Assembly (NCBI RefSeq): GCF_900086655.1
Contig: NZ_LT575476.1
Location: forward strand, 5,356,431 to 5,420,430
Length of the DNA stretch: 64,000 bases
Direction: 5' to 3'
From: Paenibacillus tuaregi
GTDB lineage: Bacteria > Bacillota > Bacilli > Paenibacillales > Paenibacillaceae
Of the stretch, positions 1-64,000 are shown one piece after another (within the stretch, counting starts at the first letter, position 1; every line of letters starts with the position of its first letter). Position numbers and translations under genes: made by a program. The notes under the pieces are model-generated. The model made no database searches. It had not been told where the DNA came from and was given only the letters and a program-made list of their open reading frames with translations.

Positions 1-446
1 CTAATAATGCTAGGAATAATCAGAACCCAGAAGGTGTCCAGCATACCCAGCGAGCGGATCAGCAAATAAGTGGGAATCAGTCCTCCGCTAAAGAACATCG
101 TGATCATGAAGAACACCATATACTGCTTGCGAAACAGCAATGTCTTCTTGGACATTCCGTAGGCTAACAGTGCCGTGAAGAAGACAGATAATACCGTACC
201 GATCACAGTTCTAAGAACGGTGATCAAGAAAGAGTTCAACAAGCGGTGATCCTGAAACACAATGTAATAGTTCTCTAATGTGTACACTCTAGGCCACAGG
301 GTTACACCGCCGAGCGCCGTATCACTCCCTTGATTGAAGGAAATAACAAGCGCGTTCCAAAACGGGTAGAGCATGATTACCGCCATCAGTGTCAAGAGGA
401 GATAGATCGTCCGCTGCATCATTTTATCGCCCAGGCTTAGTCTCAT
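1..446 (-). CDS. Carbohydrate ABC transporter permease, LplC/YtcP type (3' end outside window)
   Basis: The visible 148 residues begin MRLSLGDKMMQRTIYLLLTL and hold the first membrane segment, a short extracytoplasmic loop (FNQGSDTALGGVTLWP) and the start of the TM core (TYLLIRSLGMLDTFWVLIIP). This N-terminal layout is typical of LplC-type inner-membrane subunits that pair with LplB-type permeases for oligosaccharide import. The ATG at 446 has a GGAGG-like site just upstream and lies 27 bp after the LplB-type gene, so both are in one operon with the GH4 and kinase genes. The C-terminal EAA loop and any binding-protein gene lie beyond the window edge. Confidence 0.9.
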   Translation of the reverse strand, partial: MRLSLGDKMMQRTIYLLLTLMAVIMLYPFWNALVISFNQGSDTALGGVTLWPRVYTLENYYIVFQDHRLLNSFLITVLRTVIGTVLSVFFTALLAYGMSKKTLLFRKQYMVFFMITMFFSGGLIPTYLLIRSLGMLDTFWVLIIPSII

Positions 447-473
447 TGTTCACCCCTCCTATAAGTTGTAGGT

Positions 474-1400
474 CTACCAGAGACTTACATCAGCCCGGCG
501 GGCGATTTTGTTGGCGGTCACCAGCAGAATTACACTGATTACCGCTTTGAACAGCCCTACCGCTGTCGCATAAGAGAATCTGGCATTCAATATCCCAACA
601 CGATACACATAGGTGTCGATAACATCGGAGTAAGGCTGCAGAATTGGATTGGTTGCCAGCAGCAAAATGTCTTCAAAACCCGCACTGAGCAGATTGCCGA
701 TAGCAAGAATCATAAAGATAATAATTACAGGGGAAATACTAGGGAGTGTAATGGTGTAAATTTGCTTAAACCGGCTTGCGCCGTCTATAGAAGCGGCCTC
801 ATACATAGAAGGATCAACGCCCGCGATCGCAGCCAGATAGACAATGCTGCCAAACCCGATCTCCTTCCACACATTCACGCTCACAAGAATCGACCAGAAG
901 TATTCCGGTATCGCCAGAAAGTTGATCGGCTCATGGGTCAGGTTCAGCTGCTCCAGCAAGTAGTTCACTGTTCCGTTATCCACCGACAGCAGTGAGAATA
1001 CAAGGCCGGATACAATGACCCAGGACAGGAAATACGGCAGATAGCTGACTGTCTGGATAAATCGTTTAAAGGCCATATTCCCGATTTCATTAAGCATCAG
1101 CGCAAGCAGAATCGGGGCAGGAAAGGTAATGATCAGTTTCAGCAGACTAATCACAAGGGTATTTCTCATTACAGTCCAGAACTCAGGCGCCTCAAAGAAC
1201 ATTTTGAAATTCATCCATCCAACCCAAGCACTTCCCAACACGCCTTTAAAAATGTTGTACTGCTGAAACGCCATAACCACGCCATACATCGGAATGTAAC
1301 TGAATATTGCGACAAAAATAATTCCCGGCCAGACCATGGACTGTAAATCCAACTGATTCGTAAATTTCTTCCATACACTTGGTTTGACGGCCGCCTTCAT
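474..1400 (-). CDS. Carbohydrate ABC transporter permease, LplB type
   Basis: This 308-residue protein has about six membrane segments and the cytoplasmic EAA loop that contacts the ATPase (EAASIDGASRFKQIYTITLP, about residues 201-220). The N-terminal block with SYIPMYGVVMAFQQYNIFKG is characteristic of LplB/YtcO permeases. It is the partner of the LplC-type permease at 1-446. No ATPase gene is near, which is usual because such importers share an MsmX-type ATPase encoded elsewhere. It follows the GH4 gene by 24 bp, so the sugar taken up is probably the substrate of the kinase and the GH4 enzyme. Confidence 0.92.
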   Translation of the reverse strand: MKAAVKPSVWKKFTNQLDLQSMVWPGIIFVAIFSYIPMYGVVMAFQQYNIFKGVLGSAWVGWMNFKMFFEAPEFWTVMRNTLVISLLKLIITFPAPILLALMLNEIGNMAFKRFIQTVSYLPYFLSWVIVSGLVFSLLSVDNGTVNYLLEQLNLTHEPINFLAIPEYFWSILVSVNVWKEIGFGSIVYLAAIAGVDPSMYEAASIDGASRFKQIYTITLPSISPVIIIFMILAIGNLLSAGFEDILLLATNPILQPYSDVIDTYVYRVGILNARFSYATAVGLFKAVISVILLVTANKIARRADVSLW

Positions 1401-1424
1401 CCACGTTTCCTCCTCTGACGCCTT

Positions 1425-2723
1425 CTAGTGAAACATAGGCAGATACGGTTTGTTTTTCTCCAGCATTTCATCCAGCAGCTGTTCAGCTACAGTGACCGAA
1501 GGCACCAGCGGGTGATGAACCAATGCCTGCAGAGCAATGTCCCGGTCCCCGTGTACGGCTGCCTCGATGGTCAGGCTCTCGTATACCTTGACCGCCGCTA
1601 GCAGACCTTTAATGGACTCTGGAATTTTCCGCAGCGGAATTGGCAGCGGGCCCTGCTTGGTCACTATGCAGTTCACCTCAATGGAAGCATCGTCCGGCAG
1701 GAAGCCAATAATTCCGTTGTTGCGTACATTCAGTGTCTGGATATCGCGGGAATCATTATGAAGGGATCTCATCAGCAGTACCGCTGCCTCCGAGTAATAC
1801 GCCCCGCCGCGCTGCTCCAGCTGCTTCGGTTTCTCCTTCAGCTCCACGTCCCGGTACAGCTTGAACAGCTCTTCCTCCACCTGCTTCACCACTTCCGCAC
1901 GCGAGCCGGTCGTTGTCGCCGCTTCCTTCTGTTCCTCCAACATAGCGTCTGTCATATAGTAATAGCTCAGGTAATAGGAGGGGATCGATTTCAATCCATT
2001 CAGGAACCGGTGGTCCCAGGAATCAAACGGCACATTGCCCGCCTTGTAGCTCTGAGGGTAGTCAATAAGCTCCTGCAGCTTGCTCTCTCCGTCAATTACG
2101 ACATCAGATACCCAGTGTAGATGGTTAATGCCAACAAACTCCGAGTAGATCTTCTCGATAGGAAGCCCGAAGAACCCGGAAAGCCACTTTTGAAAACCGA
2201 TCGGCGAGTTGCACAGACCTATGGTTTTGACCGAAGAATACTTGTGAACAGCCTCAGTCACCATACCGGCCGGATTCGTAAAATTCAGCAGCCAGGCATC
2301 TGGCGCAAGCTCCTCGATATCCCTGCAGATATCCAGAATGACCGGGATGGTCCGCAGGCCTTTCATCATACCTCCGGGGCCTGTCGTCTCCTGACCGATC
2401 ACATTGTACTTTAGCGGAATCAATTCGTCCCATTTCCGCGCTTCCAGCATGCCTACCCGGATTTGCGTGCAGACAAAGTCCGCTCCAGCGATAGCCTCCC
2501 TCCGGTTAAGCGCTTCCACAACGGTGATCGGCAAACCGGACTTAGCAATCATACGCCTGCTCAGTTCCGCAATCGTATGCAGCTTCTCCCTCCCCTCCTC
2601 AATATCCACCAGCCATACTTCGCCGATGGGAAGCTCTTTGTGGTGCATAAGGATGCCTTCAATAAGCTCAGGTGTATACGATGACCCGGCTCCGACGACG
2701 ACTAGCTTTAATGTTTCCTTCAT
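1425..2723 (-). CDS. GH4 family 6-phospho-glycosidase (6-phospho-beta-glucosidase type)
   Basis: The 432-residue protein begins with a Rossmann nucleotide fold (LKLVVVGAGSSYTPELIEGI), as in GH4 enzymes that need NAD+ and a divalent metal. The metal-binding Cys and His are present in GLCNSPIGF (C171) and GINHLHW (H201). Length is normal for the family (about 430-450). GH4 enzymes of this subgroup (LicH/CelF-like) hydrolyse 6-phosphorylated disaccharides in the cytoplasm. Here the neighbours are an ABC importer and an ATP-dependent kinase instead of a PTS, so the phosphate probably comes from the kinase at 2768-3751. The exact sugar cannot be read from the sequence. Confidence 0.9.
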   Translation of the reverse strand: MKETLKLVVVGAGSSYTPELIEGILMHHKELPIGEVWLVDIEEGREKLHTIAELSRRMIAKSGLPITVVEALNRREAIAGADFVCTQIRVGMLEARKWDELIPLKYNVIGQETTGPGGMMKGLRTIPVILDICRDIEELAPDAWLLNFTNPAGMVTEAVHKYSSVKTIGLCNSPIGFQKWLSGFFGLPIEKIYSEFVGINHLHWVSDVVIDGESKLQELIDYPQSYKAGNVPFDSWDHRFLNGLKSIPSYYLSYYYMTDAMLEEQKEAATTTGSRAEVVKQVEEELFKLYRDVELKEKPKQLEQRGGAYYSEAAVLLMRSLHNDSRDIQTLNVRNNGIIGFLPDDASIEVNCIVTKQGPLPIPLRKIPESIKGLLAAVKVYESLTIEAAVHGDRDIALQALVHHPLVPSVTVAEQLLDEMLEKNKPYLPMFH

Positions 2724-2767
2724 AACCAGACCCTTCTTTCGCCTTTTTCATTTTGGTTGGATGATAA

Positions 2768-3751
2768 CTAGCTTGTTTTATTCGGTACTTTCTCCAGGGA
2801 CGACAGACGATCAAGTATCTCGCGATTAACATGCATCCCGCTGCGTTCCATCGCCAGAACGACCGAACCTACAACCGGCTCACGGCTTAATATCCTTAAG
2901 GTGCTATTGGGAGCCGACTGCTTCACCCTCTGCTCAATGGCGTGCCGGATAATACCTGAGCGGTCTCCCTTGGTCAACAGGCTGCCTGCCAGTACTATGT
3001 CAAAAGAGTCCTCTTCCATAGCCAATTGGCGTATAGTCGCCGCCGCGGCCAATCCCAGCTCATCCCCTTGCTTGATCAGCAATCCGGTGGCAACCTGGTC
3101 CCCTTCCTCTGCCGCCTGAAACAACAGCTCGGCAATATGAGCGGGCAAGTCTCTAAAATGATCCAGGTAATCCTCCCGCAGCTCTGAAACGTTGGAATAA
3201 CCCAGCAGTTGAGTTAAGCGCTCTGTCAGCACCGTCTTGCGCTCTCTCCCCTCACCCGCCCGGATAACGCTGCGGAATACCTCCACACTTAAATCATAGC
3301 CGCCGCCAAAATCACCGAACAGATAGCCGAACCCCCCGCATTGGTACGTAGCTCCCTTCGAATTCTTGCCTGCACAGTTCACGCCCGAGCCGCAAATCAG
3401 CACGACTCCATAGTTCTCCTCAGTACCTGAACGCAACGCATTCCAGGTATCACAGGAAATCTCCGTCCGGGGAAGACCGAGACGGCTGATGATGGGCCGC
3501 AAAATCCGGAAATCGGTCTCCCTGTCTGCTCCTGCCATGCCAAACCAGGAGTACTCCAGTTGATCCTTGGTCAGTCCTGAAGCCGTAAGCGCTTCCGATA
3601 CTGCCAGCCGCAAGTTGTCCTCCGCCTGCTGACGATTCTTCTGGTGGTTTCCGTTCCCTCCCCGGCCTGCACCGATGACCTGGCCCTGTTCATTGGCAAT
3701 TATGGCATAGGTTTTACTGCCCCCTGCATCCACTCCCAAGTAATACTTCAA
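2768..3751 (-). CDS. BadF/BadG/BcrA/BcrD-type sugar kinase (N-acetylglucosamine kinase-like)
   Basis: The 327-residue protein opens with the ASKHA phosphate-binding loop GVDAGGSKTYAII and has the second loop VLICGSGVNCAG and the GGFGYLFGDFGGGYDL block seen in GlcNAc/MurNAc kinases of this family. It transfers phosphate from ATP to a sugar in the cytoplasm. Translation starts at TTG (3751) behind AGGAG at 3755-3759. It lies between the LacI gene and GH4 in one operon. It may act on the imported disaccharide before GH4 cleavage or on a released amino sugar; these cannot be told apart here. Confidence 0.85.
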   Translation of the reverse strand: MKYYLGVDAGGSKTYAIIANEQGQVIGAGRGGNGNHQKNRQQAEDNLRLAVSEALTASGLTKDQLEYSWFGMAGADRETDFRILRPIISRLGLPRTEISCDTWNALRSGTEENYGVVLICGSGVNCAGKNSKGATYQCGGFGYLFGDFGGGYDLSVEVFRSVIRAGEGRERKTVLTERLTQLLGYSNVSELREDYLDHFRDLPAHIAELLFQAAEEGDQVATGLLIKQGDELGLAAAATIRQLAMEEDSFDIVLAGSLLTKGDRSGIIRHAIEQRVKQSAPNSTLRILSREPVVGSVVLAMERSGMHVNREILDRLSSLEKVPNKTS

Positions 3752-3771
3752 GATCGTTTCACTCCTAATAT

Positions 3772-4761
3772 TCAGGTTAATCTTACAGCAGCTGATGACT
3801 CACGCACGAGAAGCTGAGGAGCGAGCTTCGTCACAACGGGCGGCATCACCTCCCCATGGATCAATTTCATCAGCAGATCAACGCCGATGCTGCCCATTTG
3901 CGCCTCAGGCTGCCTGACCGTCGTCAACCGCGGGTAGAATTCACCTGCGAACTGCTGATCATCAAATCCTACAACCGAGATATCATGGGGTACCCGAATT
4001 CCTTCTTCGCGCAGCGCCTGGACAAGACCAAGGGCAATAAAGTCATCTCCGCAAAAAAAGGCTGTCGGAAGCCTATCTTCCCGAATCCATCTCTTGGCTA
4101 CTTCATAGCCGCCGCTTACCGTAAACCCGCAGGAATCTGTGCCGAAAGGCGTTAACCCTGCTTCCTCCAGCGCATGGCCATAGCCCCGCTTGCGCTCCGC
4201 AACACTGAGGAATACCGAAGGGCCGCCGATATAGGCAATCTGGGTGTGTCCAAGATCAATCAAGTGCTTTGTCGCTTCATAGCCACCCTGATAATTATCA
4301 ACCACGACACTGGGAACATCCTCATGCTGGAACTGGTTATCCAGCAGCACAAACGGTATGTTTTTTCTCTTCAGTTCCTCTACATCTTCCATCTCTTCAA
4401 GCGGGGACAGCAGGATAATCCCGTCCACACGGTCCTTCTGGAACAGGAAGTTATCGCCTTCGTCCTCATTCTCAGCGATGGATAAGGCCAAAAAATAACC
4501 TTGCTCCGTCAGCTTTCGGTTCACCACGCGAATCACGCGGTCATAGAAAGAGTCGTTAAAGTTGTTAATCGACATCCCGATGACTCCCGTCTTGCCGCGC
4601 ACTAGACTCCGAGCCGCGGAATTGGGCTGATAATTCAATTCCTCCATCGCTTTAAGCACTTTCTGTCTATTGGACTCACGCACAGACTGTGAATTGTTAA
4701 GCACTCTGGATACGGTCACTACCGAGAGCCCCGACTTTTTGGCTACATCATGAATGTTCAT
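3772..4761 (-). CDS. LacI family transcriptional repressor
   Basis: The N-terminal helix-turn-helix and hinge are classical (MNIHDVAKKSGLSVVTVSRV, then YQPNSAARSLVRGKTGVIG). The rest is a periplasmic-binding-protein-like sugar sensor (residues about 60-325) with GGPSVFLSVAERKRGY and the C-terminal TTVRQPEAQMGSIGVDLL block. It is first in the operon with the kinase, GH4 and permease genes, 20 bp from the kinase. Two near-identical palindromes flank its promoter (4785-4810 and 4913-4934), which points to autoregulation and control of the whole operon by the imported sugar or its phosphate. Confidence 0.95.
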   Translation of the reverse strand: MNIHDVAKKSGLSVVTVSRVLNNSQSVRESNRQKVLKAMEELNYQPNSAARSLVRGKTGVIGMSINNFNDSFYDRVIRVVNRKLTEQGYFLALSIAENEDEGDNFLFQKDRVDGIILLSPLEEMEDVEELKRKNIPFVLLDNQFQHEDVPSVVVDNYQGGYEATKHLIDLGHTQIAYIGGPSVFLSVAERKRGYGHALEEAGLTPFGTDSCGFTVSGGYEVAKRWIREDRLPTAFFCGDDFIALGLVQALREEGIRVPHDISVVGFDDQQFAGEFYPRLTTVRQPEAQMGSIGVDLLMKLIHGEVMPPVVTKLAPQLLVRESSAAVRLT

Positions 4762-4784
4762 TAAATTTCTATGCCTCCATCATC

Positions 4785-4810
4785 TAAAAGTTTAAACCTT
4801 TAAACTTTTA
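4785..4810. promoter_or_regulatory. LacI-type operator O1
   Basis: A perfect inverted repeat with 12-bp arms (TAAAAGTTTAAA) around a CC centre, placed between the likely -10 of the lacI-type gene (ATTATA on the plus strand at 4837-4842) and its start codon at 4761. The position suits a repressor that blocks elongation or initiation. Confidence 0.85.
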
Positions 4811-4912
4811 GGATAAATAAAAACCTTACCTGTTATATTATATCTACGAATTGACTAAAAATTGGACAGTATATGCCATTTTTCTCCTATTCATGACACT
4901 ATAACATCCATG

Positions 4913-4934
4913 AAAGTTTAAAGGTTTATACTTT
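4913..4934. promoter_or_regulatory. LacI-type operator O2
   Basis: The site reads AAAGTTTAAA, GG, TTTATACTTT: the same 10-bp arms as O1 with one mismatch. Its centre is about 126 bp from that of O1, close to twelve helical turns, so looping between bound dimers is plausible. A TATAAT at 4937-4942 on the plus strand lies beside it, so O2 may also control a rightward promoter. Confidence 0.8.
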
Positions 4935-5046
4935 GGTATAATATTACTACCGTTCCTGTTATCCGTCAATCCAAAAGTTTCCACCAAAAACCAACTATAT
5001 AGCGGAGGCCTAGATTACAATGAGCCTACAAAATATCAGTAAATAA
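4935..5046 (+). other. Possible rightward mini-transcript with an 8-codon ORF
   Basis: The 346 bp between the LacI start and the next gene holds, besides the two operators, a plus-strand TATAAT (4937-4942), a good ribosome binding site (GGAGG at 5004-5008) and ATG at 5020 opening the 8-codon frame MSLQNISK, which stops at 5044-5046 just before a terminator hairpin. This looks like a short leader-type transcript or the remnant of a longer gene. No promoter -35 is convincing, so this is tentative. Confidence 0.3.
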
Positions 5047-5051
5047 AGAAG

Positions 5052-5078
5052 AAGCCGCTCCACACAATGGAGCGGCTT
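5052..5078. terminator. Rho-independent terminator
   Basis: Perfect 11-bp stem AAGCCGCTCCA / TGGAGCGGCTT with a CACAA loop. It can serve the minus-strand direction only if transcription comes from the nucleotidyltransferase side, which it does not, so its likely user is the short plus-strand transcript or a read-through block. Confidence 0.6.
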
Positions 5079-5107
5079 TCTATATCCTGTATATCTTGCC
5101 CCAACGG

Positions 5108-5644
5108 TCAATTGAACTCTGCTATTATACGAAGCAATATATTTTTGCTATCTTCGTCCTTGGCTCGAGATTGCCTGCCAATTTGTTTGTAAACCTCCTT
5201 TTCCTCCAAAAGCTGTCTCGGATGCAACACATGAGCCGATAAACCGTTTAACATATAGCTTTGTGGCAACAACGAATCGTCTCGCCATACCCACTCTGGT
5301 AAGCCATTCATAATTATGCTTCCATCATTGGCATTGGTTATGTAGCCAAATGTAATGTCTACGTCATCCTTACGAAAATCAGACTGCCTCCCGCGAAACT
5401 GCTCTTTTACAGGAACCTGTTCATAACCAGCTTCGGCAAGAGCGCATTCTAACTGCTCTCTGTTTTGTATCCATGTTACCAAGTCTATATCGTCATGTGG
5501 ACGGGTGACCTTCCCGAGTAAAAAATCGATAGCCCATCCACCACGCAACCAGAACTTGCAATCAATTGTTGTGCAAATTGTATTGATTTCATTTAGTACC
5601 TTTAGTTGTGACTCTGTTTGATCTCCGAATATTGGCTCTATCAT
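5108..5644 (-). CDS. Nucleotidyltransferase, aminoglycoside/lincosamide-modifying type
   Basis: The 178-residue protein has the pol-beta nucleotidyltransferase core LRGGWAIDFLLGKVTRPHDD followed by IDLV, where the DDxD set (H-D-D-I-D) would hold Mg2+, and a third acidic residue in DDVDITFGY. This arrangement and size match the ANT(2'')/Lnu-type adenylyltransferase domain, which inactivates aminoglycosides or lincosamides by nucleotide transfer. Chromosomal members of this group often have unknown substrates, so resistance is not certain. ATG at 5644 has AAGGGG upstream. Single gene, with no regulator next to it. Confidence 0.75.
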   Translation of the reverse strand: MIEPIFGDQTESQLKVLNEINTICTTIDCKFWLRGGWAIDFLLGKVTRPHDDIDLVTWIQNREQLECALAEAGYEQVPVKEQFRGRQSDFRKDDVDITFGYITNANDGSIIMNGLPEWVWRDDSLLPQSYMLNGLSAHVLHPRQLLEEKEVYKQIGRQSRAKDEDSKNILLRIIAEFN

Positions 5645-5860
5645 GTCAAACCCCTTTTACAAATGAAGTTCCTACCTGTTTGCATTAATAGTACCATATA
5701 CTGGAATCGCCCTGCTATATTGTCTCGGGTCAAAATCTCCATCTATTGAATGAAGAAAAATCAGCATTTTCCTCTACATTACGAAAAGCCCACTGTACCC
5801 ATAGCATGAGAATAGCCCTTAGATTAACGGGCTGCTCTCATCTACAATCCTTAGCCGTTC

Positions 5861-6268
5861 CTATTCCTCATCTTCGCCTTCGCACACAACTTCAGTAAAC
5901 AGATTTAACGGAAAGAGAGTAGGAACCCGCCGTCCCGGAATCTTAATAAACTCGACAAAATTTCTTCCAACACGGATTAGCCTCCCATGAAGCTCACCTA
6001 TATCTTCTGCAGTGGCCACCAAATCAAATGGCAGCGTCTTTTTAACACGCTCATTAAGGACAATAAAGAAGGAGGTTTGAAAATCAACTACAGTTGATCC
6101 TACTGTAAAAGAGGTCGAGGTCACTTTGGAGAGCTTCCCCGTCGTTCTCGTTAGCTTCGGAAAGCCGGGTTGGAACACCGTTACGATCCGGCCTACAACG
6201 GGCTGCAGGCGCTGAACCAAAGTGATGTTCTGAGGAGCAGGACAACCTTGAATATCTATATCGCTCAA
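5861..6268 (-). CDS. DUF2642-like small protein (possible spore-coat-associated)
   Basis: This 135-residue acidic-tailed protein appears to hold two related beta-rich units, VVGRIVTVFQPGFPKLTRTT followed by GKLSKVTSTSFTVGS, and LHGRLIRVGRNFVEFIKIPG followed by RRVPTLFPLN. The pattern 'G-x-L/I-x-V-x-x-x-F-V-x-x' resembles DUF2642 proteins of sporulating Bacilli, which have an Sm-like fold and are often found in spore coats. It starts at TTG 6268 behind GGGGGAG. No signal peptide or membrane segment. The family call is from memory of the motif and is moderate. Confidence 0.6.
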   Translation of the reverse strand: MSDIDIQGCPAPQNITLVQRLQPVVGRIVTVFQPGFPKLTRTTGKLSKVTSTSFTVGSTVVDFQTSFFIVLNERVKKTLPFDLVATAEDIGELHGRLIRVGRNFVEFIKIPGRRVPTLFPLNLFTEVVCEGEDEE

Positions 6269-6299
6269 AGAAACTCCCCCTGTAAGGTAATGTTGACTC

Positions 6300-6464
6300 C
6301 TATTTTATTCTGATCCCGGGATAATGTTCGGGCACCATAACTGTGAAATCATTGAAGCCTAACCCTATGACTCTCACCGATTTGCGGTTCCCCGACTGCC
6401 TTCGAAATGCCCTGCCCCATGATTTGGTTTGATCATAAAGGGTTGCACTAGTGTCAAAGTCCAT
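6300..6464 (-). CDS. Possible small ORF of unknown function
   Basis: A 54-codon frame (MDFDTSATLYDQTKSWGRAF...) 31 bp upstream of the DUF2642-like gene on the same strand. A longer start at 6494 would lie inside the terminator hairpin of the reductase gene, so only ATG 6464 is reasonable, with GGAG about 12 nt before it. I do not recognise the protein. It could be a shadow. Confidence 0.25.
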   Translation of the reverse strand: MDFDTSATLYDQTKSWGRAFRRQSGNRKSVRVIGLGFNDFTVMVPEHYPGIRIK

Positions 6465-6468
6465 ATGC

Positions 6469-6506
6469 AAAAACGGCTCCAGAGCATTTTTCATGCTTCG
6501 GAGCCG
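6469..6506 (-). terminator. Terminator of the reductase gene at 6614-7645
   Basis: Stem CGGCTCC(a/g)...CGGAGCCG extended by AGAGCAT/CATGCTT, followed on the minus strand by TTTTT. Confidence 0.75.
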
Positions 6507-6613
6507 CTTTAAGTCTATCGATTTCTATTTCCTGATTGTTATGCGGTCTGCCTATCCAGTAATACGCTTATACCTAACCTCAAATTGGTTCTCCCTACGG
6601 GACTTCACCCTTT

Positions 6614-7645
6614 TCAAAATTGTTCAAGCACGATCTTTCCCACAGTCCGGCCGGTCTCCAGAAGAGCATGCGCCTTGCGGAGGTTCTCGGCGTTAATAGG
6701 CGCAAGCTTCTGTGCCACAGTCGTCCGGATGATCCCTTGATCCACGAGCCGGGCGATCTCATTCAGCAGGTTATGCTGCTCTATCATATCCGCCGTCTGA
6801 TAACTCGAGCGGGTGAACATGAATTCCCAGACAAAGGTTGCGCTCTTGTTCATGAGCAGCGTCAAATCCAGTGATTCCTTTGTCTCTACAATGGAGCAGA
6901 TTTTGCCCTGCGGCGCGATGGCCTCAGCCATGCCCTTCCAGTGCTGCTCGGTATGGTTCAGGCATAATATGTAATCGACCTGACCTAATCCATTCGCCTG
7001 GAGCTGCGGCATGAACGGGTCGTAATGGTTAATCACGTAATCCGCCCCCTGCTCCTTGACCCAAGCTGTAGAATCCGGACGGGAAGCCGTGCCAATTACC
7101 GTTAACCCAGCATGCCGGGCAAGCTGCACCGCGATCGATCCTACCCCGCCAGCGGCTCCGATAATTAGAATGGTTTTGCCGCTATTCACAGACTTGTCGG
7201 GTGATACGCCAAGCCGATCATACAGCCCTTCCCATGCCGTGATTGCGGTCAAGGGCAGCGCCGCCGCCTCAGCAAAATCCACGCTGGCCGGCTTCATGCC
7301 AACGATACGCTCATCGACAAGGTGAAATTCGCTGTTGCCTCCCTGGCGTACAATGCTGCCAGCATAGAAGACCTCATCCCCTGGCTGAAACAGTGTGGAG
7401 TCCGGTCCAACCTGCTCCACTACCCCAGCTACGTCCCAGCCCAGCACTTTCAGTTCACTTTCGGTACGGGCTTTAGGGGCTCTCACTTTGGTATCCACCG
7501 GGTTGACCGAGACAGCCTTCACTTTAACCAGCAGATCCCTGCCTGTTGGCACCGGCTTCTCGATTTCCGCATCTATGAGACTATTGGGGTCCTCAATGGG
7601 CAGGTATTGGAACAGGCCTACAGCTTTCATCTTTTCTTGAGTCAT
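6614..7645 (-). CDS. MDR-family zinc-type alcohol dehydrogenase / quinone oxidoreductase
   Basis: The 343-residue protein has an N-terminal GroES-like catalytic domain (VKVKAVSVNPVDTKVRAP, VLGWDVAGVVEQVG) and a Rossmann domain with ILIIGAAGGVGSIAVQLARH. The Cys/His zinc ligands of true alcohol dehydrogenases are absent, as in NADPH quinone reductases. ATG 7645 is preferred because AAGGAGAG lies 7 nt upstream; a longer frame to 7720 would overlap the SDR gene. It is last in the 11.1-6.6 kb redox cluster, 68 bp behind the SDR, and ends at a terminator. Confidence 0.88.
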   Translation of the reverse strand: MTQEKMKAVGLFQYLPIEDPNSLIDAEIEKPVPTGRDLLVKVKAVSVNPVDTKVRAPKARTESELKVLGWDVAGVVEQVGPDSTLFQPGDEVFYAGSIVRQGGNSEFHLVDERIVGMKPASVDFAEAAALPLTAITAWEGLYDRLGVSPDKSVNSGKTILIIGAAGGVGSIAVQLARHAGLTVIGTASRPDSTAWVKEQGADYVINHYDPFMPQLQANGLGQVDYILCLNHTEQHWKGMAEAIAPQGKICSIVETKESLDLTLLMNKSATFVWEFMFTRSSYQTADMIEQHNLLNEIARLVDQGIIRTTVAQKLAPINAENLRKAHALLETGRTVGKIVLEQF

Positions 7646-7713
7646 CGTTAATCTCTCCTTGAAATTATAATTTTCATAGATTATTCGTGTAATGTGATTG
7701 CTTGGATTCCGTT

Positions 7714-8427
7714 TTACCAAGGAAGCTGGCTATCCATGTAGTAGAAGCCGCCCGTCGGGCCATCTTCAGGCAGCGTAGCCAGACGGACTGCCGTCTTCGC
7801 TCCATCCTCCGGTGACAACTCGGCCTTTTCTCCGCCCATTTGAGTTTTAACCAGGCCAGGGTGTACCGAGTTCACCTTCAGATTCGTTCCTTTCGTCTGC
7901 TGTGCCCAATAAGCTGTAAGCATATTAAGGGCTGCCTTGGATGCGGAATACGCAGGGGTGGCAATACGCTGTGCCAGCTCATTCGACAGCATATATTGGA
8001 TCGATCCCAAGGCACTGCTCTGATTCACGATCCGCCCAGCTTCGCTCTTCAAGAGATGAGGCAGCAGCGCTTCCGTGATGTAGTAAGGGGCGAACGTGTT
8101 GACCTCAAATGTATCCCGGAATGCGTCCCCTTCGTATCCACTCGCTTCAGCCCATATTCCTGCATTGTTAACCAGAATATCCAGCCGTCCATAGGTGTCA
8201 CCAATCCATCCAGTCAATGCAGCGATATGCTTCGAATTCGTTACCTCCAGCTCGACGCCAACCGCATCAAGGCCTTTGCCCCGCAGCTCGGACGCCACTT
8301 CATCAGCTGTCGCCTGGGTACGTGCCGCAACCAATACCGTGATGCCCTGTTCCCCCAATTGTTTGGCAATTTCATACCCGATTCCTTTGTTCGCTCCCGT
8401 CACCAAAGCCACTTTTTTGTTTGTCAT
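7714..8427 (-). CDS. SDR family NAD(P)-dependent oxidoreductase
   Basis: A 237-residue classical short-chain dehydrogenase: TGANKGIG cofactor loop near the N-terminus, NNAG, a catalytic Ser in NQSSALGS, and the YSASK Tyr/Lys pair. The end GFYYMDSQLPW is common in the carbonyl-reductase-like branch (relatives of plant-type salutaridine/carbonyl reductases). It probably reduces reactive carbonyls using NADPH. ATG 8427 fits AGGAGG at 8436-8441 better than ATG 8433. It lies 30 bp behind the quinone reductase gene. Confidence 0.9.
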   Translation of the reverse strand: MTNKKVALVTGANKGIGYEIAKQLGEQGITVLVAARTQATADEVASELRGKGLDAVGVELEVTNSKHIAALTGWIGDTYGRLDILVNNAGIWAEASGYEGDAFRDTFEVNTFAPYYITEALLPHLLKSEAGRIVNQSSALGSIQYMLSNELAQRIATPAYSASKAALNMLTAYWAQQTKGTNLKVNSVHPGLVKTQMGGEKAELSPEDGAKTAVRLATLPEDGPTGGFYYMDSQLPW

Positions 8428-8457
8428 GTTCATTTCCTCCTCAAGAGTATAGGTTTG

Positions 8458-9018
8458 TTATTTATTTATCGTGATCAGGTCAGCCGTCTGTACATGGCTT
8501 ATAGTTCTCAGATGCTGAACATATGCAGCCCGGGCTTCGGTTATCTGTTCATCCGTGATTTGGTTTGCGTTATGGACGGCAAAAGGAGGCAAATAATGCG
8601 CACTTACGTAGTTGGCGAGCGCCTCCATCGGTTTGGCGATCTCCCGGACTGTGAACAGATTGTATCCCCCGGGCTGATACGAAGCGGCTGTACCCGCCGT
8701 TGAGATCGCAATGCCAATCTCCTTGCCCTTCAGATGCTCCCCACCTGGACCAAAAGCATAACCATAGGTCAGCACTTCATCGAACCATTTCTTAAGGAGC
8801 GGAGGCGTGCTGTACCAGTAAAGCGGATATTGGAAAATAATCCGGTCATGGCTATCCAGCAGCGCTTGCTCATGAGGAACGTCCAGTGGGCGATCTCCGT
8901 AAAATTCATACAGCGCGTGCACCGTCGTATCCGGCTGCTCTTTCACGACTTGAGCCAACGCCCGGTTCACCCGGGAACTCTGCAAATCTGGGTGAGCAAC
9001 AATAATCAGTGTCTTCAT
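8458..9018 (-). CDS. Flavodoxin-fold NAD(P)H:quinone reductase (KefF/MdaB/YwrO-like)
   Basis: The 186-residue protein begins MKTLIIVAHPDLQSSRVNRA, the flavin phosphate-binding start of the Flavodoxin_2 family, and has FQYPLYWYSTPPLLKKWFDE, the typical second flavin-contact segment. Such enzymes reduce quinones by two electrons with FMN/FAD. ATG 9018 is supported by GAAGGAGCC just upstream. The perfect palindrome at 9048-9061 in its leader is the likely operator of the TetR regulator encoded next door. Confidence 0.9.
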   Translation of the reverse strand: MKTLIIVAHPDLQSSRVNRALAQVVKEQPDTTVHALYEFYGDRPLDVPHEQALLDSHDRIIFQYPLYWYSTPPLLKKWFDEVLTYGYAFGPGGEHLKGKEIGIAISTAGTAASYQPGGYNLFTVREIAKPMEALANYVSAHYLPPFAVHNANQITDEQITEARAAYVQHLRTISHVQTADLITINK

Positions 9019-9047
9019 GTCTTTGGCTCCTTCAAATTCCATTAATG

Positions 9048-9061
9048 AGAACGATCGTTCT
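9048..9061. promoter_or_regulatory. TetR-type operator upstream of the quinone reductase
   Basis: Perfect 14-bp palindrome AGAACGATCGTTCT, 30 bp before the quinone reductase start and 31 bp after the tetR gene. The same motif with one change occurs at 11198-11211. Confidence 0.85.
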
Positions 9062-9091
9062 AAATAACTCAAAAAAATTTGTCTGGTTACT

Positions 9092-9670
9092 TTACTTCTC
9101 TAAAATTCGCATGGTCAGCGCGGAAATCCGCTCAAGCTTTTCCTTCGGCACCGACGTCCGGGCCATCACTCTCAGCCCCGTTAAGGCATTATGCAGATAC
9201 TCGGCCAGCTCCTGTGCTTCGTATCGTTCGTTAAACTCACCGTTTTGCTGTCCCCAGGATACAATCTTCACCAGCAGCTGCTCTACCTTCTCGAAGGCAT
9301 TCACGGCTCTGGCATCTATGTCTTTATCCCGGCATGCCAATTCAACTGCCGAATTTACAAACATGCATCCGGATGGCCCGCCTTCCTCACCATGGCTCAT
9401 ATAATCGAAAACGAACTGCAGGGCTTCCTTAGCCGTCTTCGACTGCTTGACTCCCGCCGCAAGTTTGGCATCCGTACGGTCCTCGAACCGGTCCATCGCC
9501 TTGAGATACAAGGTCCGTTTGTCTGTAAACGTATCATAAAGGCTTCTGCGGTGAATCCCCATATGCTCCACCAGATCGTTCATCGAGGTGCTCTCATAGC
9601 CTTGCTCCCAGAAGAGCTTCATGGCCTTATCCAAGACAGCACTTTCTTCAAATTCTTTGCTTCTAGCCAT
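9092..9670 (-). CDS. TetR/AcrR family transcriptional repressor
   Basis: A 192-residue regulator with the TetR helix-turn-helix at about residues 10-55 (AMKLFWEQGYESTSMNDLVE, HMGIHRRSLYDTF). The ligand domain contains GCMFVNSAVELACRD with two Cys residues, which could sense electrophiles, although this is inference. It sits between the quinone reductase and the RclA-like gene. The palindrome AGAACGATCGTTCT and its relatives occur before both targets, and a related sequence (GACCGGTAAAGAAT, 9723-9736) precedes this gene itself, suggesting self-control. Confidence 0.92.
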   Translation of the reverse strand: MARSKEFEESAVLDKAMKLFWEQGYESTSMNDLVEHMGIHRRSLYDTFTDKRTLYLKAMDRFEDRTDAKLAAGVKQSKTAKEALQFVFDYMSHGEEGGPSGCMFVNSAVELACRDKDIDARAVNAFEKVEQLLVKIVSWGQQNGEFNERYEAQELAEYLHNALTGLRVMARTSVPKEKLERISALTMRILEK

Positions 9671-9718
9671 TAGGCAACCCTCCAGTCTATCGTATCCAAG
9701 ACATCATACCACTTCCGG

Positions 9719-9736
9719 GAATGACCGGTAAAGAAT
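9719..9736. promoter_or_regulatory. Degenerate operator-like sequence before tetR
   Basis: GAATGACCGGTAAAGAAT matches 16 of 18 bases with GAACGATCGGTAAAGAAT at 11263-11280 upstream of the RclA-like gene. Shared position relative to the two promoters suggests a variant operator or a shared promoter element. Confidence 0.45.
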
Positions 9737-9755
9737 AGCGTTGAAAGTCCAGCGG

Positions 9756-11135
9756 TTAGCTCGGTATTAGACCTAATAGATCATTCAGGATCTCCGACAT
9801 GGATGGATGGGTAAAGATCATATCCCGCAAAGCGGTATATGGCTGCCCTGAGTTCATGAACACGGATACGATGTTCACCACTTCACTGGATTCAACTCCG
9901 AACATGGTGAAGCCTAGCAATTGCCCGGTATCTGTATCAACTACCGCTTTCACAAGCCCCTCGGTCTGTTTCAGTTGACGAGCCCGGGTTGAAGCCGTAA
10001 CGGGCAGTTTAGCAACCTTGATGTTATAACCTTGTTTCTGAGCCTCAGCCTCTGTCAGCCCGACATGGGACAACGGCGGATCGATAAATACCGAGTAAGG
10101 AACCTGCTTGCGGTCCAGCGTGGTCCGCTCCCCACTTCCGAACCATTGATCCTTTATGATGCGGAAATCATCAAGAGAGATATACGTAAACTGCGGTCCT
10201 CCATTCACGTCGCCAAGTGCCCAGATGTGGGGGATGTTCGTCTGCAGCTTTTCATCAACCTGAATGAATCCACGCTCCGTAAGCCGGATACCCGCTGCTT
10301 CGAGATTCAGGCCATCTGTATTGGCCATTCTGCCGGTTGCAACCAGTACCGCATCGGCTTTCAGTTCCTCCGTTCCGTCGGGTGAGGATAGGTGGAGTAT
10401 GACCTCATCCTGGTCTTTGTCAACAATCTGATCCACACGAGTCTTGAGCCGGATTTGGATTCCCTTTTGCTCAAGCACCTTCTGAACCTCATCGGCAATA
10501 TCCCGGTCGTCTCTAGGCAGAAACCGTTCGCCTTGTTCCAGAATCGTCACTTCAGTACCAAAACCAGCATAAATGGAAGCAAACTCTAGGCCGATATAAC
10601 CGCCACCGATAATAGCCAGCCGCTCAGGGAGCTTGGAAAGGTTCAGCATTTCCGCGCTTGTATATACCTTGCTGCTCTGGATGCCTGGTACCGCAGGAAT
10701 GATCGGCTTGGCGCCCGTATTGATAAGGATCCGGTCCGCTTCCACCAGAACGCTTCCCTCTTGCGTGCTCACCTCTACCACATGTGCGGACTGGAAGGAC
10801 GCCTTCCCTGTAATAACCGTAACTCCCGGTTGATCGTTCACCTGGTCGAAGTTCTTCGCACGCAGCAGAGCGACCAATTCATCCTTGTCCCGGATGGCCT
10901 GGGCATATCTCTCCCCAAGTGCTGTAACATCACTGATTCTCATCTGTGAGACCAGATGGGATTGATGAGCCAACGCCTTCGTTGGGATGCAGCCTACATT
11001 GATACAAGTGCCTCCATACATCTCGGCGGATTGTTCCACGACAGCAACGCGAATTCCCTGCTTAGCCAGGTAGGGAGCCAGCGTCTTACCAGCCTTGCCA
11101 AATCCGATAATGAGCGCATTCACTTTATGTTTCAT
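9756..11135 (-). CDS. RclA-like pyridine nucleotide-disulfide oxidoreductase
   Basis: The 459-residue flavoprotein starts with an FAD-binding Rossmann motif (ALIIGFGKAGKTLAPYLA) and the redox-active disulfide C44/C49 in GGTCINVGCIPTK. A second NAD(P)-binding motif follows (LAIIGGGYIGLEFASIYAGF), then the dimer domain ending FTHPSMSEILNDLLG. The N-terminal wording GFGKAGKTLA and MYGGTCIN match E. coli RclA, a copper-reducing enzyme for hypochlorous-acid resistance, better than mercuric reductase. ATG 11135 is chosen because GGAGG lies 8 nt before it; GTG 11144 would overlap the site. First gene of the redox cluster. Confidence 0.85.
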   Translation of the reverse strand: MKHKVNALIIGFGKAGKTLAPYLAKQGIRVAVVEQSAEMYGGTCINVGCIPTKALAHQSHLVSQMRISDVTALGERYAQAIRDKDELVALLRAKNFDQVNDQPGVTVITGKASFQSAHVVEVSTQEGSVLVEADRILINTGAKPIIPAVPGIQSSKVYTSAEMLNLSKLPERLAIIGGGYIGLEFASIYAGFGTEVTILEQGERFLPRDDRDIADEVQKVLEQKGIQIRLKTRVDQIVDKDQDEVILHLSSPDGTEELKADAVLVATGRMANTDGLNLEAAGIRLTERGFIQVDEKLQTNIPHIWALGDVNGGPQFTYISLDDFRIIKDQWFGSGERTTLDRKQVPYSVFIDPPLSHVGLTEAEAQKQGYNIKVAKLPVTASTRARQLKQTEGLVKAVVDTDTGQLLGFTMFGVESSEVVNIVSVFMNSGQPYTALRDMIFTHPSMSEILNDLLGLIPS

Positions 11136-11197
11136 CTTGATCACCTCCGGCTGTTATACCTATTCATTGTCATTTTTAAACCTTGGTCACTCTTTTG

Positions 11198-11211
11198 AGA
11201 ACGATCATTCT
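11198..11211. promoter_or_regulatory. TetR-type operator upstream of the RclA-like gene
   Basis: AGAACGATCATTCT differs by one base from the perfect palindrome at 9048-9061. A further half-like copy, GAACGATCGGTAAAGAAT, lies at 11263-11280. Confidence 0.75.
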
Positions 11212-11262
11212 AAATTGGGTAAAGAGGTTTGTTTTTCCTGTGAGATCATCCTAACATATTGA

Positions 11263-11280
11263 GAACGATCGGTAAAGAAT
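11263..11280. promoter_or_regulatory. Second operator-like sequence upstream of the RclA-like gene
   Basis: GAACGATCGGTAAAGAAT has the AACGATCG core of the TetR palindrome followed by a diverged right arm. Confidence 0.45.
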
Positions 11281-11342
11281 TATTTTTTTTGATCGTCCTC
11301 ATGTAGAAGTAGAAGGCACTGGTGAGATCGGCTTGAAGATGT

Positions 11343-11380
11343 AAAAAAAGGTCCAACCCCCTTCTCAGTGAGGTTGAACC
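11343..11380 (-). terminator. Terminator of the DUF4386 gene
   Basis: GGTTCAACCTC / GGGGTTGGACC stem (with G-U pairs) followed by seven T on the minus strand. Confidence 0.8.
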
Positions 11381-11451
11381 CATTGGTTACATTGCCTTTA
11401 TTTGTGATGCCATCCTCCGTAATCAAGTCTAGATTGACGAGGAACTATATA

Positions 11452-12159
11452 CTAAGAAGCTGTCTTTACTCTCGACTTTGCAAGGTTCTCCTTATTAAAC
11501 CCCTTCGCAATTAACCAGACTGCCAGACTCATCTCATAAACGCCCACGGGAAGCGCCATCAATCCTTTTACCGTCGAATAGGTTCCGATGACCCCGAACA
11601 TTTGCAGCAATCCAGCTATAAATACCATAACAGCTGTAGCTATTCCGAATATCGCTAACGGTTTAGGCACATAGCCTGTTCGATAAAGCAAATAACTATA
11701 CAGACTAGTATTTATGCCCAGCATGAAATTTGGCCCCAACATAGCTGTCCAGCGGTAAATCGTTTGCAGCAACAGCCCTATAGGCTCAAGATTAGTTTTT
11801 CCCGTTAGGTTAGCCGTTTCATTATACGAACTAAGTTGTAATAAACCCAATATACTTACGACCCCAATCGCAATAAAAACAGCTTCCATAAATCGAAAAC
11901 AAAGATACCCTAACGCAATGTGCTCATTCCAATGCCTTACGTAAGGAAACAGCATGACTGCTGTACCAACAGCCGTCACCACAAGCAAGAGGTCATTTAG
12001 TACACCGATTAAGACCTTTGTTTCCGATCCATTTGCCACAGCTCCCTGCCAATGTTCTGACAAAACGGGCCCATACAAAACTACCGCTATAATTGACGTC
12101 ACTGCAGCAAGGATATAAAAAATCCCCAGTATTCTTGCATTCCTTCGGTCTTGCATCAT
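11452..12159 (-). CDS. DUF4386 family membrane protein
   Basis: A 235-residue protein with six likely membrane segments. The opening RRNARILGIFYILAAVTSII and the middle FRFMEAVFIAIGVVSILGLL are diagnostic of DUF4386. No catalytic motif is seen and the molecular role is unknown. It is divergent from the AraC gene at 12255, with 95 bp between the two starts, so the regulator may control it. It ends at its own terminator. Confidence 0.9.
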   Translation of the reverse strand: MMQDRRNARILGIFYILAAVTSIIAVVLYGPVLSEHWQGAVANGSETKVLIGVLNDLLLVVTAVGTAVMLFPYVRHWNEHIALGYLCFRFMEAVFIAIGVVSILGLLQLSSYNETANLTGKTNLEPIGLLLQTIYRWTAMLGPNFMLGINTSLYSYLLYRTGYVPKPLAIFGIATAVMVFIAGLLQMFGVIGTYSTVKGLMALPVGVYEMSLAVWLIAKGFNKENLAKSRVKTAS

Positions 12160-12254
12160 TTTTTTATTCCTCCCAAGACAATAAGTTTTTTGCTGATGAC
12201 GTATGGTATACTTGGAACAAAATGACCTGTAAACACGTGATACAAGGAGCTATT

Positions 12255-13124
12255 ATGGACCATAACCAAATCATCGAACGTGCCTTGATCCATATCGAGG
12301 ACCATTTACACCAGCCCTTAACGGTAGAATCCGTTGCCGCTTCCTTCAACATGTCTAAATACTATTTTCACCGGCTGTTTTCTGCTATGATGGGCTGTTC
12401 ATTAAACCAATACATCCTTTCCAGAAGATTGAATGCATCCTTAACCTTTATCCAAAACAAAAACAGGTCCCTAACCGATATTGCTTATCAGCTCAACTTC
12501 GGTACCCAAGCCTCATTCACCAGAGCCTTCAAACGCCAATACGGCGTGGCTCCAAGTTCATTAGTAACAGGAATTACATCTATTTCTCCTACCCCCATAC
12601 CTGGAGTAGTGAAAAGACCCATTAAAAATATTAATGGGGATATCGTTACGGATTTCACCCTGACTGAATTCAAAGAGACCCGAATCAGCGGGATCGCCTT
12701 TGAGGTGAATATTGCCGATGATGATTACAAAGAGCAGATTCGCGCACATTCACAAATGCTGTTGAGTCAAATTGATGAAACCATAAGCGGGCCGGGTTAT
12801 GTCATTTATTCCAACTGTCAGCCCGGTTCAACCCGGTTTAAGGTTCTGTTCGGAATCCCAAGCAGCCTTGAAATTGATCAACCTTATTATTTCACGGTTG
12901 ATGTGCCGCAGACTTTTTGTGCCAGGTTCAACTATTATGGTGAACTGCTAGACATTGGTGATGTGTTGAAAAGCGACTATGCCCGATTTTTAAAGATCTC
13001 CAGACAGGAAACGGCAGAAACTGATATTGAACTCATACAAGCTTTTGATGACGTCCACCATCTGGATTCGACCTATCATATCTATGCACCGATCAAAAAG
13101 CTCCCTGCCGATTCTGACTTGTAA
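12255..13124 (+). CDS. AraC family regulator with GyrI-like effector domain
   Basis: The 289-residue protein has two AraC helix-turn-helix units in residues 8-105 (LTVESVAASFNMSKYYFHRL and LTDIAYQLNFGTQASFTRAF) and a C-terminal GyrI-like small-molecule-binding domain (TDFTLTEFKETRISGIAFEV; YFTVDVPQTFCARFNYYGE). ATG 12255 follows AAGGAGC; longer upstream frames would overlap the divergent DUF4386 gene. Similar in plan to the AraC at 21321-22226 but not a close copy. Confidence 0.92.
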   Translation: MDHNQIIERALIHIEDHLHQPLTVESVAASFNMSKYYFHRLFSAMMGCSLNQYILSRRLNASLTFIQNKNRSLTDIAYQLNFGTQASFTRAFKRQYGVAPSSLVTGITSISPTPIPGVVKRPIKNINGDIVTDFTLTEFKETRISGIAFEVNIADDDYKEQIRAHSQMLLSQIDETISGPGYVIYSNCQPGSTRFKVLFGIPSSLEIDQPYYFTVDVPQTFCARFNYYGELLDIGDVLKSDYARFLKISRQETAETDIELIQAFDDVHHLDSTYHIYAPIKKLPADSDL

Positions 13125-13249
13125 GATCGCGGATTGCCTATCATTCTGTCTGCCCCTTTCTTTTCTGGATTAGATCATTTCTTTTCTGTAAATAAAATAA
13201 CATAACCGGTTTCACCCGACTTTCCACATCTTGCTGTAATTTAGGAAAC

Positions 13250-13278
13250 AAAAAATGCACCCCTCTCTTGAGGTGCAT
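13250..13278 (-). terminator. Terminator of the DJ-1/PfpI gene
   Basis: ATGCACC / GGTGCAT stem with TTTTTTG following on the minus strand. Confidence 0.8.
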
Positions 13279-13286
13279 CCTGGTAA

Positions 13287-13919
13287 TCAGTTATGGATAG
13301 AATTCATTAACTCGAAGAAGTACTTGGGTTCATGAGTCTGATAAAGATGGAACCATGCCTGCAAAGTTTCTGGTGCAAATACATCCAGCACCTTCAATAC
13401 ATGCATTGCAAATTCCAACGGAGCTATGCCTGACGCGGTAATTAAATTCCCATCCGTTACCGCAGGCTCCATCTCATAATGCTTTTCTCCAATATAATTA
13501 GGGCACACCATCTTCAAATATTCCAGATCGTTGCTTGTATGCCTTCTTAAGTCCAGTAAACCCATCTTTGCAAGTCCCATGGTTGCCCCGCAAATCGCCG
13601 CAACAACAGTGCCTTCTTCTAAAGCTTGGGAGGCTTTATTTAATATAGGCTCGTGAATGTCTTCCAGCCAGGTCTCTCCGCCCGGAAGAATTAGAACATC
13701 AGTACCTCTCAACACACACTCATCAATAGAAATGCCGGGTAGTATTTTCAACCCGCCCATTGTAGTCACCGGATTTCTATCAACACCTACGGTAACTACC
13801 TCTAAAGGCGCTAACCCCTTTCTAAAATACCTTCCCGAGTTGAGTTCTGCGGTTAAATATCCTGTCTCCCAGTCTGCCATAGTATCAAATACATAAAGGT
13901 ACACTTTCCTTGTATTCAT
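13287..13919 (-). CDS. DJ-1/PfpI family glutamine amidotransferase-like protein
   Basis: A 210-residue protein with the alpha/beta core of the class I glutaminase-like family: YLYVFDTMADWETGYL at the start, DVLILPGGETWLED, and the nucleophile elbow VVAAICGATMGLAK with the conserved Cys. Members include YdeA-like proteins with chaperone, deglycase or unknown roles. ATG 13919 is preferred since AAGGAGTGTTTGCAA precedes it. Single-gene unit between the terminator of the Rrf2 gene and its own terminator. Confidence 0.9.
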   Translation of the reverse strand: MNTRKVYLYVFDTMADWETGYLTAELNSGRYFRKGLAPLEVVTVGVDRNPVTTMGGLKILPGISIDECVLRGTDVLILPGGETWLEDIHEPILNKASQALEEGTVVAAICGATMGLAKMGLLDLRRHTSNDLEYLKMVCPNYIGEKHYEMEPAVTDGNLITASGIAPLEFAMHVLKVLDVFAPETLQAWFHLYQTHEPKYFFELMNSIHN

Positions 13920-13966
13920 TTGCAAACACTCCTTGTTTAATTGACTGATTTGATCTCCTCTATTGT

Positions 13967-14001
13967 AAAAAACCTTTACTGACATCTTCAGTCAGTAAAG
14001 G
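13967..14001 (-). terminator. Terminator of the Rrf2 gene
   Basis: Perfect 11-bp stem CCTTTACTGAC / GTCAGTAAAGG with a 7-nt loop; minus strand continues TTTTTTAC. Confidence 0.85.
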
Positions 14002-14090
14002 CTGGGTGATCTTTTTATATTTTTATCGAAGCATTGTTCATTTGAGCTTCAAGTGATCCGTACCGACCAAGTAAACGAAGCCCATACTAT

Positions 14091-14534
14091 TCATTGCTTA
14101 TAATCCTGCAATTCTACTACTCCACTCTTAAGCAGCTGATCAATCGTAATACCCGATAACTCGTTCTCCATCGTTGTTTGGACTTTAGTGTGTACCTTAT
14201 CCAGCAGATACGGCATTTTACTTCCTACCGGACAAGCCGGGTTTGTATCTTGATGAACCATAAAAATTTGCTGACTATCTTCGTCGGTAGCACGATACAC
14301 ATCCAGTAGTGTAATTTGCTTTGCCTCTCTGGCAAGGCTTATCGCTGCATTTGCTCCAAGCGTAGAGATAATGAGACCCGCTTTAGTAAGTTTTCTCATG
14401 ATTCTTCTAATAACCGCAGAATTAGCGTTCACACTCAAAGCAAGTAATTCGGACGTAGTACGGCCCTCTTTATTAAATTCAAGAAAGCATAATATATGAA
14501 CGGCTACAGAGAACTGTTGGCTTCGGTTTGCCAT
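14091..14534 (-). CDS. Rrf2 family transcriptional regulator (YwnA-like)
   Basis: The 147-residue protein has the Rrf2 winged helix (MANRSQQFSVAVHILCFLEF, RTTSELLALSVNANSAVIRR). It has only one Cys in the region where iron-sulfur Rrf2 proteins carry three (PACPVG), so it probably does not hold a cluster and is nearer to YwnA/YwgB-type drug-responsive members. ATG 14534 follows AAGGAC. It is divergent from the MFS gene with a dyad between, the usual layout for local repression of an efflux gene. Confidence 0.88.
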   Translation of the reverse strand: MANRSQQFSVAVHILCFLEFNKEGRTTSELLALSVNANSAVIRRIMRKLTKAGLIISTLGANAAISLAREAKQITLLDVYRATDEDSQQIFMVHQDTNPACPVGSKMPYLLDKVHTKVQTTMENELSGITIDQLLKSGVVELQDYKQ

Positions 14535-14650
14535 TTTGCAAGGTCCTTCTTTCTTTATAGAGCTTATTTGTAGTGTATTGATTTTCGTTAAGCAAATCAA
14601 ATTGAAAATAAGTAGTTGCGAAATCGACTTGACTTTCTTAACTGCACATA

Positions 14651-14666
14651 TTACTTTAAATAGTAA
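14651..14666. promoter_or_regulatory. Dyad between rrf2-type and MFS genes
   Basis: TTACTTTAAATAGTAA has 5-bp inverted arms TTACT/AGTAA; the related ACTATTACTATT follows at 14678-14689. Likely operator for the divergent Rrf2 regulator. Confidence 0.55.
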
Positions 14667-14705
14667 CAGTTGCTGATACTATTACTATTTTGAGGAGTGA
14701 ATTAC

Positions 14706-15920
14706 ATGCACTATCGTGTTAATGGGGTTGAAAATAGAATGATCAAATTAACTGCTTTATTTTTCCTCATCATGTTTGTTATCGGTACGGATACGTTTTT
14801 GATTTCTCCGCTCATCCCCACTCTTCAGAACTTGTTTCATATCCCGACCGAATATTCCGGTTGGATGGTGGGGGCTTATGCTTTAGGTTATGCCATTTTT
14901 GCACTGATTGCTGGACCGCTTTCCGATGGATGGGATCGAAAAAAAGTAATGCTTTTCGGCATGGTCTGCTTCTCGGTTTCAACCATGTTATGCGGCTTTG
15001 CCACAGGTTTTTGGTCGATGTTCTTATTCCGTTTTTTAGCCGGAGTCAGCGCAGCATTTACGGCGCCTCAAGTCTGGGCCTCAATCCCTGCTCTGTTTCC
15101 AACGCCAAAAATCGCTAAAGTATCAGGAATCGTCATGGCAGGCTTGGCTGCATCCCAAGCGTTCGGCATCCCTCTTGGTAGTCTGCTAGCCTCAACCCAT
15201 TGGTATTATCCTTTTTTTACAATCGGTGCATGTGCATTATTGGTAGCGGTATTCATCTTCTATGCTTTGCCTGAAATGAAACCGAATCAAGGCCAAAATA
15301 CCAAATCTCCGATTTTTAGTAGATACATCCCACTATTGAATAGCCGAATGGCGAGAAGGGCTTTCCTCGCTCATTTTTTATTTCAATGCGGATTCTTTGC
15401 TGCCTTTTCTTTTATTGGAAAATGGGTGACGGATCGCTTTCACCTTTCAATTGATCAAGCGGGGTACGTGATGTTTTTTCTTGGTCTGGGGAATATAGTC
15501 GGGAGCTTCGGCGGTGCCTATGTGATCAAAACATTAAACCGTTTCAATACGCTGGTTGTGGGCTTTCTTGTCTCTATCGCATGTTTTATTGTTTTGCCTC
15601 ACTTGCAATCGGTTGCGGCTTTCGAAGGTGTTTACTTTTTCATATTCGTTAACATGGGAATCGCATTTCCGCTGATATTAGGAATGCTGAATTCGTTAAA
15701 TCCGACCATCCGCGGCACGATCTCCAGCTTGGCCAATTCAATCATGTACACTGCGACAACGCTCGGTTCTTGGATCGCGGGCCTGATTTACGCGACGTTT
15801 AACGGCTTTTCCGCCGTAGGTATATTTGCGGCTATATGTTTTGCCGGTTCGTTGTTATCTTTTATAATCAGCGGTATTCTGACCAGTCACACGAAGACAA
15901 AGAAGGAGCTTGCATCATAA
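14706..15920 (+). CDS. MFS transporter, DHA1-type drug efflux
   Basis: A 404-residue protein with twelve likely membrane segments. Motif A of drug:H+ antiporters is present (GPLSDGWDRKKVM, between segments 2 and 3), and motif C-like glycines occur in VMAGLAASQAFGIPLGSLLA. It should export small compounds using the proton gradient; the substrate is unknown. ATG 14706 lies 8 nt after GAGGAG. Control is probably by the divergent Rrf2 protein. Confidence 0.92.
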   Translation: MHYRVNGVENRMIKLTALFFLIMFVIGTDTFLISPLIPTLQNLFHIPTEYSGWMVGAYALGYAIFALIAGPLSDGWDRKKVMLFGMVCFSVSTMLCGFATGFWSMFLFRFLAGVSAAFTAPQVWASIPALFPTPKIAKVSGIVMAGLAASQAFGIPLGSLLASTHWYYPFFTIGACALLVAVFIFYALPEMKPNQGQNTKSPIFSRYIPLLNSRMARRAFLAHFLFQCGFFAAFSFIGKWVTDRFHLSIDQAGYVMFFLGLGNIVGSFGGAYVIKTLNRFNTLVVGFLVSIACFIVLPHLQSVAAFEGVYFFIFVNMGIAFPLILGMLNSLNPTIRGTISSLANSIMYTATTLGSWIAGLIYATFNGFSAVGIFAAICFAGSLLSFIISGILTSHTKTKKELAS

Positions 15921-15945
15921 AATGCAATTCAACGACTAACTTAAA

Positions 15946-15971
15946 GGGGATCGTCCGAAAAGACGGTCCCC
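15946..15971 (+). terminator. Hairpin after the MFS gene
   Basis: GGGGATCGTC / GACGGTCCCC with a CGAAAA-type loop, but only a weak T run follows. The remaining sequence to 16145 (about 175 bp) shows no gene. Confidence 0.5.
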
Positions 15972-16145
15972 TATTCGGTTTAAGAGTCCGACTTTTGTTC
16001 GAAAGACTCCGAGGACGATCGCCCGTTCCCATCTCAGCAAGCGTTCATCTCTTAAGCAGCTTCGGCTATACCGTGGACCAACGGGTTCTGCCCATTTATC
16101 CCTCCCGGCAGATCGCCAAAGTCGTAGCAACTTTGTTTATATTTT

Positions 16146-16835
16146 CTACAACTCCTTCTCCTGCTCCATGATCACCTGCTCGGTCCCTAACAGAATCAGC
16201 TTCAAGCCGAACTCAAACGCTCTGTCGGTCCCCATCAGCTCAAACAGTCCACTCTTGAACATCCTCCGGAACAAACCCGCTTCCGCATCGCTCATAGAGT
16301 CCAGAAGGCGGACCATCTCCTCACTCGGAAGCTCGATCTGCTCCTTAAGAATAACGGAGACATTGCGCTGATGCTGATAATCGTCAAGAACAAAGTAGTA
16401 AACATAGTTCACAAGGGTGACAACTACTTGCATTTTCTGTTCATGGTCAAGGGGTGTTGATTCTACGCAGAGCAGCATACGGTTGGTAAACCGGATGATA
16501 TCCGGCTCATGGGGCAGCGTCATCATCATAAGCTGCGTAGAGCAGGGATACCGGCGAAGGACATTTCGCACCGTAATGGCCAGCTCTGTCAGCTGCTCCT
16601 TCCAGTCCCCATCAGAATCGAACTCCTCCAGGATGATCTTCGATACGTGGTTGGCAAGACGCTGATAGAGGTCCTGCTTGCTCTTAAAGTACCAGTACAA
16701 AGAGGGAGCCTGAATCCCCAGCCGATCAGCCAGCCGCCTCATGCTGAATTTTTCAATCCCCTCCTCTCCAAGAAGCTCCCACGACGCCTCCAGAATCTTA
16801 TCCTCCGAAATCTGAGGCTGCTGTTTTTTCATCAT
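16146..16835 (-). CDS. TetR/AcrR family regulator of the MATE gene
   Basis: The 229-residue protein has a TetR DNA-binding domain (LEASWELLGEEGIEKFSMRR, LADRLGIQAPSLYWYFKSKQ) whose YWYF recognition helix is like that of classical TetR. The C-terminal part resembles the TetR_C ligand domain. It is divergent from the MATE gene at 16968, with three related operators between. The likely ligand is a MATE substrate. Confidence 0.92.
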   Translation of the reverse strand: MMKKQQPQISEDKILEASWELLGEEGIEKFSMRRLADRLGIQAPSLYWYFKSKQDLYQRLANHVSKIILEEFDSDGDWKEQLTELAITVRNVLRRYPCSTQLMMMTLPHEPDIIRFTNRMLLCVESTPLDHEQKMQVVVTLVNYVYYFVLDDYQHQRNVSVILKEQIELPSEEMVRLLDSMSDAEAGLFRRMFKSGLFELMGTDRAFEFGLKLILLGTEQVIMEQEKEL

Positions 16836-16849
16836 TATCCGTCCTTTTA

Positions 16850-16863
16850 TCTAATAGTGTAAG
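16850..16863. promoter_or_regulatory. TetR-type operator 1
   Basis: TCTAATAGTGTAAG, near the tetR-type start codon. Same consensus as the next two sites. Confidence 0.7.
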
Positions 16864-16898
16864 TTTGTGCTTTACAAGTTTATAAGTCCATGATATCA

Positions 16899-16912
16899 TC
16901 TAACACTGTAAG
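16899..16912. promoter_or_regulatory. TetR-type operator 2
   Basis: TCTAACACTGTAAG with arms CTAACA/TGTAAG around one central base. Centre 21 bp (two helical turns) from operator 3. Confidence 0.75.
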
Positions 16913-16919
16913 GTTCAAA

Positions 16920-16933
16920 CTAACACCGTTAGA
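16920..16933. promoter_or_regulatory. TetR-type operator 3
   Basis: CTAACACCGTTAGA, inverted CTAAC/GTTAG arms. Lies 35 bp before the MATE start, and lies inside the longer frame from 16890, which argues for the 16968 start. Confidence 0.75.
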
Positions 16934-16967
16934 CGGGCCGAAATTAAAACAGAAAGTGGTGACCCCT

Positions 16968-18320
16968 ATGGATGCAGAAAACCTCCATTACTTTGAGAAA
17001 GCACCCATCGCCAAAGCTGTAGCTCACTTTGCCGTACCTATGATGTTAGGCACGTCAATGAGTGTCATTTATTCCATCCTGAATGCCTATTTCCTAGGCA
17101 CCCTCCATAATACAGCCATGTTAACCGCACTCGCGCTAACCCTGCCGTTATTCGCGGTCATTATGGCGCTGGGCAACCTGATTGGTATCGGCGGCGGTAC
17201 CTTCATTTCCCGGTTGTTAGGAGAGAAGAAATATGATGATGTCAAGCACGTATCTTCATTCGCCTTTTACAGCAGCTTAGTTCTCGGTCTTATCGTAATA
17301 GCGATCGGCCTCCCGTTGATCGATCCTATAGTTCATGGACTGGGAGCAACGCCTGACTCCTTCGGATTTACGAAGGACTATGTCATGGTCATGATTATAG
17401 GCTCGCCATTCGTTGTATTATTCTTTACGCTGGAGAACATCGTACGCTCGGAGGGTGCAGCAATGACCTCGATGACCGGCATGATTCTCAGTGTTGTCGT
17501 GAATATTATTCTCGATGCGATAGTCATCTTCGTGTTCCATTGGGGCGTAATCGGCGTTGCCTCTGCTACGGTCATTTCAAACCTGGCTGCGAGTGCATTC
17601 TACGCCTTCCATATGGGATACAAGAGCCAATTCTTAACGGTCTCCGCAAAATGGTTCAAGGCTACCAAGGACATCCTGGGCAATGTAATCAAAATTGGAG
17701 TCCCCGTCTTTATTATGAGTATCTTCTTGGGTGCAATGTCGCTTATCTTTAACCATTATCTTGTTGATTATGGGGATCAGGCCGTGGCGGCCTACGGAAT
17801 TTCAACACGTTTATTGCAATTTCCTGAGTTTATTCTGATGGGGTTATGCGAGGGGGTCGTGCCGCTCATTGCCTTCTCTTTTACAGCAAATAAATTACGC
17901 ATGAAGAGCACCATTGGATTTACGATAAAAGTGATTGTGGCGCTAGCTGTCTTGTTCGGCGTGATCGTCTATCTGATTTCCGACCACTTAATTGGTTTGT
18001 TTACGAATGACCCGAAATTAATTGAAATGGGCAGCTATATTCTGCATGTGACGTTCTTATCCTTGTTCATTACAGGAATGACCACGCTGTTTACAGGAAT
18101 CTTCCAAGCCACAGCGCAAGGGACGGCCGCTTTTATTATGTCAGTTATCCAAGGGATTACTCTGATTCCTGTACTCTATATTGCCAATCGTATGAACGGC
18201 TTTCACGGGGTGGTCTGGTCACTCGTTATTGCGGATGCTGTCGCGTTCCTTGTTGGTGCGATCATGCTGTATGCTCTTCGGACCAAATTGCAGCCGGATT
18301 TGGAAAGTTTAGTACATTAA
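16968..18320 (+). CDS. MATE family efflux transporter
   Basis: A 450-residue protein with twelve likely membrane segments in two related halves. The first half opens YFEKAPIAKAVAHFAVPMML, the family's usual start, and carries MALGNLIGIGGGTFISRLLG; the second half has SMSIFLGAMSLIFNHYLVDYG-like packing. It exports cationic drugs by Na+ or H+ antiport (MepA/NorM group). ATG 16968 is chosen because an earlier start would place the operators inside the gene. Confidence 0.92.
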   Translation: MDAENLHYFEKAPIAKAVAHFAVPMMLGTSMSVIYSILNAYFLGTLHNTAMLTALALTLPLFAVIMALGNLIGIGGGTFISRLLGEKKYDDVKHVSSFAFYSSLVLGLIVIAIGLPLIDPIVHGLGATPDSFGFTKDYVMVMIIGSPFVVLFFTLENIVRSEGAAMTSMTGMILSVVVNIILDAIVIFVFHWGVIGVASATVISNLAASAFYAFHMGYKSQFLTVSAKWFKATKDILGNVIKIGVPVFIMSIFLGAMSLIFNHYLVDYGDQAVAAYGISTRLLQFPEFILMGLCEGVVPLIAFSFTANKLRMKSTIGFTIKVIVALAVLFGVIVYLISDHLIGLFTNDPKLIEMGSYILHVTFLSLFITGMTTLFTGIFQATAQGTAAFIMSVIQGITLIPVLYIANRMNGFHGVVWSLVIADAVAFLVGAIMLYALRTKLQPDLESLVH

Positions 18321-18339
18321 ATAACATATCCATGCAAAA

Positions 18340-18368
18340 AGCAGGATAAGAACTCTCATTATCCTGCT
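18340..18368. terminator. Convergent terminator between MATE and racemase genes
   Basis: Perfect 10-bp stem AGCAGGATAA / TTATCCTGCT; five T follow on the minus strand, so it mainly serves the racemase gene. Confidence 0.75.
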
Positions 18369-18395
18369 TGGCTTCCTCAGCACACTTGGATTAGA

Positions 18396-18439
18396 GTGCT
18401 CCCGTAATTAATCCTAACCAAAATTACGAGAGCATTTTT
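18396..18439 (+). terminator. Terminator of the MATE gene
   Basis: Stem TGCTC-CGTAATT / AATTACG-GAGCA with single mismatches and TTTTT at 18435-18439 on the plus strand. Confidence 0.75.
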
Positions 18440-18463
18440 AAAATAAACGGAAAGCTTTCTTTC

Positions 18464-19165
18464 TTACGCCTTGTCTCCTAACGCAAAATCAACCGCTGCC
18501 TCAGCGTGAAGCCGTGTTGTATCATAAACCGGGATACTGCAGTCTTCTTGTGAGATAAGCATGGTGATTTCCGTACATCCGAGAATAACAGCTTCCGCTC
18601 CCTTTTGGATAAGACGGTCAATAATATCCAGATATTTTTTCTTTGAATGTTCATCAACAATGCCAAGACAAAGCTCCTGATAAATGATTTCGTGAATGAC
18701 TGCCCGGTCGGCTTCATCCGGGACAACAACCTCAAGTCCAAACTGACTCTTAAGCCTGCCCTTGTAGAATTCCTGCTCCATAGTAAAAGCAGTCCCAAGC
18801 AAGGCGACCTTCTTGATTTGGTCGCTAACAATTTTGGCTGCTGTTGCATCTGCAATATGAAGTAAAGGAATGGATACGGAGTTCGCCACTTCCGGGGCCA
18901 TCTTGTGCATCGTATTGGTACATATAACTATGACATCAGCTCCGCCTGCTTCAAGCTTCTGTGCCGATTCAATCATAACCTTCGTCGCCTCTGTCCAGTC
19001 CCCTTGATCCTGGAAATCCTTGATTTCCTGGAAGTCTACGGAATACAGCAGGCTCTTTGCCGAGTGGTGTCCACCTCTTCTTTCTTTAACCCTCTCATTG
19101 ATGATTTGGTAATAGAGCATGGATGACTCCCAACTCATTCCGCCTATAAGTCCTATTGTTTTCAC
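18464..19165 (-). CDS. Aspartate/glutamate racemase family protein (RacX/YgeA-like)
   Basis: The 233-residue protein starts MKTIGLIGGMSWESSMLYYQ and has both catalytic cysteines, C82 in VICTNTMHKM and C197 in ILGCTEITML, as needed for cofactor-independent racemisation by a two-base mechanism. The GGMSWESS motif marks the broad-spectrum amino acid racemase branch, which makes non-canonical D-amino acids in some Bacilli. It is a single gene with its own terminator side at 18340. Confidence 0.92.
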   Translation of the reverse strand: MKTIGLIGGMSWESSMLYYQIINERVKERRGGHHSAKSLLYSVDFQEIKDFQDQGDWTEATKVMIESAQKLEAGGADVIVICTNTMHKMAPEVANSVSIPLLHIADATAAKIVSDQIKKVALLGTAFTMEQEFYKGRLKSQFGLEVVVPDEADRAVIHEIIYQELCLGIVDEHSKKKYLDIIDRLIQKGAEAVILGCTEITMLISQEDCSIPVYDTTRLHAEAAVDFALGDKA

Positions 19166-19247
19166 TGATTGCTCACACCCCGTCCTTTTTATCTTATTTT
19201 GGCATAAATATTTCGTGTTTGTAAAAAGACGGACTTCTCCTTAGAAA

Positions 19248-19265
19248 GACACCCAATCGGGTGCC
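19248..19265 (-). terminator. Weak hairpin after the Vgb gene
   Basis: GACACCC / GGGTGCC with an AATC loop, no long T run. Possible terminator of the minus-strand lyase gene. Confidence 0.4.
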
Positions 19266-19345
19266 TTCGCTGAACTGCTTTTCTAGAATCCTCTTTACTC
19301 AGAAAAATATGCAAGCGAGGCAGCCTGGAGCATCGGCTCATAGTG

Positions 19346-20236
19346 TTATGAAGAGATGATGAGGCGCCCAATTTGGTTGCACTCTTCAGCGAACCAAATT
19401 TCGCCGTCTGCAGCAATCGCTATACCGTGAGGCTCTGCGTGTTCCGTGGGGATTGGATACTCTGTAATCATTCCTTGAACCGTAATTCGCCCGATCTTGT
19501 TGCCACCCCATTCTGTGAACCAAAGATCCTCATTGTCCCCGGAAATGATAGCGTGAGGCTTGACATTCGGTGTCGGTATTCTAAATTCGGTTACTTCGCC
19601 TGAAGTTGTCATTCTTCCGATTTTATTGCCCATAATCTGCACAAACCATAATGCCCCGTCAGGGCCGCTCGTAATACCTACAGGGCCGGAATTCTGTGTT
19701 GGAATCGGAAATTCCGTTATATCCCCTTCGGGGGTGATTCTCCCAATCGAATTCCCCTGATTCTGTGTAAACCATAACGCCCCATCTGAGCCGGGAACAA
19801 TGAATGAAGGGAATGTATTTGAGCTGGGCAGCTCGAACTCGGTCATCTCCCCAGATACGGTTAACCTTCCGATTCTGCCGCTATTCATTTCTGTAAACCA
19901 AATTGCACCTTCCTTATCTTCCGTTATGCCGAAAGGGGCTGAATTTGAGATAGGAAGTTCATATTCTGTAAAATAGCCATCCAGCGACATTCTCCCGATT
20001 TTATTGGCCTGATACTCCGTGAACCACAAGTCGCCGCCCCGACCCGATATAATCGTCATCACTCCGGCATTCTCTGTCGGTGGAGAGTAAGAAGTTATCT
20101 CGCCTGCAGCATTTATCCGCCCGATTCGATTGCCCCGTTGTGCCGTAAACCACATGGCACCGTCTTTTCCCCTCGTTATTCCGTATGGCCCCGAGTCTTG
20201 CGTTTTGACTATATATTCATAGATCATCACCGTCAT
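19346..20236 (-). CDS. vgb: Virginiamycin B lyase (streptogramin B lyase)
   Basis: A 296-residue seven-bladed beta-propeller with repeated G-x-L/I-W-F-T-E...NKIGR units. Every residue known for S. aureus Vgb chemistry falls at the same number: Y18, H228 (VKPHAII), E268 and H270 (HAEPHGIA), and E284 (EIWFAEE). The enzyme opens the depsipeptide ring of type B streptogramins at the ester bond by Mg2+-dependent elimination. Length equals the family's (about 295-300). It is a single gene, so it is probably an intrinsic chromosomal copy and not part of a mobile resistance block. Confidence 0.95.
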
Positions 20237-20293
20237 ATATATTACCTCCCAGGAGAAAAGTCATTGTTGAATTAAAGATTTGTGATTTAATAA

Positions 20294-21061
20294 TCACGGG
20301 GACATGCACGGGTAAGAATAACCCAGGAAGACAAAGCCCTTCTGTTCCAAGATCGGACGTGACATCGGACTTGCCTCTACCATAAGCATCCGGTAGCCGT
20401 GACTCCAAGCATGCTGAGCCCGTGCGGCGAGGAGGGCCTTATAGTGTCCCTGACCTCGGAAAAGTTCTAAAGTGGCGCCTCCCCATAAGCTGCAAAACGA
20501 GGTTCCCTCATGAAAATACATCCAAGCCGCCGATACCGTCTGCCCCTCATGTTCAGCAACGAATATTGCAAGCTGTTCAGGAGTGGAGGAGAGCTCGTCT
20601 TTTAACCGTTCACCCAATTCCTGATGGGATTCTTCCCAGACGGAATCTTCCAGAGCTATAATCCCATCAATCTTACCACTGTCCGTAACCCGGCGGATCG
20701 ACGACGGAATAGGAAGCTGGAGCAGTTCATGGTCAGGCTGCAGCTCCAGGATCAAGAGAGCCTCCGCTTCCCCTGGATTAAAGCCTTTGGCGATAAGCCG
20801 CTCCTTCAAGTCGTGCGGACGATCGAAATCATAAACTTTCCACTCGAATTTCATTCCTTGCTGCCCAAAATAGCGAAGCTGATCCTCAATCGCCTCATCC
20901 GCGTTCCGATCGTCTAGCTCGGAATAGATGATACAATTATCAATGCCATCTACAGACAATGATCGGATAATAGGACCCGCAAACTCCTTGCGTACTCCCG
21001 GATAATCAGCCTCTATCCGCTGCTCTTTATTGAGGAGCTTAATCAAATCGGCTTTTCTCAA
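20294..21061 (-). CDS. GNAT family N-acetyltransferase
   Basis: The 255-residue protein has a C-terminal GNAT domain (residues about 125-250) with the acetyl-CoA loop LFRGQGHYKALLAARAQHAW and a late segment PILEQKGFVFLGY. The N-terminal half is a diverged GNAT-like region (FEWKVYDFDRPHDLKERLIA), the layout of two-domain acetyltransferases in Bacilli. Substrate unknown. It lies 57 bp upstream of vgb on the same strand. Confidence 0.85.
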   Translation of the reverse strand: MRKADLIKLLNKEQRIEADYPGVRKEFAGPIIRSLSVDGIDNCIIYSELDDRNADEAIEDQLRYFGQQGMKFEWKVYDFDRPHDLKERLIAKGFNPGEAEALLILELQPDHELLQLPIPSSIRRVTDSGKIDGIIALEDSVWEESHQELGERLKDELSSTPEQLAIFVAEHEGQTVSAAWMYFHEGTSFCSLWGGATLELFRGQGHYKALLAARAQHAWSHGYRMLMVEASPMSRPILEQKGFVFLGYSYPCMSP

Positions 21062-21110
21062 ATGGCATACCCCTACCTTTCGCTATTTCATAACAGGTTC
21101 AGCTTATTAG

Positions 21111-21221
21111 CTGCTGGTAGGAAAGGCAAAAGAAATTTCTACTATAACCAAACTGTATGAACAGATGCTGGAGATCGGCTGTGGAAACGGCCATTCCTTG
21201 CATATTCGATTTATGTTATAG
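21111..21221 (+). pseudogene. Remnant of a class I SAM-dependent methyltransferase
   Basis: In the 260-bp gap a short plus-strand frame reads TKLYEQMLEIGCGNGHSLHI and stops at 21219. LEIGCGNGHS is the SAM-binding motif I of class I methyltransferases. No start, no motif II or later part is present, so this is a decayed scrap. Confidence 0.55.
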
Positions 21222-21275
21222 GGTGGTCCAGAAGGTCCTCCGGTTCACCAAAATATCTGCAGAGGCAAGTTTAAA

Positions 21276-21294
21276 GGCCTTCCTTCGGAAGGCC
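21276..21294 (-). terminator. Terminator of the AraC gene at 21321
   Basis: Perfect 8-bp stem GGCCTTCC / GGAAGGCC with TTC loop; TTT follows on the minus strand. Confidence 0.7.
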
Positions 21295-21320
21295 CTGTCC
21301 CTAAAATACCTCATTCACAA

Positions 21321-22226
21321 CTAAATCTTCTTTTTTACCGCCCGTAACACCGCATAACCATACCCTTCCGGGAAATGCCTCTGATAATCTTGTCCGATCT
21401 CCTCATTCCATTCATACCCCATTTCTTTGGGGTCGAATTTCGCTGCAGCTTCTTCCACGGCGCCCATCACAGCCCCATTATCCTTCAGATAATCGAATGG
21501 CGGATGGAAAAAGACCAAATACTCCGACTCAGGGATATCCCTGCATTCCATTCCCGCTGGAATGGTTCCATCGTACTCCGATGGAACGAGGATTCCATAC
21601 AAGTACCCCTTCTGACCATTCTGATAAAACCACCCCGCCGTCTGACCGAGCTGGCCGGGCAGCACGTGGTTCGACATACTCTCCAACGTACCACTAACTT
21701 CATCACAATTGTGGCCATGGTTCCAGAAGTCCCCATAGTTTTGCACAGAAATGTCCCAGATCCCGATGAATTTGTGGGCCGGAATGAACTCGACCTTGGT
21801 CTCAACCGGCTTCAAGTGTACATTGCTCATCTTTTCGCGCTCCTTGATCCAATAATGATAAGGCGAGAATACCTCCTGACGAATGGCCAGCTTAATAGGT
21901 CGGGGCTCTTTCCGGTAGGCTGTAGGAGTAAGATGAAAAGCCTTGCTGAATGCTCGTGTAAACGCCTCTTGCGATGAAAATCCGTACTTTACGGCAATAT
22001 CCAGAACCCGCTGGTCCGTGTCACGGAGCTCCAGAGCGGCACGGCTGATTCTCCGGGTCCAGACATAGTCGCGTAATGTCATTCCAGTTAATTGGTTGAA
22101 CTGCCTGGAACAATAATAGGGGGAATACCCTAACTGCTCCGACATTGTTAATAGAGACTTGCTCTCCGTGATGTTAGCTTCCACCCAATCCACCATAAGC
22201 TGCACCATTTCGTTCCATTCGTACAT
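21321..22226 (-). CDS. AraC family regulator with GyrI-like effector domain
   Basis: The 301-residue protein carries the double helix-turn-helix of AraC (LLTMSEQLGYSPYYCSRQFN; LDIAVKYGFSSQEAFTRAFS) in residues 24-110. The C-terminal half (from about 150) is a GyrI-like domain (IGIWDISVQNYGDFWNHGHN) that binds small ligands in BltR/Rob-like proteins. ATG 22226 follows GGAGGGAGCACTTCC. No obvious divergent target, so its regulon is probably elsewhere. Confidence 0.9.
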   Translation of the reverse strand: MYEWNEMVQLMVDWVEANITESKSLLTMSEQLGYSPYYCSRQFNQLTGMTLRDYVWTRRISRAALELRDTDQRVLDIAVKYGFSSQEAFTRAFSKAFHLTPTAYRKEPRPIKLAIRQEVFSPYHYWIKEREKMSNVHLKPVETKVEFIPAHKFIGIWDISVQNYGDFWNHGHNCDEVSGTLESMSNHVLPGQLGQTAGWFYQNGQKGYLYGILVPSEYDGTIPAGMECRDIPESEYLVFFHPPFDYLKDNGAVMGAVEEAAAKFDPKEMGYEWNEEIGQDYQRHFPEGYGYAVLRAVKKKI

Positions 22227-22312
22227 GGAAGTGCTCCCTCCTTTCCACTAAATCATATCACCAGCGAATGCGGCATATTTGATTCCAGTTGCATATCCAA
22301 AGATAGATGTAA

Positions 22313-22647
22313 CAAAAATCTGGCATAGCATCGATCCCGATACAGATTCCGGCGAATGCTCGACCGAACCGGGTAGATTTGGTGGCAACCGTTGGTGTCA
22401 GAGGAGTCACAGGCATTGGGCAAATCCGCTTTAGAGTCTTCCGCGGGAATACAGAAATTTTCAACACCCAGCAAGGGATCGAATCTAAAGGCTCCGAGCA
22501 AAATTATACAATTACCTTCCAAGCTGAAGATAGAAATGTAAAAGCAGGTACTCATTCTTACACAGTCACCGCAGAAAACCGTACTGCAAATACAAGAGTA
22601 GATGTTGTAGGACCTATATCCTTTAGTGAGCGAATCTACGCTAACAC
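22313..22647 (+). pseudogene. Truncated gene with a beta-rich spore-surface-like domain
   Basis: The plus-strand frame reads IPANARPNRVDLVATVGVRG, then IRFRVFRGNTEIFNTQQG and HSYTVTAENRTANTRVDVVG, a repetitive beta-rich domain of a kind found in small surface or exosporium-like proteins of Paenibacilli (family name not recalled). A stop (TAA, 22310) precedes it and no start codon with a ribosome site is seen; the end reads into the terminator at 22648. The 5' part has been lost or frameshifted. I judge it a remnant. Confidence 0.5.
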
Positions 22648-22690
22648 AAACAACCATCGACGACGAAGAGTCAGCAATGGTTGTTTTTTT
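22648..22690 (+). terminator. Terminator after the truncated surface-protein gene
   Basis: Perfect 10-bp stem AAACAACCAT / ATGGTTGTTT with TTTT following on the plus strand. It fits a plus-strand gene here, supporting the reading of the remnant. Confidence 0.75.
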
Positions 22691-22749
22691 GTATTGAGAA
22701 GCTGCGGATGGCCGTTCTCTAATCTAAGTCGACTTCTTATTCTGGAGCT

Positions 22750-23178
22750 TCAAATCTCTATTTTTGTCTCCAAAAACTCAAGATACTTGGGGTCGTCTTC
22801 CATAAAAATTGCAATCCCGGCACCCATGTACGCCCGGGTCAGCTCATCTGCCGCCTTTTCAAGGTTCTCCTGTTCATAATACATTTGCCCTAGCCGAAGA
22901 TGGATGTAGGGATTCCCAAGCCCCTTCGGACACTGAACAGCATTAAAAAAACACTTGAATGCCTTATCGTAACTCTTTGTTTTAAAATGGACATCCCCAA
23001 TCGCCACATATATCCACGTTGCAGCCTCCCATTCACGGTGATCTGCCGGCAATAATCGGAGGGCCGCGATGTAGTTCTTCTTGCCCGCGTCAAGATCGCC
23101 TGCCCTCACCAAATCATCACCTTGTTTACACAGCGCGGTAATTTCGGCATGGGTGGAATCTGAAAGTTGCACCGTCAT
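22750..23178 (-). CDS. Tetratricopeptide-repeat protein
   Basis: A 142-residue helical protein with three TPR-like units: ALCKQGDDLVRAGDLDAGKK, IYVAIGDVHFKTKSYDKAFK and IHLRLGQMYYEQENLEKAAD. Such proteins act as binding scaffolds. No catalytic motif or signal is present. It is followed upstream by the 200-bp inverted-repeat element. Single genes of this type beside unknown effectors are often immunity or adaptor proteins, but nothing here proves that. Confidence 0.8.
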   Translation of the reverse strand: MTVQLSDSTHAEITALCKQGDDLVRAGDLDAGKKNYIAALRLLPADHREWEAATWIYVAIGDVHFKTKSYDKAFKCFFNAVQCPKGLGNPYIHLRLGQMYYEQENLEKAADELTRAYMGAGIAIFMEDDPKYLEFLETKIEI

Positions 23179-23231
23179 CTCTCCTATCCTATTCTATTGG
23201 ATTTGAAGCTGCCGCATGGATTCACTCTTTA

Positions 23232-23431
23232 CTATATAAAATGAACTTATGAAGGTTACCCTTTAGGAGCGCTGCGATGCCGAGTGTTCTTACGACCCCT
23301 GTTGTCTCCGAAATGCTTGAACTAGATCTCCAAGTAGGGGCATTTCGGAGACAAAGGCGGACGCTCCGCTTCTTCAGAATCACACGTCCTCTCCGCTGAG
23401 ATCGGTTAATTCTAAAGTTCATTTTATATAG
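23232..23431. repeat. 200-bp MITE-like element with terminal inverted repeats
   Basis: The ends are perfect 17-bp inverted repeats: CTATATAAAATGAACTT (23232-23248) and its complement (23415-23431). Inside is a second perfect 15-bp inverted repeat, TTGTCTCCGAAATGC (23302-23316) and its complement (23340-23354), around a 23-nt loop. A diverged copy of the inner left part recurs at 33749-33788. It encodes no credible protein. No clear target-site duplication was found. Confidence 0.75.
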
Positions 23432-23449
23432 CTGCGAATTACCGTTGCT

Positions 23450-24247
23450 CTAAGGCAACATTCTGGGTGGCTTTGTTGGAACAGGTGGCTTCCAGGCTAG
23501 CAGGATTCCGGCTTCTCCGCACCATCTGCTTACGCCTTCAAGATCATCCCTTCCAATCTCCCACAGCCACAAGTCATGGCTGATTTTCCTTAGAGAGCCG
23601 CGGCCCCCCTCTTTAACAATCCACTCTCCAAGCGTCATGCCTTGAATTTTCATATGAAGATGGTTCCCGTTGATCAAATTGCAGGGATAGACCATTCTCA
23701 GCATGTCTCCCCTGTAACGAGCCTTCCCTTTAAATCTCCCAGGAGTTTCTTCTTTGAAAATCCTAGGATTCTCGTAGGGAAATAATTTGACCAGATTCTC
23801 ACCCTGAGCATAATAAAAGGCATCGGACACTTTTGGGGCAGCATAAACAATTCCATACGGACAGCTGATTTTCTTCGATACATCCTCCACAAAACCGATG
23901 AAATTTGTATATATGTCATCCATAGGCACAGCACACTGGGCATCGATATGATGAAAGCTGCCAAACTCATCGTTCATATACCCAAAGGATGCAAACCATG
24001 GGGAATGGCCAATCTGTTCATTATATAATCGAAACGCCGTAACCTCTTTAGAGATTATTTTACGCTTGAGTTCTGAAAGCGAGGTCTCTATCAAATCAAC
24101 ATAACGTTCGTCTTCATCCTTGTTGTATGTATAATAACAGGCAGCTGTAACCTTTGCACCGATGGCCTCAAAGAAGGACTCCCCAGCAATGCAAGCCTCC
24201 ATCGGGGTAACTTCATTTGTGTCATACATGGCCAAGCCCGTACCCAT
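23450..24247 (-). CDS. Hypothetical protein, unrecognised
   Basis: A 265-residue soluble protein starting MGTGLAMYDTNEVTPMEACI (ATG 24247, with GAGGTGA upstream). It has no signal peptide, membrane segment or repeat. Features are a central FGYMNDEFGSFHHIDAQ, CPYGIVYAAPKVSDAFYY and a Pro-rich end PPVPTKPPRML. The size and mixed alpha/beta feel resemble immunity-protein families of polymorphic toxins, but I cannot name one. The same frame stays open upstream to about 24370, so a longer N-terminus or an eroded upstream gene is possible. Confidence 0.65.
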   Translation of the reverse strand: MGTGLAMYDTNEVTPMEACIAGESFFEAIGAKVTAACYYTYNKDEDERYVDLIETSLSELKRKIISKEVTAFRLYNEQIGHSPWFASFGYMNDEFGSFHHIDAQCAVPMDDIYTNFIGFVEDVSKKISCPYGIVYAAPKVSDAFYYAQGENLVKLFPYENPRIFKEETPGRFKGKARYRGDMLRMVYPCNLINGNHLHMKIQGMTLGEWIVKEGGRGSLRKISHDLWLWEIGRDDLEGVSRWCGEAGILLAWKPPVPTKPPRMLP

Positions 24248-24462
24248 ATCTCTCACCTCTATGCCATAGATAAAGAGCCACGCGCCTTCCAGTCGGGCAG
24301 CATGCACGAGGCAGCGACCACCATGTGGCGCTTCTGACCATGCCCAGGCGGATTCCGCCCGAAGGCCTGGACATGATCTTTTTGAAGCAACCCTAACACA
24401 CGGAGGGAAATGCTGTCAATTGAAATAACCGAGCTGAATTACATAGGAAACAACTAACAAAT

Positions 24463-24900
24463 CTAATCGAACTTTTTCATAGATTCGAATAATCGTCTTA
24501 AATGATTCAATAAGTCGCTTTGTTCCTCCTCAGACCAATCAGCCATAGCTTCACGCATAATACGCTCACGGGTGAGGTTAATCTTGGCGTTGATTTCCTG
24601 CCCGTATTTCGTCAATTCTGATACACGAATGCGGGAGTCTGAGCTTGATGGATAAGTATGAACCAACCCCGCGGTCTCTAACTTATCAATCTGCCGACTG
24701 ACGCTCGAATAGTTCTTCCCCATCATGTCAGCCAAATCACCGACACTTGTCGGTCCTAGATGACCGATGCCAACGAAGACGCGAAAAGCTGCAGCCTCCA
24801 AATTTACGCCAGCATGTGCAACCATTTTCTTATCGCGATCTGGCCGGTTGATAAGGGAGTATATATCAATAAGTGCTCTAAAAATCTCATTTTCCATCAT
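24463..24900 (-). CDS. MarR family transcriptional regulator
   Basis: The 145-residue protein has a MarR winged helix (TSVGDLADMMGKNYSSVSRQ, then TYPSSSDSRIRVSELTKYGQ for the wing). It follows the reductase gene by 3 bp, so both form one operon. Two TGTGCA-N3-TGCACA palindromes before the reductase are the likely binding sites, giving autoregulation together with the reductase. It lacks an obvious lone reactive Cys, so it more likely binds a ligand. Confidence 0.92.
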   Translation of the reverse strand: MMENEIFRALIDIYSLINRPDRDKKMVAHAGVNLEAAAFRVFVGIGHLGPTSVGDLADMMGKNYSSVSRQIDKLETAGLVHTYPSSSDSRIRVSELTKYGQEINAKINLTRERIMREAMADWSEEEQSDLLNHLRRLFESMKKFD

Positions 24901-24903
24901 TCT

Positions 24904-25860
24904 TTATTTCACCTTTACAACTGGACGGGGCGACAGCGGGGCATTCCAGGCCTCTTCAATCTCTTCAAGAACAAACTCAGCTGTATTAATGGTTAACTTC
25001 CCCTCGGCAGCCATTTCAAAAACACCTCTAACCGCAGTTAGCATGTCAGCTTTAGAGACACTATCTCCCCCGCTGCCTATGAGCTCAATTGTGGATGAGC
25101 GTAATACAGATGAAGGCAAATGAATATTTTCTTGGCCGGATGAGGTTCCAATGCTTACAAAGCGGGCAACACGATTCGTATGGGTCTTAGCAAGAGCTGA
25201 CATGATGGCAAGTGCGCTGTCGCCCCAGAGGTAATCCAAGATCACATCAACACCTTCAGCAATAACTGGCAATAGGTTGTCTTCAAACCTTTTTTGTCCG
25301 CTGTCGGCTGTCATATCAAATGCAATGGCTTCATCGGCTTCAAGTGCCTGCAGCTTCGATTCATTGCGTCCCGTTACAATGACCTTCTTGGCCCCTAGGC
25401 CCTTAGCAATCCGAACGGCTAAACTACCGGATACACCCGTAGCGCCATTGATCAATACTGTTTGACCGGATTTAAAGCCAGCCCGGTACACCAATGCAGC
25501 CCATGAGGACATACCGGGGTTGGCGATAGCGGCAGCAGTGACATCATCAAGGCCATCTGGTAAACGGACAGTCAGCTTTCTGTTAACTAGGGTTTGCTCA
25601 GCCAAGCTGCCATAAGGTGCAGCAGACAGCGCAAAGTAAACACGCGAACCATCTTCCATCGTTCCAACACCATCCATACCGGCTACAATTGGAAAGTTGA
25701 ATTCAGATGAGTAGTGCATACCCATGGAACGGAACTTGCTGACCCGGCTTAGGCCTGCCGCCGAAACATTAATGACAACTAGCCCATCTGTCGCAACTGG
25801 GAAATCCATATGACCGATTACAGGTATGGCCCCTTTTTCCTTTACGATTGCTGCCTTCAT
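24904..25860 (-). CDS. Zinc-type alcohol dehydrogenase-like / quinone oxidoreductase
   Basis: A 318-residue MDR protein: GroES-like N-terminus (VVINVSAAGLSRVSKFRSMG), then Rossmann fold with TVLINGATGVSGSLAVRIAK and KVIVTGRNESKL. Zinc ligands are missing. It probably reduces quinones or enones with NADPH. ATG 25860 opens the operon with the MarR gene. It is a distant relative of the MDR protein at 6614-7645, not a copy. Confidence 0.9.
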   Translation of the reverse strand: MKAAIVKEKGAIPVIGHMDFPVATDGLVVINVSAAGLSRVSKFRSMGMHYSSEFNFPIVAGMDGVGTMEDGSRVYFALSAAPYGSLAEQTLVNRKLTVRLPDGLDDVTAAAIANPGMSSWAALVYRAGFKSGQTVLINGATGVSGSLAVRIAKGLGAKKVIVTGRNESKLQALEADEAIAFDMTADSGQKRFEDNLLPVIAEGVDVILDYLWGDSALAIMSALAKTHTNRVARFVSIGTSSGQENIHLPSSVLRSSTIELIGSGGDSVSKADMLTAVRGVFEMAAEGKLTINTAEFVLEEIEEAWNAPLSPRPVVKVK

Positions 25861-25890
25861 TGTTATTGCACCCTTCTTTCATTCCATATT

Positions 25891-25907
25891 ATGTGCATAT
25901 TGCACAT
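25891..25907. promoter_or_regulatory. MarR-type operator A
   Basis: ATGTGCATATTGCACAT: perfect 7-bp arms around a TAT centre, 31 bp before the reductase start. Confidence 0.85.
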
Positions 25908-25928
25908 AAATCAGTATACCACTAGTTG

Positions 25929-25943
25929 TGTGCAAAATGCACA
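25929..25943. promoter_or_regulatory. MarR-type operator B
   Basis: TGTGCAAAATGCACA: perfect 6-bp arms around AAA. Centre 37 bp from site A, 3.5 turns, so dimers would lie on opposite faces. Confidence 0.85.
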
Positions 25944-26009
25944 TTTATTAATGGAAAATCAAAAATGGATAATACAGTAAATAAATTACCATACTATCCA
26001 TCTTCATTT

Positions 26010-26732
26010 TTATCGTTTGAAATGCACCTTATAATTAGCTTTATCCGGGCGTGTGTAACTTCTTGAATATTCAATTACAGTGTCTGCCTCATTATAGCTA
26101 GTGTTAGTAAATAACAATAACGGAGCAGAGGAATCAATGTCCAAGAAGCGGGCATCTGATTGATCCAATTGAGTGAGGTCAAGCGTCTGCTGCGAATATG
26201 AAATCTCAATGTTATAAAAATCATAAATCTCATATACAGAGAAAATGGTTAGATCAATATCCCCCAATTGAGGAACAACATGGTGTGGTATATAGATTTC
26301 CTCCAGCGAGTAGGGTTCATTATCAATATAGTCAACCCGTTTAATGTAAAAGATCTGCTCCCCTGGCTGAATGTTAAAAATCTTGCTGTATTTATGTTCT
26401 GCATTTCGCAAGGACTTCGTCAGAATTTGGAAGGAAGGATTCGCATTTTTCTTTCTGACCATTTGCGAGAAACCTTCCAGGGTTTCCAAATCGTGCTCTC
26501 TTTTCTCTCCTAGGACAAATACGCCTTTCCCTTGTATTCTTTTCAGCAAGCCTTCATTAACAAGAGAGGAAATGCCATTTCGAACGGTCAATCGGTTAAT
26601 GCCATAGGTTTTCGCCAGTTCATGCTCGGTGGGGATCGCCGTACCCGGAGGAAATTCACCGTCTTCAATTTTCGTTCGGATAATTTCTCTCAGCTGCAAG
26701 TACATCGGAGATTGATAATCTATATTAGACAA
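26010..26732 (-). CDS. GntR/HutC family regulator with UTRA domain (FrlR-like)
   Basis: The 240-residue protein has the GntR winged helix (LREIIRTKIEDGEFPPGTAI, YGINRLTVRNGISSLVNEGL, KRIQGKGVFV) and a UTRA ligand domain (FNIQPGEQIFYIKRVDYIDN; ARFLDIDSSAPLLLFTNTSY). UTRA proteins sense phosphosugars. It is last of the frl-type cluster, so fructosamine-6-phosphate is the likely ligand. Two direct repeats of GTATAAGCAAT (minus strand) lie 51 bp and farther upstream. Confidence 0.85.
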   Translation of the reverse strand: MSNIDYQSPMYLQLREIIRTKIEDGEFPPGTAIPTEHELAKTYGINRLTVRNGISSLVNEGLLKRIQGKGVFVLGEKREHDLETLEGFSQMVRKKNANPSFQILTKSLRNAEHKYSKIFNIQPGEQIFYIKRVDYIDNEPYSLEEIYIPHHVVPQLGDIDLTIFSVYEIYDFYNIEISYSQQTLDLTQLDQSDARFLDIDSSAPLLLFTNTSYNEADTVIEYSRSYTRPDKANYKVHFKR

Positions 26733-26782
26733 AGACGTTTCTCACTCACTTTCGAATAAATTTCATGATCACGCGCCCCTGC

Positions 26783-26812
26783 ATTGCTTATACTTCCCTT
26801 AATTGCTTATAC
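26783..26812. promoter_or_regulatory. Direct repeats upstream of the FrlR-like gene
   Basis: ATTGCTTATAC at 26783-26793 and again, identical, at 26802-26812 (19-bp period). Possible operator or activator site. Confidence 0.5.
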
Positions 26813-26838
26813 AAATCGGTACAGTTACTGCTGGCCGC

Positions 26839-27564
26839 TTAATGTTTATGTTTAAGTACGGAAGAGAAACGGATTAGGTCTGCTCTTTTGATGGATTTAT
26901 AATATTCAATCGGCTTTTCGCTTTTAGTATATACATGACCGGTAACATAGAAAACAGGGGTCCCGTTCTCAACCTCCAGGAGATCACTTTCCTGCTCACT
27001 CACAAATGTAACACTTAGTGATTCTGTACCGTGGTCAATATCCACGTTATAGACTTCTTCTAAAACTTTATAAAGGGAGTCCTGGGAAAAATCATATTGC
27101 TCAATGCCTTTGCACAATGAATAGTCGATATAAGACAGTTCAATCGTAACCGGGACCCCATCTATTAATCTTAATCGCTGTAGACAGAAAATCTTGCTGC
27201 CAAGTGTTAACTTCATCCTTTTGGATAACTCTTTATTACATTCCATGATGTCCGCATATAACACTTTTGCTGTTAATGTTTTATTGGCTTCCATTGCGCT
27301 TTTCGACAAGGACTGTATATTTTGCAGGTTCTGCACTAGTTTTCCGGGCGAGACAAATGTCCCGGCCCCGCGTTTGCTGTAGAGAACCCCTTCGATAATG
27401 AGCCTCTTGATCGCGCTGCGCAAGGTCGTTCTGCTTGTCCCCAGAACCTCACAAAGCTGCCTTTCGGATGGAAGCTTATCATTGGGGCGCAATTCATTTT
27501 GATCGATAAAATACTCTATTTTCTCCACCACTTCTTCGCGTGGTTTTAAATAACTGTTGTCCAT
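26839..27564 (-). CDS. Second GntR family regulator with UTRA domain
   Basis: A 241-residue protein with a GntR winged helix (LRPNDKLPSERQLCEVLGTS, RTTLRSAIKRLIIEGVLYSK, RGAGTFVSPG) and UTRA domain (LGSKIFCLQRLRLIDGVPVT; LEVENGTPVFYVTGHVYTKS). It is about 30% like the first GntR by eye, not a recent duplicate. ATG 27564 is used; GGAGG lies 12 nt upstream. Having two UTRA regulators in one cluster suggests two ligands or sub-operons, perhaps one for the amidohydrolase/YjbQ pair. Confidence 0.88.
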   Translation of the reverse strand: MDNSYLKPREEVVEKIEYFIDQNELRPNDKLPSERQLCEVLGTSRTTLRSAIKRLIIEGVLYSKRGAGTFVSPGKLVQNLQNIQSLSKSAMEANKTLTAKVLYADIMECNKELSKRMKLTLGSKIFCLQRLRLIDGVPVTIELSYIDYSLCKGIEQYDFSQDSLYKVLEEVYNVDIDHGTESLSVTFVSEQESDLLEVENGTPVFYVTGHVYTKSEKPIEYYKSIKRADLIRFSSVLKHKH

Positions 27565-27660
27565 AACCGGTGCGTTCCTCCACACTTTTGACCTGCATAA
27601 CTACTTAAAATATATCATAAAGAGTGGAGGCGAATAAAACAGTTCATCCTACCCGGGCCC

Positions 27661-28086
27661 TTATCCCTCTTGTATATAAATCAATATCGTTCGCTCCGAC
27701 GGGCCATCAAATTCACAGAAATATACCTCCTGCGCCCCACCCCGAACCATCCTTCCATCCACAATCGGAAAGTGGCAATGATTGCCTGTCAGCAACGCTT
27801 TGATATGTCCTGTTGGATTGCCGGCTGTAGAACCATAGTCTTTTAACATACGGGCATGGGCATAGGGGTGATCTTCCGGAACCATTCTTTTTAAAAATTC
27901 GTCTATATCACTCTCAAGACATTCTAATGCTTCATTGACGGTAATCCCTGTTGTCGTATGCTTCGTTTGGACTGTGACCACACCACTCTTAATCCCGCTT
28001 TCGGCAACAATCCGCTCAATCTCGTCTGTGATTACAAAATACTGATTGTATTTATCTGTGAGGATCGTGATACTGTCTACATGCAT
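27661..28086 (-). CDS. YjbQ family (UPF0047) enzyme
   Basis: The 141-residue protein shows the YjbQ signature blocks VQTKHTTTGITVNEALECLE, GNPTGHIKALLTGNHCHFPI and GRMVRGGAQEVYFCEFDGPS, holding the conserved His/Glu metal-type residues. E. coli YjbQ has weak thiamine-phosphate synthase activity, but the true role of the family is uncertain. Here it sits 17 bp behind an amidohydrolase within a fructosamine cluster, which points to a role on that pathway's products. Confidence 0.88.
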   Translation of the reverse strand: MHVDSITILTDKYNQYFVITDEIERIVAESGIKSGVVTVQTKHTTTGITVNEALECLESDIDEFLKRMVPEDHPYAHARMLKDYGSTAGNPTGHIKALLTGNHCHFPIVDGRMVRGGAQEVYFCEFDGPSERTILIYIQEG

Positions 28087-28103
28087 GGCTCATATTCCTC
28101 CTT

Positions 28104-28955
28104 TCACAAAGAGCATCCCAGAAATTCCAAGGCATTCTTTCCACGAATCAATTCCACGGTCGATTCCCGGAACCCTAAATGATTTAACGCCTCAGCCATT
28201 CTAATTTGCTCAAAACGCGGATTGTCGCTGCCAAACATGACTTGATGCCTTAAGCTCCGGTCGATCCATGTCGAAGGAATATCTTTCGTAAAAACTTGAG
28301 TATAGAATTCTTTGGCATTATCAAAATATAAAATTGCTGTATCTGCATACACATTTGGATATTTCAACATTAACATAGCTGTCTCCTGCACCCATGGCCA
28401 GCCAAAATGCGCGAGACAAATCCTTAATTTCGGCCTGCTGTCAGCCAGTTCTTCAAACTCAACCGGCCTTGAATATTTCGATAAGGTTCCTGGTTCCCAT
28501 GACAAACCACTATGAAAGATAATCGGCTTATCGTACTTCTCACAAATATCATAAATATCTTTTAGCCTAGGATCAGCAGGATAATATCGCTGCTTGCTTG
28601 GGTTTAATTTCAGCCCAAGGAGTCCCAGCTCGGTGAAAGCCTTCTCCAGTCTCTCGGCAGCGCTCGGGTCGAACGGGTCAACACTGGCAAAACCAAAAAA
28701 TCGATCTGGAGCCTGGTCGACAATGGCTCTAATCTCCTCGTTGGTGACCGTTGCCGCCCCTTCCACAGTTGTATAGTCTTGGGGCAGCAGACATAGCTTA
28801 TCCAAGCCGGCACACTTCATTTGATTAAAAATATGCTGTAATGGCGGGGTCCCATTCTTGTGAATATTCAGCACTCTATGTCTGAATTCCAATCGCTGCT
28901 CATCCCCATTGATCAAACCATAAAAGTCCGGATGAACGTGCATATCGATAAACAT
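28104..28955 (-). CDS. Amidohydrolase family protein (TIM-barrel metal hydrolase)
   Basis: A 283-residue amidohydrolase_2 member. FIDMHVHPDFYG gives the first metal HxH pair, PIIFHSGLSWEP and LAHFGWPW supply the middle histidines, and MFGSDNPR the catalytic Asp. This branch hydrolyses or decarboxylates small carboxylic or amide substrates. GTG at 28964 is an alternative start with closer AGGAAG. It lies 32 bp behind frlC and before the YjbQ gene, an association not in the E. coli or B. subtilis frl operons as I know them. Confidence 0.85.
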   Translation of the reverse strand: MFIDMHVHPDFYGLINGDEQRLEFRHRVLNIHKNGTPPLQHIFNQMKCAGLDKLCLLPQDYTTVEGAATVTNEEIRAIVDQAPDRFFGFASVDPFDPSAAERLEKAFTELGLLGLKLNPSKQRYYPADPRLKDIYDICEKYDKPIIFHSGLSWEPGTLSKYSRPVEFEELADSRPKLRICLAHFGWPWVQETAMLMLKYPNVYADTAILYFDNAKEFYTQVFTKDIPSTWIDRSLRHQVMFGSDNPRFEQIRMAEALNHLGFRESTVELIRGKNALEFLGCSL

Positions 28956-28987
28956 GGTAATCACTCTTTCTTCCTATTTAAATGCAG

Positions 28988-29806
28988 TTAGTCCATTAGT
29001 GATCTTAAATTATTAATGGCCCGGCGGGCAAATAATCTTGGCTCATTGATATAGGCGGTTACTAATTCAATAGTTGCTGTACCATCGTAGCCTCTCTCTT
29101 TGAGCTCCATTAATAATTCCTTCATTGGCAGCACGCCTTCACCAGGAATCATATGAGTATCACTCGTTCCATCACTATCAATGATGTGAAGGTGCTGCAT
29201 CTTATCCTGCAATTTATCGAAATAAGCCATCATGCTTTCATGCTGGACGAATGGCGGCACAATATCACACATGCCCACTAAATGATTGGACTCTACTTGT
29301 CCAAAAACCCTAGCCAAATCATTAGCCGTTGTACAAACGTTGGATTCCATCGGCGTGAGGGCCTCGAGAATAATTTTATGATCGATTTTCTCTGCATAAT
29401 CTGTTAATTCCCTCATGGATTGAATCAATCTTTGCCAAATTTCAGCTTCGGAAGTTAAATAGCCGGCATGGGCGGGAGACATCAACGTATACTCAGCCCC
29501 CATTTCCTTGCCCATCTCCATCGATAACTTCAAATAATCAATAGCGTCTTGTCTCATTTGTTCTGTGCCAATCATAAAATTATAAGGATATGCATTATGC
29601 TCGGGAGTATAGACCCTGACCGGAATCTCATATTGATCAATCAGTTTCTTTACCATTTCAATATCGCCATTCTTCAAGTCAGGCGCAAATGCATGCGGGC
29701 GGCCTCCCCATAATTCAATATAATCGTAACCAAATCTCTTGGCATCTATAAAAGCATGTTCGAGCGGATTGCGTTGGTAACCTGAAGTAAATAACCCAAT
29801 CTTCAT
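28988..29806 (-). CDS. frlC: Fructoselysine 3-epimerase
   Basis: The 272-residue xylose-isomerase-like TIM barrel matches E. coli FrlC along its length by eye: EHAFIDAKRFGYDYIELWGG, RPHAFAPDLK, NAYPYNFMIG, HLHIIDSDGTSDTHMIPGEG and ELVTAYINEPRLFARRAINN. Metal ligands Glu, Asp, His and Glu occur at the expected strands. It converts psicoselysine-type to fructoselysine-type sugars. It overlaps frlD by 4 bp (ATGA at 29803-29806), indicating coupled translation. Confidence 0.93.
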   Translation of the reverse strand: MKIGLFTSGYQRNPLEHAFIDAKRFGYDYIELWGGRPHAFAPDLKNGDIEMVKKLIDQYEIPVRVYTPEHNAYPYNFMIGTEQMRQDAIDYLKLSMEMGKEMGAEYTLMSPAHAGYLTSEAEIWQRLIQSMRELTDYAEKIDHKIILEALTPMESNVCTTANDLARVFGQVESNHLVGMCDIVPPFVQHESMMAYFDKLQDKMQHLHIIDSDGTSDTHMIPGEGVLPMKELLMELKERGYDGTATIELVTAYINEPRLFARRAINNLRSLMD

Positions 29807-30630
29807 GATCTAATCCCCATTTCATTATGAATTGAATTCCGCTTCACCCAAGGCTCAAAAACGGACACCACTTCTGCGGCAATTTCCGCTCCTTTGTCCA
29901 AGGCCTCCGGGATGGATTTACCCTTTAAAACAGCAAATAAGAAACCCGCAATAAAACTGTCTCCAGCTCCCACTGTATTGACGACTCTCGCAGGATACAC
30001 GGTTCCTTCATAAAAACTTTGGCCATCAAATGCCAGACTGCCTTGTTCCCCGAAGGTGGCAACAGCCAATTTCATGCCTCGGTCTGTCTTGTCCTTCAAG
30101 AAATTCTCAATGTAAGCATCCCTCTTGTTCTTGTAAGAGAAAAATCCATAGTCTACATAGGGAAGTGTCTGCTCGACAAGGGGATGATCCAACCGATCGG
30201 CATAATCAAAGCTAATGACTGCCCCCTTGGCCTTCAATTTAGGAAGCGTATCCTCGGCCTTCCCCCATAACGCGGTATGGACTAAATCGTGTTCAGCCGC
30301 AAACCGGATATCTTCCTCATCGAAAACCATCGTCTCAAGGACACCTTCAACATAGTCGCCGTGTACACGGTCAAGGCCATCCATATCCATAAAAGTCACA
30401 GCTGTTGGCCCATCTCCCACCTTTAAGTGACTAATATCGATTCCTTCCTCTTGTAAGGTATGAATCATCCACTCCCCATTTGTATCATTTCCGGTTGTAG
30501 AAATAATGGATGTCGGGATGCCCAGCAATTGCATATTCACTCCTGTATCCACTACGTTTCCGGTTGGATATTTTTTATTAAGGCGCTCATACACATCAAT
30601 ACAATTGTCACCGATAGCAGCAAATTTCAT
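29803..30630 (-). CDS. frlD: Fructoselysine 6-kinase (PfkB family)
   Basis: A 275-residue ribokinase-fold enzyme. It starts AAIGDNCIDVYERLNKKYPT with GN, and has the C-terminal PfkB signature VNTVGAGDSFIAGFLFAVLK with the catalytic Asp. DRVHGDYVEGVLETM is typical of FrlD. It phosphorylates the sugar 6-OH of fructosamines with ATP. ATG 30630 follows GAGGAGGTCC. An intercistronic hairpin (30719-30765) separates it from frlB. Confidence 0.93.
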   Translation of the reverse strand: MKFAAIGDNCIDVYERLNKKYPTGNVVDTGVNMQLLGIPTSIISTTGNDTNGEWMIHTLQEEGIDISHLKVGDGPTAVTFMDMDGLDRVHGDYVEGVLETMVFDEEDIRFAAEHDLVHTALWGKAEDTLPKLKAKGAVISFDYADRLDHPLVEQTLPYVDYGFFSYKNKRDAYIENFLKDKTDRGMKLAVATFGEQGSLAFDGQSFYEGTVYPARVVNTVGAGDSFIAGFLFAVLKGKSIPEALDKGAEIAAEVVSVFEPWVKRNSIHNEMGIRS

Positions 30631-30718
30631 ATTGGACCTCCTCGTTCTCCAGTTCCAGCAGCGACCACCTTAATCGCAGCTCCCCGATAAAACGCTTACA
30701 TACGATTTAAAAAACAGA

Positions 30719-30765
30719 ACACATGAAATCAAAGCTTGGCAGGAAGTCATTTTGATTTCATGTGT
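30719..30765 (-). terminator. Intra-cluster hairpin between frlB and frlD
   Basis: Perfect 15-bp stem ACACATGAAATCAAA / TTTGATTTCATGTGT with a 17-nt loop, followed on the minus strand by TTCTGTTTTTTAAA. It could be a partial terminator or an mRNA 3' protector for frlB. Confidence 0.75.
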
Positions 30766-30779
30766 GTTTATTCTGCATC

Positions 30780-31775
30780 TTAGTATTTCAATTGGCGGTA
30801 ATAGCGTCTGATTTCCATTGGATGGCAGTTGAGTTTCTCAACATAAGCATCAATCCGTGAAGTGATCGCACGTAGAACCAAGTGAGAGATCCGGCCTCTA
30901 AATTCCGGGCTTATTCCTTTTAATTCATAGTCCTTGGTATCAATAATGGTATATCTGGAACAAACTCTTGGTAAGAACTCGGCTACTCTTTCCGATAGCG
31001 GACGCTGTTCATCTTCTCCAATAAATAATGTGACTGCTGTATCCCGGTCAATAACTTCCAATGTTCCGTGGAAAAACTCTGAGGAATGGATCGACTTCGA
31101 ACGAAGCCAGTGCTGTTCTTCCCAATAACACATCGCATAGGAGTAAACCGCTCCCCATTGATTGCCTGCTCCGATGAAATAATGCATGGAATCATCCTTA
31201 TGATCCTGCGCAAACTTCATTCCAAAGGAATCAGCCGCCTTTTCCGCTTCGACTAACGCTATTGCCAAATGTTCATCAAGTTCTTTATAGAATTGTTCAT
31301 ACTGCGGGAAATCACCGTTGTTAAACATGAAGCGGTCGGCAACCATAAAAAATTTGATTTGTTCGTTGGCCGGATATGAAATCAAGTAATCGACGCTTTG
31401 TGCGAGCGGTGTATCTTTTACATCAATGAATCCCAGAATGCGAGCCCCTATTTCTTTCACCTGTGAAACGGCTCTGACCATTTCCTCCGTACTTCCGGTA
31501 ACCGATGATATAATCACTACCGATTTACTCGTTAACTTGCGGTTTCCGGTAGTTAAGTATTCCGCTGCATTCTCAACGTATACTGGCAGTGCGCTCTTTC
31601 CGGTAATGTAAGTCACCGCTTGCATGCTTGATGCGTAGGTTCCTCCAATTCCCAAATAGAAAATATTATCAAAACCTGCCGCATAAATCTCATCTACTAT
31701 CTTCTCAATGCTTCCCCGTAATTGAAGGGCTCCGTTTACACTTTCCACTTGTTTCTCTTCGTTAAATTTTAGCAT
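30780..31775 (-). CDS. frlB: Fructosamine/glucoselysine-6-phosphate deglycase (SIS domain)
   Basis: A 331-residue protein with two SIS sugar-isomerase domains (FYLGIGGTYASSMQAVTYIT and YFIGAGNQWGAVYSYAMCYW) and the VVIISSVTGSTEEMVRAVSQ loop. HSSEFFHGTLEVID carries the Glu-Phe-His-Gly block of FrlB/GlmS-like enzymes, and the end CHPMEIRRYYRQLKY is typical of FrlB. It splits fructosamine 6-phosphate to glucose 6-phosphate and the amino acid. Upstream are a cre-like site and a GGTATTAAA element. Confidence 0.93.
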   Translation of the reverse strand: MLKFNEEKQVESVNGALQLRGSIEKIVDEIYAAGFDNIFYLGIGGTYASSMQAVTYITGKSALPVYVENAAEYLTTGNRKLTSKSVVIISSVTGSTEEMVRAVSQVKEIGARILGFIDVKDTPLAQSVDYLISYPANEQIKFFMVADRFMFNNGDFPQYEQFYKELDEHLAIALVEAEKAADSFGMKFAQDHKDDSMHYFIGAGNQWGAVYSYAMCYWEEQHWLRSKSIHSSEFFHGTLEVIDRDTAVTLFIGEDEQRPLSERVAEFLPRVCSRYTIIDTKDYELKGISPEFRGRISHLVLRAITSRIDAYVEKLNCHPMEIRRYYRQLKY

Positions 31776-31882
31776 TTCTAATCGTCAACCTTTCCTGAGG
31801 ACTGTTATTACTCTCTTTAGCTATGAGATTTATTCAGATGTGCCGCATCAAATCTCATACAAACTAGATATCATATAACTTA

Positions 31883-31891
31883 TTTAATACC
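31883..31891. promoter_or_regulatory. GGTATTAAA element upstream of frlB
   Basis: TTTAATACC here (GGTATTAAA on the minus strand) recurs at 33558-33566 and 33658-33666 upstream of frlA. Candidate GntR binding element. Confidence 0.4.
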
Positions 31892-31987
31892 AATTTATTT
31901 TGTTGATAATCGCATTATAGCACCAGCTTAATTTACCGTCAATTTTATTCTTCAAAAATACCTATTATTTATACGAATTATCAAGTG

Positions 31988-32001
31988 TGTAAACGTTTTA
32001 T
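31988..32001. promoter_or_regulatory. cre-like site upstream of frlB
   Basis: TGTAAACGTTTTAT matches the CcpA box consensus TGWAANCGNTWNCA in the first ten or so positions and diverges at the end. It lies 213 bp before frlB, so the effect on it is uncertain. The rest of the 360-bp gap shows no gene. Confidence 0.4.
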
Positions 32002-32083
32002 TGGCTTGATGGTGCGCTTCGCGATAATTGGTATCTAAAATCACACCTTTTATTTATTGTTAGTGAGACTCTTCTTCATAACG

Positions 32084-32119
32084 AAAAAATAGACATGAGA
32101 TAAACAATCCCATGTCTAT
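32084..32119 (-). terminator. Terminator of frlA
   Basis: 9-bp stem ATAGACATG / CATGTCTAT and TTTTTT on the minus strand (32084-32089). Separates frlA from frlB. Confidence 0.8.
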
Positions 32120-32135
32120 TAATCGGCCATCAACA

Positions 32136-33587
<1,452 letters not shown>

Positions 33588-33748
33588 TTAATTAAATAAT
33601 ACAATGCTGGGTGCGGCAGCCCAACGATTTTATAACAATTAATCAAATTATACACTTTTTAATACCACTTTACTTCAAAATAGCACATGCTTCGACTTAA
33701 TTCAATAGATTCTGCGAAAATTGTATGCGCTTTCTCCTCATGATTTTT

Positions 33749-33788
33749 TAACTACGACCCCTGTTGTTTCCGAAATTCTTGAACTAGA
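33749..33788. repeat. Partial diverged copy of the 23.3-kb repeat element
   Basis: CGACCCCTGTTGTTTCCGAA and the following TTCTTGAACTAGATATCCAA match 23292-23331 with three or four changes. Neither terminal inverted repeat is present, so only the core was kept. Confidence 0.65.
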
Positions 33789-33851
33789 TATCCAAGTATG
33801 TATAGTCACCCTACAGCCCGCCAAGGCATGGAACATCTACAGAGCAAAATT

Positions 33852-33878
33852 AAAAGGCACCCGGGTTCGGTGCCTTTT
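33852..33878 (-). terminator. Terminator of the ABC-2 permease gene
   Basis: Perfect 10-bp stem AAAAGGCACC / GGTGCCTTTT with a 7-nt loop; TTAATTTT follows on the minus strand. Confidence 0.8.
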
Positions 33879-33949
33879 AGCTTCTCATGGAAGTTATATT
33901 CGTCAATCGTACCGAAGTGCCGACTGCAGAGTTACTCGGTTTCGATTCC

Positions 33950-34660
33950 CTACTCATCCTTTAACCGTCGTTGATACAACATGACAGACGCAATAGTTAA
34001 TAAGGCCGCCCATGCCAACATAATAAGCAGGGGTTTTAATAAATCTCCCGTCGTAAAGCCTGCATTGTGTAGAGTTAGCAAATGTACAAGTTGGACACTT
34101 GGTGCATACTCCAACACTTTAAAGAGCGGAAAATTATCCGCTAATAACACTCCCCATGGAGCCCCAGTGAACACGAGCGCCACAGGCATGATAGATAATG
34201 AGGCTTCAAGCAACGTCTTGGAGAATAAACCACATATCGTGCCAGCGGCTGTATATAGAATAATCGAAAGAATGATTGCTGCCACAAACGCCCACATACT
34301 AGTTGGCTTATAACCCAATATATATATTGCAATGGTCAGAGCAGCAGCTGACACTACAAAGACTAAAGTACTTTTACCGATTAAAACATCCATGGTCGTG
34401 GCCGGAGTCATCATTAATGACCGTAAAGTGTTACGCTCCTTTTCTTCCGCAATCAAGCAGGCTTGTACTAAACACGTTAGTAACACAAACGAAGTATTTA
34501 GGAGAAAACCGATAGCTCCAGGCAGAGACGGGCCTGCACTTCGAAAAAGAAATGCGAAGAGAATTGGAACAATCACACTAAAGGAGACCGCATAATTACG
34601 TGAAAACTCTTTATAATCCTTCACGAAAATTGCCCAGGCACGTTTTAATGAGATACTCAT
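33950..34660 (-). CDS. ABC-2 type exporter permease
   Basis: A 236-residue protein with six membrane segments, starting ISLKRAWAIFVKDYKEFSRN and holding the conserved ERNTLRSLMMTPATTMDVLI block of ABC-2 permeases after the second segment. It pairs with the ATPase at 34657-35502 (4-bp ATGA overlap) to form a peptide, lipid or drug exporter. It lies downstream of the LytTR regulator on the same strand. Confidence 0.9.
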   Translation of the reverse strand: MSISLKRAWAIFVKDYKEFSRNYAVSFSVIVPILFAFLFRSAGPSLPGAIGFLLNTSFVLLTCLVQACLIAEEKERNTLRSLMMTPATTMDVLIGKSTLVFVVSAAALTIAIYILGYKPTSMWAFVAAIILSIILYTAAGTICGLFSKTLLEASLSIMPVALVFTGAPWGVLLADNFPLFKVLEYAPSVQLVHLLTLHNAGFTTGDLLKPLLIMLAWAALLTIASVMLYQRRLKDE

Positions 34661-35502
34661 AGTAACTCACTTCCTGTCATTTTAATAAAGATGTCACCTA
34701 GACTGGGCTCTTTCGTTTCTAATCGATCAATGATCCCCTGCTTCATCCAATCCGCTATTTGATCAGCCGTTCCCTCACCGATGGGAAGCTCGTAGGTTTC
34801 CCCATTGATCAAGTCCACGCAAACTACGTTATCCCGGTGCTGTTTCTTAAGTTCCTTCGGTGAGCCAATGGTTTGGACTTGTCCTTGATACAAGATCGCT
34901 ACACGGTTACACATCAATTCTGCCTCAGTCATATTATGCGTAGTTAAAAAAATCGTTGTCCCGTTCTCATTCAAGTAGCGTAGGCCTTTATAAATATGTG
35001 CTGAGTTTACTGGATCTAAAGCCGAAGTAGGTTCATCTAAGAACAATAATTCCGGCTCATGGATAACTGCGCAGGCCAATAGGACACGCTGGCGCATCCC
35101 TTTGGATAAGAGGTTGACTTTCTTTTTGCGCTCTCCGCTTAAGTTAACAAACTGCAGCACCCTATCGACCGATGATTTAGGAAGATCATATAACTTACGA
35201 TACAGCTCCAGATTCTCCTCAATCGTTAATCTCTCATATAGACCACTGTTATCCGTCAAAATGCCAAAACGCATCTTCTGTGAGGACTGATGCATCATCT
35301 CTGCCGGCTGGTTAAATACACTTGCCTGCCCACTTGTCGGACTTAATTGCGCAGTTAGAATCTTTATTAGTGTCGTTTTTCCTGAACCACTTGGACCTAA
35401 GAAACCAAAAATTTCACCTTTCGGAATTGAAAAGCTCACATCATCTAATGCATCCTTATCTCTGAATCTCTTTCGAACATGTTCTACTTGAATAACATCC
35501 AT
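34657..35502 (-). CDS. ABC transporter ATP-binding protein
   Basis: The 281-residue protein has Walker A GPSGSGKTT (36-44), signature LSKGMRQRV (132-140), Walker B LLFLDEP (152-158) and switch His in LTTHNMTEAE. The C-terminal extension (about 220-281) is usual for BcrA/CcmA-like exporter ATPases. ATG 35502 is preferred over 35511 because AAGGAAG lies about 10 nt before it. Partner is the ABC-2 permease. Confidence 0.93.
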   Translation of the reverse strand: MDVIQVEHVRKRFRDKDALDDVSFSIPKGEIFGFLGPSGSGKTTLIKILTAQLSPTSGQASVFNQPAEMMHQSSQKMRFGILTDNSGLYERLTIEENLELYRKLYDLPKSSVDRVLQFVNLSGERKKKVNLLSKGMRQRVLLACAVIHEPELLFLDEPTSALDPVNSAHIYKGLRYLNENGTTIFLTTHNMTEAELMCNRVAILYQGQVQTIGSPKELKKQHRDNVVCVDLINGETYELPIGEGTADQIADWMKQGIIDRLETKEPSLGDIFIKMTGSELL

Positions 35503-35626
35503 AAACACCACTTCCTTAGAGTTGATGCCTCAAGCATATAAAGATTGTATGCTCCCAGCTATCAAAAGCCGCCGAAATGTAGCTATTATCCCCTGAATGG
35601 TACTCTTGGTTGCTGGATTGGTTCGG

Positions 35627-35642
35627 CATTTCCCCGGAAATG
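35627..35642. promoter_or_regulatory. Palindrome upstream of the ABC-ATPase gene
   Basis: CATTTCC-CC-GGAAATG, perfect 7-bp arms, in the 178-bp gap between the LytTR gene and the ATPase gene. It could be an operator for the exporter promoter. Confidence 0.45.
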
Positions 35643-35680
35643 TCATATGTTTACGAAGTTATGTTTGCTATGCAAGCATT

Positions 35681-36616
35681 TTAAATGTTAAGAAGCACTT
35701 TTAATTCATGCAGTTTTGAACGAGATAACGGTACTACCGCATCTTTAGCTGTATTTAATCGCAAGCTGTAGCTATTCTTCGTCCATGTAATAATCTCTCT
35801 TACTTTTTGCAAATTAACGATATAGGAGCGATGACACCTAAAGAATCCAAAGTTTAATAACCTTGCCTCAAGCTCGGTTAGCGTCAAAGCACAATCATAA
35901 TTTTCTCCACCTACGTGAACAAGAATCGAACCATCTACACTTTCTATGTAATCGACTTCAGGCGGATTAAATAAGATCAATTTGCCATTTCTTTTCGTAG
36001 AAATCTTCTGCAGGGTGATATTGGCCTGATCTTGCTCCTGAACCTCCTGCTTATCCTCTTCGGAGTCCCGAATATCCAATGGATGAAATCCGCTTTCGTT
36101 CAATCGGTAAACCACATCACAAGAAATAAGGGCATCTTCTAAATTTGAAGTCAAAATTAAAATTTGCTTTTCCTTTGAAAGGTCATCCAAAATCCGCTTA
36201 AAATGACGACGATCCTCCTCTTCCAAGTAAAAATAGGGTTCCTCCAGCACGATTGTAGGCTGATGCGCAAAAAAGACACGCAGCAATGTCACATACATCC
36301 GTTTCGATGAGGTTAAATTCTTGATCCTTATCTTCCGTTCTTCTTTTAAAGAAAAATAATCCATCAACGGTGCAAGACGGTCACTCCTCTCCGTTACTCT
36401 GATTAGAAAAGTAATTAGCTCTTCCACCGTTAAATGCATATATTCGGCTTGTCCAGCCCGGAATAAATAATATTGGGAATGATTCACGAATTGATTCATT
36501 AAGATCTGCTTTCGCTTCAAGTCCGTTATAATGCCAACCGATTCATTCAAGGTCATATTTAATTCAATCTTCGGTAGAAGTAATTCTCCATTATCATAAA
36601 TTGGTTCAAATTGCAT
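35681..36616 (-). CDS. LytTR regulator with N-terminal degenerate ABC-ATPase-like domain
   Basis: Residues about 25-185 of 311 look like an ABC ATPase without a P-loop: a signature-like NLTSSKRMYVTLLRVFFAHQ (100-119), a Walker-B-like TIVLEEP (121-127) and LILTSNLEDA in place of the switch, but no GxxGxGKS near residues 30-45. Residues 212-311 are a LytTR DNA-binding domain (VDYIESVDGSILVHVGGENY; FFRCHRSYIVNLQKVREI). ATG 36616 follows GGAGGG. It precedes the ABC exporter and probably controls it. Fusions of ABC-like domains to LytTR have been noted before; the sensing mode is unknown. Confidence 0.82.
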   Translation of the reverse strand: MQFEPIYDNGELLLPKIELNMTLNESVGIITDLKRKQILMNQFVNHSQYYLFRAGQAEYMHLTVEELITFLIRVTERSDRLAPLMDYFSLKEERKIRIKNLTSSKRMYVTLLRVFFAHQPTIVLEEPYFYLEEEDRRHFKRILDDLSKEKQILILTSNLEDALISCDVVYRLNESGFHPLDIRDSEEDKQEVQEQDQANITLQKISTKRNGKLILFNPPEVDYIESVDGSILVHVGGENYDCALTLTELEARLLNFGFFRCHRSYIVNLQKVREIITWTKNSYSLRLNTAKDAVVPLSRSKLHELKVLLNI

Positions 36617-36676
36617 GCTGCCCTCCCGGCCATTGCCCCTATAAGATATATAAAGAAAGGGCTGGCCCACGCTAAA

Positions 36677-37318
36677 TCAAGAGAATTGCCAAAAGCCTGC
36701 TACTGGATGCTGTATCTCGGACGTACCTATTTGGGCGAAAATATATAGTGCCCCAAAACCAAATGGGTAACTATAATCGTGTTGAAGCAGCGTTTCGGGA
36801 TAACCCTCTTCATCTACTTGAAATAAGAAAGAAAATGACTCTTCCCTCAGCTTCGTAAAATAATAGTCTTCATTTTGAATAAGTCTCGGGCTTCCACCTA
36901 CTTTGATCAGAAAAGGCTGATCCAGCGATGGTTCGTCATGGCTTACTTCCCCATCCGAGATGGTGTGCTTTATAAGGCCTGGGTTAGTAAACGTATCTTT
37001 GACGCTTTCGGTTGAAATAGGATGCTCCATCACCTTGATCGAGCAATTAGGATAAATGTTGTTCTCCAAATACTCCTCATAATCTTCAGGGATGAAGATC
37101 GAAATCATGCTCCCCGGTTTAAAGGGATGGACGAGGCTCAAGTAAAAAATATATCTTTGGCCGCCTTCGTGGATGAGGTTCTCTTGATCATCAAAGAAGC
37201 CGGGTGCATTTCCGCCGATCCAGCCTGCACCCTGGTCTTGCGGCAGGCCAGATGCCGCATAATAAAGTATGCTGTCTGTTCTGTCCATTAAAATTTTCGT
37301 TTGATGGTCCGAAGGCAC
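36677..37318 (-). CDS. DUF1963-like protein
   Basis: A 213-residue protein from GTG 37318, one base after the ankyrin gene's stop and 7 nt after GGAGAG. Features are LIHEGGQRYIFYLSLVHPFK, FIPEDYEEYLENNIYPN, DQPFLIKVGGSPRLIQNED and GFGALYIFAQIG at the end, a pattern like the DUF1963/YwqG fold with internal beta-sandwich repeats. Function is unknown; DUF1963 genes are often near toxin-immunity loci. Translationally coupled to the ankyrin gene. Confidence 0.6.
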   Translation of the reverse strand: MPSDHQTKILMDRTDSILYYAASGLPQDQGAGWIGGNAPGFFDDQENLIHEGGQRYIFYLSLVHPFKPGSMISIFIPEDYEEYLENNIYPNCSIKVMEHPISTESVKDTFTNPGLIKHTISDGEVSHDEPSLDQPFLIKVGGSPRLIQNEDYYFTKLREESFSFLFQVDEEGYPETLLQHDYSYPFGFGALYIFAQIGTSEIQHPVAGFWQFS

Positions 37319-37319
37319 T

Positions 37320-38399
37320 CTACAACTCTCCCTCAAGAAAATTAATGAGGTACCTTTCAGGCTGCGCAAGGAACTCCGCAAGGCTGCATAAATCCGCATA
37401 GGTCTGGTGCTCCACGTCATAACAGCCGATTATGCCTTTTTTCTTTGGATTCCAAACCAGCTGCAGATCAGAGTAATTGTCGATATCGGCTGAAAGACGC
37501 AGCAGCTTGAGCCCGCCGACTTTCATCTCAATCGTATCGGTCAGTGTAAAAAAGTCGATATGCTCGATTCCATACTCATTTGGGGCCAGCTCAAGGCGCA
37601 GCTCATCGCCTGTAAGAAAGCTGACCAGTTCATCGGTTAATTTATACTTGCTCAGCTCATACTTCTTATTTTCAACATTGTGAAGATCATCCGGCTCCAG
37701 CGATTTCAAATACTCTGCCATGGCTATATTCTTATTGCTGACCGCAATCGTATACGGCCGATCGCCGTCTTTTTCCGCCAAAGTAACGTCAGCGCCGTGT
37801 TCAACCAGAAACTTGACCATGGTCAGACTCCCCATACGTGCGGCCACAGTTAACGGAGTCGCTTGATAAGGATAGACCATGTCCGGTTGATTATAGTTAA
37901 TGTCCACCCCCTGATCGAGCAAATACTTGATTGTCTTCAGGTCATGGTCCGATACGGCTTGACGTAATACTTCACCACCATGCAGCTTGATATCTAACCC
38001 CAGCTCTTGAATAAGCGGGATATTGTTTTTGTTGCCATAGTAGGCTTGTAAATATGCACCTGACCCCGTTTGATTGAGCATGTCCAGCTTGGCTCCTTGC
38101 GCTGCAATGTACCTGACCATGTCTTCCTTGCCATAGCGGACAGCTCGCAAAAAGGCCGGATTATGATGGACATTCAAGTTGGCACCGTGCTCTACCAGCA
38201 GCTTTACCACCTCCATTCTCTGTGATACAAACGCCAGATCAAGCGGACTTAATGTGATATGCTTGCTAAGTACGATGCCCTCCTCAATATCCCAGCCTGC
38301 TGTAAGTGCATCATGCAAAGCCGGAATATTACCTTGGTAAATATGCATTGCGATTTCCGGAAGCTCCTTGAATCTCCCTATACCTTTCAGAACGATCAC
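37320..38399 (-). CDS. Ankyrin-repeat protein with unknown C-terminal domain
   Basis: The 359-residue protein has about six ankyrin units in residues 15-240 (SPLDLAFVSQRMEVVKLLVE, TPLTVAARMGSLTMVKFLVE, RPYTIAVSNKNIAMAEYLKS). Residues 245-359 form a separate domain (TDTIEMKVGGLKLLRLSADI; KKGIIGCYDVEHQTYADLCS) reminiscent of immunity or SMI1-like folds. GTG 38399 follows AGGAG. It is coupled to the DUF1963-like gene. Role is unknown; a protein-binding or immunity function is inference. Confidence 0.8.
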   Translation of the reverse strand: MIVLKGIGRFKELPEIAMHIYQGNIPALHDALTAGWDIEEGIVLSKHITLSPLDLAFVSQRMEVVKLLVEHGANLNVHHNPAFLRAVRYGKEDMVRYIAAQGAKLDMLNQTGSGAYLQAYYGNKNNIPLIQELGLDIKLHGGEVLRQAVSDHDLKTIKYLLDQGVDINYNQPDMVYPYQATPLTVAARMGSLTMVKFLVEHGADVTLAEKDGDRPYTIAVSNKNIAMAEYLKSLEPDDLHNVENKKYELSKYKLTDELVSFLTGDELRLELAPNEYGIEHIDFFTLTDTIEMKVGGLKLLRLSADIDNYSDLQLVWNPKKKGIIGCYDVEHQTYADLCSLAEFLAQPERYLINFLEGEL

Positions 38400-38456
38400 T
38401 TATATCACTCCTATTACTTAATTTTTAGCCCTGCTGAAAATTGTTAAATCTGAGTA

Positions 38457-39665
38457 TCAGTAATTACGCGCTGCATCGAACCAGCGTTGAGCCATTTCAT
38501 CTGTTATAGGCTGGCCAATCAGGTGCTCAGACTGGCTGAGCTGCCAAACGGCTTCCCCAAGGTCTTCCCGTTCGCTAGTTTCGATGCCTTTGAGCGTGTT
38601 GAAGCGCACGGTGAACGCAGTAATAACCGCCTCGGCATCAGCAAAGCTGCGAGCCTGTGCTAAATCTGCCTGTGCCACGTTGTAAGCCTCGTTAGCCAGT
38701 TTGGCCAGACGTTTAGGCCAGGACGAGAAGGGGCGCCCGAACTCGGCGGACCACCACTCAGGCTTACGCAATTGGCTAACTGAGGCATGGCCGGTCCATG
38801 GGCGGGTTTTGGCGCGTGCTTTCATTTGCTGCCTTAGACGCTTGCCTGTGGCCTCTTCCACATTGTATGCGATAAAATGGTCAAGCAGCGGCCACACATT
38901 CAAGGCCGGAAGGCCCTCCAGATCAGGCATGAAGCGCAGCTCCAGATTCGTTAACCGGGTATGCCGGGCCAACAAGTCGAGGTCGCAGAAGCTCCCCCAC
39001 AAACTCAGTGAGTCTAGGTTCGGGAACCGGTCTAGACACTCTAGTGAGATGGGCTGCCCCAGCGGCGCGTTCTGCAGCGACAGGCTTGTCACCTGCTGCA
39101 ATTCACCCAGGCCGGGCATCAAGAAAGGGGTATCACCCTTGCGTCTGCCGGTGCGCGGCGCTAGTATCAGAGAAGCTGGCATCTCGCCAGTGGCCGAGAG
39201 ACATGATAGATTGCCAGACACGCCCAAACGGTAAAGCTTCCTCGGAAGCTTCAAGTTCAGATGCCCTCCGGACGGGCCCAACTCGATATGCAAGCCATGC
39301 AAAAGGGACTGACTGGCGTCCACTGCCGTGTCTTCAGTCAGGATTGGGGCCCACGTCATCTCTTCAACGGGACGTTTCTGCGCCCAATCCAAGAAGCCCG
39401 TGTCACCTCCGGTATAATGCAGAAAACGCGGCCAGGGCGAGCCTGCCGGTGTGGCAAAGGCATCGAATACACTCCAATCTATACGCATGTCGGGCTCGGC
39501 GTGAAGGTCTGCCTTTTTCCCCAAGTACGATGGGCCGATGGAAAGGCTGCCCACCCCGGGCTGAATTACCAGCGTGTGACTGCCTGGACCTGTCAGGTCG
39601 ATGACATAACGACCCGCTTCTCTAATAGAACCAACGGGAGGACGATCTTGGTGATCACTCGGCAT
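38457..39665 (-). CDS. LRR-like protein of unknown function, GC-rich
   Basis: A 402-residue soluble protein. Residues about 185-270 show irregular leucine-rich repeats (LQQVTSLSLQNAPLGQPISL, FPNLDSLSLWGSFCDLDLLA, HTRLTNLELRFMPDLEGLPA). The N-terminal beta-rich part is unassigned and the C-terminal 130 residues are helical (WWSAEFGRPFSSWPKRLAKL). Its base composition is visibly more GC-rich than its neighbours, which hints at later transfer. ATG 39665 is used. I cannot name a function. Confidence 0.7.
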   Translation of the reverse strand: MPSDHQDRPPVGSIREAGRYVIDLTGPGSHTLVIQPGVGSLSIGPSYLGKKADLHAEPDMRIDWSVFDAFATPAGSPWPRFLHYTGGDTGFLDWAQKRPVEEMTWAPILTEDTAVDASQSLLHGLHIELGPSGGHLNLKLPRKLYRLGVSGNLSCLSATGEMPASLILAPRTGRRKGDTPFLMPGLGELQQVTSLSLQNAPLGQPISLECLDRFPNLDSLSLWGSFCDLDLLARHTRLTNLELRFMPDLEGLPALNVWPLLDHFIAYNVEEATGKRLRQQMKARAKTRPWTGHASVSQLRKPEWWSAEFGRPFSSWPKRLAKLANEAYNVAQADLAQARSFADAEAVITAFTVRFNTLKGIETSEREDLGEAVWQLSQSEHLIGQPITDEMAQRWFDAARNY

Positions 39666-39857
39666 TTCTATCACCCTTTCTTCTAAATCCTATCAAGCCA
39701 TTTAAAGACTACGTGTCATGCATGGCCCTCTTGAAGATAGTACTCATATAAACGGTTTAGGTTTCGAATATTGTAAGAAAAGCCCAGTAAATTTTGACAA
39801 GCAAAGTGGGAGAGTGGTAGTTTCTATGTATAACATTACTAAAATTTGGGTGATTCT

Positions 39858-40427
39858 ATGAGAAAAAAACTGCAAATTTACATATCGTCTACTTACTATG
39901 ATCTTATTGAGGAAAGACATACCGCTGTTGAAGCCATCCTTCAAGCCGGTCATATCCCTGCTGGAGTCGAGCAATTTTTCAAGGAAAGTCCAATGAAAAT
40001 CAGGAAGAGATGGATTGACGAGTCCGATGTATATATCCTGATTCTCGGTGGATTCTATGGTTTAACGCTCCCTGAGGATGAATCCAAGAGCTATACGCAT
40101 TGGGAATATGAGTATGCCGGTGAAACGGGCAAACCTAGATTTGCTTTTGTGGTCACCGATGAAGCATTAAGACAAAAACCCTATGACTTCGCAGCAATTG
40201 AGTACTATAAGGAGTTTCAAGAGTTTAAGCAAGCGGTCATGGAGCAAGTCCCTATTTATTATGTTGAAGATATGCGGCACATTAAAATGGTACTTCGTGA
40301 TCAATTGCCAGGGTATGCAGCAAGAGACGATTTGTATGGCTGGATTTCCGGCAAGGATATTCCGGACGTTCAGAAGCTGATGGAAGAGAATGCAAGATTA
40401 AAGGCGGAGTTGGAGAGGAGGAAATGA
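39858..40427 (+). CDS. DUF4062 domain protein
   Basis: The 189-residue protein has the DUF4062 signature from the start: KKLQIYISSTYYDLIEERHT, AGHIPAGVEQFF, DVYILILGGFYGLTLPEDES, SYTHWEYEYA. DUF4062 has a TIR/Rossmann-like fold and usually sits in front of NACHT, STAND or other effector domains in defence proteins. Here it stands alone with a short coiled-coil tail (LMEENARLKAELERRK). Plus strand, single gene with its own terminator. ATG 39858; a TTG at 39846 is less likely. Confidence 0.85.
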   Translation: MRKKLQIYISSTYYDLIEERHTAVEAILQAGHIPAGVEQFFKESPMKIRKRWIDESDVYILILGGFYGLTLPEDESKSYTHWEYEYAGETGKPRFAFVVTDEALRQKPYDFAAIEYYKEFQEFKQAVMEQVPIYYVEDMRHIKMVLRDQLPGYAARDDLYGWISGKDIPDVQKLMEENARLKAELERRK

Positions 40428-40431
40428 AAGA

Positions 40432-40462
40432 GGGGCTGGCACAACCAGCCCCTTTCTTCTGT
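40432..40462 (+). terminator. Terminator of the DUF4062 gene
   Basis: GGGGCTGG / CCAGCCCC stem with CACAA loop and a T-rich tail. Confidence 0.85.
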
Positions 40463-40501
40463 CTTCCTTTGAGATCAGCATCTATTTTGTACCCATAATG
40501 T

Positions 40502-40834
40502 TCAGCTATTGTTGTGATCCAAGACGCTTTTGGCAACCGAGAGTGCGGAAGCAGCACGTGGCCATCCTGTGTAGAAAGCAAGATGAGTGATGGCTTCCAC
40601 CATTTCCTCTGGTCTTAGTCCGTTCTTTTCTGCCAAGCGCAGATGATATGAGAGTTGTTCGGTCATTCCGCCCGCCACTAGAGCCGCAACCGTAATCATA
40701 CTGCGGTCCCGCAATGATAACTGCTCTCTTCTCCAAACGTCGCCGAATAACACATTCTCCGAATAGCTGACGAATGCTGGAGCGAAATTCCCATACGATT
40801 CCCTTGCGCTGGATTTGATCTTCCGATGCGCCAT
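40502..40834 (-). CDS. Carboxymuconolactone decarboxylase-like protein
   Basis: A 110-residue CMD-fold protein: VLFGDVWRREQLSLRDRSMI, TEQLSYHLRLAEKNGLRPEE, ITHLAFYTGWPRAASALSVA. It lacks the CxxC of AhpD. Probably a small decarboxylase or peroxidase-related protein acting with the tautomerase gene 3 bp upstream. Both are divergent from a LysR gene. Confidence 0.88.
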   Translation of the reverse strand: MAHRKIKSSARESYGNFAPAFVSYSENVLFGDVWRREQLSLRDRSMITVAALVAGGMTEQLSYHLRLAEKNGLRPEEMVEAITHLAFYTGWPRAASALSVAKSVLDHNNS

Positions 40835-40837
40835 GGT

Positions 40838-41242
40838 TTATACCTCCTCTGCTGTTCTCTGAAACATCTGGGCAACTCCGTTCCCGAACGACCAATCCTC
40901 GAACTCGTTCTCAAGGAGCACTACGAACACATCTTCTTTTCTGACGGAGAGGGTCGTCGATAACCTTGTGGCTAGCGTCTCGTAGAAGCTTATCTTCTGT
41001 TCAGTTGTTCTACCAGACTTGCAAGTAATTTGAATGAACAGTAATCCGTCGCTTCGCTCTACGTTCAGGTAATTTCTGCTGTACATAAACTCATCCCGCT
41101 TATGAGCATGGAACACTTGAAATAAGTCTTCCTCGGGCACATGGAAATGCTGGATTAAGACTTCCATGATCATGTGACTGATTTGCTTTAACTGAAGCGA
41201 ATTGTACTGTTGTTCCATATAACTGACCCGAATGAAAGGCAT
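40838..41242 (-). CDS. Tautomerase family protein
   Basis: The 134-residue protein has Pro at position 2 (MPFIRVSYMEQQYNSLQLKQ), the catalytic base of 4-oxalocrotonate tautomerases after Met removal, and two half-length beta-alpha-beta units. It forms an operon with the CMD gene. The pair and the LysR gene suggest metabolism or stress handling of small aromatic or keto acids, an inference only. Confidence 0.85.
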   Translation of the reverse strand: MPFIRVSYMEQQYNSLQLKQISHMIMEVLIQHFHVPEEDLFQVFHAHKRDEFMYSRNYLNVERSDGLLFIQITCKSGRTTEQKISFYETLATRLSTTLSVRKEDVFVVLLENEFEDWSFGNGVAQMFQRTAEEV

Positions 41243-41352
41243 CCTGCATCACTCCTTGCTTTAGATGTCTTCATTGTACTTCTCATTCGTTCATTTATAT
41301 AATGGAATAAGATCATGAACTTAATCGATTTCTTCGATTCAAGGAGGATAAA

Positions 41353-42237
41353 ATGGATTTAAGAGAGCTGACCGCTTTTCAAATGATTGTTCAGGAAGGA
41401 ACCTTCTCCCGGGCCGCTGAGAAATTAAATTATGCTCAATCGACCATAACAAATCAGATCCAACGATTGGAGAAGGAATTAGGCGTGCAGCTGTTCAATA
41501 GAGGATGGGACGTACAGCTAACTAAAGCCGGGCAGATATTCGCAGCGGAAGTGAACAAGCTAATACAGCATTGGAACGATGTATCCGAGCTTGCAAAGGC
41601 ATTGCAGAACGACGAAATCGGAAGCATACGAGTCGGCGGGATTGAGTCTGTAATGGACAATGTGATTTCCGAATCCATACGCAGATTCCAGCAACAAAAG
41701 CCACGTATGGCATACCAGATCGTAACGGGAAATACCGACTTTCTCACACAATCCCTTCTGCGAGACGAACTCGACTTTGCCATCTGTGGAGAGCCGCCTG
41801 AGTCATCTGCCTTTTACTTCGAGCCTCTTTATCATGAGCATACGATTCTCGTCGCGGATTGTAATCACCCGCTGTGCCAAAGGAGTCATATCCCCTTCGA
41901 GGACATCCTAACCTATCCAATCATTACAGGGGGAAGCACATGCCTGTATCACTTGGAGTTCTCTAAATTTCTATCCCAATATAGAGAATCGCCTCTTCAA
42001 CTGAACATGATAACCCAGATTTCCGCTATCCCCCATTACGTCATTAAGACACCCGCGATCGGCGTTGTACTGGAGACCACTCCGTTAATTCCGGAAGTCA
42101 GAAGAATTGACGTAAAGGTAGATTTAGCCGACATCCCTATCGGATTTCTACAGCTTCGCCATCACGATTACGCTGCTGAATCTTCTATACGATTCCTTCA
42201 ACGATTGATTAAAGAGGAGTTCGACAATAAGAAATAG
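41353..42237 (+). CDS. LysR family transcriptional regulator
   Basis: A 294-residue LysR protein: N-terminal winged helix (MDLRELTAFQMIVQEGTFSR, AAEKLNYAQSTITNQIQRLE) and a substrate-binding domain (IRVGGIESVMDNVISESIRR). It is divergent from the tautomerase-CMD operon across 110 bp, so this is the likely target. ATG 41353 follows AAGGAGGA. The co-inducer is unknown. Confidence 0.92.
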   Translation: MDLRELTAFQMIVQEGTFSRAAEKLNYAQSTITNQIQRLEKELGVQLFNRGWDVQLTKAGQIFAAEVNKLIQHWNDVSELAKALQNDEIGSIRVGGIESVMDNVISESIRRFQQQKPRMAYQIVTGNTDFLTQSLLRDELDFAICGEPPESSAFYFEPLYHEHTILVADCNHPLCQRSHIPFEDILTYPIITGGSTCLYHLEFSKFLSQYRESPLQLNMITQISAIPHYVIKTPAIGVVLETTPLIPEVRRIDVKVDLADIPIGFLQLRHHDYAAESSIRFLQRLIKEEFDNKK

Positions 42238-42302
42238 CTGTTGGTCTCTGTGTGTAAGGGATTTTGACAGAAGTTGCGCCCTACTGATGTTACGTCGTCT
42301 AA

Positions 42303-44006
42303 TTATTTCCCCATCGCTTCGATCGCGTACTCCAGCTCAATGTCTTGCCCCTCCATCACGCTTGCTTTGAACGTCTCTTCATTTAGGGGGATTTTGATAT
42401 CGGGAACCACGCCCCCTGCTCCGGTATTGTCGGCATCCCCCTGCACCTTCATGTCCTGATTGAGCGACCTTCCATCTGGAAACTGGATGGCGTAGCCTTC
42501 CGGCATTTTGATCTCGATTGGGCTGCTCATGAGTCCGAATGAGCCGGCCGTTGAGGTGAACCCTACGATCTTGACATGGGGTATGCCTTTTAGAACAAGA
42601 GGCATTCCTTCCCCCGAGCTTCCGGTTCTGCTATTGATCAAGATGGCCACCTTACCGTCGAAATAAGGCTGTGCAGGCTTGACCTTGATGACTTCATTCC
42701 GGTTCAGTTCAAACTTCCCCGTATATCTGTTGTAATAACTGACATATTCGTAGTGTTTCGTCTCCTTGACGAAGAACCCGGCCAGATTGGCGGCAAGCTG
42801 ATCGTCCCCGCCGGGGTTGTTCCGCAGATCAATGATCAAGCCTTTAACGTGCCTGTCCTGGAACATGTTCAATAGGTCCGCCAGGCTTTCTTCAGGTGAG
42901 GTGCCGTTTGAATTGGGCAGAAAATGTTTGATTTTCACATATCCATAACCGCTGCCCAGGATATTACCCTCAATGGGGGAAGCCTCCAGATCAGCTTGGG
43001 TGAGTTTGATTTTCGTCTTCTTCAACGTCTCGAATTGATCGTCATAAGCCGTCAGCTTCGTTCGGGTCAGCTGAGACTCTCCCCAATTGCGAAACTCAAT
43101 CTGTACCTCCTTGCCGATGGGCGCACGCACCATAAATCGTCCCTGATTGAGCCTCTTCACCTCATCCGTAGCCATGCCGTTCTCGCTCCAAATTGCCTGG
43201 TCGAACGCTTCCTTTCCTGTTTTCCCATCCCAGGTGACGATTTCCGCACCAGGCTTCATTCCGCTCTTGGCCGCAGGGCTATTCTCCAAAACCAGACTTA
43301 CGAGAACTTTGCCGTTATCCAATTGGACGGTGCTTAATCCAAAGCCGCCGCCAACTTCCTTTTTGAATACTTTATTTCCATCGTACACATTATCATTAAC
43401 GATTTTGATATGGCCGTCCCGCAGCGAAAACAGGTATTCTCTTAACGTTTTATAATACAAGTCGTAGTCTTTGTTGTTCTCGGCCTGTTTGAAGATAGGC
43501 TCGTACCTGCTTTGGCGCTCATTCCAGTCGATGCTCTTCCATTCCCCAAACGGATATTCCCGCGACAATCTTTCATTCATGGCAACGAACGCCTTGGAAT
43601 AGCTCATGCCGCTAAAATCGCTGACCGGGTTGTACCGCATTACCCCCGCATTGGCTAACGCAAACACCATGGGAGCAACTCCGCATATACAGATTACGCT
43701 CCGAACGATCCTGAATGCTGTCCTTTTCGGAGCCGTCCAGACTTTAGGCTTTAACAGTCTCCTAATTGTGCATAGAAATACAAGCAAAGTCAGCAACTCG
43801 ATGATGAGAGCCAGAAGGGTCATGTCCCCGGACAGGACACTTGCAATAGCTGCGAGCACACCTACGCTGGGTAAAAAGTCAAACCACCTGTAATACTTCT
43901 TGATAAGCACCGCGTACACCGTCAATACGAATAAATTGATGATGCACATCATGAGCTCCCAAACCGTCAGCCATTTAACCGAATCGATCGTACCGATAAC
44001 ACTCAT
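42303..44006 (-). CDS. Membrane-anchored S41 family peptidase
   Basis: A 567-residue protein with three or four N-terminal membrane segments (about 15-35, 47-85 and 100-120), a PDZ-like unit near 215-300 (VLENSPAAKSGMKPGAEIVT) and a tail-specific-protease core: DLRNNPGGDDQLAANLAGFF and the catalytic serine loop INSRTGSSGEGMPLVLKGIP. ATG 44006 follows GGAGG by 8 nt. It lies behind the histidine kinase, 92 bp apart, so it may be an output or processing factor of that signal system. The substrate is unknown. Confidence 0.88.
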   Translation of the reverse strand: MSVIGTIDSVKWLTVWELMMCIINLFVLTVYAVLIKKYYRWFDFLPSVGVLAAIASVLSGDMTLLALIIELLTLLVFLCTIRRLLKPKVWTAPKRTAFRIVRSVICICGVAPMVFALANAGVMRYNPVSDFSGMSYSKAFVAMNERLSREYPFGEWKSIDWNERQSRYEPIFKQAENNKDYDLYYKTLREYLFSLRDGHIKIVNDNVYDGNKVFKKEVGGGFGLSTVQLDNGKVLVSLVLENSPAAKSGMKPGAEIVTWDGKTGKEAFDQAIWSENGMATDEVKRLNQGRFMVRAPIGKEVQIEFRNWGESQLTRTKLTAYDDQFETLKKTKIKLTQADLEASPIEGNILGSGYGYVKIKHFLPNSNGTSPEESLADLLNMFQDRHVKGLIIDLRNNPGGDDQLAANLAGFFVKETKHYEYVSYYNRYTGKFELNRNEVIKVKPAQPYFDGKVAILINSRTGSSGEGMPLVLKGIPHVKIVGFTSTAGSFGLMSSPIEIKMPEGYAIQFPDGRSLNQDMKVQGDADNTGAGGVVPDIKIPLNEETFKASVMEGQDIELEYAIEAMGK

Positions 44007-44050
44007 TTCCGTTTCCTCCATTCATGTTCTCCTAGCAGCCGCCGCTGCGG

Positions 44051-44068
44051 CATACTCAGAAGAGTATG
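44051..44068. other. Short hairpin between histidine kinase and S41 genes
   Basis: Perfect 7-bp stem CATACTC / GAGTATG with AGAA loop, no T run. Could moderate read-through. Confidence 0.4.
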
Positions 44069-44097
44069 AGAGAAATATGAATGGAGCGTGAACCGGT

Positions 44098-45465
44098 TTA
44101 CGCTTGGTTAGGCGGGTTGGCGGGCAGATGAACAACGACTTTCGTGCCTTGACCGACCTGGCTCTCCACATTAATATCGCCATGGTGAAGAGCGACAATT
44201 TTCTTGACAATCGCGAGTCCAAGACCGCTGCCGCCGCTGCGGCTCCGGGACCGGTCCGTCTTGTAAAAACGCTCAAAAACACGGCCCAGTTGTTCAGGTG
44301 CAATACCGATCCCGGAATCGGATAAAGTCACGGCATATCCGTCCTTGCGGGTCCTTAATTGAACATGGATGAGTCCCCCTTCCGGCGTAAACTTGATGCT
44401 GTTGCTAAGCAGGTTCGTCCATACTTGATTGAGCTGATCCATATCGGCTGTTATTACGGCAGACTGAGGCAGATCCAGAGTAATATCCAGGTTTTTCGCT
44501 GACCATAGAGGTTCACAGTTCACGACAACCTGCCTGATTTGTTCGTCAAGATGAAACGTGGTGTACTCCAAAGGATGGTGATTGGAATCGAGGGACGCGA
44601 GCTTGAGTAAATTATCGCTGAGCCTGGATAATCGGCCGCTTTCCGCCACGATGATATCCAGATACTGAATGCGCTCGTCTTCGGCAATGGCATTCATATC
44701 CTTCAGCGCTTTCGCAAAACCGGATATGGACGTTAACGGAGACTGAATTTCGTGCGACACGTTCGAGACAAAGTCCTGGCGCATCTGCTCCAACTGCTTA
44801 AGATCAAGCGCCATTTCGTTAAAGCTCCGAGCTAAATTTCCAAGCTCGTCCCTGCGCTTCACTCCCAATTCCACGTCGAAATCGCCCTTCGCAAGTCGTT
44901 TCGTCGCGGCCGTAAGCGTCTTGATCGGTCTTACAACATAAATTGCAGCTATAAGAATACAGATGCTTCCCGTAACCAGAACTAATAACAGGATGGTTAG
45001 CAGCAAGTGAGTTAGGGTCGATTCGTTTTTGGATGAGGGCAGCAAAAATAAAGCCTGACGCTCACCGCCGATCTGGAACGGCAGCCCGATGAACGTCATC
45101 TCATCCTGGGAGGAAGATCGATATACCCCGCCTTCCCTTACTTTCCGAATGGATTCCTGCGAAATCGCAAGATCGTCCATGCCGGAGTCGTACTTGAAGG
45201 ATTTCATGACCCCAGAGCCAGAGTATAGTTGAATGGAATAGGAGGTCAGCTTCACCATGCTTTCCATGAACCGATCCAAATCTGCCGGCTTCGTCTGCTC
45301 GTAGACATGAATGATCTCCTCTCCCGCGGCTGTCAAGTCATTCTGCCCGATCCGGTCGATTCTCTCCTCGAATAAGGCGAGCCCAGCCAGAACGGAGACA
45401 AGCAGGCCTATGCCCATAGCCGCCAAAAACGTTAGCACAACGCGGACGTATAAAGACCTTGTCAT
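44098..45465 (-). CDS. HAMP sensor histidine kinase
   Basis: The 455-residue protein has two membrane segments (about 10-30 and 155-178) with a 125-residue outside sensor, a HAMP linker (180-232), the phosphorylated His238 in NVSHEIQSPLTS, and N, G1, F and G2 boxes (NLLSNSIKFTPEGG; DSGIGIAPEQLGRVFERFYK; SGLGLAIVKKI). It overlaps the response regulator gene by 4 bp (ATGA). The sensor has no named domain. Confidence 0.94.
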   Translation of the reverse strand: MTRSLYVRVVLTFLAAMGIGLLVSVLAGLALFEERIDRIGQNDLTAAGEEIIHVYEQTKPADLDRFMESMVKLTSYSIQLYSGSGVMKSFKYDSGMDDLAISQESIRKVREGGVYRSSSQDEMTFIGLPFQIGGERQALFLLPSSKNESTLTHLLLTILLLVLVTGSICILIAAIYVVRPIKTLTAATKRLAKGDFDVELGVKRRDELGNLARSFNEMALDLKQLEQMRQDFVSNVSHEIQSPLTSISGFAKALKDMNAIAEDERIQYLDIIVAESGRLSRLSDNLLKLASLDSNHHPLEYTTFHLDEQIRQVVVNCEPLWSAKNLDITLDLPQSAVITADMDQLNQVWTNLLSNSIKFTPEGGLIHVQLRTRKDGYAVTLSDSGIGIAPEQLGRVFERFYKTDRSRSRSGGSGLGLAIVKKIVALHHGDINVESQVGQGTKVVVHLPANPPNQA

Positions 45466-46139
45466 TTCTTCACCTCTAGCCGGTATCCGAGACTGCGGAC
45501 CGTCTCAATACGGAAATGCTCAGCATCCCCGGCGAAACGCTCCCTAATTCTCTTAATATGGACATCGACGGTTCGGTCGTCGCCTTCGTAATCCCTCCCC
45601 CAAATTTGCACAATGAGCTGTTCTCTGGTCAATATTTGCCCAGGGTGACAGGCCAGTCTGAACAAAAGTTCAAACTCTTTTAACGGCAATAGAAGCTCCT
45701 CGCCTTCACGAATCACTTTGAAGGCCCGTCGGTCCAATACAATCCCGCCTAATTGAACGATCTGGGAAGAGGCGATCCGATAACGCTTTAACAGCGCCCT
45801 TACTCTCATTACAAGCTCCACGGGATCGAAAGGCTTGGTCACGTAATCATCCGTGCCGAGCTGGAAGCCCTTTACCTTTTGCCCAGACTCTCCTTTGGCC
45901 GTTACCATAAGCAGCGGAACTTCCGGATATAGGCGGCGGATCTCCCTGCACAATTCCCATCCGTCCATATGCGGCATCATAATATCAAGAATTACAGTAT
46001 CAACGGCCGAATTCTCCATGATGGAGAGCGCCTCGATCCCATTTGCCGCCTCGACCGTGTCAAACCCTTCGTTCCGCAAATATAAGGTGATGAGCTTGCG
46101 AATATGCGCCTCATCGTCTGCGATAAGAATTTGAGTCAT
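45462..46139 (-). CDS. OmpR family response regulator
   Basis: A 225-residue regulator. Receiver domain with acidic pair D8-D9, phospho-acceptor D52 (DTVILDIMMPHMDG) and K102 (DDYVTKPFD); winged-helix output from about 130 (REQLIVQIWGRDYEGDDRTV, DVHIKRIRERF). ATG 46139 chosen because an earlier frame adds a non-homologous 26 residues. First gene of the RR-HK-S41 set. Confidence 0.94.
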   Translation of the reverse strand: MTQILIADDEAHIRKLITLYLRNEGFDTVEAANGIEALSIMENSAVDTVILDIMMPHMDGWELCREIRRLYPEVPLLMVTAKGESGQKVKGFQLGTDDYVTKPFDPVELVMRVRALLKRYRIASSQIVQLGGIVLDRRAFKVIREGEELLLPLKEFELLFRLACHPGQILTREQLIVQIWGRDYEGDDRTVDVHIKRIRERFAGDAEHFRIETVRSLGYRLEVKK

Positions 46140-46235
46140 TTTACTGTCGGCCCCCTTTCGAACCTTCATCTCACTCCAGAAGAGAAGATGGGCTTTTGAA
46201 GGGATTATAACATGCAAAAAATGTAAGCCGGAGTA

Positions 46236-46251
46236 CGTGATTCATATCACA
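46236..46251. promoter_or_regulatory. FNR/CRP-like site upstream of the SagB-type gene
   Basis: CGTGATTCATATCACA fits TGTGA-N6-TCACA with one mismatch. It lies 64 bp before the start at 46315, a plausible activator position. It is also 97 bp upstream of the response regulator gene. Confidence 0.55.
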
Positions 46252-46314
46252 ACCGCTTATACCTGGACGTGTATACTTTTTTTATAGAGTAAAGATATCC
46301 TGGGAGGTTCTAAC

Positions 46315-47076
46315 ATGGGGCGATATGAACAGCAAAGAAGTTTCTTGAAGTCAAACTTTCTTGAATTTAAGCATGTGAAAACAGACAAGATCAAGGGCCT
46401 GCCCAAACCACTGACGGTTAAACCTTATTCCTCTTCCTCCATCATGATTGACCTCCCGGAATGTAACGAGGACGTTGTAAAGAAACATAATATCTATGAC
46501 TGTATCAAGGATAGAAGGAGTACCCGATTTTATTCTGAGGAAAGTTTGCGTCTGGAGGAGTTATCCTACCTATTATGGGCCACCCAAGGAATAACAAGTA
46601 CAACGAAGACCGGGCTTACCCTTCGAACTGTGCCATGCAGTGGCGCAACCCATACTTTTGAAACCTACCTTTTCATTATGCGGGTGGAGGGAATATGCCA
46701 AGGAATATACAGGTATTTACCAGTGGAGCACAAGCTCTTATTTATGTCCGAATTGGATGAAATCGACCAAAAAATCGATGCCATTACCTTAGACCAGCCA
46801 TTTGTCCCGAATTTTACGAAAAAGGCTGCCGTCATGTTCGCATGGAGTACAATTCCCTACCGTTCTGAATGGAAATATGATATCTCCGCACACAAAAAAA
46901 TCCTGATTGATATTGGACATGTCTCTCAGAACCTCTATCTGGCGAGCGAATCAATCGATGCAGGAGCTTGTGCGATCGGCATTTATGACCAAAAACTGAT
47001 CGACGAAGTATTAGGTCTAGATGGTGATGAAGAGTTTATCCTTTTCCTAGGCGCTGTTGGGAAAAAACGGAGATAG
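46315..47076 (+). CDS. SagB/ThcOx family nitroreductase-like oxidoreductase
   Basis: The 253-residue FMN protein shows IKDRRSTRFYSEESLRLEEL, the family's FMN-phosphate region, LLWATQGITSTTKTGLTLRT, PCSGATHTFETYLF and a late GHVSQNLYLASESIDAGACA. SagB enzymes oxidise azolines in thiazole/oxazole-modified peptides, but no cyclodehydratase or precursor is near, so this is probably a stand-alone relative. ATG 46315 follows GGGAGG. It may be under the Crp/Fnr-like box. Confidence 0.9.
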   Translation: MGRYEQQRSFLKSNFLEFKHVKTDKIKGLPKPLTVKPYSSSSIMIDLPECNEDVVKKHNIYDCIKDRRSTRFYSEESLRLEELSYLLWATQGITSTTKTGLTLRTVPCSGATHTFETYLFIMRVEGICQGIYRYLPVEHKLLFMSELDEIDQKIDAITLDQPFVPNFTKKAAVMFAWSTIPYRSEWKYDISAHKKILIDIGHVSQNLYLASESIDAGACAIGIYDQKLIDEVLGLDGDEEFILFLGAVGKKRR

Positions 47077-47130
47077 TCACGACTCAGCAGCACTGTTTGT
47101 GCAGCTGTATAATCCTCCTCTACGCAAAAT

Positions 47131-47154
47131 AACCCCCGTCTATAGCACGGGGGT
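47131..47154. terminator. Hairpin after the SagB-type gene
   Basis: AACCCCCGT / ACGGGGGT stem with short loop; only CAGCTTT follows on the plus strand. Confidence 0.55.
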
Positions 47155-47285
47155 CAGCTTTACTACTCGTGATACGGTTCGCCACGCTATCTGTAACGGC
47201 AAGTTACAAATGTGTAGCCCTCTTAAGCACAGGACGAACATTCCCCTCATCACAGGTTCCACAACCCTTCTTCAGAGCAATCTCA

Positions 47286-47822
47286 TCAGTGGAACAACCG
47301 GAGAACAGAAGTATACACGTCGGAGAAATTGACCGATGCTCCAAGGAAATAGCCGATGGATATAAACAAAGCACACCATAACAAGGCCCCTAAGACCGAG
47401 TAGAGTAAGTATTTCCTGAGGCTCATAGCGCTCATCCCCGCCAGATAACAAGTTAGATGCCGGAACCCTGGAATATAATAACCTATACATATTGCCCAAG
47501 GGCCATAACGTTCGAACCAACTTTCTGTTTTCTCCAATCTTATTGTCGTGAGCCTGATCCATTTCCCATACTTCCACAGCAGCGGCTTGCCGAATTTCCG
47601 CCCAAGGGCGTAACTGCACAGCATTCCAGTCATGGCCCCGAAGACGCTAACTGAAAGAGATAACGGGAAATAAAGCAGCCCAAGTGAAGAAAAATAACCG
47701 ACCGTCGTCATTAAGATTTCATCAGGCACAGGCAAACCAATAATACCAAGCGCCAAAAAGCAGAAAATAGAGATGTATCCGTGTTCTATAATGATGTTCT
47801 GTAATAAGGCGATGATGATCAC
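47286..47822 (-). CDS. DedA family membrane protein
   Basis: A 178-residue protein with four or five membrane segments, LGIIGLPVPDEILMTTVGYF near the start, GRKFGKPLLWKYGKWIRLT and the conserved loop FERYGPWAICIGYYIPGFRH (the F-x-R-x-x-P/G-x-x-R pattern). DedA proteins flip undecaprenyl phosphate or phospholipids and affect drug tolerance. Single gene. Confidence 0.9.
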   Translation of the reverse strand: MIIIALLQNIIIEHGYISIFCFLALGIIGLPVPDEILMTTVGYFSSLGLLYFPLSLSVSVFGAMTGMLCSYALGRKFGKPLLWKYGKWIRLTTIRLEKTESWFERYGPWAICIGYYIPGFRHLTCYLAGMSAMSLRKYLLYSVLGALLWCALFISIGYFLGASVNFSDVYTSVLRLFH

Positions 47823-47922
47823 GCTCCGTCTCTAATGGCTCTAGGCAAAGAAATGTTATTCGGCCGTTTTAGAGAATCTTAATCCTTATATAGTCATAAA
47901 TCCTAGTGCCTAATTGTCACAT

Positions 47923-48001
47923 GACATTTAAATTGTCCTGGCATTCTGGGTGACAAAATGAAATTTGTCGATATGTGACGAAATGAAACTTGTTGGTATG
48001 A
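47923..48001. promoter_or_regulatory. Palindrome and tandem 25-bp repeats upstream of serine hydrolase 1
   Basis: GACATTTAAATTGTC (47923-47937) and two adjoining 25-bp units (47952-47976 and 47977-48001) that match at 20 of 25 positions. The first unit contains GACAAAATGAAATTTGTC, with arms GACAAA/TTTGTC. All three share a GACA...TGTC dyad. Confidence 0.65.
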
Positions 48002-48069
48002 CGAGCCTTTTGCCATACTCGGTTCAGCCAGTTGTTATAGGCAAATTCATTTTTGAGGAGAGACCATGT

Positions 48070-50061
48070 ATGAACAAAAAGACTCGCACCCTCGCGGTTC
48101 TGTTATTATCCGCTATGGCAACGACCGCAATGATCCCACCTGGCAGCCAGGCAGCTGCCGCGACAATATCCACAACTAATGCACCTGTAAATGCTAGCTT
48201 GGAGGGACCCCGCGATACCAAGGAGCTAGAAGCATTTGCTGATAGTGTTTTTAAGGACCTGATGAAGAAGCATAACACGGTCGGTTCTAATTTTGCGGTC
48301 GTGGGCAATGGGAAAGTGTTACTAAGCAAGGGTTACGGTTATGCCGACAAGGAAAAGAAAATTCCCGTTGATAAAGACACCGTTTTCCAGATCGGCTCTG
48401 TTACCAAGCAATTCACGGCCTTGGCCGCTATGCAGATGGTCGATAAGGGGAAAATCGATTTGCGAGGCGATATTCAAAAGTACTTAGGAGGATTAAAGAT
48501 TCCGAATAAAACGGGGAAAAAGCTGACCATGTATGATCTGCTTACCTATTCAACCGGTTTTGAAAATGACGATATCGCTTCGTATTATTCAACGGACTAT
48601 GTTAATAAAGAATATCCAATAAAGGATTTTCTCAAAACACATATGACAACGGTGGTGAGGTCTCCCGGAGAAGCCTACGTTTATGACAATTTTGGATTTT
48701 TGCTAGCGGGGTATGCGGTAGAGAACGTCTCAGGAATGCCTTATTCGAAATATATGGAGAAACACATTTTCAATCCGTTAGGCATGACCTCAACAAGTGT
48801 GCGGATTACGCCTGAACTACTAGGCAGAATGTCTGCTCACTATGGACCGAAGGGTGAGAAGATCCCTATGGATGGAACTATGCCTACAGAAAAGCCTGAA
48901 GGTGGTATGATCTCAACAGCAGATGACATGGCAAAGTATCTCTTGATGCATCTGAACAAGGGAAAGTATGATGGCAAAGAAATTGTATCCCAAAAAAGCA
49001 TAGAGCAAATGCACACCTACCAGTATTTTGCTGATAAAACGCTTCCTATTACAACAATAGGGTTCGAAGGTTACTTCCCTGAGAAAATGAATGGTCAACA
49101 TGTGATTATAAAAGGAGGAAATGTTACAGGGCAGTCATCCCTGGTTGTGATTCTGCCTGAGAAAAATGTAGCCTTTTATATGACCAACAATGACGACAAC
49201 CCCTGGTTTAGCATTGATGTGTATGAAGCGTTTATGAATCACTATTATCCAAAAAAGAAAGAAGTCTCAAAGCCAACCTATTCAGCACTCCCCGAACAGC
49301 AAGCTAAAGCGTATGTCGGATTATATGAAAACATTCGTATGAATAGCTTTAGATATAAGGTTTCTTATTCGAACGGGAACTTAGTTTCGGAGACACCTTC
49401 AGGCAAGCATACGCTGAAAATGATCCGCCCTTTATTGTTCGAAGATGAATCAGGCAATAAAGTGACGTTTAATAAAAACGCAGCTGGCAAAATTGCATAT
49501 ATGTATGTTACGACTCTACCAGAGGCAGCTTCAATGGCAGAAAAACTTAACGTGGATTCACCATTCTCTGATGTTCCTGCGAATAGTAAGTACAAACCCT
49601 ATATTAACAACCTCAACGCATTGAAAGTCATGAGCGGGAAGTCTTCCCATATCTTTGATCCAAAAGGAACGATGACTCAAGCTGAATTCTTAGAAGCGCT
49701 GCTTCGGGCTAATGGGTGGGATAAACAGCCTTACAGGATTGAATCCGATAAGAAGCAGATGGTAGCCGGACTGCCTAATTTTTATCCTAATTCTCCAATC
49801 ACTAGACAAATGGCGGCGGTCATGATCCAGAACCTGAAACAGGTAGAGCCTAGAAAGAAGGTTAAACTGAGTGGCACAACGGATGCTTGGGCAGTTGAAG
49901 CGATCAAAGCGCTTGTATCCCAAGGGATCATGGACCCGGATACTAAGGTTAAATCGGATGGCTCCGTAAACTTCCGTTCAAAAGAACTTTTGAAACGTCA
50001 AGAAGCTAGTGCCTTATTGGATCAAGCATTTAATTATTATGCTTTACCCATTCGTCACTAA
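48070..50061 (+). CDS. Secreted serine hydrolase (class C beta-lactamase fold) with C-terminal SLH repeats
   Basis: The 663-residue protein has a signal peptide (about residues 1-30), then a serine hydrolase core with S110-V-T-K113 and Y205-D-N207 and late GGNVTG in place of KTG. It resembles penicillin-binding-protein-like esterases more than drug-degrading enzymes. Residues about 500-663 hold three SLH-type repeats (FSDVPANSKYKPYINNLNAL; NFYPNSPITRQMAAVMIQNL; LLKRQEASALLDQ), which bind cell-wall polymer. ATG 48070 follows GGAGAGA. First of three related genes. Confidence 0.9.
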   Translation: MNKKTRTLAVLLLSAMATTAMIPPGSQAAAATISTTNAPVNASLEGPRDTKELEAFADSVFKDLMKKHNTVGSNFAVVGNGKVLLSKGYGYADKEKKIPVDKDTVFQIGSVTKQFTALAAMQMVDKGKIDLRGDIQKYLGGLKIPNKTGKKLTMYDLLTYSTGFENDDIASYYSTDYVNKEYPIKDFLKTHMTTVVRSPGEAYVYDNFGFLLAGYAVENVSGMPYSKYMEKHIFNPLGMTSTSVRITPELLGRMSAHYGPKGEKIPMDGTMPTEKPEGGMISTADDMAKYLLMHLNKGKYDGKEIVSQKSIEQMHTYQYFADKTLPITTIGFEGYFPEKMNGQHVIIKGGNVTGQSSLVVILPEKNVAFYMTNNDDNPWFSIDVYEAFMNHYYPKKKEVSKPTYSALPEQQAKAYVGLYENIRMNSFRYKVSYSNGNLVSETPSGKHTLKMIRPLLFEDESGNKVTFNKNAAGKIAYMYVTTLPEAASMAEKLNVDSPFSDVPANSKYKPYINNLNALKVMSGKSSHIFDPKGTMTQAEFLEALLRANGWDKQPYRIESDKKQMVAGLPNFYPNSPITRQMAAVMIQNLKQVEPRKKVKLSGTTDAWAVEAIKALVSQGIMDPDTKVKSDGSVNFRSKELLKRQEASALLDQAFNYYALPIRH

Positions 50062-50110
50062 TGAATTCAATTCATAAACTCCAGCCAAATTGAAGGCCCA
50101 TATAGTAAGA

Positions 50111-50146
50111 AACAAGCGGCTGTATAAGCAGTCGCTTGTTGTTTTA
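50111..50146 (+). terminator. Terminator of serine hydrolase 1
   Basis: AACAAGCGgCTG / CAGtCGCTTGTT stem with 6-nt loop and GTTTTAG after. Confidence 0.8.
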
Positions 50147-50276
50147 GTTGTGGCCGTGTCCAAGGGCATTCTATACCGGGCGAATAAAGATTATTCCAGC
50201 AGCCCGGGCTCTAGTGTTTTTTGCACCGCTTCGGAAGCCCAGATTTCAATAAGCTGCGGAACGGCTAATCACAACG

Positions 50277-50909
50277 TTAAATTAACTTCATTGACTCCAA
50301 CTCCCGATAAACTTCCTCTGCAGCACAGTCAGGGTTTAGCATTTGAATCATCTCCATAGTAATAGGAACACCTTCGTAAACTTGTTCAACAACTTCTACT
50401 GGCAGGGCTAATTCATAGTAATCCTTCGCAAATTGTACGAACTCTTCTGGTGTCTGGTAAATCGCACCTATCAGAAAGGCAGACCCATCATCGGCTCCTT
50501 CTGGCATTTCAACCTCACCCTTATGCCAGCTCGAATCCCTATTTTTACGCCATATACAAAAAGTCACATCTTCTTTTTCAATGTCTTCATGCTCCAGCAG
50601 CGATAATAATTCGCTTGGAACGTCATCATAGATGCCTGGCCATACTTCATATTCGTCTTGTGCATGCGGACTTAATTGAGATTCATGATCGAACCCCTTC
50701 ATGATGGAGCCTTTAGCGGAAAACAACATGATAAGATGATCCCCCGCCCCATTATGTATTTTTGCCATGCAAACTCCTTCATTCCATTCCTGAACAAAGC
50801 TATGATAACGAAGCCACTCCGTATCACAAAGAATTGTATTCAGAGCTGCTTGGGCGATCATTAGCCTTTTTAAGCTTTCCGGTTCTGGTAAATGTTCTAA
50901 CGCATTCAT
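50277..50909 (-). CDS. Hypothetical protein, unrecognised
   Basis: A 210-residue acidic, soluble protein from ATG 50909 (AGGTG 8 nt upstream). It starts MNALEHLPEPESLKRLMIAQ and has VCMAKIHNGAGDHLIMLFSA, SPHAQDEYEVWPGIYDDVPS and CIWRKNRDSSWHKGEVEMPE. It looks like a family of conserved Bacillales proteins of unknown function and I cannot assign a domain. It lies alone between two plus-strand serine hydrolase genes. Confidence 0.7.
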   Translation of the reverse strand: MNALEHLPEPESLKRLMIAQAALNTILCDTEWLRYHSFVQEWNEGVCMAKIHNGAGDHLIMLFSAKGSIMKGFDHESQLSPHAQDEYEVWPGIYDDVPSELLSLLEHEDIEKEDVTFCIWRKNRDSSWHKGEVEMPEGADDGSAFLIGAIYQTPEEFVQFAKDYYELALPVEVVEQVYEGVPITMEMIQMLNPDCAAEEVYRELESMKLI

Positions 50910-51184
50910 AATTTTACACCTCGGTTTTTTTAATTTAGCCAACAAACTTGTCTGCAGGTGTGATGTCCCCAAGGGGAAATGGAATTTAGGGATAACGCCA
51001 CACCCACCAGCTTCCGCCAGTGGGCGGCAGCTGTTCTAAAGCCGGCCTTCGACGCAATGGGTTGAATGGAGCTTTAGAAGCCCAAAGGCCCCGAGAGCCT
51101 ATTCTATAAATACCAGAATGGCAGAGTTACGTCCATTTCCAGAAAAATCAGTATAATCAGACCCCTTTTTGAATTGGGATGGAC

Positions 51185-51204
51185 ATTTGCGCGATCACGC
51201 AAAT
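51185..51204. promoter_or_regulatory. Palindrome upstream of serine hydrolase 2
   Basis: ATTTGCG-CGATCA-CGCAAAT, perfect 7-bp arms, 116 bp before the start. The rest of the 410-bp gap (50910-51319) has no gene; a 9-bp inverted repeat TTCTAAAGC/GCTTTAGAA lies at 51034-51079. Confidence 0.5.
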
Positions 51205-51319
51205 ATCATGCGGCAGGTACGGATTTGCCGCGGCTTGCTATTTGATATATTGATATTGCCCAATATGGAAGCGGGCTGTAAAGCAGCCAGCACTTACACA
51301 TTTCGAGGAGGAGAAATAG

Positions 51320-53356
51320 ATGATAACCATCATTCGCAAAGGGTTCAAACCTGCTGTCCTTGCCACTGCAATCCTCATTGGATTGACGGCAATGACCCCC
51401 GGCATACCGGTATATGCCGCACAAGATCACAGCACATCGGTGCAGAAAACAGCCACCGTTCCGAGAGAGACCATTCCAATCACAACCGAATCGGTAGAGA
51501 GGTTTGCGGATTCCTATTTCTCGCGTCCCGATGTCAAGGAGCGGCTCAAAGGCGCACTCTTTCTTGTCGTCAAAGATGATAAGGTGTTGCTCAACAAAGG
51601 ATACGGATATGCCGATGTGGCTGCCAAGAAGCCTATTGATCCCGATAAGACTGTATTCAGAATGGCATCAATATCCAAAGTGTTCACAGCAACGGCAGTC
51701 ATGCAGCTCGTGGAGCAAGGCAAAATCGATCTGGAACGTGACATATCCAAATATATGCCAGGCATCACCATCCCTAATAAAACGGGCTTCCCGCTTAAGG
51801 TGAAACATCTGTTGACCCATACAACCGGGTATAACTATACCGATGGTTCCGCAGCAGCAAACCGTATGTCTCTTGATCGCTATGTAAAAGAAAACATACC
51901 AACGGTCATCCGCAAACCTGGAGATGCCTATCGTTATGACAATATAGCCTTCGTGCAGCAGGGATATATCGTACAAAATGTATCCAAGCTCCCGTTTGAA
52001 ACCTACATGAATGAGCATATATTTAAACCGCTCGGCATGAATAGCTCCGACTTTGCAATGAGTGCCGATGTCAAAGCCAATCTCGCCAAAGGCTATGGCC
52101 CTGAAGGCAAAGAGATTGCTCTCTACGATAATACCCCTTATATTGACCCAACCGGAGGATTATTCTCAACCGGAAGCGATATGGCCAAGTACATAACTGC
52201 GATGTTAAATGGGGGCAAGCTCGGGGACAAGCGAATATTGAAGGAACAAACGACCAAGAACATGGAGTCCTTTCAACACGGCATTCATCCGAAGCTGCCT
52301 GTAATGTCCTATGGGTTCGAATCCTTCCTTAAGCACCTTCACAATGGAGAAGTGGTCATCGGGAAAGGCGGGGATCTTGCCGGAGCTCATTCCTGGATGT
52401 GGATGCTGCCCGAGCACAAAGTAGGCGCAATGGTTATTGTGAACGGCGAGGCAATCGATCCGAGAATCGAACTGTTCGCCGCCTTCATGCAGCAGTTTTA
52501 TCCCGATCAGCGCTCTGCCGCTACCGCTAAGCTTAAGCCGTCACAGAAATCGTTGACCCGATTTGAGGGCACATACCGAAACCTGCGGAATCCGATGGCG
52601 ATCTCGAGTATTACGGCAGGTAAGGACGGTACAATTATAGTAAAAGATCAGATGGGCACTCATAAGCTGAAACAGCTGGAAGCTTTATTGTTTCAAGACG
52701 AGCAAGGCATGACTGCGGGCTTTAAGGAGGATAGCAACGGGGAGATCAACTACTTCTATTACAACGCCCCAGACAGTTTTTCTGAGAAACTGCCAAACCC
52801 TAAGTTATACCGTGACGTACCTAAGAATAATCCCTATGCCTCCTCTATTTATATGTTAAGAAAACTTCAGAATGTAAGCGATGGCGGCCCAAACACATTC
52901 AGAGCTAAACAAGCTATAACCCGCGCGGAGTTCATTCAAATGCTGGTGCAGATTGGCGGATTTCAATTAAGCAAGCAGCCTGTCCGATTCACCGATTCGG
53001 CGCGTCATCCGCTTGCACGGGAAATTCAGACAGCCGTAGAGCATTTAGGTGTCGCAGGATTACAGGACGGACGTTTTGAACCGAATCGAGCAATAACGAG
53101 ACAGGAAGCTGCTTCATTTGCATGGAGATTTGCGCAGACGTATAGAACGGACCAACCACAGAAAGCAAAGTTAAGTGGCAAACAACCCTCAGCTTGGGCC
53201 CGAGATGCCGTACAATTTGTTGCTGCCGCAAAGCTGTATGGTCCTGAAGTAAAGTTGGGAGCGAATGGAGCAATAAACTATGAACCTATGCGCCCCATGC
53301 TTCGCCAAGAAGCCGCTGCGTTGTTAGCCAAGCTTGCCGTACCCTCGGGATCCTAA
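51320..53356 (+). CDS. Secreted serine hydrolase with three SLH repeats (paralogue 2)
   Basis: The 678-residue protein has a signal peptide ending near VYAA (about 34), catalytic S117-I-S-K120, Y206-D-N208 and late KGGDLAG. From about 525 it holds three SLH repeats (NPYASSIYMLRKLQNVSDGG; ITRAEFIQMLVQIGGF; AITRQEAASFAWRFAQTY; MLRQEAAALLAKLA). It is the same architecture as the gene at 48070 (same order, similar spacing). ATG 51320 follows GAGGAGGAG. A surface-bound D-alanyl ester or peptide hydrolase is likely. Confidence 0.9.
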   Translation: MITIIRKGFKPAVLATAILIGLTAMTPGIPVYAAQDHSTSVQKTATVPRETIPITTESVERFADSYFSRPDVKERLKGALFLVVKDDKVLLNKGYGYADVAAKKPIDPDKTVFRMASISKVFTATAVMQLVEQGKIDLERDISKYMPGITIPNKTGFPLKVKHLLTHTTGYNYTDGSAAANRMSLDRYVKENIPTVIRKPGDAYRYDNIAFVQQGYIVQNVSKLPFETYMNEHIFKPLGMNSSDFAMSADVKANLAKGYGPEGKEIALYDNTPYIDPTGGLFSTGSDMAKYITAMLNGGKLGDKRILKEQTTKNMESFQHGIHPKLPVMSYGFESFLKHLHNGEVVIGKGGDLAGAHSWMWMLPEHKVGAMVIVNGEAIDPRIELFAAFMQQFYPDQRSAATAKLKPSQKSLTRFEGTYRNLRNPMAISSITAGKDGTIIVKDQMGTHKLKQLEALLFQDEQGMTAGFKEDSNGEINYFYYNAPDSFSEKLPNPKLYRDVPKNNPYASSIYMLRKLQNVSDGGPNTFRAKQAITRAEFIQMLVQIGGFQLSKQPVRFTDSARHPLAREIQTAVEHLGVAGLQDGRFEPNRAITRQEAASFAWRFAQTYRTDQPQKAKLSGKQPSAWARDAVQFVAAAKLYGPEVKLGANGAINYEPMRPMLRQEAAALLAKLAVPSGS

Positions 53357-53474
53357 GTGTGGCGTGCTCACAGCCTAATTCCGTGCTTGAGGAATTGAAC
53401 GCATCGCGATGGCTCCTCCCCTGCATTTGCAGCAGAAGCTGCGCGCTAGCTTAATAAATTCGTTACTTAAAGTA

Positions 53475-53505
53475 AAAAGTCCGCTAAACCAGCGGACTTT
53501 TATAC
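53475..53505. terminator. Bidirectional terminator between convergent hydrolase genes
   Basis: AAAAGTCCGCT / AGCGGACTTTT stem with AAACC loop. Confidence 0.9.
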
Positions 53506-53512
53506 TATAAAT

Positions 53513-55564
53513 TTATTTATTCTTCAATTCAATTTTAAATACATCGCCCGCTTTCCCGCCAAAAACGATCATTCCACCTTCAGGCAGTACTACCGAATGA
53601 TTGTTAGTTATCTTTGAAACGTTTACAGACATTCCATTCTTGTCGTAAACGGCAAATCCTCCACTTACCGGAGTCTTAACGTTCATGACTCGATTGGCTG
53701 ATTTTTCATCAATTTTATACCATCTAACCTGACCATTGGATGGTATGCTGCTGGTAGAATCCTTCCCTTCATAAATGGGTTGAATAGCATCTTCATCGAT
53801 AAAAGAGAATCCATCAATCTTTAAATACTCCGTCTGTCCTTCTTTATAAAAGTTGAGATCAAATACATCTCTTCCGGCCATAATCGGAATTTGGATTGCA
53901 TTTACTGCTTGATTCTCATTAACAATTTTAGTTCCATTTGCGTATCCATGATCCATATCAACGGATATTTTCTTGGTTAACATCGGCATGGCCAGATAAA
54001 ATGCAGAAGTTATTTTTTCATCCACCCTATAATAACTTTTTCCGTTTCTATTTTCCCATACCTTTTTAGTTGTTTGCTGGAGTGGATTGGAATCCAGTTT
54101 TTGATAGGCATAGAACACCATCATGGACTGACCTAATCCTTGGTTATTCGTATAGGCGTTAAGCTTCACATATGTTTTTCCATTTTTTTGTTTGTCAAAA
54201 CTCACAGTTACACTGCCATCTTTGCTTTTGAATTGTCCATCGCCCGTATACACATATGTTTGTGCGGGTATTAACCCTCCGTTTTGTGCAGGTAAATCAA
54301 TCTCTCCGTTCTTAATCTCTATATTTATGGTTGAATCCCTTGTACCATACAATCCAGCATAAGAAAGCATTTCAGACGGCATGTTCACCTTCAAGGAAGG
54401 TTTAAATGTTTTCTCGGGTAGAATTTCCTTAATATGCCCCTTGTCTTTTAAGTAATCTAATAAAACTTTAGTTGCAAATGGAAGATTGAATACTGAAGCT
54501 CCTCCTGAAGAAAGCACAGCCATAGAAATATTATGTTCTGGTATTGTAATCAAGGAACCGTGATAAGTAACAACGTCTCCACCTTTGGATAATGCCGTTA
54601 TTCCGTAATCATCAAACTCTGGCAAGCGAACCGTGTCCCAACCAAGACCAAAGTTAAAGGCGTTAGCTTTTTCAGAAACCCATATTCCTCTTTGATATTC
54701 AGGACTTTGCATGGTGGCTGATTGTTTAGATAGAACATCCGTGCGATTACCTATTAACATATCTGCAAACTTAGTTAAGTCTTCTGCAGTTGAGTAGAGC
54801 CCGCCTGACCCAAGGGTGTTAGCATTCTCAATGGGTAAAGCCTGATCCATCGTAGGGAAGTAAGCTTTGGCTAACCTTTCTCTATCAAATTGATCAAGTG
54901 GTGTTTTAGTTGAGCTTAAATTCAGAGGCTTGCTTATATATTTCGCAAGGAATTCGGTATAGCTCATACCGCTCACTCGTTCAATCATGATTTCAAGCAG
55001 ATCAAACCCATCGTTTACATAAACGGAGATTTCACCTGGATTCGACTTTAAATGTTCCGATTGTAACTTGTTCAATAATTCATCGTGGACTATTGTATCA
55101 TTGTCATCGAATAAAGAACTATTCGGAAGGTGAGTACCATAAAGCCCTGACGAATGGTTCATTAACATACGAGGTGTAATTTTTTTATATCTTTCATCTG
55201 CCATTTTGAAGTCTTTGATATACGTTGTAAGTGGTTTATCAATATCAATTTTATTAGCATCAGCTAGCATCATCGCTGCAGCAGACACATGCATTTTACT
55301 TATCGAGCCTATACCAAACATCGTGTCTTTGGTGATCGGAGTTTTGGAAGCTTTATCGTTTACACCAGCGTTATCTGATAAAACAATGGAGCCCTTATCC
55401 ATAATGGCATACTGCACACCACTTGCACCAGAGACGGAAAGGAGCTTCGAAGCCAGCACCTGTGCCCTTTCTTTTACAGTAGCCGGATTCGTTTCAGCAA
55501 AAGCAGGGGTGACCGGTATGGCAATAAGCATAGTGGTCATTACTACAGAAAACAATCTCTTCAC
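53513..55564 (-). CDS. Secreted serine hydrolase without SLH repeats (paralogue 3)
   Basis: The 683-residue protein has a signal peptide ending TPAFA (residue 23-24), S87-I-S-K90, Y182-V-N184 and a late SKGGDVVTYHGS loop. The C-terminal 280 residues are beta-rich (SYAGLYGTRDSTINIEIKNG; WYKIDEKSANRVMNVKTPVS) with no SLH repeat. It is closer to secreted beta-lactamase-like peptidases. Convergent with paralogue 2. ATG 55564 follows AGGAGG. Different C-terminus shows it is not a recent duplicate. Confidence 0.9.
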   Translation of the reverse strand: MKRLFSVVMTTMLIAIPVTPAFAETNPATVKERAQVLASKLLSVSGASGVQYAIMDKGSIVLSDNAGVNDKASKTPITKDTMFGIGSISKMHVSAAAMMLADANKIDIDKPLTTYIKDFKMADERYKKITPRMLMNHSSGLYGTHLPNSSLFDDNDTIVHDELLNKLQSEHLKSNPGEISVYVNDGFDLLEIMIERVSGMSYTEFLAKYISKPLNLSSTKTPLDQFDRERLAKAYFPTMDQALPIENANTLGSGGLYSTAEDLTKFADMLIGNRTDVLSKQSATMQSPEYQRGIWVSEKANAFNFGLGWDTVRLPEFDDYGITALSKGGDVVTYHGSLITIPEHNISMAVLSSGGASVFNLPFATKVLLDYLKDKGHIKEILPEKTFKPSLKVNMPSEMLSYAGLYGTRDSTINIEIKNGEIDLPAQNGGLIPAQTYVYTGDGQFKSKDGSVTVSFDKQKNGKTYVKLNAYTNNQGLGQSMMVFYAYQKLDSNPLQQTTKKVWENRNGKSYYRVDEKITSAFYLAMPMLTKKISVDMDHGYANGTKIVNENQAVNAIQIPIMAGRDVFDLNFYKEGQTEYLKIDGFSFIDEDAIQPIYEGKDSTSSIPSNGQVRWYKIDEKSANRVMNVKTPVSGGFAVYDKNGMSVNVSKITNNHSVVLPEGGMIVFGGKAGDVFKIELKNK

Positions 55565-55663
55565 TATTAATACCTCCTGTAACTTTTTTCTAGATTGTAC
55601 ATACTCAATTCATCATACACGGAAGAAGGCTGCTGTATTAAAAAACGCCCTGAAACGAGAAAA

Positions 55664-55691
55664 ACAATCCCTAAACACATTGTTTAAGGAT
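55664..55691 (-). terminator. Terminator of the ABC importer/HlyD operon
   Basis: 11-bp stem ATCCCTAAACA / TGTTTAAGGAT (one mismatch) with CAT loop; TGTTTTTC follows on the minus strand. It lies 118 bp after the HlyD gene. Confidence 0.65.
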
Positions 55692-55808
55692 GGTTTGTTT
55701 AAAATGTAAGCACAACCATAATTCCCCAGTTCCTTAAACCCTTTGCTCATATTAAAATATACTTTATTTAAATTCCTTATAGCTATATACGCTTTATATT
55801 TGGCAGCA

Positions 55809-56948
55809 CTAATGGACTCGAATCTTGTCTCCCTCCTGCAATGGATCGCTGCTCTCGAGTATGATTTGTTCCTGATCGAATAAACCCTGGGTCACAGCTG
55901 ATTGAGTTTCATTCGAATCTATGATTGTAAGGTATACTTTACGCACGTAAAAATCGTTGCCAAGAGGCCCCTTTCTCTCCTCAACGCCAAACACGTACCT
56001 TTTGTCTCCCTCATTACGAATGGCTTTATTGTCTACCAAAATTACATTTTGCGTTGTTTTGGTTAACACGACATCAGCCCGCTCCCCTCCCTTCAAAGCA
56101 TCGTCCTGAATCGCAACGATCAGTCGCTTCATTGCAGTATACGTCGTATGTTTTTCACCTTCGCCTGTTTGAGTAAGCTGCTCTGCATCCTGAATTTCTT
56201 CAATACGGCCCTCGACTTGTCTGGCATTGCTGCCACTCAATTGAACATCCAGCTTATCTCCTTTTGCTAGTAGGCCAATCGCATCAGCAGGGGCAAGAAA
56301 CTCGAAATCAAAGCCAAGGCTCGTGTTGGCAATAACGATATCAGGTGCTCCTCCAGTTGAACCCAACCCCTCCACCTTACCCACTTTCGTTACGATACCG
56401 TCAAAAGGTGCAGCTAGCAGGCTATTTGCCGAGAGATCCTCCTGCAGTTTTTGAATTCTACGCTGTAAAACATCCTTATCGATTGAGCTAGTCTTTAAAG
56501 CGTTTCTAGCGCTTTCAATGCTCTTCTCATCCCCATTATGATAAATCTCTTTATAACTATCCTGCAGCTCTTTAATAGAAATGTTTAACCTATCAAGAGC
56601 GGCCTTCTCATCCAGTATCTGATTTTCAACATCCTTCGTATCATATACGAGCAGCGCCTGTCCTTTCTTGACAAGATCCCCTGCCTTGACATTGACCTGC
56701 TTGACTTTCCCTTCCGCAGCACCCGTTAAGACCGATTCCATACGCCATTTCACAGTCCCGCTGGCTTGAAATGTATGAACAAGTTCACCCTGGCCCACCG
56801 TTATTAACGCCACTTTGGGTGAGGTTAATGACATCAGCGTATTGCTGAATAGGGTAAATCCGATCAACATTCCGATCAACAAGCCGAAAAGGATGCGAAT
56901 TTTCCGTTTACGTCCGATTAACGCTTGATCGGCAGGTTGAATTTCCAT
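55809..56948 (-). CDS. HlyD-type membrane-fusion (periplasmic adaptor) protein in an importer operon
   Basis: The 379-residue protein has one N-terminal membrane segment (IRILFGLLIGMLIGFTLFSN), lipoyl-like halves (AEGKVKQVNVKAGDLVKKGQ, and SLLAAPFDGIVTKVGKVEG), a coiled coil at about 110-185 and a beta-barrel region (FEFLAPADAIGLLAKGDKLD). It would sit outside the membrane of a Gram-positive cell. It lies 20 bp behind the MalG-like permease. No efflux ATPase or permease is present, so the role in this operon is odd. Confidence 0.85.
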   Translation of the reverse strand: MEIQPADQALIGRKRKIRILFGLLIGMLIGFTLFSNTLMSLTSPKVALITVGQGELVHTFQASGTVKWRMESVLTGAAEGKVKQVNVKAGDLVKKGQALLVYDTKDVENQILDEKAALDRLNISIKELQDSYKEIYHNGDEKSIESARNALKTSSIDKDVLQRRIQKLQEDLSANSLLAAPFDGIVTKVGKVEGLGSTGGAPDIVIANTSLGFDFEFLAPADAIGLLAKGDKLDVQLSGSNARQVEGRIEEIQDAEQLTQTGEGEKHTTYTAMKRLIVAIQDDALKGGERADVVLTKTTQNVILVDNKAIRNEGDKRYVFGVEERKGPLGNDFYVRKVYLTIIDSNETQSAVTQGLFDQEQIILESSDPLQEGDKIRVH

Positions 56949-56968
56949 TAAAAGCCCCCCGTAATTAA

Positions 56969-57847
56969 CTATCCTTTAATTCCCGATAATTGAATACCTT
57001 CGACAAAATAGGATTCCGCATATAAAAACAACAGCACCATCGGTGTCATATACAGAACGGACGCAGCAAAAGCCACGCCCCTTGCCCCTTCATTAATTTG
57101 CGACAAATACAGGGATAATGGCTGTTTGAATGCATCCTCCAGAAATATGAGTGGCTGCTCGACCATATTCCAATAGTCAACAAACAGCAATACGACAAGC
57201 GCTGCGATCCCCGGATGAATTAGCGGAACTATAATTTGATAAAAAACTCTCAAATGTCCGGCCCCATCTATTTTCGCCGCTTCGATATACGAATTCGGAA
57301 TATGCAACATGAACTGTCTAAGCATAAAGACGCCAAAGGCGCTGAATATCCCAGGTAATATGATGGAGGAAGTTGTGTTCATAAGCCCCAGCTTATCTGC
57401 GATAATATAATTTGGCACCAAAGTAACTTGAAACGGCATAAGCATGGTTATCAGATAGATGACAAACAGTTTGTCCCGCCCCCAAAATCGAAGCTTGGCA
57501 AACGCATACGCAGCCAAAGACGCGACCAGTACTTGCCCCACAATAATCGGCACGACCATAAACACTGAATTCCAGAACATTTGGAGGAATACAGGCTTAT
57601 CAAACAGTACCTCCATATATTGACTGAATGACACCCAGTCGGGAATCAGCTTCAAATTGATAAATTGGTCCTTCTCCCCTGCCGTAACATCGACCATTTG
57701 GCCAATGAGATGATAGTTATAGTTAATCTCAGCTTCCGTCATGAAGGAATTGGTAAATGTCACTGCCACGGGGAATAACATCGCCAGGGCTAGCCCCCCC
57801 ATAATCAGCGTCAGCACTAGCTTGCGGAATACAGTCAATCTTCTCAC
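56969..57847 (-). CDS. Carbohydrate ABC permease, MalG type
   Basis: A 292-residue permease with six membrane segments, MLMPFQVTLVPNYIIADKLG and the EAA loop SYIEAAKIDGAGHLRVFYQI. The C-terminus VEGIQLSGIKG is the usual one for MalG-like subunits. It pairs with the MalF-type permease 9 bp upstream. Confidence 0.94.
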   Translation of the reverse strand: MRRLTVFRKLVLTLIMGGLALAMLFPVAVTFTNSFMTEAEINYNYHLIGQMVDVTAGEKDQFINLKLIPDWVSFSQYMEVLFDKPVFLQMFWNSVFMVVPIIVGQVLVASLAAYAFAKLRFWGRDKLFVIYLITMLMPFQVTLVPNYIIADKLGLMNTTSSIILPGIFSAFGVFMLRQFMLHIPNSYIEAAKIDGAGHLRVFYQIIVPLIHPGIAALVVLLFVDYWNMVEQPLIFLEDAFKQPLSLYLSQINEGARGVAFAASVLYMTPMVLLFLYAESYFVEGIQLSGIKG

Positions 57848-57856
57848 CGCCTCACC

Positions 57857-58750
57857 TTATTCCATGAAATTCCGAAAGCGACGTTCGATAGCAAGCATAC
57901 CCGTCACAAAAACAAGAATACAGCCTACCATTAAGACTGCAGCCGCTGTCAGTTTCTGAACATCGAGCGACAAAAACATGTTGTTCATGTAATGCTGTAG
58001 CATATAAATACGATCATGCGGATATCCGCCAGCGATCAGATACGTTTCACGGAACACTTTGAACGAATTAATAATGGATATCAGAATGACAAAGAACATC
58101 GTTGGAGTTAAATAAACAAGCGTAATATGAATCCATTTATGAAGTTTGCCCGCCCCTTCGATATCCGCTGTCTCATAGTAGTCCTTCGGAATATTTTGTA
58201 GACCAGCCAAAAACAAAATAATGCTGTATCCTATATTTTTCCATATATATACGATTATTAAAACACCCATCGACCAATCCGATTTCATCCAATCGATCCG
58301 CTCCACATGAAGGCTCTGCAGCAATGCATTTAACGTGCCATTCCAATCGAAGAAGATTTGCCATATCATCACAATTGATGCAACAGGAACTACAAGCGGC
58401 AATACAAAAGCAGTCTGCAGCCAATTCCGAGCAAACAGCTTTTGATTCAGCAAATGTGCAAACAGCAAAGACAAAGCTATAATGATCGGCACGCTTATAC
58501 TGGTAAACAGAAAGGTATTTGATGCCGCTTTGCGAAAGGAAGCACTCGCCTGCAGTGCCATGTAATTGTCCAGGCCGACAAATGAGCCGTCAACCGTACG
58601 ATCCTGAAATGAATAAAGGAATCCCATGGCGAACGGAATCAGATAAAACAAGGCAAAGCCAATCAGGCTTAGTGCCAGAAAGAAGGCTGCCACTGCCCAA
58701 TCCTTCCGCAGCAGCCTGATCAGCTTATGCCAATAACGCTTGTTTGTCAT
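57857..58750 (-). CDS. Carbohydrate ABC permease, MalF type
   Basis: A 297-residue permease (MTNKRYWHKLIRLLRKD) with six membrane segments, the FALFYLIPFAMGFLYSFQDR start and the EAA-type loop DYYETADIEGAGKLHKWIHI. ATG 58750 follows GGGAGTGG. It forms the heterodimer with the MalG-type permease. The ATPase is not encoded here; a shared MsmX-like ATPase is presumed. Confidence 0.93.
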   Translation of the reverse strand: MTNKRYWHKLIRLLRKDWAVAAFFLALSLIGFALFYLIPFAMGFLYSFQDRTVDGSFVGLDNYMALQASASFRKAASNTFLFTSISVPIIIALSLLFAHLLNQKLFARNWLQTAFVLPLVVPVASIVMIWQIFFDWNGTLNALLQSLHVERIDWMKSDWSMGVLIIVYIWKNIGYSIILFLAGLQNIPKDYYETADIEGAGKLHKWIHITLVYLTPTMFFVILISIINSFKVFRETYLIAGGYPHDRIYMLQHYMNNMFLSLDVQKLTAAAVLMVGCILVFVTGMLAIERRFRNFME

Positions 58751-58763
58751 GTCATACCACTCC

Positions 58764-58879
58764 CTATTCATTTAGAACAGTCACCACTCTATTCTGAATC
58801 AGCTTTGCTACTTCTTCGGGTGATTTCTGTCCAGTGAAATAGGCTCCGGATTCGTTCAATAGAATCTCATAGCTGCTCC
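58764..58879 (-). pseudogene. Scrap of a second solute-binding protein C-terminus
   Basis: Between the binding protein's stop (58880-58882) and the MalF-type gene, the minus strand encodes YEILLNESGAYFTGQKSPEE and VAKLIQNRVVTVLNE then TAG. This matches the last 35 residues of the binding protein (AFFTGQKTAEATAKLMQNRI, MSYLNE) at about half the positions. It has no start and is a leftover of a duplicated or recombined paralogue. Confidence 0.8.
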
Positions 58880-60250
58880 TTATTCATTCAAATAGCTCAT
58901 TATCCGGTTCTGCATGAGCTTGGCGGTGGCTTCTGCAGTTTTCTGTCCAGTGAAGAATGCTTTCGCTTCCTCTGTGATGATAGCTGAAAGCTTGTTATGT
59001 TCGTCATTGTATCCATAATCTCTTAAACGCGCCTCAGATACCATTTCCTTAAAGGGTTGAAGATTCTCTTCGGATGCTTCCAAGGCTTTGCCAGCCTTAG
59101 GATTGTTAACGCTCCCTTGCTTCACTAAATCTTGCACAGCTTTATCATTAACTGCCTTATTTATAGAAATACCGTTTTCCTTCGTGAGGGACTGTATCTC
59201 TTCCGACATTAAAAACTTCATGAAATTCCATGCTTCCCCTTTGACCTTAGAATTTGCATTCATCGCTAGCTCTCTGGTCACGCTAAAGGATACACCTGAT
59301 TGTTGGTCAGCCGAATGCGGCTTTTGGTAGATCTTTCCGTTACTATAATATAATCCGAGACGGAGAAGATAATCCGAAGGGGAGGTGATTATAGAATACG
59401 TGAAGTTGGTCTTTTTCGAATCAACGTTTTCCGACTTTATAATATTGTTGTCATACAATGACTTTACTTGCTTAAGCAAATCTGTAAAAAACGCGGAGTC
59501 AAAAGATGCGGTTTGCCCATTGACCAATTTGGGATAATTGTCGGATACAAGGTTATTTAACAGCAGCTCCGGGGCCCAATTGGCCAGGGAGACGGAATGC
59601 CCTCCCTTATCAGCCAACTTCTTGCTTATTTCTGCAAACTCACTCCACGTCCAGTTCTTATCATCGATGGTGACACCAGCATTCCCGATATTTGCAGCAT
59701 CCCCAAACAGAGCTTCCATGTAAAACTGTAAAGGAAGGGTATAAATCCCGTTATTCATTCGAGAATTTTCAATAATATTCATTTGGTACAGGTTAGGATC
59801 AAAGGTTTTATCCCTCTTGATTAGCTCCTCTAAATTAACGAAAGCTTTTTTGTTAACATATTTATCAATGGGTAGGGGAATCGTCGAAACAGCATATAAA
59901 TCTGCTCCCTTACCTGATAAAACCTCCGTAGAGATCTGTTTGATATATCTTTCCACTTCAGCAGGGTTCAGTGTTGCCCCCTCGGCAGGAAACTCCTTGA
60001 ACTGAATCGTCGTGTTCGGATGCTGGGCTTCGTATTTCTGCTTCGCTTGCAGGTAGAAATCGTCTGCTGCAAGCATAGACACAACAACGGTTTTCTTGCC
60101 GCCCTTCGTTTCGTCAAGCGGCATTCCTTCTTCACTTAGCGCAGTTGCGTTGTTAGGATTGTTGCTGCTCGTCTGGCCACCAGTAGGGGCACTGCAAGCA
60201 GAAACTATGACTATGATAAACATGAACAGAATTGACATAGCTTTTCTCAT
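58880..60250 (-). CDS. Extracellular sugar-binding lipoprotein of the ABC importer
   Basis: The 456-residue protein has a lipoprotein signal (MRKAMSILFMFIIVIVSACS, C19), a binding-protein fold (KKTVVVSMLAADDFYLQAKQ; LYAVSTIPLPIDKYVNKKAF; GEAWNFMKFLMSEEIQSLTK) of the family-1 type. It delivers an unknown sugar or glycan piece to the MalF/MalG-type permeases. First gene of the importer operon. It ends next to a scrap of a related C-terminus. Confidence 0.93.
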   Translation of the reverse strand: MRKAMSILFMFIIVIVSACSAPTGGQTSSNNPNNATALSEEGMPLDETKGGKKTVVVSMLAADDFYLQAKQKYEAQHPNTTIQFKEFPAEGATLNPAEVERYIKQISTEVLSGKGADLYAVSTIPLPIDKYVNKKAFVNLEELIKRDKTFDPNLYQMNIIENSRMNNGIYTLPLQFYMEALFGDAANIGNAGVTIDDKNWTWSEFAEISKKLADKGGHSVSLANWAPELLLNNLVSDNYPKLVNGQTASFDSAFFTDLLKQVKSLYDNNIIKSENVDSKKTNFTYSIITSPSDYLLRLGLYYSNGKIYQKPHSADQQSGVSFSVTRELAMNANSKVKGEAWNFMKFLMSEEIQSLTKENGISINKAVNDKAVQDLVKQGSVNNPKAGKALEASEENLQPFKEMVSEARLRDYGYNDEHNKLSAIITEEAKAFFTGQKTAEATAKLMQNRIMSYLNE

Positions 60251-60375
60251 TGTTTTTCTTCCTTCCCATAATCTATCTCTCCGCGATCATCCCACAGCGT
60301 GTACCCCATCAGTATAGTGCGGAGATATATGAGGAGTTAGATAGACTTGTATTGAAGTTGTAAATAATTAAAAAA

Positions 60376-60404
60376 AAGAACCACCAGGGATGAATTGTTC
60401 CCTG
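60376..60404 (-). terminator. Terminator of the RR-HK-lipoprotein operon
   Basis: CAGGGA / TCCCTG stem with T-rich TTCTTTTTTTT after it on the minus strand. It sets the importer genes apart from the signalling operon. Confidence 0.7.
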
Positions 60405-60475
60405 ACGATCCTTGTTTGCGCACTACTAAACCCCAAGTGTGCTCTTGCAGCACTGGGTTAGGCGGGTAGATCGGC

Positions 60476-61234
60476 TTAGAGCTTGGAATAGTAACTAAGC
60501 AGCGCCATGACGTCCTTACTGAACCCGACAACTTCATTTTGTCTCAAATTGACCGCAACCGCGTATTTTAACTTATTGCCGTCCTTGCTCATGTAATACA
60601 ATTCCGCAACACCGCCCGAGCGGGCCACGCTCTCGTTCAGCGATAAATCAGACAGCGGATAGCTCCCTTTATCCTGAATAAACTTTGCTGCAAGAGAGGT
60701 AATTTTGTCTATTCCGTACTTCACCAATAGATCATCTTCCTCTCTAGTGCTGGAAGAATTCCGTAACGTTTCTGCCCTTGCAATTTTTATGACATCCCCG
60801 TCCCTCGCATTCAGCACGATATTATAGACTTCATCAGGATCGGTCAACTTGGTCAGAGTCGTGTAATACAAGCCTTCAGAATATAGATCAAACTCAGTTT
60901 GATCGTTCAGCTTTAGTTCTGGTTTCACTTTCGGAGCATATTCCGCCTCACTTAGCAAAGCTTTAAACTTGTTCTGATCAATAACCATCAACTCGAATTG
61001 AAACTCGTCCATTGCCGAATTCTCATTAAAGTACTTATTTACCGCATTTAGACTGAGTGTCTTCACTACATCCTGGGACAGAATGCCCTCATATTCGACC
61101 TCATTGGTCTCGTTCACTCTGGTTATTTGTTTTACCATGACTGTCTCCTTCGGTATCGTATCGAAAACACCTTGGCAGCCCGTCCCCAGAATCATCAACA
61201 ACACACAGATGATAACTAAAATAAGCTTGTTCAT
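60476..61234 (-). CDS. Lipoprotein of unknown function in the two-component operon
   Basis: A 252-residue protein with a lipobox at LGTGC (C20). It has a mixed beta/alpha region (VEYEGILSQDVVKTLSLNAV, FDLYSEGLYYTTLTKLTDPD, AELYYMSKDGNKLKYAVAVN) and no domain I can name. It overlaps the kinase gene by 4 bp (ATGA at 61231-61234). It may feed signals to the kinase or bind ligands with it. Inferred accessory. Confidence 0.8.
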   Translation of the reverse strand: MNKLILVIICVLLMILGTGCQGVFDTIPKETVMVKQITRVNETNEVEYEGILSQDVVKTLSLNAVNKYFNENSAMDEFQFELMVIDQNKFKALLSEAEYAPKVKPELKLNDQTEFDLYSEGLYYTTLTKLTDPDEVYNIVLNARDGDVIKIARAETLRNSSSTREEDDLLVKYGIDKITSLAAKFIQDKGSYPLSDLSLNESVARSGGVAELYYMSKDGNKLKYAVAVNLRQNEVVGFSKDVMALLSYYSKL

Positions 61235-62670
61235 TCCTTTATCCCTCCTTTCGGATGGGTAGGTGCGAATACGACTTCTACCTTCGTACCTTGGCTTTCA
61301 ACACTGGTCACCCGGATGATGGCATTGTGGACGCTCGCTATATTCTGACATATTGCAAGGCCGAGACCTGCCCCTTTACCGCTTCTTGTCCTGGATTTAT
61401 CCACCATGTAAAAAGGTTCAAAAATTTTATCCTGATGTTCCTTTGCGATCCCGATGCCCTGATCCATCACTTCAAGCATGCAATGCCCGCCGTGCCATGT
61501 GACCCGCAGCGTAATGGTCATCTGCTCTTCCGAAGCTTTGAGCGCATTATCCACCAGATTGAAGATCAGAACTTTGATCAAATCCTTCTCCAATCTCAGT
61601 TCGCCCGGCTCGCACTCCGCGACAATAGTCACCTGCTTTTCTTTGGCCAACATATCCAGCGCAGGCTTAATTTCAGCTATAACCGCTCCCAAATCATGCA
61701 GCTCCATCTCGAAGTTATCCTCTTGCAGCACAATCAAGTTCATCAGCTTCAATGACAACATCTCTAATCGTTTGCCTTCTGAATAAATCACATTCAGACC
61801 ATCCAGGAACGTTTCCTCATCGTATTTGGTTGTCCTCATAAAATTCGCATAGGCGATAATCGAGGTCAGCGGTGTTTTTAATTCATGCGTAAAATTATTG
61901 ATAAACCGCTGTTTTTCTTGATTGTTCCGCTCAAGTTCAGTGATTGTGTCCTCCACAACAGCGGCCATATTGTTAAAATTGTGGGCCAGTACGCCGATTT
62001 CGTCCTTTGATTTCAACTGGACTCGTTCAGAGAAATTCCCCTGTGCAATGACCTGAGCTGTTCGACCCAGCCGATCAATCGATCTCGTCAGTCCTCGGCT
62101 TACAAAAAACATGATCAGCATATAGAGGAAACAGGCAGCCACATCCACTTGTACAAAGAACTGATATTGATCCACACGCTCCTGATACAAAGAGGTGACA
62201 TCGACCATATAGGTAAATAGATAGCTTGTATGATTAATATCCACAATGTTCGAGGTGAACAGGATCGTTCGCTTATCAATATCCCGCAAAATATAATTGA
62301 TTTCATCCGCGCCCAGCTTATCCAGTTCCTTACGCTGTGCCGGCATCTGGAAATCGGCATTACTGAAAACCGCCCGATTCGTCTCATCCCTGATATCCAA
62401 ATAAGCACGCTGCTCAGTGTTGGTGCCAACAAATCCATTGGCGATTCTCGTTAATACCGTTTTCTCGTAATCGATTGAGTCGTAGATACGAAGGATCGGC
62501 ACAATTGCGTTGACACTGGAATGAATGCTCATATTCTGGCTTATCGCGCTATTGATCTCCTGTTCAAGCATTCTATTGTGACTGCGCTCGATAACCATAA
62601 TAGAAGCTGCGTTAAAGATAATAACGAAGACCAGAATTGAGAAGACATAAATCTTCTGCCAAAATTTCAT
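61231..62670 (-). CDS. HAMP sensor histidine kinase
   Basis: The 479-residue protein has membrane segments at about 7-27 and 172-192 with a 145-residue outside sensor, a HAMP linker, His262 in NNFTHELKTPLTS, and the ATP-binding boxes FNLVDNALKASEEQM, DQGIGIAKEHQDKIFEPFYM and KGAGLGLAICQNIA. It is 4 bp behind the regulator gene and overlaps the lipoprotein gene. It probably governs the importer operon downstream. Confidence 0.94.
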   Translation of the reverse strand: MKFWQKIYVFSILVFVIIFNAASIMVIERSHNRMLEQEINSAISQNMSIHSSVNAIVPILRIYDSIDYEKTVLTRIANGFVGTNTEQRAYLDIRDETNRAVFSNADFQMPAQRKELDKLGADEINYILRDIDKRTILFTSNIVDINHTSYLFTYMVDVTSLYQERVDQYQFFVQVDVAACFLYMLIMFFVSRGLTRSIDRLGRTAQVIAQGNFSERVQLKSKDEIGVLAHNFNNMAAVVEDTITELERNNQEKQRFINNFTHELKTPLTSIIAYANFMRTTKYDEETFLDGLNVIYSEGKRLEMLSLKLMNLIVLQEDNFEMELHDLGAVIAEIKPALDMLAKEKQVTIVAECEPGELRLEKDLIKVLIFNLVDNALKASEEQMTITLRVTWHGGHCMLEVMDQGIGIAKEHQDKIFEPFYMVDKSRTRSGKGAGLGLAICQNIASVHNAIIRVTSVESQGTKVEVVFAPTHPKGGIKE

Positions 62671-62674
62671 CCCC

Positions 62675-63331
62675 TCAATCCTCCAGCCGATAGCCGAGTT
62701 TATAAATGGTCTTGATATGATCCTGCAGCTCTAGTTTTTTACGCAGTGATTTAATATGCATATCGACTGTTCTTGTTTCTCCATAATAGTCGCCACTCCA
62801 TACTTTATCGATGAACTGCTCTCTTGATAAGGCGATGTTCTTGTTTTTCAGTAGAACGACCAGCAAATCATATTCCTTTGGCGTTAGCTCTACAACTTCC
62901 CCCTGTTTGGTTACTTCCCGTTTGTTCAGATCGACAAGGAGGGTTTGAAATGCCATTACCCGTTCTTCTTTGCCATATCTCCTCAGTACCGTCTCTATAC
63001 GAGCCAGCAGCTCAATCGCTTCGAAAGGCTTGACCATGTAATCATCAGCCCCCAGCCTCAACCCGTCCACTTTATCATAAACCGAGTTTTTCGCCGTCAA
63101 AAAAATAACTGGGATACGATAAGGTCTGATTCGTTCCATCAGCGCAAAACCGTCCAGTTTGGGAATCATAACATCCAGTAGAATAAGGTCGAACTTCTCC
63201 CGCTCTATCAACTCCAGCGCCGCCAAGCCGTCATAGACCTCGGTCGTCTCGTAGTTCACAACGTTGAGATTCATTTTAATGATCTTGGAAATATGAACAT
63301 CATCTTCAACTATCAAAATCTTTTTATTCAT
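62675..63331 (-). CDS. OmpR family response regulator
   Basis: A 218-residue protein: D10-D11, phospho-acceptor D53 (LILLDVMIPKLDG), K101 (DDYMVKPFE), then a winged-helix domain (LSREQFIDKVWSGDYYGETR, TVDMHIKSLRKKLELQDHIK). Start ATG 63331 has only a weak ribosome site. It opens the operon RR-HK-lipoprotein, which lies upstream of the sugar importer. Confidence 0.94.
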   Translation of the reverse strand: MNKKILIVEDDVHISKIIKMNLNVVNYETTEVYDGLAALELIEREKFDLILLDVMIPKLDGFALMERIRPYRIPVIFLTAKNSVYDKVDGLRLGADDYMVKPFEAIELLARIETVLRRYGKEERVMAFQTLLVDLNKREVTKQGEVVELTPKEYDLLVVLLKNKNIALSREQFIDKVWSGDYYGETRTVDMHIKSLRKKLELQDHIKTIYKLGYRLED

Positions 63332-63436
63332 CGCCTGAATCTCCTAACACGGGGTATAAATGGTTAGATGCTCCATCTATAATAGCACCTTGTGGGAAAT
63401 AATCTATCCCTTTATAATTAGCTCGGCACATATGTC

Positions 63437-63478
63437 AAAATGCCTTTAATCCACGTTCAGCGGGTTAAAGGCATTTTT
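63437..63478. terminator. Orphan bidirectional terminator
   Basis: 13-bp stem AAAATGCCTTTAA / TTAAAGGCATTTT with a 15-nt loop and T runs on both sides. Both flanking genes point away from it, so it ends no visible gene. The rest of the 383-bp gap holds only the direct repeats at 63609-63639. Confidence 0.75.
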
Positions 63479-63608
63479 GCGTATCTTATCATTTCATGGC
63501 TCCTAGGGCGATAGGTGCTCTATCACGGGTTGACAATATCCTCCCACTTTTTAGGAGCCAATTATGTTTTTATCAAAGTAAAGAGATTAAAAAAATTTTT
63601 GACCAATT

Positions 63609-63639
63609 AGTCCGGATATATTTGACTGTTCAGTCCGGA
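63609..63639. promoter_or_regulatory. Direct repeats in the promoter of the SnoaL-like gene
   Basis: AGTCCGGA at 63609-63616 and 63632-63639 (23-bp period) flank TTGACT (63622-63627), a good -35; a TATAG-like -10 follows at about 63646. They probably bind a repressor or activator. Confidence 0.6.
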
Positions 63640-63714
63640 AAGTGATATAGTGAGTTTAGTCCTTCCACCACTTGGATAAGACACCCATTCTCGGAAGAAA
63701 GCGAGGCAACTGAA

Positions 63715-64000
63715 ATGAGTACCTTGTCTTACGAGCAAGCTAAGCAGCTCATTCAACTTTTCGCAGACCATTACATTCATAAGGATTATGCTGCATTTCT
63801 CGATTTGTTTGCTGACGATATCGTCTTCGAGTTTCCTTATGCCCAGGAACCCAACCCTAAACGTCTTGACGGGAAGGCGGCGCTGCAGCAGTATCTGGAG
63901 AAGTTGGGGAAGGTGCTAGAAATAACGTCATTCACCACACCAGTCATTCATGTAGCAGCCGATACCCCTGTATTCTTTGCTCAGTTCGAAGCAAGTGGCA
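63715..64000 (+). CDS. NTF2/SnoaL-like protein (3' end outside window)
   Basis: The visible 95 residues begin MSTLSYEQAKQLIQLFADHY and continue DYAAFLDLFADDIVFEFPYA, a typical SnoaL/NTF2-like start with the alpha-helix and first beta-strand, then RLDGKAALQQYLEKL. Proteins of this fold act as isomerases, cyclases or ligand-binding proteins. The start ATG 63715 has GAGG about 10 nt before. The direct repeats upstream suggest a locally regulated promoter. Confidence 0.85.
   Translation, partial: MSTLSYEQAKQLIQLFADHYIHKDYAAFLDLFADDIVFEFPYAQEPNPKRLDGKAALQQYLEKLGKVLEITSFTTPVIHVAADTPVFFAQFEASG

What the first reader, a model, noticed from the sequence alone, without database searches (positions are those of the whole stretch)
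26010..31775. Enlarged frl cluster with amidohydrolase, YjbQ and two UTRA regulators
frlB, frlD and frlC are accompanied by an amidohydrolase and a YjbQ-family enzyme that classical frl operons lack. Their position after frlC suggests they act on the fructosamine or amino acid part, for example on a cyclic or amide-linked glycated product. Two GntR/UTRA genes imply two signals. This is the best candidate here for an undescribed pathway variant.
Basis: inference. Interest (0 to 1): 0.7.

Follow-up and report, generated by a model that had tools for sequence, protein, structure and literature searches.

The report
Extra enzyme trio in glycated-amino-acid operons
Beside the genes that let this bacterium use sugar-damaged amino acids sits a conserved three-gene add-on (a kinase, an amidohydrolase-like protein and a YjbQ protein) that recurs in many Firmicutes and may give the long-unexplained YjbQ family a job.

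Summary
One operon on the - strand (SIS deglycase, kinase, frlC, amidohydrolase, yjbQ, two GntR/UTRA genes) fills 26010-31775; frlA just upstream carries one in-frame stop. The neighbourhood is conserved: 40 of 40 close amidohydrolase loci have yjbQ directly downstream and 36 of 40 show the same kinase type. Three points change the reading. (1) The gene read as frlD is not the E. coli FrlD orthologue: it belongs to a separate kinase clade (K1) inherited with the amidohydrolase and YjbQ. The FrlD-type kinase K2, present in the nearest relative, is deleted here. (2) K1-amidohydrolase-YjbQ is a portable unit: it sits in fructoselysine-type operons, in fructose-asparagine-type operons (a second copy in this genome), in clusters with no SIS deglycase in view, and once alone. 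That argues for the sugar side, not the amino acid. (3) The amidohydrolase's metal ligands are not conserved in the family, whereas YjbQ's motifs are; these YjbQs form their own branch with Ala-Gln where 49 of 50 others have Trp-Gln/Glu. Most likely YjbQ is the catalyst and the amidohydrolase its partner. The reaction is unknown. No structure could be predicted.

The parts
32136..33509 (-). frlA-type APC permease gene with one in-frame TAA (33240-33242)
   Evidence: NF008466 416.7 bits over the 3' ORF alone (cut-off for the whole protein 800); stop read directly; no other stop, omega 0.075 and 0.069 on the two sides; terminator-like site right after it at 32120-32088
31914..31942 (-). promoter-like site (TTGACG-17-TATAAT, TG before the second hexamer) ahead of the seven-gene operon
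   Evidence: 11 of 12 consensus matches, the best of 20 sites in the region; the total is no more than in shuffles (mean 21.7)
30780..31775 (-). SIS-domain deglycase (frlB of the finding), closer to solved 2a3n, 8glr and 3eua than to E. coli FrlB
29803..30630 (-). PfkB kinase of the module clade K1 (frlD of the finding)
   Evidence: NF007321 385 bits; clade of 33 rows, support 100/99, without E. coli FrlD; signature letters
28988..29806 (-). frlC, fructoselysine 3-epimerase
   Evidence: NF007360 451 bits; 57% identity to E. coli FrlC
28104..28964 (-). amidohydrolase-like protein (PF04909); all five metal-ligand positions present in this copy
27661..28086 (-). YjbQ/UPF0047 protein of the Ala-Gln branch
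26839..27585 (-). GntR/UTRA regulator 1
26733..26838 (-). scar of the deleted second kinase (K2): about 20 bases of its 3' end remain
   Evidence: window 26786 and on aligns to L004 12913 and on; K2 of L004 is 12148-12933
26010..26732 (-). GntR/UTRA regulator 2
   Evidence: the closer of the two to E. coli FrlR, 26% identity
25960..26006 (-). terminator-like hairpin closing the operon
   Evidence: 12 such sites in the region, shuffles 6.9

Best explanation
The window holds one copy of a conserved ketosamine (Amadori-compound) cluster made of two layers. Layer one is the usual pathway: permease, 6-kinase (K2), SIS deglycase, FrlC epimerase. Layer two is a portable three-gene module: kinase K1, amidohydrolase-like protein and an Ala-Gln type YjbQ. 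Shown: the three genes are inherited together, the module sits in operons with different permeases and SIS proteins, K1 differs from FrlD at fixed positions, YjbQ keeps its motif residues while the amidohydrolase's metal site varies and is partly lost in some lineages. Inferred: K1 phosphorylates a ketosamine form that FrlD-type kinases do not take (a C3 epimer, a pentose-derived or otherwise different ketosamine). YjbQ, held with the amidohydrolase protein as its partner, then converts that phosphorylated compound so that amine and sugar phosphate are freed or handed to the SIS deglycase. In this strain K2 is deleted and frlA interrupted; a separate frlA-frlB-frlD-GntR locus elsewhere in the genome could cover those two steps, leaving the retained operon to supply the module.
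For: Co-inheritance: yjbQ directly downstream in 40 of 40 loci, K1-type kinase in 36 of 40 (L009, L023 and L042 begin at a contig end; L018 does not), frlC in 35 of 40. AHase-yjbQ spacing is -13 to +18 bases in 53 of 54 loci, the other (L030) being a single ORF. K1 clade of 33 rows, support 100/99, holds 32 of 32 module kinases in the tree plus one of L038, and none of 9 kinases from 8 module-free loci nor E. coli FrlD (the unlike kinase of L053/L150 was not in the tree). K1 signature: T for G and D for N in the N-terminal GGNxVN motif (44/45 and 43/45, against G and N in 27/27 FrlD-like kinases; T and D in 0 of all 46 others), N for D before GAGD (45/45; 0 of 46). Module in Dcu-permease operons: L050, L143, L146, L147. 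No SIS hit in the stretches L144, L145, L148, L149. YjbQ branch 98/54, AQ in 43/44 against WQ/WE in 49/50 others. Metal ligands: all five in 18 of 50 gap-free rows, 14 of these 18 being near-copies; two or more His gone in 9 of 36 thinned rows, a label that needs 5 changes on the tree, 4 forced by starred branches. Omega 0.034-0.132 for the seven genes against L004. Own genome has frlA-frlB-frlD-GntR at C4:5.298 Mb.
Against: No enzyme activity or structure was tested. At least three of the four His positions are kept in 27 of 36 thinned rows and the window copy has all five ligands, so the amidohydrolase may still be catalytic here; some of the tree changes could be regains. The commonest state is Asn for Asp (25 of 53), so 'loss' may partly be an old different design. 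In L053 and L150 the pair lies with a tagatose-kinase-like protein, a glycyl radical enzyme and a fructose-6-phosphate aldolase and no SIS gene in view, so it is not strictly tied to Amadori genes. SIS genes may lie elsewhere in the SIS-less genomes (not searched). FrlC with E. coli-type FrlB, FrlA and K2 occurs without the module (L151), so the module is optional. The YjbQ branch has weak SH-aLRT support (54). That the operon works in this strain, with frlA interrupted and K2 gone, is not shown.
Confidence: 0.45

Rival explanations
1. One reading: the amidohydrolase is a metal-dependent hydrolase that opens a cyclic or amide-linked glycated amino acid, and YjbQ finishes the amino-acid or fructosamine part.
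For: The window copy has the five metal-ligand positions and 25 of 25 scanned members match PF04909. Salmonella's fra locus uses an asparaginase for a glycated amide (PMC4072780, passages).
Against: The Asp position is Asn, Gly, Ala or Ser in 33 of 53 rows. Two or more His are gone in 9 of 36 thinned rows; YjbQ is present in all nine loci and K1 in six of them. The module sits with an APC permease, a Dcu permease or amino-acid ABC transporter genes (the last read by eye), so one amino-acid chemistry is unlikely.
Confidence: 0.15
2. Damage control: the trio destroys or recycles toxic by-products of the main pathway, such as stalled or mis-phosphorylated Amadori compounds, and is not itself a feeding route.
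For: A phosphorylated Amadori intermediate is held to be toxic in Salmonella fraB mutants (start of the abstracts of PMC4941530 and PMC12755824). The trio is an add-on to otherwise complete pathways.
Against: It brings its own kinase, which would make more phosphorylated compound. It also occurs alone (L149) or with no SIS deglycase in view (L144, L145, L148).
Confidence: 0.2
3. The copy in this strain is a dying horizontal acquisition with no present function: K2 deleted, frlA interrupted.
For: Both lesions are in the sequence. Of 245 sampled same-family genomes only this one has a window-type amidohydrolase (the other seven with a match have 49-53% identity); the nearest copies are in Bacillaceae records (89 and 90%).
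Against: The seven operon genes are open with omega 0.034-0.132, and frlA has no second lesion; the operon has its own promoter-like site and terminator-like hairpin apart from frlA. The frlA stop could be a sequence error.
Confidence: 0.2

Closest known systems
E. coli frlABCDR (fructoselysine/psicoselysine) operon
   Same: APC permease (55% identity), FrlC (57%), a PfkB kinase (39%) and a GntR/UTRA regulator
   Different: SIS protein only 22% identical; kinase of another clade; adds amidohydrolase, YjbQ and a second regulator
Salmonella fra (fructose-asparagine) locus
   Same: The second module copy of this genome (L050) pairs the trio with a Dcu-family permease, a SIS protein, a FraD-like kinase and a GntR gene; FraA is of the Dcu family (PMC4072780, passages). 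The names FraB-like and FraD-like rest on this context; no Salmonella sequence was compared
   Different: No asparaginase was recognised by eye among the ORFs of L050 (no family search for one); adds kinase, amidohydrolase, YjbQ and epimerase
Salmonella gfr deglycase GfrF / B. subtilis FrlB
   Same: Best solved matches of the window SIS protein are 8glr and 2a3n (206 bits) and 3eua, a putative fructose-amino-acid-6-phosphate deglycase (133 bits); that 2a3n is GfrF and 3eua is B. subtilis FrlB is recalled, not from a call
   Different: gfr imports and phosphorylates through a PTS (PMC12675984, passages); here kinases are used
YjbQ/UPF0047 family
   Same: TIGR00149 over cut-off; 20 invariant columns shared with a housekeeping YjbQ
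   Different: Own branch, Ala-Gln for Trp-Gln/Glu, longer stretch before the GHxK motif

Membership tests
E. coli-type frl operon | FrlC 3-epimerase | tested here: met
   NF007360 451 bits, cut-off 305
E. coli-type frl operon | FrlD 6-kinase orthologue | tested here: not met
   HMM NF007321 passes (385 over 247), but it also passes for K2 of L004 (371), and the tree puts the window kinase in a separate clade from E. coli FrlD
E. coli-type frl operon | FrlB deglycase of the E. coli type | tested here: not met
   66.7 bits, cut-off 430; 22% identity
E. coli-type frl operon | intact FrlA permease | tested here: not met
   in-frame TAA at 33240-33242
Amadori catabolism in general (kinase plus SIS deglycase) | growth on or cleavage of an Amadori compound | not testable with these tools
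   needs an assay
YjbQ (TIGR00149) | HMM match over cut-off | tested here: met
   108.3 over 67.75 bits
YjbQ (TIGR00149) | thiamine-phosphate synthase side activity | not testable with these tools
   only the family name states it
Amidohydrolase PF04909 | HMM match over cut-off | tested here: met
   120.8 over 26.4 bits; 25 of 25 members match
Amidohydrolase PF04909 | conserved metal ligands (HxH, H, H, D; their roles are recalled) | tested here: inconclusive
   present in the window copy; among relatives only 18 of 50 gap-free rows have all five

The most novel reading that the evidence does not exclude
K1, YjbQ and a pseudo-amidohydrolase partner form a second, SIS-independent way to take phosphorylated ketosamines apart, in which YjbQ breaks or rearranges the CH2-N linkage. 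This would be a first natural role for the widespread UPF0047/YjbQ family, whose listed thiamine-phosphate synthase side activity (joining a CH2-N bond; reaction recalled) would be an echo of it.
Probability: 0.2. Interest if true: 0.85.

Novelty: new variant of a known kind. Interest (0 to 1): 0.58.

Why it matters
The family model that names 'fructoselysine 6-kinase' accepts both kinase clades, so the add-on is easily hidden in annotated genomes; here a signature separates the clades. If the trio handles a class of glycated amino acids that known deglycases leave, it changes which Maillard products gut and soil Firmicutes are thought to remove. It also offers a concrete pathway setting in which to find the function of YjbQ, a family with at least nine solved sequences and no natural reaction that I could find in the sources searched (judged from listings).

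Tried and rejected
Rejected: chance grouping; a housekeeping YjbQ that happens to sit here (own branch); a typical frl operon with two unrelated extra genes (kinase tree). Base composition gave nothing: the cluster is 42% G+C, little below its surroundings. The first blastn to L004 printed nothing because of a wrong file path and was redone. The two frlA rows were out of frame and are void; one search replaces them. One search ended in an error after its table had printed; its FrlD-like set is 27 of the 46 non-K1 kinases, chosen by locus. One script rule put five K2 kinases in the wrong group; they were moved before the tree, where 16 near-copies of 91 rows were dropped; L038's kinase was counted outside the module group and inside it. 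In one search rows of 110 aa or less and one duplicate locus (L096) were left out; L036 was left out and added, from which 18 near-copies or partial rows were dropped. Neighbour labels are best tblastn matches to a few query proteins, not family assignments, and many contigs are short.

Literature: no paper holds both YjbQ and amidohydrolase; 24 papers hold YjbQ and 9 hold UPF0047 or the family name, none seeming from title and abstract start to be on its function. The one paper holding frlB, fructoselysine, operon and amidohydrolase together (PMC5270733, passages) speaks of other amidohydrolases, in purine breakdown. A search for a glycyl-radical pathway fitting L053 gave 33 papers, 15 listed, none seeming to fit. 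The Intestinimonas and Faecalibacterium fructoselysine papers (passages) do not hold the word amidohydrolase in their main text. Supplements were not open to me.
Full report
What is there. The seven genes of the finding are real and lie head to tail on the - strand: SIS protein (30780-31775), PfkB kinase (29803-30630), frlC (28988-29806), amidohydrolase (28104-28964), yjbQ (27661-28086), GntR1 (26839-27585), GntR2 (26010-26732). An 11-of-12 promoter-like site ends 139 bases ahead of the first gene, a hairpin with a T-run follows GntR2, and another closes frlA at 32120-32088 (consensus matches only). frlA itself (33509 to 32136) has one in-frame TAA at 33240-33242 and no other stop.

Conservation. 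A scan with the amidohydrolase alone found 41 loci. Forty are close relatives (59-90% identity in the listing), by record title mostly Bacillota, with one Olsenella and one Chloroflexota. In 40 of 40 yjbQ follows directly; a K1-type kinase is seen in 36, frlC in 35, frlA in 32, GntR1 in 32, K2 in 26, GntR2 in 23, an SIS gene in 22; 17 of 40 show all eight parts (many contigs are short). The 41st (L044, 26%) shows no yjbQ, nor do 18 remote amidohydrolases of 26-35% identity. In a sample of 398 genomes of the phylum, 3 have an amidohydrolase of this kind (47% identity or more), each place with yjbQ beside it. In the same sample FrlC passes its cut-off in 2 genomes and the kinase family in 3. One of the two FrlC genomes (L151) has E. 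coli-type FrlB, FrlC, FrlA and K2 with no module, so the module is optional.

The kinase is not FrlD. In relatives two kinases occur: K1 near frlC and the amidohydrolase, K2 between the two regulators. The NCBI family model accepts both. A tree of 75 kinases puts 32 of 32 module kinases and one more (L038) in one clade, support 100/99, apart from K2, E. coli FrlD and 9 kinases from 8 module-free loci. Eight positions separate K1 from FrlD-like kinases, among them T for G and D for N in the N-terminal GGNxVN motif and N for D before GAGD; that these lie at the sugar site is recalled from the PfkB family. The window has K1 only; K2 is gone between the regulators, leaving about 20 bases of its end.

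A portable module. This genome has a second copy at C4:2.80 Mb (L050): GntR, SIS protein, second kinase, Dcu permease, K1, amidohydrolase, YjbQ, epimerase, small protein. Salmonella FraA is of the Dcu family (PMC4072780, passages). Among 245 same-family genomes 8 carry the amidohydrolase, this one twice. The 8 L050-type loci (L050, L143-L149) all show K1-amidohydrolase-YjbQ; an SIS gene is in the stretch in 4 (L050, L143, L146, L147) and not seen in 4 (L144, L145, L148, L149). L144 has four epimerase-like genes in a row and amino-acid ABC transporter genes (by eye); L149 has the trio alone. A Niallia megaplasmid has SIS protein, amidohydrolase (37%), YjbQ, K1, ABC transporter genes (by eye) and a second kinase, without frlC. 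Two genomes of one genus (L053, L150) pair amidohydrolase and YjbQ with a tagatose-kinase-like protein, a glycyl radical enzyme and a fructose-6-phosphate aldolase. Since permease and SIS protein change while the trio stays, it most likely works on the sugar side (inference).

Which protein is the catalyst. YjbQ of the module forms one side of a branch (98/54) against 50 other YjbQs, and has Ala-Gln in 43 of 44 where 49 of 50 others have Trp-Gln or Trp-Glu; 20 columns are invariant across 25 sequences including a housekeeping one. The amidohydrolase still matches PF04909 in 25 of 25, but Asp247 is Asn, Gly, Ala or Ser in 33 of 53. Two or more His ligands are gone in 9 of 36 thinned rows; the tree needs five changes of that label, four of them forced by well-supported branches, though some could be regains. 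R236 and R250 are invariant in 53 of 53. The window copy keeps all five ligands. The two genes overlap or lie within 18 bases in 53 of 54 loci; in one MAG (L030) they are one ORF, which may be an assembly fault. I read this as YjbQ doing the chemistry with the amidohydrolase as partner (inference).

State of this copy. Against Neobacillus niacini (L004) protein identity is 79-89% and omega 0.034-0.132 for the seven genes, and 0.075 and 0.069 on the two sides of the frlA stop; synonymous sites are near saturation. The stop is therefore recent or a sequence error. A separate frlA-frlB-frlD-GntR locus at C4:5.298 Mb has a kinase that joins E. coli FrlD in the tree (93/86) and could replace the lost functions. 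A window-type amidohydrolase was seen in none of the other 244 family genomes, so horizontal arrival is likely (inference).

Verdict. Real, conserved, and not found described in the papers searched (by listing; passages). It is a variant of Amadori catabolism with an unassigned enzyme trio. The anatomy is firm; the reaction is not known, and no structure could be computed because the queue stayed full.

Noticed in passing
window 33240-33242 (- strand): In-frame TAA in frlA; intact copies exist in relatives. Recent mutation or sequence error.
   Followed up: yes
L053 3625-11347 and L150: YjbQ-amidohydrolase beside a glycyl radical enzyme, a fructose-6-phosphate aldolase and a tagatose-kinase-like protein (in L053 also the activase and a cupin); both have lost three of four His ligands of the amidohydrolase.
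   Followed up: partly
L010, L011, L012, L015, L036 and others: Gut-type clusters go on with an esterase-like (not in L036), a BtpA/SgcQ-like, a Cof-type HAD phosphatase-like and an FGGY-kinase-like gene; an Amidohydro_3-like gene is near in 24 of 40 loci.
   Followed up: partly
L144 10540-13959: Four sugar-epimerase-like genes in tandem after yjbQ, plus a fifth after the ABC transporter genes.
   Followed up: no
L081, L082, L083: The same genome carries three further kinase-SIS loci of the frl/fra kind without the module.
   Followed up: partly
L084 (Enterococcus faecium DO plasmid 2): Partial copy of the cluster with a shortened amidohydrolase gene, without K1 and frlC in the stretch, near IS1216 and resistance genes.
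   Followed up: no
L030 7891-9051: Amidohydrolase and YjbQ read as one ORF in one rumen MAG; may be an assembly fault.
   Followed up: partly
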